Made by a program: the position numbers and the translations under genes. 25,297 nt of DNA, taken from positions 1 to 25,297 of the IMG/VR virus record IMGVR_UViG_3300030333_007629, one strand, 5' to 3'. Origin of the DNA: a virus. Below, in pieces: positions 1 to 25,297 of the stretch; positions within the stretch are counted from its first letter, which is position 1; every line of letters starts with the position of its first letter. The notes under the pieces are model-generated. The model was not told the origin of the DNA, did not search any database, and saw only the letters and a program-made list of their open reading frames with translations.

Positions 1-15
1 CGGCTATTTTTTTTT

Positions 16-46
16 ATAAAAAAGCCCCGCATAATAATGCGAGGCT
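16..46 (-). terminator. Rho-independent terminator of the fibre genes
   Basis: Positions 23-32 and 37-46 pair as a 10-bp stem with one C-A mismatch and a 4-nt loop. Read on the minus strand, the stem is followed at once by a T-rich run (complement of 22-16). It lies about 20 bases beyond the stop codon of the minus-strand fibre gene, so it most likely ends that transcript. On the plus strand there is no T run after the stem. Confidence 0.8.
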
Positions 47-67
47 AAAAACTCAAGGAGTGGTTTT

Positions 68-1591
68 TTAAGTAAAGTATTTAACCATTACTGCATCGCC
101 ATTAACGAGATTGCCCCCGAAAGTGATTCTGCCAACAGATCCCGCTCCATTATTGGCGACGGAGAAATCCGAATTATTTGCAGGTGAATCACCTGTAGCA
201 GTATTATTGATCATGCTTAGACCGTTGACAAATACTTCAACGCCACTAAAAAAAGCATTGCTTACGGCTCGAGCAAGATCAAGAGTTGATGTGCTGGATC
301 CAGATACTTGAAATCCTTCTTGATAAAATCGAGCTCCAATTTTGCTAATTGTTACTGCATCATCATTTATTTTTGAAGTTTCAACGGCAGATGCTCCTAG
401 CATAGCCGCAACAATTCCTGCACTTTTGACCCGGATGCTATCGCTATTGATTTCAATAGATGAATCATCAACACTAACAGCCAAAGCAGATCCACCACCA
501 CCAGATAGACCATTACCAGCAACAGATGAAGCAATTTTTGATTCATCAACACTATTTGCGGCAAGTTTATTAAGGCTGACTGCACCAGTCGCGATTTTAG
601 CTTCAGAAATTGCATTTGAAGCAATTTTAGCAGATGTCACCACGGAGCTATCAAGCATGTCGGCAGAGTTGATTGCTGCATCAGCTATAGCGGCACTTGT
701 AACGCTGTTTGCACCAAGTTCGGAACTAGTAATAGTGCCGACTTTTAAACCGTTACCATCAACGGCTAAAGTGCTTCCATTGAGCTTTGCTTGCAAAGCA
801 TTTCCGGCAAGCTCTAAGCCATTGCCTTCATTGATTTCCAGCTCACCACTCGCAAAAGTTAAACCTGAATTAGTTGATAAATCGATCGATATTGTATTTG
901 CTGATTTCTGCAAACCATCGCCAGCAGTGATTTGACCTAGACCAGTAAACTGAGTGAATTGTACGCTATCAGATCCTAAAGAGCTAATTTGTTCAGTTTG
1001 GATATAGCCCATGTCAGATTGAGTGCTGCCTTTTTGTACAAATACAGCAAGGCCATTCATTTCGCTGGCATTGTCGGCATCTGTTGTTCTGGTTAGGGCT
1101 GATCCTGCACCATTGAATTGATATAGTCCATTGGCGGATGAAGTTGATTGGTCCTTGACCAAAATGCGGTCATCAGATGCAAGTGTAACACCATCAATGG
1201 CAGCAGGGGCGCTTGCGATATCAATGTTTGCTGTGGTTGCGGCAATTACACTTTCTTTCCAGTGAATTCCGGCCTGGATCGAATCAACATAAGCTTTGTT
1301 GGCTACATCGGTATTAGTAGATGGTGTGCCAGCTCTTAATGTGCCGGATGAAAAGTCAAAACTTCCGCCAAGATTTATTTTTGCAGCTGTAATAACTGAA
1401 TTGGCAAACATTGCCGCATCATCGATAGCTCCACTGGCTATTGCGCTATTTGTTACTGAATTTGCCGCAAGAGCGGACGCTGTTACAACTCCTGCAGAAA
1501 AAAGATTACTGTTGTTAATTGCTCCGGTTGCTAGTTGCGATCCGGATATGCTGGCGGACTTGATCTGTCCTCCGCGAATTTGTATTGCCAT
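68..1591 (-). CDS. tail fibre / receptor-binding structural protein
   Basis: A 507-residue protein. Residues about 10-75 and 285-430 consist of imperfect short repeats of the type xANSVxxSAIAxxAI, rich in Ala, Ser, Asn and Ile, which are typical of beta-structured trimeric phage fibres. Residues about 95-225 hold the segment NKAYVDSIQAGIHWKESV, often seen in fibre proteins. The C-terminal 60 residues contain VFVNGL and end GDAVMVKYFT, a pattern shared with the neighbouring 108-residue protein. GGAG lies 8 bases before the ATG. It is the last gene of a minus-strand group and is followed by a terminator. A distal tail fibre carrying the host-binding tip is the most likely role, inferred from repeat style rather than a firm family match. 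Confidence 0.75.
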   Translation of the reverse strand: MAIQIRGGQIKSASISGSQLATGAINNSNLFSAGVVTASALAANSVTNSAIASGAIDDAAMFANSVITAAKINLGGSFDFSSGTLRAGTPSTNTDVANKAYVDSIQAGIHWKESVIAATTANIDIASAPAAIDGVTLASDDRILVKDQSTSSANGLYQFNGAGSALTRTTDADNASEMNGLAVFVQKGSTQSDMGYIQTEQISSLGSDSVQFTQFTGLGQITAGDGLQKSANTISIDLSTNSGLTFASGELEINEGNGLELAGNALQAKLNGSTLAVDGNGLKVGTITSSELGANSVTSAAIADAAINSADMLDSSVVTSAKIASNAISEAKIATGAVSLNKLAANSVDESKIASSVAGNGLSGGGGSALAVSVDDSSIEINSDSIRVKSAGIVAAMLGASAVETSKINDDAVTISKIGARFYQEGFQVSGSSTSTLDLARAVSNAFFSGVEVFVNGLSMINNTATGDSPANNSDFSVANNGAGSVGRITFGGNLVNGDAVMVKYFT

Positions 1592-1606
1592 TGTAGGACT
1601 CCACTT

Positions 1607-1933
1607 TTAGGTTGATGTGACTGAATAACGCACTTCTAAAATGTCACCGATTATAGGTGCTTCAGGTAGCGTGAAAGAGTTATTTCCAGTTTGCCCAATT
1701 GTGTTTTGTCTCTGTCTCAATCCGTTGAGATATACAATAATAGTATTTGCATCATAATTGCGAGAAAGAGAAAATGATGTTCTTTCTCCGTTTACTGATG
1801 TAGTAAGATCCTCAAAATATATATTTAAATTGTTAGAAGGATCTGCACCGGTGCCGCCTTCATTATTAAATGCATTGCCTATAGCCAATTGATGAACCCT
1901 AATATTGAAATGATAATCCAGCTGATGATACAT
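1607..1933 (-). CDS. small fibre-like protein with C-terminal tip domain
   Basis: A protein of up to 108 residues, placed between two other minus-strand structural genes. Residues about 40-105 contain ERTSFSLSR, IIVYLNGLRQ and GDILEVRYSV. The larger fibre next door ends in the same arrangement (VFVNGL ... GDAVMVKY), so both probably carry the same kind of beta-rich tip or fibre-associated domain. The ATG at 1933 overlaps the upstream gene by 35 bases and has no clear ribosome binding site. A TTG at 1888 has AGGG 8 bases before it, next to the upstream stop codon, and would give a 93-residue protein. I cannot decide between the two starts. A tail-tip or fibre accessory role is inferred from context. 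Confidence 0.6.
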   Translation of the reverse strand: MYHQLDYHFNIRVHQLAIGNAFNNEGGTGADPSNNLNIYFEDLTTSVNGERTSFSLSRNYDANTIIVYLNGLRQRQNTIGQTGNNSFTLPEAPIIGDILEVRYSVTST

Positions 1934-2297
1934 CTACAGTACCAGCATTCGTTTTTATATGCAAATATAAAATATCATCATTTAGATCTTGAATAATAAC
2001 ATCTAACCGGATCAAAGCTGTCCCGTCTGTGCTCGTTGTTAAACCGGCTTGTATGTCTGTTTTAGTCTCAGTTAAAACATAATCATTGCCTAAAGGATCC
2101 CTGCTTAAGCAGCAATCGATTGTCGTTGCTCCGGATATATTTTCAAGTTGTATTTTGAGCATCGATGCTTTTATATTAATCTGATGAATTGCAAAAAGAT
2201 CTGCCTCAAGTGGAATCTTTTTGGCTAGATCATACCCGGTCGATATTGCTGTTGAAGTTGCTGTACTTTTCAAGCATGATAAATTTAAATTTGCCAT
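1899..2297 (-). CDS. hypothetical structural protein upstream of the fibres
   Basis: A 132-residue protein with no family I recognise. It is rich in beta-forming, Thr- and Asp-containing segments (for example LIRLDVIIQDLNDDILYLHI) and has no membrane segment or signal peptide. AGGGGA sits just before the ATG. It is the first gene of the minus-strand group of three, and its end overlaps the ATG of the next gene. Position and composition suggest a virion component such as a fibre connector or baseplate-associated protein, but this is only an inference from neighbours. Confidence 0.6.
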   Translation of the reverse strand: MANLNLSCLKSTATSTAISTGYDLAKKIPLEADLFAIHQINIKASMLKIQLENISGATTIDCCLSRDPLGNDYVLTETKTDIQAGLTTSTDGTALIRLDVIIQDLNDDILYLHIKTNAGTVDVSSAGLSFQY

Positions 2298-2385
2298 AAA
2301 GATCCCCTACAAAATAGATTTATATGGATTCAAAATCCCTCTAATTTTAGCATAAAACATAATTAGCTGTATCTTGATAGCTGTT

Positions 2386-2877
2386 TTAACTGTATTGGGA
2401 TATAATTGCCGAAATAAAACTGTTGTCATAATTGCACCAGCCAAAAAGATTGCCGATATTATCCAAGCTGTATGATTTTAGACCAAATTGGCCAAATGCA
2501 GAGATCGATAGGCTTATGGTATCAATACCTCTTCGCATAATCTTCAGATCTTGGCGATCGCAAGATTTAAAAAGTGCTAGAATAAATCCACGATCAAAAG
2601 ACCAATTGTGTGCAACTGGGGTACAATTTTGCATAAATGCAGCAATCATTGGCGCGGCCTCTTCTGGAGATAATGAGTTGGCCCATCTTGATGGTGAATA
2701 ACCATTTATTTTTAATGCTTCATGGTTTGATCTTTCAGGATATTGCGGCCTGATTTTAATTACTAATCGATCAATTTCTTCAAGATCACTATTTAACTTT
2801 ATCCCGGCAAAGCTTATCATTTCGTGATAATAGGCTCTTAAACCAGTTGTTTCGGTATCTAGCACAACATAATTCAT
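2386..2877 (-). CDS. DEDD-family 3'-5' exonuclease (DnaQ/RNase T-like)
   Basis: A 163-residue protein starting MNYVVLDTETTGL, the Exo I motif of the DnaQ/RNase T superfamily with the metal-binding Asp and Glu at residues 7 and 9. An Exo II motif, HNWSFDRGFI, lies near residues 91-100. Such enzymes remove nucleotides from DNA or RNA 3' ends using two metal ions. The C-terminal Exo III region is odd: the expected H-x4-D pattern reads G-W-C-N-Y-D near residues 147-152, so the Asp is there but the general-base His is missing. No other reading frame restores it. The enzyme may be impaired or may use another residue. It is divergent from the replication gene, with a degenerate copy of the phage's small-gene promoter module in front of it. 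Confidence 0.8.
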   Translation of the reverse strand: MNYVVLDTETTGLRAYYHEMISFAGIKLNSDLEEIDRLVIKIRPQYPERSNHEALKINGYSPSRWANSLSPEEAAPMIAAFMQNCTPVAHNWSFDRGFILALFKSCDRQDLKIMRRGIDTISLSISAFGQFGLKSYSLDNIGNLFGWCNYDNSFISAIISQYS

Positions 2878-2929
2878 TATTTTGCTCCTTTTTGTTTTAT
2901 TTTTACAATATAACGTATTATAATTGAAT
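2878..2929 (-). promoter_or_regulatory. degenerate copy of the promoter/leader module (M0), minus strand
   Basis: Read on the minus strand, this region gives CAATTATAATACGTTATATTG, then an A-rich leader with AAAACAAAAAGGAGCAAAA just before the exonuclease ATG. It resembles the palindrome, CAA leader and GGAGCA site of the plus-strand modules, with a few bases missing from the palindrome. TATAAT occurs on the minus strand at 2922-2917 and on the plus strand at 2919-2924, so the region may start transcripts in both directions. Confidence 0.55.
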
Positions 2930-2952
2930 ATATCAAGTCAAGAACTTGATAT
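2930..2952. promoter_or_regulatory. perfect inverted repeat, candidate operator
   Basis: The arms ATATCAAGT (2930-2938) and ACTTGATAT (2944-2952) are exact reverse complements around a 5-nt centre. The repeat lies 22 bases before the initiator ATG and just downstream of a plus-strand TATAAT, where a repressor would block initiation. The outer six bases of each arm (ATATCA and TGATAT) match the half-sites of the iterons inside the gene, which suggests that the gene product controls its own transcription. Confidence 0.6.
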
Positions 2953-2974
2953 TTGAAACAACAAAAGGAAAAAA

Positions 2975-4060
2975 ATGAAAGAGCAATTTACAAAAATAAC
3001 AATTGAAGATTTACATTATTTGAGCAGGTTAGATCGATCAGCGATCCTTTGCTATATTGCCATGCGTATTTATGGAGGCCAGGACCGTCGATCATGGGCT
3101 TCACAGGAACGAATAGCGAAAGATATTGATGTAAGCACGCCAAGCGTCCGGAGGGCGTTTTCAAAGCTTCGCAAGCTTGGCTTTATTACCAAGATCAAAA
3201 AGGGCAATAAAATAACGAGCACACATATCATAAATGACATGTCAAATTTGAGATCTGCAAATATCAAATCTGATATTAAGGACATATCAAATCCGATCAA
3301 AACAGATATCATATCTGATATACAAATAGATAAAGAAAATAATAAACTTAACAATATAATTAATAAATCGGATTCAAGGAGCAAATTAGGATCCATACCT
3401 CAAGAGGACAACCACTATAACCCCAAAGTGGAATCAGAGGACGCTTCTTTTATTGCTATAAATGAGTGCTCTAACGAGCACCAGTTGATTGATGAGCTGG
3501 ATCTATTATTTGAAAAGTTATGGAGTCGGCACAGCGTGCCGATGGGCTGGATTAGTTCGGATCCTTTAAGGGATTTTGCAACAATAAGAAAGGATTTCAC
3601 TAGGATACAAATTGTTAAAGCATTAAAGCTCATTGATTATTTGATTAGAAATAACAAAGTTGGATCTGGAAAATGGAGGGGCCGAAACTGGATTGATGGG
3701 ATGCAATTATGGATATCCCGGCAAAGTGATACCTGGAGTTATTCAGATAGCAAGCGGTTTAAGGATTGCATCCATGTTAGCCCATCTGAAATCGATAAAA
3801 GGAATCGATCAATTCAGGCTAAAATGAAGGAGCAAAAAGATCTAGAAGATATCAAATTAACCGGTTCAAGGGCTCGTGATTTCTGGTCAATGGTGGTCAA
3901 GAATAATGCCACATATGAAGAGAGGTATGCCGCAGTGCTAAAGTCTCGGATTTATCTGGATCCCCTTTTTGTGAGGCAAATAAATGATGATCCAAAGTTA
4001 AATGCGCTTAAATTATTGGTTTCTTTACAGTCTGATTTATATGCAGCCGGAGGTAATTAA
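2975..4060 (+). CDS. replication initiator-like protein (winged helix; lambda O-like layout)
   Basis: A 361-residue protein. Residues about 18-80 read as a winged helix-turn-helix of the replication-initiation type: SQERIAKDIDVSTPSVRRAF, then KLRKLGFITKIKK. Residues about 84-130 are a Lys/Asn/Asp/Ile-rich linker. Residues about 165-265 form a second domain with LFEKLWSRH and WRGRNWIDGMQLWI, and the end is helical and charged. A DNA-binding head, flexible linker and C-terminal partner-binding domain are the layout of phage initiators such as lambda O and DnaD-like replisome organisers. The linker DNA carries iteron-like repeats and an AT-rich stretch, which supports this role. The start has AAAGGA before it. 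Sequence identity to a named family is not obvious, so the role is inferred. Confidence 0.65.
   Translation: MKEQFTKITIEDLHYLSRLDRSAILCYIAMRIYGGQDRRSWASQERIAKDIDVSTPSVRRAFSKLRKLGFITKIKKGNKITSTHIINDMSNLRSANIKSDIKDISNPIKTDIISDIQIDKENNKLNNIINKSDSRSKLGSIPQEDNHYNPKVESEDASFIAINECSNEHQLIDELDLLFEKLWSRHSVPMGWISSDPLRDFATIRKDFTRIQIVKALKLIDYLIRNNKVGSGKWRGRNWIDGMQLWISRQSDTWSYSDSKRFKDCIHVSPSEIDKRNRSIQAKMKEQKDLEDIKLTGSRARDFWSMVVKNNATYEERYAAVLKSRIYLDPLFVRQINDDPKLNALKLLVSLQSDLYAAGGN
3225..3368 (+). other. candidate replication origin: four iterons plus AT-rich stretch inside the initiator gene
   Basis: Four copies of ATATCA-N4-TGATAT-like sites begin at 3225, 3261, 3284 and 3306. The second and fourth are exact at both half-sites; the first ends TGACAT and the third CGATCA. 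The last three are spaced 23 and 22 bases apart, about two helical turns. The third copy lies in a different codon phase from the others, so the likeness is kept at DNA level and is not a protein repeat. From 3322 to 3368 almost every base is A or T, as expected of an unwinding element. Iterons in the linker region followed by AT-rich DNA are the known layout of the lambda origin. Function is inferred. Confidence 0.55.
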
Positions 4061-4061
4061 A

Positions 4062-4313
4062 ATGGTTTTCAAAATTGGTGATAGAGTATTTGCTAAAACA
4101 AATTTAATGAAATGCAGTATATTAGGAACAATTATCCAAGAGCATGATGAGCGTGTTAATGTGAGGTTTGACTTTCCTATCCGAGGCCGAATATCTGATT
4201 GGGTATTACGATCAAATTGTATGGCAACAAAAGAAAAAAAGATTCAATTAAAGAAAAATAAATCTTTAAAAAAGACAGCTGATAATGTATTAAAAAATAT
4301 AGGTGCACAATGA
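4062..4313 (+). CDS. small SH3/Tudor-like hypothetical protein
   Basis: An 83-residue protein. GGAGGT lies 7 bases before this ATG, which is why it is preferred over an in-frame start further upstream that overlaps the previous gene. Residues 1-48 (FKIGDRVFAK ... ILGTIIQEH ... VNVRFDF) look like a small SH3- or Tudor-like beta barrel, and the last 30 residues are very Lys-rich. This kind of small basic protein may bind nucleic acid. It follows the initiator gene by one base and its stop overlaps the next gene, so the three are probably translated from one message. The exact function is unknown. Confidence 0.65.
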   Translation: MVFKIGDRVFAKTNLMKCSILGTIIQEHDERVNVRFDFPIRGRISDWVLRSNCMATKEKKIQLKKNKSLKKTADNVLKNIGAQ

Positions 4314-4525
4314 AACGAACATATAAAAATAGAGCAATGAGAGCAGAGACTGAAGAAAAGCCGGTAAAGAATACTGGCACCCATAAAGATAAAATCAAAA
4401 TCTATTTGGGGCCTATTCACCGTGAAAAAGCTAAACAAATTGCCGATAGATTAAATTTATCAATTGAGGATTTATTGGAGAGATATATTACTCAAATGCT
4501 TGCGGATAATATTTGGCCACGATAA
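4310..4525 (+). CDS. small ribbon-helix-helix-like DNA-binding protein
   Basis: A 71-residue protein that overlaps the previous gene by 4 bases (ATGA). The first 25 residues are basic and probably disordered. Residues about 28-66 read KIKIYLGPIHREKAKQIADR, then LNLSIEDLLERYITQML: one beta strand and two helices, as in Arc/CopG/MetJ-type ribbon-helix-helix proteins. These usually bind DNA as dimers at inverted repeats. It is the last gene before two terminators. It is one of two such candidates in the window that could bind the repeated palindromes, but there is no direct evidence for a target. Confidence 0.6.
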   Translation: MKRTYKNRAMRAETEEKPVKNTGTHKDKIKIYLGPIHREKAKQIADRLNLSIEDLLERYITQMLADNIWPR

Positions 4526-4532
4526 AATAGGG

Positions 4533-4550
4533 TGAGCTTTGCTCATTTTT
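4533..4550 (+). terminator. short hairpin with T run
   Basis: TGAGC (4533-4537) and GCTCA (4541-4545) form a 5-bp stem with a 3-nt loop, followed by five T. It lies just after the stop codon of the ribbon-helix-helix-like gene and in front of a stronger terminator, so the two may act in tandem. Confidence 0.5.
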
Positions 4551-4562
4551 GTTTTGTTTCTT

Positions 4563-4603
4563 GAGGCCGCAGTTATGCTCTTTCTGCGGCCTCTTTTTTA
4601 TTT
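4563..4603 (+). terminator. strong Rho-independent terminator
   Basis: GAGGCCGCAG (4563-4572) and CTGCGGCCTC (4584-4593) form a perfect 10-bp GC-rich stem with an 11-nt loop, followed by six T and a further T-rich stretch. It separates the replication operon from the small-gene array, which begins at once with its own promoter module. Confidence 0.92.
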
Positions 4604-4604
4604 T

Positions 4605-4693
4605 AAAATAAATAAAAATAATTAATACAAACCCAATATAATATGTTATTATATTGATATAAGAACAAAACAACAAAACAAAGGAGCAACAAA
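4605..4693 (+). promoter_or_regulatory. promoter/operator/leader module M1
   Basis: The order is an A/T tract (from 4605), a perfect 23-bp palindrome (4634-4656; arms CAATATAATA and TATTATATTG around TGT), ATATAAGAAC, a CAA-rich leader and AAAGGAGCA before the ATG. The palindrome centre and right arm read TGT-TATTAT, which fits an extended -10 element, while no good -35 is seen. A protein bound to the palindrome would cover the -10, so it is a natural operator. Confidence 0.75.
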
Positions 4694-4942
4694 ATGAAGA
4701 ACGAAACAAAAAGCCTTAACAAAATGAAAGTATGTAAATTTAATCGCAATCTTACAGAGATGATTAGTGATATAGAGTATCAATTATACGATCTCGGTGT
4801 AGATTACTACAGTTTAACAAATACAAAATACGATAATGTATACAATAGAATGAAGGATCTTACCAAAGCGATGAGCGCTTTAAAAAAAGAGCTTCATGAA
4901 ATGAGTGAGCTACAAAACAACAACAACAACAACAACATCTAA
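4694..4942 (+). CDS. small hypothetical protein with C-terminal Asn run
   Basis: An 82-residue protein with no family I recognise. It is predicted to be mostly helical, with a likely coiled-coil segment near residues 52-72 (MKDLTKAMSALKKELHEM). It ends in a run of Asn followed by Ile, encoded by a CAA-unit microsatellite that looks like the leader repeat of the neighbouring genes read in frame. AAAGGAGC lies 8 bases before the ATG. It is the first gene of an array of small early-type genes behind module M1. Confidence 0.65.
   Translation: MKNETKSLNKMKVCKFNRNLTEMISDIEYQLYDLGVDYYSLTNTKYDNVYNRMKDLTKAMSALKKELHEMSELQNNNNNNNI
4918..4935 (+). repeat. CAA microsatellite inside a coding end
   Basis: Six CAA units in a row lie at the 3' end of the small gene and are translated as Asn. 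The same CAA unit makes up the untranslated leader in front of the small genes, so slippage of a leader element that became coding is a simple explanation. Confidence 0.7.
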
Positions 4943-4958
4943 ACAAAGGAGCATAACA

Positions 4959-5159
4959 ATGATTATAAAAAAACAATACACATATAACGAGTTCAAAGAA
5001 GCCCAAAAGCGAATAGAATGTTTGCCTGCTTTAGATAATAACGTCTTTATATTTACTAATGTTTTAAGTGTTGATGGAAAGAGCTGCACCGTAAAATTTG
5101 AGTATTGTATATTTGATGAAAAATGGATTTATGAATCAAAATTAAACAAAGGAGCATAG
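4959..5159 (+). CDS. small hypothetical protein, paralogue of the next gene
   Basis: A 66-residue protein starting at the ATG 8 bases after AAAGGAGC. It reads as a helix (YNEFKEAQKRIE) followed by beta strands around VFIFTN. The next gene has the same order, with IYIFTN at the matching place and the same ending NKGA, so the two look like diverged copies. The last residues, NKGA, and the stop are encoded by the ribosome binding site of the following gene. No known family is recognised. The gene lies in the array read from module M1. Confidence 0.65.
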   Translation: MIIKKQYTYNEFKEAQKRIECLPALDNNVFIFTNVLSVDGKSCTVKFEYCIFDEKWIYESKLNKGA

Positions 5160-5161
5160 CA

Positions 5162-5365
5162 ATGAAATACATAAATAATGAATTTTATACACATACCGAA
5201 TCAATAAAAGAGATTAATCATATTATTGAAAATGTTGCTAAAGCAGGTGAGATATACATATTTACTAATTTTGAAGGAAAAAATGGAGGTTTATTTACCA
5301 TAACAATCAAAGAAACAAAATATAGCGGATGGCAAGTTTTCAGCAAAGAAAACAAAGGAGCATAA
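5162..5365 (+). CDS. small hypothetical protein, paralogue of the previous gene
   Basis: A 67-residue protein with the same shape as its neighbour: an N-terminal helix, then beta strands with IYIFTN near residues 31-36, and the ending ENKGA. The tail is again made by the AAAGGAGCATAA of the next gene's ribosome binding site, with the stop codon inside it. AAAGGAGC lies before its own ATG, two bases beyond the previous stop. It is probably a tandem duplicate of the gene before it. Function unknown. Confidence 0.65.
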   Translation: MKYINNEFYTHTESIKEINHIIENVAKAGEIYIFTNFEGKNGGLFTITIKETKYSGWQVFSKENKGA

Positions 5366-5367
5366 CA

Positions 5368-5625
5368 ATGAAACTTAAACACGAAGTAAAATTGATTGCG
5401 GCTTTAATGAATAAATGGAATCTATCAAAATATGATGTCATTGATTATTGGAATAATGGATCAATACTTGTTTTTGACGAAAGCGGAATAAATGAATTCT
5501 ATAAAGAAGCTTTTGAAGGATTTTCACACAAAGAAATATTTCAGGCCAAATTTGATGATTTAAAAAATAAAAGATTGATAACTATTGATGGAATTTATTT
5601 TTATTGTGAATGGCTAGGTCAATAA
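5368..5625 (+). CDS. small hypothetical protein
   Basis: An 85-residue protein beginning MKLKHEVKLIAALMNKW. The start was chosen because AAAGGAGC lies 8 bases before it; longer in-frame starts run back into the previous gene. It is mixed helix and strand, rich in Phe, Tyr, Trp, Lys and Glu, with no membrane segment. No family is recognised. It belongs to the co-directional array of small genes that share the same leader and ribosome binding site. Confidence 0.65.
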   Translation: MKLKHEVKLIAALMNKWNLSKYDVIDYWNNGSILVFDESGINEFYKEAFEGFSHKEIFQAKFDDLKNKRLITIDGIYFYCEWLGQ

Positions 5626-5657
5626 CTAAAACAACAAAACAACAAAGGAGCATAACA

Positions 5658-5918
5658 ATGGATTTAAAAATTAAAGATCAAAATTTACTTCGGCAAATAT
5701 ATATAAATACTTTTACCGAGAAAAACTATATTTATAGTTTAATAGAAGAGTTTGAAAATCATTTTAATAGTCGCTCAGATCGATGGCAGGAGAGCAAAAA
5801 GGGCCAAAGACACTTGGAGATAATAGAAACTTTAGAGAGTGCCAAAGATGGAGTAAATGAGACCATCAATAATATTGAATACGTTTTGGAGTTGCTAGAA
5901 ATTGATATACCAAAATAA
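5658..5918 (+). CDS. small acidic helical hypothetical protein
   Basis: An 86-residue protein, predicted almost fully helical, with a likely coiled coil in residues 45-82. The ATG follows a long CAA-type leader (5627-5645) and AAAGGAGC. There is no palindrome in front of it, so it is probably read from module M1 with the genes before it. Its stop codon lies inside the A/T tract that opens the next module. No family recognised. Confidence 0.65.
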   Translation: MDLKIKDQNLLRQIYINTFTEKNYIYSLIEEFENHFNSRSDRWQESKKGQRHLEIIETLESAKDGVNETINNIEYVLELLEIDIPK

Positions 5919-6006
5919 ATAAAAATAAATATGCAGACCCCAATATAATATGTTATTATATTGTATAAGAACAAAACAACAAAACAAAACAACAAAGGAG
6001 CACAAA
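5912..6006 (+). promoter_or_regulatory. promoter/operator/leader module M2
   Basis: It has the same build as M1: an A/T tract from 5912, an exact copy of the 23-bp palindrome at 5941-5963, TATAAGAAC (two bases shorter here), a longer CAA leader and AAAGGAGCA. The extended -10 TGT-TATTAT is kept and the hexamer at the expected -35 place (ATGCAG) is poor. It drives the ArdA-like gene and perhaps the genes beyond it, since no terminator is seen before 11060. Confidence 0.75.
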
Positions 6007-6273
6007 ATGAATGAACTAATAGAATTTTTAATCAAGGATCTTGGATATACTTTAGAAGATGCGAACGAAACCATTGAAAATGGAGAGGCCTATCTAATGA
6101 GTGAAAGGGATCTTTATGAGTATATTGACGAAGTTTTGCAATTAGACTCAATGCCAAAGCAGATCCAACTTTATTTTGATTATGAGAAGTTTATCCGAGA
6201 TATGCAATACAATGGTGAATTGTATGATCTTAAATTATGGCCTAATAATAAGTTTATTATTTTACATCGGTAA
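6007..6273 (+). CDS. ArdA-like antirestriction protein (short form)
   Basis: An 88-residue acidic protein. Residues about 55-75 read QIQLYFDYEKFIRDMQYNG, close to the conserved Y-F-D-Y/F-E-x-x-x-R-D-x-x-x-x-G pattern of the C-terminal domain of ArdA proteins. These imitate DNA and block type I restriction enzymes. Full ArdA proteins are about 165 residues with three domains; this one would hold only the last part, so it is a short relative or a look-alike. The start follows AAAGGAGC. It precedes two DNA-binding-type genes and a DNA methyltransferase, which fits a host-defence evasion block. Confidence 0.55.
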   Translation: MNELIEFLIKDLGYTLEDANETIENGEAYLMSERDLYEYIDEVLQLDSMPKQIQLYFDYEKFIRDMQYNGELYDLKLWPNNKFIILHR

Positions 6274-6278
6274 AGTTT

Positions 6279-6440
6279 ATGGATCATCGCGATGCATTAT
6301 GGGATCAGGCTATTCGATTAGTTAGAGCTTACGATAATGCATCGCGAGCAGGAAACCAAAATGCAGCAAAGATCCATAGAGCTGCATTATATGAAACATT
6401 AAAAAAATTAGGAGTAGTACATTATGGAAAAAATACTTAA
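6279..6440 (+). CDS. 53-residue hypothetical helical protein
   Basis: A short open frame, ATG at 6279 to TAA at 6440, between the ArdA-like gene and the next gene, which it overlaps by 17 bases. The product begins MDHRDALWDQAIRLVRAYDN and is predicted to be two amphipathic helices with many Ala and Arg. It fills the only gap in a dense gene string and has a protein-like composition, which supports it. The ribosome binding site is weak. No family recognised. Confidence 0.5.
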   Translation: MDHRDALWDQAIRLVRAYDNASRAGNQNAAKIHRAALYETLKKLGVVHYGKNT

Positions 6441-6606
6441 GCATGGTGGCCAACGAAAAAACGCAACTGGAAAAAAAAGCCCAATGGTGAATTTAGTCGT
6501 GCCTGAAGAAATGTTGGTCAAAATAGAGGATATGGCTTGGTCGAATAGGATCACAAAAAGCGAGGCGATTAGACAACTTATTGCGAGAGGATTGAAGAAT
6601 GCCTGA
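6424..6606 (+). CDS. CopG/ribbon-helix-helix-like protein
   Basis: A 60-residue basic protein. Residues 19-58 read SPMVNLVVPEEMLVKIEDMA, then NRITKSEAIRQLIARGL: a strand and two helices in the order of CopG/Arc repressors, with the typical S-E-A-I-R-Q-L-I start of the second helix. AGGAG lies 9 bases before the ATG. The stop overlaps the ParB-like gene by 8 bases, so the two are translationally linked. It may be a phage regulator. The repeated palindromes are possible targets, but this is a guess. Confidence 0.7.
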   Translation: MEKILKHGGQRKNATGKKSPMVNLVVPEEMLVKIEDMAWSNRITKSEAIRQLIARGLKNA

Positions 6607-7099
6607 AAGTGCTGCTATTTGGGAAGACATTAATGAGCTCGTACCATGGGACCAAAACCCAAGAATAAATGATCATGCTGTTCAAAATGTTGCTGATAGC
6701 ATAAAGAGGTTTGGTTTTGCATCGCCAATAGTAGCAAGATTAGCTGATAAAATGGTGATTGCTGGACATACTAGATTAAAGGCAGCAAAGAGTCTTGGAC
6801 TTGATAAAGTGCCGGTCAGATATTTAGATATAGATCCAGCAGATGCAAAAATGTTAGCTCTTGCGGACAATAAAATTGGAGAAATAGCAGATTGGGATCA
6901 AGAAGGATTAATTAACATTCTTAACGATTTAAAAGTTAGTTATGATATATCAGAATTAGGCTTTTCTACACAAGAGCTAGAAAAGCTTTTAGTTGAACCA
7001 AGCACTTATTTTCATGAAGAAGATAAAGAAATAAGTCTTGCTGATTTTGATAATTTTGATCATTGCTGTCCTAGGTGCGGGTTTGAATTTAATGATTAA
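6599..7099 (+). CDS. ParB-like (ParB/Srx fold) protein with C-terminal zinc knuckle
   Basis: A 166-residue protein. Residues 10-90 hold the ParB N-terminal domain: NPR at 20-22, SIKRFGFASPIVA at 34-46 and GHTRLKAAKSLG at 56-67. The family contains CTP- and DNA-binding proteins, and phages often encode a single-domain form next to a DNA methyltransferase or terminase. The end, CCPRCGFEF, offers a C-x2-C zinc-binding pair. There is no helix-turn-helix domain as in plasmid or chromosome ParB and no ParA nearby, so partitioning is unlikely. It overlaps the C5 methyltransferase by 8 bases, so the two probably work together in DNA modification. Confidence 0.85.
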   Translation: MPESAAIWEDINELVPWDQNPRINDHAVQNVADSIKRFGFASPIVARLADKMVIAGHTRLKAAKSLGLDKVPVRYLDIDPADAKMLALADNKIGEIADWDQEGLINILNDLKVSYDISELGFSTQELEKLLVEPSTYFHEEDKEISLADFDNFDHCCPRCGFEFND

Positions 7100-8138
7100 A
7101 AAGACGAATGGAATTTGGTATTTGAAAAATGCATATATGCCAAAAAATTTAGGGAAAGTCTTTTCGTGCTTTTCATGTGCTGGCGGATCAACTATGGGAT
7201 ATAAGCTTGCTGGGTTTGATGTTATTGGTAATTGTGAAATTGACCCAAAAGTCGCTAAGCTATATATAGAAAATCACAACCCAAAATATCCATTTGTTTG
7301 CTCAATTCGAGATTTAATAAAAAGTCAATCTTTGCCTAGCGAATTGTATAATCTAGACATTCTTGATGGATCCCCTCCTTGTACCTCTTTTTCTTTATCA
7401 GGAAACAGAGAAAAAGATTGGGGAAAAGTGAAAAAGTTCTCGGAGGGGCAATCTTTACAAAGATTGGATGATTTATTTTTTGAATTTATTGCTTTAGGTA
7501 AAAGACTTCAACCTAAAGTTATAATAGCTGAAAATGTTAATGGGATTTTAACTGGCACTGCTAAAGGATATATTAAAGAAATAAATAAATCTTATGATAA
7601 GGCTAATTATAATTTGCAAATTTTTAAATTAAATGGTGCAAATATGGGGATAGGGCAAGCTAGAGGAAGAGTATTTTTTATTGCTATTAGAAAAGATTTA
7701 TTTGCAAAAAAATTAAAATTAAACTTTAAAGAGAAACAAATTACACTAGGGCAAATAGAAAAACAAATTTTTGGAATAAAAGATGAATTTAAAAAATTAA
7801 CTCCAAATTTATTTAAATATTGGAAGATGTCTATCCCAGGCAATTGTTTAAACAAAGTCCATCCAAAAGGTAATCTTTTTAATTATTTTAGATTAAGCAA
7901 AAATAAGCCTATAAACACAATAACAGCTTCTATGGCTTTATGTCACTATAAAGAGCCTCGCTTTTTATCGTTAAATGAAGTCACTGCGGCATCATCTTTC
8001 CCTTTTGATTTTAATTGGCTTGATTGGTCGTTTTCAAAGAAATGGTGGGCCATGGGAATGTCGGTCCCTCCTTTTATGATGCAAAGGATCGCTTTAGAAG
8101 TTGGGGACCAATGGTTATGGCGCGAAGAAGTAAATTAA
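7092..8138 (+). CDS. DNA (cytosine-5) methyltransferase
   Basis: A 348-residue enzyme of the usual length for the family. Motif I is SCFSCAGGSTMGYKLAGFD at about 25-43, motif IV is GSPPCTSFS with catalytic Cys 97, motif VI is ENV at 147-149, motif VIII is QARGRVFF near 189-196, and motif X is GMSVPPFMMQRIA near the end. All key residues are present, so it should be active, moving a methyl group from S-adenosylmethionine to C5 of cytosine. The ATG at 7092 overlaps the ParB-like gene by 8 bases and is preferred over an earlier in-frame start inside that gene; an ATG at 7137 is also possible. The likely role is protection of phage DNA from restriction. The target sequence cannot be read from the protein. 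Confidence 0.93.
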   Translation: MIKKTNGIWYLKNAYMPKNLGKVFSCFSCAGGSTMGYKLAGFDVIGNCEIDPKVAKLYIENHNPKYPFVCSIRDLIKSQSLPSELYNLDILDGSPPCTSFSLSGNREKDWGKVKKFSEGQSLQRLDDLFFEFIALGKRLQPKVIIAENVNGILTGTAKGYIKEINKSYDKANYNLQIFKLNGANMGIGQARGRVFFIAIRKDLFAKKLKLNFKEKQITLGQIEKQIFGIKDEFKKLTPNLFKYWKMSIPGNCLNKVHPKGNLFNYFRLSKNKPINTITASMALCHYKEPRFLSLNEVTAASSFPFDFNWLDWSFSKKWWAMGMSVPPFMMQRIALEVGDQWLWREEVN

Positions 8139-8545
8139 ATCAAGAAGTACAAACAAGAATAATTCAAGCAATTCAGGCTGGATCGACTTATGAATTTGCA
8201 GCCCAATTTGCTGGTATCACAAGAACTACTCTTTTTTATTGGTTAAGGCGAGGAGAAGAGCAATCAACTGGAATTTACAGAACATTTTTTAACGCTTTTA
8301 AAAAGGCAGAAGGTGTTGCATGCGTTGGCTCATTAGCAATAATCAATAAAGAGGCTCGAGAAGGCAATTGGCAAGCAGCGGCCTGGCTACTAGAACGGCG
8401 GTTTGGCTATTCAAGAGATGGACCTCCTCCTATACAAATAACAATTGACACTGAACATCTTGATATGAAAACCTTAATAAATGAGTATAATTCAGGAATA
8501 AAAGAACTTATTACAGGACCAGTCATAGATCTTGACGAAGAATGA
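8111..8545 (+). CDS. terminase small subunit-like protein
   Basis: A 144-residue protein. Residues about 10-45 hold a helix-turn-helix (EFAAQFAGITRTTLFYWLRR), followed by FFNAFKKAEG and the helical stretch EGNWQAAAWLLERRFG. This order is common in small terminase subunits of the phBC6A51-HTH type. They recognise the packaging site and hand the DNA to the large subunit. GGGG lies 5 bases before ATG 8111, and a second ATG at 8117 is also usable. It overlaps the end of the methyltransferase. The large subunit is two genes downstream, not next to it. Confidence 0.75.
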   Translation: MVMARRSKLNQEVQTRIIQAIQAGSTYEFAAQFAGITRTTLFYWLRRGEEQSTGIYRTFFNAFKKAEGVACVGSLAIINKEAREGNWQAAAWLLERRFGYSRDGPPPIQITIDTEHLDMKTLINEYNSGIKELITGPVIDLDEE

Positions 8546-9291
8546 ACAACCCTAACAAAAAGAGCAAAATGAATAAAATATTAAAAAGTTATCTTTGGAA
8601 TAAAACATCTGAAATTAGCAAAACATCAATTGATACTGAAATAGTTGATTGGCTAAATTCATCAGCAAATAATAAGAGCATTTGGGAGGTATCCTGCCTC
8701 AAAGAAGATCTGCCATATAAAAGATCAACGATATATAGAGCAATTTATAGACTGGCCGCCCTAGAAAAGATCGGATTCGCTTCTAGGTTTACTCATAATT
8801 TTAGTCACTGTAATGAAACCAAAAAGCTGCCTTATTCGATCAAAATTGTAGTTTGGTCAATAAATCACAAATTATATGTTCCATTGAAAGAGGATTATAT
8901 CGATCCTGATATGCCAGAACAAGTTCCTCTATTTGGATATGATTTTACCGCTCTATCAAATGAACAGCTTGCAGAAGTTATTGAAAGAGCTCAATGGCAG
9001 CAGATTCATCGTGGAGTAAGGGAAAGATATGCCATTCTCCCTAAAGAAGCGATTAATAAATTAACCGATATATTTTGCAAAATAAATATTAGTGATCCAG
9101 TACATTATGCCTATTCTGATAATGAAATAAGCTTCATGACATTTACAGCTATAAAGACAATGCCTATTGATATAGTTATCGATACTGGTTTTGGACCGAA
9201 TCGTTATAATTGCAGATCTTTAACTATTTTTGGAGAGGAAATATTAAGAGCAACCAATTCAATGTTGGGAGGTTTCGGCAATGAGACGTAA
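8542..9291 (+). CDS. hypothetical protein with N-terminal winged-helix-like region
   Basis: A 249-residue protein overlapping the small terminase gene by 4 bases (ATGA). Residues about 35-85 (DWLNSSANNKSIWEVSCLKE, then STIYRAIYRLAALEKIGFAS) look like a winged helix. The rest (ERYAILPKEAINKLTDIF and a beta-rich end) matches nothing I recognise. It lies between the two terminase genes and is co-translated with them, so a role in packaging or in its control is possible. No enzyme motif is visible. Confidence 0.6.
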   Translation: MNNPNKKSKMNKILKSYLWNKTSEISKTSIDTEIVDWLNSSANNKSIWEVSCLKEDLPYKRSTIYRAIYRLAALEKIGFASRFTHNFSHCNETKKLPYSIKIVVWSINHKLYVPLKEDYIDPDMPEQVPLFGYDFTALSNEQLAEVIERAQWQQIHRGVRERYAILPKEAINKLTDIFCKINISDPVHYAYSDNEISFMTFTAIKTMPIDIVIDTGFGPNRYNCRSLTIFGEEILRATNSMLGGFGNET

Positions 9292-9622
9292 ATTTAACAG
9301 AGATTACCTTGTTACAAAACCTCCACAAAAAGGCCTTCATTTTCCTAAAGTTTATGATGAATCGAATTATTCGAATAGGTCAAAATTTAATCACTGGTTT
9401 TGTCGCATGATTGCTCAGCTGCAAATATCAAATAAGCAATTTGCCGTTTTATCAGGACAGCCCTATGAAACAATTATGGGCTGGCGAACAAAGCACAATC
9501 CGCAAAGATGGGGTAGATTTAAAATTGCAGAGACATTTAGTTCATTAGGATTAGGGGACAAAAAAGATCTTTTTAAACGAATAGAATTATTGTGCAATAG
9601 TGAAAAAAAGAAAGTTTCATAA
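9281..9622 (+). CDS. HTH-like hypothetical protein before the large terminase
   Basis: A 113-residue basic protein. GGGAGG lies before the ATG and the start overlaps the previous gene by 11 bases. Residues about 42-70 (RMIAQLQISNKQFAVLSGQP, YETIMGW) resemble a Cro/CI-type helix-turn-helix in which the recognition helix would be PYETIMGWR. Its end overlaps the start of the large terminase by 23 bases. It could be a transcription regulator or a DNA-site recogniser for packaging; the sequence does not decide. Confidence 0.6.
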   Translation: MRRKFNRDYLVTKPPQKGLHFPKVYDESNYSNRSKFNHWFCRMIAQLQISNKQFAVLSGQPYETIMGWRTKHNPQRWGRFKIAETFSSLGLGDKKDLFKRIELLCNSEKKKVS

Positions 9623-11060
9623 AGCACGAGAAAACCTTTTAATGGTTTTACAATCCTATCCGCTAGCAATTTCAAGCCTTTGGGAACCTCACTGTCATAG
9701 GTGGGATGGATTATCTGGTAAAAGTAAGCGGATAAAAGGATGCGGTAAGAAAATGGATCGCATTAATCTTGGTCGATATAAATGTTTTCATTGTGATATT
9801 GAGGAGGATCGAACATCCCAAAAAGAAGCACTTTTGCGATTGATTTATGCAAAAGAAGCATTTCTTTGTACTGGTGGCAATAGAGCTGGCAAAACTGAAA
9901 TCGGAGCAATGTTGGCAGTGGCTGTTGCTGCTGGATCAAATCAATGGTGGGTGCGTGAATGGCTTTCTATTAATAATTTGCCTCAAACTCTTATACAGAA
10001 AGATCCTCAAACTGTTTGGTATGTCGCGCTTTCTTATGGCGATGCATTAGAGTACGGAAGGCCAAAACTTGAAAAATATGCACCGCAAGGAACAAAATAT
10101 CGTAGATGGAAAGCGCAGGATCGAGCATCTATGATTTTACCAAATGGCGGCAAAATTGTTAGCCTATCAAACTCAGCCGGAAGAGAAGCATTTCAAGGAT
10201 CTGCTGTAAAATTGGTTTGGATAGATGAAGAGCCTGACCAAGAAGTATTTGAAGAGTGCCTACTGCGAATAATAGATAAAAAAGGCCGCATAATGATAAC
10301 CGCCACTCCACTCAAGGGATTAACGTTTTTGCATGATATATTTGTAGATCAAAATCCAATTGGCTTTGATCATTATGCAATATCCGGCTTGGACAATCCA
10401 TATATAAGCAGCCCTAAATTGAGGCGTGCAGTTTCTCATTTATCAGAAGCATCACAGCAAGCTAGACTTTTTGGTTCATTTACTAGCCAAAGCGGATTGG
10501 TCTATCCTGAATTTGATCGTGCGATTCATACCTGCAAACCATTCGATATTCCAGATCATTGGCCGCGTGATATGACTATTGATTTTGGTGTTCGGAATCC
10601 ATTTGCAGCATTATGGGTTGCTCATGACATGGATAATGATATTCTTTACGTATACAGAGAATATTTTAAAACAGAAAAAACAACCCTTGAAAATGGCCGG
10701 ATGATTCGAGCTCTTAGTGCTAGAGATCCTGAACTACGGTGGATTGTAGCTGATCCAGAGTCCAAAGATGGTCGATTATTGCTTTCAAGAGAACTTGGCA
10801 TGCAAACCAAACCAGCTCCAAAACATTATGGAGTTATGGAGACCATAAACATGGTTAAAGACCGGTTAAAGCTAAATGCAGAAGGAAAGCCTGCCCTTAT
10901 TATATTTGATAACTGTAGGGAGCTACTAAAAGAGTTTCGTAAATATAAATGGAAAAAAACAGCAGGAAAAGATCAGCCGGAAAAATTACACGATCATGGC
11001 CTTGATGCTATCCGCTATGAAATTTGTTTCCTTTATCGTTATAAAAAGTTTCGAAGTTAA
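9600..11060 (+). CDS. terL: terminase large subunit
   Basis: A 486-residue motor and nuclease that pumps DNA into the prohead. The Walker A motif is GGNRAGKT at about 92-99, Walker B is LVWIDEE at 205-211 and the coupling motif is TATP near 234-237. The nuclease domain starts at TIDFG with Asp near 328, then VADPES, and ends with HDHGLDAIRY. Before the ATPase, residues 31-65 hold HCH, GCG and CFHC, a likely zinc-binding element seen only in some terminases. The frame starts with GTG at 9600 with no good ribosome binding site; an ATG at 9642 is the other choice but would cut only the first 14 residues. Overlap with the preceding gene suggests coupled translation. Confidence 0.95.
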   Translation: MKKRKFHKARENLLMVLQSYPLAISSLWEPHCHRWDGLSGKSKRIKGCGKKMDRINLGRYKCFHCDIEEDRTSQKEALLRLIYAKEAFLCTGGNRAGKTEIGAMLAVAVAAGSNQWWVREWLSINNLPQTLIQKDPQTVWYVALSYGDALEYGRPKLEKYAPQGTKYRRWKAQDRASMILPNGGKIVSLSNSAGREAFQGSAVKLVWIDEEPDQEVFEECLLRIIDKKGRIMITATPLKGLTFLHDIFVDQNPIGFDHYAISGLDNPYISSPKLRRAVSHLSEASQQARLFGSFTSQSGLVYPEFDRAIHTCKPFDIPDHWPRDMTIDFGVRNPFAALWVAHDMDNDILYVYREYFKTEKTTLENGRMIRALSARDPELRWIVADPESKDGRLLLSRELGMQTKPAPKHYGVMETINMVKDRLKLNAEGKPALIIFDNCRELLKEFRKYKWKKTAGKDQPEKLHDHGLDAIRYEICFLYRYKKFRS

Positions 11061-11069
11061 AATTATTTT

Positions 11070-11152
11070 GAAATAAATAAAAATAACTCTGCGAACTACA
11101 AGATAGTATGTTATTATATTGATATAAGAACAAAACAACAAAGGAGCACAAA
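11070..11152 (+). promoter_or_regulatory. promoter/leader module M3 (hybrid)
   Basis: An A/T tract (AAATAAATAAAAATAACT) begins just after the terminase stop. The right palindrome arm TATTATATTG (11112-11121) and the extended -10 TGT-TATTAT are kept, but the left arm reads AAGATAGTA and no longer pairs. The left half resembles modules M4 and M5, so this copy looks like a recombinant of the two types. CAA leader and AAAGGAGCA follow. Confidence 0.7.
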
Positions 11153-11407
11153 ATGAACAATATAAATATCAAAATCCAAATTTTAGAGCTTAAAGACCAG
11201 CTAATGGGTAAAGATATTGGCTGGAATAGTGACGAAGCAAATGAGGCTATTTTAAATGAAGTTAAAGAAGCTTTATATATGGATTTTACTGTTACTGTTG
11301 GTTTTGTTTTAACTTTAAAAGACCAGCTAATGGGTAAAGATATTGGCTGGAATAGTGACGAAGCAAATGAAGCTATTTTAAATGAAATTAAAATTATTCT
11401 AAAATAA
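11153..11407 (+). CDS. hypothetical protein made of two near-identical repeats
   Basis: An 84-residue acidic helical protein. Residues 13-38 and 55-80 are copies of LKDQLMGKDIGWNSDEANEA followed by ILNE(V/I)K, joined by a 17-residue linker that looks hydrophobic (DFTVTVGFVLTL). The DNA copies differ at 2 of 75 bases, so the duplication is very recent. AAAGGAGC lies before the ATG. No family recognised. Its stop lies in the A/T tract of the next module. Confidence 0.65.
   Translation: MNNINIKIQILELKDQLMGKDIGWNSDEANEAILNEVKEALYMDFTVTVGFVLTLKDQLMGKDIGWNSDEANEAILNEIKIILK
11192..11392 (+). repeat. 75-bp direct repeat (two copies) within one gene
   Basis: 11192-11266 and 11318-11392 match at 73 of 75 positions, 126 bases apart and in the same frame. 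The two differences are one silent change (GAG/GAA) and one Val to Ile change. Confidence 0.9.
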
Positions 11408-11484
11408 ATAAATTTAACTGTTTACATCAAGTTATTAACATAGTATAATACTATATAAGAACAAAACAACAAAGGAGCACAAAA
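11401..11484 (+). promoter_or_regulatory. promoter/leader module M4 (TTTACA-17-TATAAT type)
   Basis: TTTACA (11421-11426) and TATAAT (11444-11449) are 17 bases apart, a near-ideal sigma70 promoter. A 15-bp palindrome with arms ATAGTAT and ATACTAT (11440-11454) covers the -10. Next come ATAAGAAC, the CAA leader and AAAGGAGCA. The module is almost the same as M5, with three differences over about 84 bases. Confidence 0.85.
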
Positions 11485-11679
11485 ATGAAACACCAAAATA
11501 ATCCAGTACCATTAGCGGATATTAAATGGACCTATAGTCAAGTACATTCTAAAATGTATTATAAGGGTCTTAGCCTTGATGAGGCATGTAAAGCTGTTGA
11601 AGCAACCTTTGACGGATCTCAGCCTAAAGGTCTTTTTAAAGCTGTAAAATTATACTATAAACACCTACAAAATAAATAA
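11485..11679 (+). CDS. small hypothetical protein
   Basis: A 64-residue basic protein, predicted helical, with the centre KMYYKGLSLDEACKAVEATF and the end LFKAVKLYYKHLQNK. No family recognised. It stands alone as a cassette between two nearly identical promoter modules (M4 before it, M5 over its end). Its stop codon lies in the A/T tract of M5. AAAGGAGC precedes the ATG. Confidence 0.65.
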   Translation: MKHQNNPVPLADIKWTYSQVHSKMYYKGLSLDEACKAVEATFDGSQPKGLFKAVKLYYKHLQNK

Positions 11680-11751
11680 ATTTAACTGTTTACATCAAGT
11701 TGTTAACATAGTATAATAATATATAAGAACAAAACAACAAAGGAGCACAAA
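11669..11751 (+). promoter_or_regulatory. promoter/leader module M5 (TTTACA-17-TATAAT type)
   Basis: TTTACA (11689-11694) and TATAAT (11712-11717) are 17 bases apart. Compared with M4, one change (C to A after the -10) breaks the small palindrome, so the two promoters may differ in control while keeping the same basal strength. The same CAA leader and AAAGGAGCA follow. Confidence 0.85.
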
Positions 11752-11985
11752 ATGGTAATAGCTAGAAAATCAAACGATAAATTAAAATACATGATTATAA
11801 CGGAAGGTTCTAAAATTACATTAATCAGGAAGTGGTTACAAAAAAATCAAATTGTATGTGTATCTCCAAAAGCAAAATCATACATAATAAAAATTTGTAA
11901 AAGACAAAAAGATATTGAAAAAGCCAAAAAGTTAGAGGTTGATGAAATATATGAGTATTTTACTGGATGCATAACACCACAATAA
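11752..11985 (+). CDS. small basic hypothetical protein
   Basis: A 77-residue Lys-rich protein (MVIARKSNDKLKYMIITEGS ...) with a mixed strand and helix pattern and the helix KRQKDIEKAKKLEVDEIYEY near the end. No family recognised. AAAGGAGC lies 8 bases before the ATG. Module M5 drives it and, since no terminator follows, probably also the Rad52/Erf-like gene and those after it up to 13540. Confidence 0.65.
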   Translation: MVIARKSNDKLKYMIITEGSKITLIRKWLQKNQIVCVSPKAKSYIIKICKRQKDIEKAKKLEVDEIYEYFTGCITPQ

Positions 11986-12009
11986 ATTTAAATAAAAGAG
12001 CAAAAAAAA

Positions 12010-12471
12010 ATGATTATAAAAAAAGCAACCGAAAAAATAAAATGTTCCAAGTGTGATAATTGGTCCGATTATATAATTCAGATTGATAATAAAATATATG
12101 GAGCATGTGAACTACATAAGCCGAGCACAATGCAAATATTAAGAGCTCAAGGTCACATCATCAGCTTAAAGAATAAAGAATACGTTTTATTCTCCGGTTT
12201 ATTAAATATTGCACATCAAAGTGGTCTAAAATCTATCAAAACAAAGATAATCGAATTTGATTATGAGGATAAATTTTGTTTAGTAGAAGCAACTGTTGAA
12301 GGCGATCGTGGCATCTATATTGGACATGGAGATGCAGATCCATCAAATGTTAGCAAAAAGATTTTATCAGCATTTATTCGAATGGCCGAAACTCGAGCAA
12401 TTGCAAGAGCATTGAGATTTTATACTGGGCTTGGGATGACCTGTGCCGAAGAACTACCACCACAAAATTAA
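12010..12471 (+). CDS. putative Rad52/Erf-like single-strand annealing protein with zinc motif
   Basis: A 153-residue protein. Residues 12-36 hold C-x2-C ... C-x2-H (CSKC and CELH), a likely zinc site. Residues 57-147 read FSGLLNIAHQSG ... ATVEGDRGIYIGHGDADPSN ... MAETRAIARALRFYTGLGM. The G-x-G-x-A stretch, followed by a helix with ETRA-x-ARALR and a Gly-rich end, resembles the signature of Rad52/Erf-type phage annealing proteins, which pair complementary single strands in recombination. The likeness is by pattern only. A short ribosome binding site (AAGAG) precedes the A-rich start. It neighbours small helical genes and a methyltransferase. Confidence 0.5.
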   Translation: MIIKKATEKIKCSKCDNWSDYIIQIDNKIYGACELHKPSTMQILRAQGHIISLKNKEYVLFSGLLNIAHQSGLKSIKTKIIEFDYEDKFCLVEATVEGDRGIYIGHGDADPSNVSKKILSAFIRMAETRAIARALRFYTGLGMTCAEELPPQN

Positions 12472-12482
12472 GGATCAACAAA

Positions 12483-12635
12483 ATGAAAACAAAAAAAGAA
12501 CTATTACAAGAAAAGATTAATAAATTAAATCGCCGGAGAAAAGAGGCTATGGAGATCAAAGATTGGATGCTAGCTGCAGATCTTGAGATAAGAATAATCA
12601 AATCACAAAATAAACTAAGAAAGATGAGGAAATAA
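12483..12635 (+). CDS. 50-residue basic coiled-coil protein
   Basis: ATG at 12483 with AAGGAT before it, TAA at 12635, and the next ATG follows directly. The product is one long basic amphipathic helix with many Lys, Arg and Glu (MKTKKELLQEKINKLNRRRK ...), probably a short coiled coil. It fits exactly between its neighbours with its own ribosome binding site, which supports it as a real gene. Function unknown. Confidence 0.6.
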   Translation: MKTKKELLQEKINKLNRRRKEAMEIKDWMLAADLEIRIIKSQNKLRKMRK

Positions 12636-12932
12636 ATGCTTACTGAACAATTAGAGGCTGCTATTTTAGAAAGCATTACATATGTTAGACGAACTCATGA
12701 TTTGAAAATGCACGTTGATCGAAAATATATGGATTATCTTTCTAGGCTACGAAATCAAATATCCGCGTATAAACTAAACAGATCCGAAGCAGAAATTGAT
12801 GATCTCTGTTTTGCTATTATACGCGATGATGGTTTGACTACTGATCAAATTAAAATGGCATTTGATTTGAATGATAGTTTATTTTTAATGATGATCCACA
12901 GAATGAAAGCCCGTGAAAATTTATATAAATGA
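12636..12932 (+). CDS. small helical hypothetical protein
   Basis: A 98-residue helical protein with GAGG before the ATG, which follows the previous stop without a gap; its end overlaps the methyltransferase by 4 bases. The second half (EAEIDDLCFAIIRDDGLTTD QIKMAFDL) has the look of a small helix-turn-helix unit. No clear family. Translational coupling suggests that it works with the methyltransferase or the annealing-type protein. Confidence 0.6.
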   Translation: MLTEQLEAAILESITYVRRTHDLKMHVDRKYMDYLSRLRNQISAYKLNRSEAEIDDLCFAIIRDDGLTTDQIKMAFDLNDSLFLMMIHRMKARENLYK

Positions 12933-13540
12933 TTAACATAGAAAACATCGATTGTATGATACGACTAAAAGAAGCGCCGGATAACTATTGGGATCTGGCT
13001 ATCGTCGACCCGCCATATGGGATTGGTGGCGGGTCCTGCACAACCAAAAAAGTAAATTGGGATGATTCAAAAATTCCAAATAAACAGTATTTCCAGGAAT
13101 TAATAAGAGTCTCTAAAAACCAGATAATATGGGGGGGGAATTATATGTCAGCAAATATCCCCTACCACAGTAAACATACTATTATATGGGATAAACAAAA
13201 TGGCGACTCATTTATGTCTGATGGTGAAATTGCTTTCACTTCATTTAATAAAAACACAACAAAATTTTATCGGCTATTTTGGATGTCTAATATGATGAAA
13301 AAATACGAAAAACCAATAATACATCCAACCCAAAAACCAGTATCTTTATATTTATGGATATTAGAGAACTATGCTAACCATGGTGATAGAATCCTTGATA
13401 CACATCTAGGTAGTGGTTCTATTGCTTTAGCTTGTCACGATATGGGTTTTTATCTAGATGGCTACGAACTAGACGAAGAGTATTATAATGCAGCATTAAA
13501 ACGATTACAAAACCATCAAAGGCAATTAAAATTGTTTTGA
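12929..13540 (+). CDS. DNA N6-adenine (or N4-cytosine) methyltransferase
   Basis: A 203-residue enzyme. Motif IV is DPPYG at 27-31, HPTQKP lies at 132-137, and the S-adenosylmethionine site DTHLGSGS lies at 157-164. Motif IV before motif I is the beta-type order. DPPY is found mostly in adenine methyltransferases, though N4-cytosine is not fully excluded. WGGNY at 68-72 is intact across a G8 run, so that run is not a frameshift. The last five residues, QLKLF, match the QL-x-LF pattern bound by the bacterial sliding clamp. The phage probably methylates its DNA against restriction. The short length, with little target-recognition domain, leaves the target site open. Confidence 0.9.
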   Translation: MINIENIDCMIRLKEAPDNYWDLAIVDPPYGIGGGSCTTKKVNWDDSKIPNKQYFQELIRVSKNQIIWGGNYMSANIPYHSKHTIIWDKQNGDSFMSDGEIAFTSFNKNTTKFYRLFWMSNMMKKYEKPIIHPTQKPVSLYLWILENYANHGDRILDTHLGSGSIALACHDMGFYLDGYELDEEYYNAALKRLQNHQRQLKLF

Positions 13541-20078: not shown

Positions 20079-20690
20079 ATGGCAATGGTGACCGCGAGCA
20101 AATTGAAAACATATTTACCTGAAATAACTGGATCAGGCGCAGATAGTGATTTATCAGCTTTACTTGATAGAGTTGAATCTGCAACAGCACGTTATTTTGG
20201 CTGGGTAAAGCCAGACGGTAATTATTATAGTCCGCAATTGCTCGCGGCCACCTATACTTTTTATTTAAATGGTCCGACTATTGGAAATCCTGCAGTTTTG
20301 CAATTACCAATCAGGCCAGTGAATTCGATTACATCAATTCACAGTGATCCAAATAGGCAATATGATAGCTCAACTCAATTATCTAGCGATGATTTTGATC
20401 TTGATTCATTGTTAGGGCAGGCTATTTTAGATCCAATAAATGCTTCTGACAGTTTTGATTATGCTTTTAGAGCAATCAAAGTTGTAGCAAATTGTGGATT
20501 TACAGCTTTACCAGGAGATCTTGAGCATGGGATCTGCGTTTGGGCTTCACAATTACATAGAAATAAAGCAAACCAAGGCAAAGATTCGATAACGCAAAGA
20601 GCAGCAACTGTTAGCATTTCACCAAAATCGATGCCTCCTGAGGTAAAAGAATATTTTGCACCTTTTAGAGAACCTCATAAAATCCTGTGA
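20079..20690 (+). CDS. head-tail connector (HK97 gp6/adaptor type)
   Basis: A 203-residue protein. The helical N-terminal part (KLKTYLPEITG, SDLSALLDRVESATARYFGW) followed by a beta-rich middle (LQLPIRPVNSITSI) and a helical end (EHGICVWASQLHRNKANQGK) is the typical order of the first connector below the portal. It has two possible starts two codons apart (20079 and 20085). It precedes the gp10-like gene, the usual order in siphoviruses. Confidence 0.75.
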   Translation: MAMVTASKLKTYLPEITGSGADSDLSALLDRVESATARYFGWVKPDGNYYSPQLLAATYTFYLNGPTIGNPAVLQLPIRPVNSITSIHSDPNRQYDSSTQLSSDDFDLDSLLGQAILDPINASDSFDYAFRAIKVVANCGFTALPGDLEHGICVWASQLHRNKANQGKDSITQRAATVSISPKSMPPEVKEYFAPFREPHKIL

Positions 20691-20693
20691 AAT

Positions 20694-21086
20694 ATGGCAA
20701 AGCAATTAACATTTGATGAGTTCTCAAGGCGGATTGACAAATCTCATACTGAACTATTAAAAACATTGAGAAAGAAGTTAACGATAATTGCTTTAAAAGC
20801 AGAAGCACAAGCAAAGAAAAATGCGACTTCATTTCCTCGAGTTATTACTGGTCGACTCAGAAGCTCAATCACTGGAATTGTAGATGCTAAAGATGGCAAC
20901 CCAAGAGCATTATTAAGAGCTGGTGGCAATTCAGGTGGAGAGCCTGTAACATATGCTAGATATGTTGAGTTTGGAACAAGAAAAATGAGACCTAGATTAT
21001 TTATGTTTAGAGCATTAAATAAAATTTATAAAGAAATACCTGAAGATTTTAAAGACCTTTTGTCGATTAGTTTGGATGTAAAATAA
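20694..21086 (+). CDS. HK97 gp10-like head-tail joining / tail protein
   Basis: A 130-residue protein. The ending YARYVEFGTRKMRPRLFMFR is the hallmark of the HK97 gp10 family, and ITGRLRSSI at about 50-58 also fits. Such proteins sit at the head-tail junction or bind the tail terminator. The N-terminal half is basic and helical (HTELLKTLRKKLTIIALKAE). The ATG lies 3 bases after the previous stop. Confidence 0.85.
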   Translation: MAKQLTFDEFSRRIDKSHTELLKTLRKKLTIIALKAEAQAKKNATSFPRVITGRLRSSITGIVDAKDGNPRALLRAGGNSGGEPVTYARYVEFGTRKMRPRLFMFRALNKIYKEIPEDFKDLLSISLDVK

Positions 21087-21536
21087 ATGCCATCAAATAT
21101 TAGGCAAATAACAGATGCGATCAAAAGCAAAATAGTACTTGATGGAGGTGGATCGAATAGCGGTTTAACTCTGAGCAATGCAATAGTAATCGGGGCTATT
21201 ATTGAGCCACCATTTATACCCTATGCCAGCATTGTATTTGCTCAGTCAACGAGCAATTATGGCCAAACAATGGGAAGATATAGGATTACAGCAACATTTG
21301 AAATCTATCTTTTTGTTGGTGGTGATTCAGTATCTTCAAGAACATTGAATGCTATGGATCTATCTGCTGATGTTATAGCCGCACTTACAGCAGATCGCCA
21401 ATTAGGCATCCCCTTAATCGTTGATGATATCAAATGCGCATTTACTGCAGAAGATGGAGACCGTTTCGGTATTGAAGGAATTGGAATTGGTTATGTTCAG
21501 GTTGAAGTTTACTACCAGACGGATAATGGATCATGA
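21087..21536 (+). CDS. tail terminator-like protein
   Basis: A 149-residue protein starting at the base after the previous stop. It reads as alpha/beta with a helix near the start (RQITDAIKSKIVLDG), a beta region (RYRITATFEIYLFVGG) and a late helix. Position after the gp10-like gene and before the tail tube, together with the size, fits a tail terminator/completion protein that stops tube growth and joins the head. Family assignment is by context. Confidence 0.65.
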   Translation: MPSNIRQITDAIKSKIVLDGGGSNSGLTLSNAIVIGAIIEPPFIPYASIVFAQSTSNYGQTMGRYRITATFEIYLFVGGDSVSSRTLNAMDLSADVIAALTADRQLGIPLIVDDIKCAFTAEDGDRFGIEGIGIGYVQVEVYYQTDNGS

Positions 21537-22294
21537 CATGGTTTGATAGAGATTTTAAGCAAAGAAAGCCAATAACTATTGATGCATCTGCGGGTGATGG
21601 ATCTGAATCAGTTGAAGATATTGAGGTAGATATCCCAAAACAATGGGATTTATTTTGGGATAATATCAGATCAGATATGTTTGATGTTGTGCCTGTTGAT
21701 CTTGATGGTAATGGAATAGCATTTGCGAGAAAAGCCGGGGCTAACTATGCCACAAGAACTTTAACGCTTCAAATTGATGGGTATCGAGTCACAACTGCAT
21801 CCATGAATCAAATATATTTATATTTCCAAAACGCATCAGCAAGCGATGTATCTTCAGGAGTAACTATAGCAAGTCCATTAAATGGATATATTGAACTATC
21901 AAAAGCAGGTGGGTTTCTAGTTAAAAAAAATATGACTGCTCCAGCAACCCAAAGGCCAGTTGTATCATTTACAAAATCAGTGAGTGATATAGTCGATGTT
22001 TATTTTGCTACAACTGGTCTATTTCGCAAAATGGTCTCTTCATATAATGGCAGAAATGATTTTGAAGGGATTAAGCATATATCTGTTCAATCATTGGATA
22101 GCTCAGGATCAAATAATGCTTCACGTTATGAATTAGATGCATGTCGTTTTATTGGCGGATATATTAAAGTCCGGGTAAAAGCTGGATCAGATGGAACAGA
22201 CTATGCATTATCTGTTACAATAACAACGAGCACGGGTCAAAGCTTGGATCTTCGTTGTTTGATACAAGTTAGGGATCAACTGCCTGAATCATAG
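21533..22294 (+). CDS. hypothetical tail-region protein with DUF2341-like start
   Basis: A 253-residue protein overlapping the previous gene by 4 bases (ATGA). The first 75 residues, with WFDRDFKQRKPITIDASA, a fairly constant Asp-rich segment and DLDGNGIAFARKAG, resemble the start of DUF2341-type beta-sandwich domains that often bind sugars. The rest is beta-rich. A protein of this kind between tail terminator and tail tube is unusual. It may be a tail decoration or sugar-binding protein on the virion surface. The likeness is by eye only. Confidence 0.55.
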   Translation: MTWFDRDFKQRKPITIDASAGDGSESVEDIEVDIPKQWDLFWDNIRSDMFDVVPVDLDGNGIAFARKAGANYATRTLTLQIDGYRVTTASMNQIYLYFQNASASDVSSGVTIASPLNGYIELSKAGGFLVKKNMTAPATQRPVVSFTKSVSDIVDVYFATTGLFRKMVSSYNGRNDFEGIKHISVQSLDSSGSNNASRYELDACRFIGGYIKVRVKAGSDGTDYALSVTITTSTGQSLDLRCLIQVRDQLPES

Positions 22295-22302
22295 GAGAAA
22301 AC

Positions 22303-23268
22303 ATGGCATTAACATTTGGAAGATCGGCATATATTGGAATAAATAAAGAAAGCTCTTATGGAACAGCAAATGGTGGATCAAACCAATCTGATTTTGCAGT
22401 AAAGAATAGAGTTTTTTCTGTTTCTCTTTTACGAAACCAAGAAAGAGAGCGAACAACTCATTTGAGCCAATCATCTGCGGCATTTGCTGTAAACACATTT
22501 GATGGTTTTGAAATCGCTGGCGGTACAATTGAAACGCCTTTGACATATAAAGGTCTCGGCATGCTTTTAGAATGTGCTTTAGGCGAATCGGTTACAACTG
22601 GATCAGGTCCAAGTTACACTCATACATTCAATCCAACTGATTATAGCTCAACAAAATCATTAACGATAGCAGTGCAAAGAGGAACCGGAAAATCTGAGCA
22701 ATTTGAAGGATGCTATGTTTCAAGTATGAGCATTTCATGCTCAGCCGGAGAAGAAGCACGGGCCAGCTTTGAAATTATTGCAGAAACAGCAACTGCTCGA
22801 GCGGCAGCACTTGCTGGTACTCCTGCATTTGGTGATGGTGCTCAAGTATTTCATTTTCAAAGTTCAACTTTATCCTACAATTCAAATACTTATAAAATGA
22901 GATCTTTAGAACTTAACCTAGATAATAAATTGGAAAGAGTTAATTATCTAGGATCAAAGTTAACATCAATGCCATCAATCTCAGATGTGCGAGAAGTTAC
23001 TTTAACAGCAACATTTGATCTGGAAGATGCAAATTTATATAATAGTCAAATATCTGGTACTTCAGCAAATGTTGAGGTAAGCTTTACATCAGGATCAAAT
23101 CAGTTTACTATTTTATTGCGAGATGCAGAAATAACTAGCTACGATGATGCAGTTAATTCATTTGGTAGAATCGAAAGAACAGTAACATTCTTTGGCTTAT
23201 CGGATTCAACTAATGAGGCTCTACGGATTGAGCTAGTAAATGATGCAGCTAGCGCAATATCAAATTAA
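22303..23268 (+). CDS. major tail tube protein
   Basis: A 321-residue protein with AGGAG before the ATG. The beginning GRSAYIGINKESSYGTA and the segment IETPLTYKGLGMLLECALGE, then TFNPTDYSSTKSLTIAVQRG, are typical of siphovirus tail tube proteins, which form hexameric rings stacked along the tail. The C-terminal part holds a strand-rich insertion. The tail chaperone genes follow it, the usual order. Confidence 0.85.
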   Translation: MALTFGRSAYIGINKESSYGTANGGSNQSDFAVKNRVFSVSLLRNQERERTTHLSQSSAAFAVNTFDGFEIAGGTIETPLTYKGLGMLLECALGESVTTGSGPSYTHTFNPTDYSSTKSLTIAVQRGTGKSEQFEGCYVSSMSISCSAGEEARASFEIIAETATARAAALAGTPAFGDGAQVFHFQSSTLSYNSNTYKMRSLELNLDNKLERVNYLGSKLTSMPSISDVREVTLTATFDLEDANLYNSQISGTSANVEVSFTSGSNQFTILLRDAEITSYDDAVNSFGRIERTVTFFGLSDSTNEALRIELVNDAASAISN

Positions 23269-23289
23269 CCAATAAAAAAGAGGTGAGCG

Positions 23290-23802
23290 ATGGATGATAA
23301 TATCCTCAAGGAGATCGCAAAGGCCGCAAAATTCAAAATGAAAATCTTTGATGGCGCATTAACAATTGAAGGGCGTATTCTCTCGCCAAGTGAAGTGGAG
23401 GCGGCAGGGCTGGCAAGTGCTTTGTTGGCTTCACAAGTTATAAAAGGTCGAAACAAGCAAGATCTTGAACGGCTAAAAGAGATGGGAGAAAAAGCACAAG
23501 ATGGAGATCCGGATCATTTAGAAGCTATTCTTGAAATGGCCAATACAATCAAACCGCAAATGCTAGAAGAGATGGCAAACAAAGAAGATCAGCTCTTAAT
23601 AAGATGTATCAAAAGATGCAGCAAAGACGGAGAAAACTGGGAACCTTTGATTTTAGTAGATGCCATTGAAAGACAAAATGCTAGTCAAAACAAATTATGG
23701 ATTGGCATGTTATGGCCTGATGATCGAAAGCAAATTTTAGATCGTGCGATGAATGGGCACAAGGAGGCAGCCGAACGGCTTAAGAGCTTTCGTCAAAGAT
23801 GA
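23290..23802 (+). CDS. tail assembly chaperone, first part (gpG-like)
   Basis: A 170-residue mainly helical acidic protein with GAGGTG before the ATG. It lies between tail tube and tape measure, where siphoviruses keep gpG/gpGT. The end (LWPDDRKQILDRAMNGHKEA) runs into a candidate frameshift site near 23788. Lambda gpG is about 140 residues, so the length fits. It guides the assembly of tube subunits on the tape measure protein. Confidence 0.75.
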   Translation: MDDNILKEIAKAAKFKMKIFDGALTIEGRILSPSEVEAAGLASALLASQVIKGRNKQDLERLKEMGEKAQDGDPDHLEAILEMANTIKPQMLEEMANKEDQLLIRCIKRCSKDGENWEPLILVDAIERQNASQNKLWIGMLWPDDRKQILDRAMNGHKEAAERLKSFRQR

Positions 23803-24013
23803 AAATCTTGTTCATTTATATGATATAATTGGACGGACATATGGTGTTTTGCCATCTGAGATTTCCAAATTAAGCTGGTCTGATTTAATGATATGTTTTA
23901 AATGCATAAATGCACGATCTGATCGCGTTAAAGATATCCTCAGAAGAGGCAAGAGAAAAAAGAACATGGTATTTCCTAATATTAGTTTATTAGACCTGGC
24001 GGATTTATTATGA
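23753..24013 (+). CDS. tail assembly chaperone, T part read by +1 frameshift
   Basis: The frame is open from at least 23753 and ends at 24013, overlapping the tape measure start by 4 bases. Its product contains YDIIGRTYGVLPSEISKLSW and SDLMICFKCINARSDRVKDI, the usual helical T-domain type. It is in the +1 phase relative to the previous gene. The internal ATG 23753 has no ribosome binding site and lies within the G part, so translation by a shift near the end of G is more likely. A plausible site is TTT-C at 23788-23791, where Phe tRNA can move from UUU to UUC. If so, the T part proper starts at 23792. Confidence 0.7.
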   Translation: MGTRRQPNGLRAFVKDENLVHLYDIIGRTYGVLPSEISKLSWSDLMICFKCINARSDRVKDILRRGKRKKNMVFPNISLLDLADLL

Positions 24014-25297
24014 GCACAACAGTTGAATACGAGATTTTGGTTGAGGTTTTGAAGTCAGTAAAAGACCTGCAAAAGATGTCAAAGGAAACACAAAAAGCAG
24101 GTAAGCAATTACAGAAGACAAAAAAGTCCGGCTTAGACATGGCTGCTTCTTTAGGTAGTGCTTTCACTGGTCTAAAAAATGCAGCAGACACTGTCAATAG
24201 AACATTTGATAGAATTGTAGGATCTATTTTAAGAACTGCCGAAGCTGCATTTGAGTTAACGCGATCAGTAGTCGATCAAATTAATGATTTAAATGATCTC
24301 TCAACTGTATCTGGCATTACTGCTCAAAATATAGAAGCATTGAAGCTTGCTTTTGTTAATTCAGGCCAAGAAGCAAGCACAGCAAATACTCTTATCAAAA
24401 CGTTTCCGCGCGTATTGAATGAATTATCCAATAAAGGATCAAAGACTGCCAAAGTATTTAAAGCTTTAGGCATTGAAGCCAGAGACAGCAAAGATAGGCT
24501 CAAAGATGGAAATACGATCTTTGAGCTAACAATAAAGAAATTACAAAGCATTGAAGACAAAACCATCAAAGCTCGAGTGGCGACTGAAATCTTTAAAAGA
24601 AGCTCTGGAAATCTTGTGCAGGCACTTGGAGCTGGCCGATTTGATGAGATGGCAAATGCTGTTGGTAGATTGGGCACAAAGTTAACACCAGAGGCCAGTG
24701 ATAAGGCGGCAATATTTCAAAAGCGGCTTGGCCTTTTAGCGTTAATTACTGCTAGAGTAAAGCAAACATTAGTAGAAGCCACTAATGGAATTTCATTCTT
24801 TGATAAGGCTCTCATTAATACTATTGCAGGCCTTAAAGGATTTTCTGTTTTACTTGAAACAGGAAGTGCTGGCATTGGAAAGCTTGGAAAAGGGATTATT
24901 GCATTTGCTCAATTAGCGATTGGCACTTTAGTTAATGCAATAAAAAGAGCAAATTTCTTTTTGTTTGATCTTGTTGAAAATGGGATCTCGGCTTTTGTTG
25001 GAGGATTGAATACTATATCAAAGGCAATAACTGGCAAAACGCTAGTTGATATGGGATCTCTTAGAAAACAGATCGGAAAGCTTGCCATTGATCAATTAGG
25101 TTTGACGGAAGCAACCAAAAAGGCAGAAAAGGCTTTTGCAAATGAGTTGAAGCAATTAACAGCCTCATCTCAAGAAAAAGGAAAAGATGCAACTGCGACA
25201 AAGTCTTTAACGTCCGAAATGCAGGCCTTATCGGATGCACTTGATAAAATCTTTAATAAGACCGAAAAGAAAACAAAGGAAACTGCCAAAGATATAA
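24010..25297 (+). CDS. tape measure protein, 3' part missing
   Basis: The open frame starts at ATG 24010, overlapping the T frame, and continues to the right edge with about 429 codons and no stop. Helical, Ala/Lys-rich sequence (LQKMSKETQKAGKQLQKTKK), then INDLNDLSTVSGITAQNIEA, a common start of the tape measure core, and hydrophobic stretches such as LGKGIIAFAQLAIGTLVNAI. It sets tail length and helps DNA passage. The window ends inside it, so the full length is not known. Confidence 0.9.
   Translation, partial: MSTTVEYEILVEVLKSVKDLQKMSKETQKAGKQLQKTKKSGLDMAASLGSAFTGLKNAADTVNRTFDRIVGSILRTAEAAFELTRSVVDQINDLNDLSTVSGITAQNIEALKLAFVNSGQEASTANTLIKTFPRVLNELSNKGSKTAKVFKALGIEARDSKDRLKDGNTIFELTIKKLQSIEDKTIKARVATEIFKRSSGNLVQALGAGRFDEMANAVGRLGTKLTPEASDKAAIFQKRLGLLALITARVKQTLVEATNGISFFDKALINTIAGLKGFSVLLETGSAGIGKLGKGIIAFAQLAIGTLVNAIKRANFFLFDLVENGISAFVGGLNTISKAITGKTLVDMGSLRKQIGKLAIDQLGLTEATKKAEKAFANELKQLTASSQEKGKDATATKSLTSEMQALSDALDKIFNKTEKKTKETAKDI

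Follow-up and report, generated by a model that had tools for sequence, protein, structure and literature searches.

In bacteriophage lambda, the replication origin consists of four inverted repeats and ~40 bp of A+T inside the O gene, and this origin-in-initiator layout is found in lambda and the Stx phages alike (PMC7466680, PMC5043065). For phage SPP1, repeats and an AT-rich unwinding element have been described inside initiator gene 38 (gp38/oriL; PMC6316719). The plasmid pSK41 carries its origin in rep, with the origin boxes in the centre of the gene and a linker that is dispensable, while the Rep protein of pPR9 has an N-terminal HTH_36 (pfam13730) domain and, together with its origin, differs from pSK41 as one block of ~500 bp (PMC5703833).

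Here we analyse a 25,297-nucleotide stretch of viral DNA (IMG/VR record IMGVR_UViG_3300030333_007629; hereafter the window), in which the linker of an initiator gene probably constitutes a phage replication origin, lambda-ori-like in build and O-type. We put the probability of this reading at about 0.88. A first-pass annotation of the same DNA had proposed a lambda-like origin within this gene, and the analyses presented below support that interpretation.

Results

The initiator gene and the elements in and around it are arranged as follows (strand given where one applies):

2930..2952: palindrome ATATCAAGTCAAGAACTTGATAT upstream of the initiator, a possible operator, noted from the sequence
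2975..4060, plus strand: initiator gene, 361 aa, with winged helix (wHTH), disordered linker and helical C-terminal domain (ORF, Pfam, PHROG)
3002..3232, plus strand: winged-helix DNA-binding domain, aa 10-86 (AlphaFold2 model; structural matches)
3225..3240: ATATCATAAATGACAT, a repeat outside the phased array and 14 bp from it, 1 mismatch, status uncertain
3239..3254: iteron 1, ATGTCAAATTTGAGAT, 2 mismatches
3261..3276: iteron 2, ATATCAAATCTGATAT, perfect match, 0 mismatches
3284..3299: iteron 3, ATATCAAATCCGATCA, 3 mismatches
3306..3321: iteron 4, ATATCATATCTGATAT, perfect match, 0 mismatches
3251..3478, plus strand: linker, aa 93-168, of low confidence (pLDDT below 50) and presumably disordered; its DNA overlaps the iterons and the AT tract
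3322..3368: AT-rich putative DNA unwinding element, 89% AT, directly after iteron 4
3494..4045, plus strand: helical C-terminal domain, aa 174-357, putative helicase/replisome recruiter, of no recognised family

The initiator protein matches Pfam HTH_36 (PF13730) at 1.3e-7, with 31.7 bits against a curated cut-off of 25, and all 14 members of the initiator family match PF13730 with their N-terminal domains above that cut-off. PHROG families for replication initiation and O-like proteins are matched at 1e-5 to 1e-7, phrog_678 and 391 by all 14 members; the matched initiator profiles include DnaD-like ones. In the AlphaFold2 model, a winged helix (aa 10-86) is followed by a low-confidence linker (93-168) and a helical C-terminal domain (174-357). 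The N-terminal domain of DnaD (2v79; Z 9.2, 99 residues aligned, rmsd 3.6) and 4pql (Z 8.4, 99 aligned, rmsd 4.2) are two among many wHTH proteins that resemble the winged helix in structure comparison. Modelled alone, the C-terminal domain reached a mean pLDDT of 89; sequence searches recognised no family for it, and its best matches in Foldseek (E 2.1) and VIA-align (Z 4.6, 69 aligned, rmsd 3.1) were unconvincing, which does not show that the fold is new. A DnaQ-like exonuclease gene (2386-2877; RNase_T 5.3e-19) is divergent from the initiator, and several relatives have a similar divergent neighbour beside theirs.

The initiator gene contains five ATATCA-N4-TGATAT-like sites, located where the DNA encoding the winged helix ends or just past that point. 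The first-pass annotation had counted four in the linker, three of them about two helical turns apart; place and spacing were correct, and the counts rise to five sites and four phased ones, those at 3239, 3261, 3284 and 3306 following each other at 22, 23 and 22 bp. Measured from the ATG, the sites start at offsets of 250, 264, 286, 309 and 331, corresponding to codon phases of 1,0,1,0,1. Because the phase alternates, the period cannot stem from repetition in the peptide, a conclusion that had been drawn earlier from what was thought to be a single off-phase copy. The AT-rich stretch reported after the sites was recovered as well, positions 3326-3365 (90% AT) being the thermodynamically weakest 40-mer of the gene.

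Both perfect motif matches of the window sit in the repeat region, and six sites with at most 3 mismatches fall inside 100 bp, where simulations never gave more than 4. Given that the motif was derived from the same data, p-values for the clustering of this single motif are descriptive only, and motif-free, protein-preserving tests were therefore used as the fair ones. A gene-wide count of 16-mers with at most 4 mismatches was underpowered and was set aside. A PWM scan of the window revealed no further group of iterons comparable to SPP1 oriR.

In the motif-free test, each lag from 10 to 45 (36 lags) was scored by its best self-match over 66 bases, and the scores were compared with those of synonymous-codon shuffles that leave the protein unchanged. 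For the window gene alone, p was 0.007 at lag 22 and 0.003 at lag 45; family-wise over the 36 lags it was 0.063, which is borderline in this most conservative test. Across nine representative genes, the mean z was 3.97 at lag 22, followed by 2.49 at the double lag of 44. The lag-22 signal was strongest in the relative L058 (z 7.9), followed by L059 (6.1) and L063 (6.0), and L060 was weak in this test (family-wise p 0.32). Lambda O, with its annotated iterons, served as a positive control and yielded lags of 23, 44 and 24 at z 3.0-3.4 (family-wise p 0.074, likewise borderline); its weakest 40-mer lies just after iteron 4. When the larger genes of four genomes were scored at lag 22, the initiators of three relatives ranked at the top (7.3, 4.2 and 4.0), and the window initiator was tied for fourth at 3.0.

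Used as a direct query in viral contigs, phages and plasmids, the initiator protein retrieved no relatives. A capsid search produced 51 loci, many on ~30-kb contigs, and a search of these contigs gave ten initiators with 51% down to 24% identity as well as one weak match; a profile search then added further initiators, so that the overall range extends from 51% down to ~21%. Several contigs measure 30.0-30.7 kb and have different start points, which suggests that they are near-complete permuted genomes; end repeats were not found on the ~30-kb contigs. Searches of bacterial genomes with the capsid or the initiator did not identify a host, and the capsid matched none of the named phages.

All relatives in the main family show the same order of wHTH, repeats, AT tract and C-terminal domain, always with the repeats at the same linker position and with the weakest 40-mer of the gene just downstream of them. 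This recurrence, and the like scores of lambda O in the same tests, bear out the lambda O/ori-like arrangement that the annotation had recognised. The sequence of the repeats differs by subgroup:

ATATCA-type: window, L057, L060
AGTATCGCAGAT: L058, L059
GACATACCAGATC-type: L083
GGGGATCA-type: L061-L065, L088, L093
GAGGAAAAAGTGA: L066

The distant HTH_36 genes L067 (1015-2004) and L080 (1372-2364) have 24-bp repeats in frame, and repetition of DNA and of peptide are not fully separable in them; L081 is without the AT pattern. The L080 sequence GGATCACATGTTAAGCC resembles GGATCATTTCTAAGCC of the L061 group, and GSIKR occurs in the recognition helices of both.

To quantify selection on the DNA beyond the protein, the rate of identical codons at residues shared by two proteins was compared between the linker and the rest of the gene. 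The window and its closest relative, L057, have identical codons at 22/27 such residues in the linker vs 51/141 elsewhere (p 1.4e-5), and the window and L060 at 21/24 vs 32/72 (p 1.7e-4). The corresponding values are 32/34 vs 74/133 for L058-L059, 49/49 vs 133/200 for L061-L062, and 40/44 vs 80/158 for L061-L088. Over the gene pairs compared, synonymous codon conservation amounts to 78-100% in the linker vs 36-74% elsewhere; the first-pass annotation had made its proposal depend on the sites being conserved in relatives beyond the protein, and they are.

The L058-L059 value in part reflects a recent exchange of this segment, and the argument is therefore carried by the window-L057, window-L060 and L061-group pairs. 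L058 and L059 agree at 86% in the N-terminal domain and have the same repeats, with only 31% in the C-terminal domain, whereas L058 and L083 agree at 74% in the C-terminal and 58% in the N-terminal domain and have different repeats. Along these genes, the level of DNA identity switches between +360 and +430, counted from the ATG, which is where the AT tract lies. Since the repeats in L058, L059 and L083 match the likeness of the N-terminal and not of the C-terminal domain, they appear to travel with the winged helix; that repeat type follows the wHTH is a correlation suggested by a few natural recombinants.

Elsewhere in the window, a promoter/ribosome-site cassette, CAATATAATATGTTATTATATTG...AACAAAACAACAAAGGAGCA, is present in seven dispersed copies, each before small ORFs:

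Promoter/ribosome-site cassette copies: 4606, 5913, 11071, 11402, 11670, 15671, 15933

One small ORF holds an 86-nt duplication (11181-11392; 92%), and the region after it a 103-nt duplication (11401-11771; 90%). At the end of an N6/N4 methyltransferase gene, a 28-nt inverted repeat (13504-13562; 86% complementary, 3-nt loop) is possibly a terminator.

Discussion

Repeats within the gene of a winged-helix protein might instead be operators, at which this protein or another regulator represses or roadblocks transcription of the gene, with the origin located elsewhere. Most wHTH proteins are regulators, and the palindrome at 2930-2952 adds a further potential binding site upstream of the gene. 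However, a similar palindrome, TATCAAGTTATTAACTTGATA, lies upstream of the initiator in L058, whose iterons differ from those of the window; the palindrome therefore seems to be a separate element and may serve a different regulator as its operator. Gene repression also leaves unexplained why a weak AT-rich tract is conserved directly downstream of the repeats and why the protein matches O-like initiator profiles, and we consider it improbable. Still less likely, in our view, is a partition centromere of the parS/tubC type, to which either the wHTH protein or the ParB-like product of the gene at 6599-7099 would bind. TubR and the centromere-binding wHTH protein of pNOB8 are among the weak Foldseek matches, and a ParB-like gene is present in the window; yet this gene adjoins a methyltransferase gene, no ParA or TubZ gene was noticed among the annotated ORFs, and initiator profiles combined with an adjoining weak tract suit an origin better.

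It is also conceivable that a repetitive peptide linker and codon bias together gave rise to the repetition, given that the linkers do hold repeated peptides of the Ile-Ser-Asp type and that the distant L067 and L080 genes have their 24-bp repeats in frame. In the main family, however, the period is 22 bp, changes codon phase and survives synonymous shuffling, and it is specifically in the linker that identical residues keep the same codons. Shuffling and codon conservation together refute the peptide reading for the main family, and we give it next to no credence overall.

We favour a replication origin in the linker on account of its layout, its period, the synonymous conservation, the AT tract and the co-segregation of the repeats with the wHTH, features that can be read from the DNA itself. 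If this origin is used in cells, we infer that initiation would begin with the N-terminal winged helix binding the four phased inverted repeats of ~16 bp; given the palindromic sites, it would probably bind as a dimer. The repeat spacing of 22-23 bp corresponds to two helical turns, so that the proteins would be stacked along the same face of the helix, and the resulting nucleoprotein complex could strain and then melt the adjoining AT tract of ~45 bp. At the opened strands, the C-terminal domain would next recruit the replicative helicase of the host or the loader of that helicase, and replication would begin. The protein segment encoded by the repeats would act as a mere flexible linker, leaving the DNA free to evolve for binding.

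Profile searches detected no homologues of DnaB (DnaB_C) or DnaC/IstB in 13 relatives, and no match to lambda P (PF06992) in the window or the 13 relatives, the window covering ~25 of ~30 kb; a divergent loader could also go unseen by the profile. Helicase recruitment is thus left to the host and to a C-terminal domain of no recognisable family. Almost the entire genome has a positive GC skew, and the point at which the skew changes is also where the genes switch strand; GC skew therefore does not help to locate the origin and provides no independent signal for it. One could further speculate that the wHTH and the iterons form one mobile cassette and that C-terminal domains of no known family recruit the host helicase directly, with no phage loader involved. 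We regard this extension as rather doubtful, but if it is true, a single protein would make up a compact initiation system, and the code that links protein to iteron would be readable.

The analysis places the candidate origin of an uncultured phage family within ~130 bp by sequence alone. Both tests, protein-preserving periodicity and synonymous conservation, can be applied to any phage initiator gene, and the periodicity test recovers the pattern of lambda. In addition, the natural swaps of binding domain and repeats against C-terminal domains open two questions to direct testing, namely the specificity between wHTH and iterons and which domain recruits the helicase.

Comparison with known systems

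As in lambda O/ori, the putative origin of the window lies inside the initiator gene, past the part encoding the DNA-binding domain, and it shares with lambda ori four palindromic repeats of ~16-19 bp, a spacing of 20-24 bp and an adjoining A+T tract of ~40 bp. Unlike lambda O, the window initiator has a different repeat sequence and matches HTH_36, Phage_rep_O being absent among the listed Pfam matches of its family; its C-terminal domain has no recognised family, and no P gene was found. The annotation had seen no obvious likeness to O, which agrees with the failure of a direct comparison between the window initiator and lambda O alone but went too far, as the PHROG O-like profiles 678, 391 and 345 match lambda O as well as members of the window family, the latter via the N-terminal region. 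Shared N-terminal ancestry with lambda O is plausible but unproven; given the different Pfam domain and the lack of a detected P gene, we do not file the window initiator under the lambda O family.

Repeats and an AT-rich element inside the initiator gene are also common to the window and SPP1 oriL. SPP1 has its own helicase loader gp39, helicase gp40 and a second origin, none of which was found here, the helicase and loader having been sought in 13 relatives with the DnaB_C and IstB/DnaC profiles. The staphylococcal Rep genes of pPR9 and pSK41 likewise carry origin boxes centrally in the initiator gene, and HTH_36 is common to pPR9 and the window. These two, unlike the window, are plasmids of Gram-positive hosts; RepA_N (PF06970) is missing both from the Pfam hits of the window protein, taken to E up to 1, and from those listed for the 14 members (the first 25 of 30 families), and no DnaD-like C-terminal domain was recognised in the window initiator. 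By analogy, the window origin would work like the origins of lambda, SPP1 and pSK41, and would thereby join a kind that is already known.
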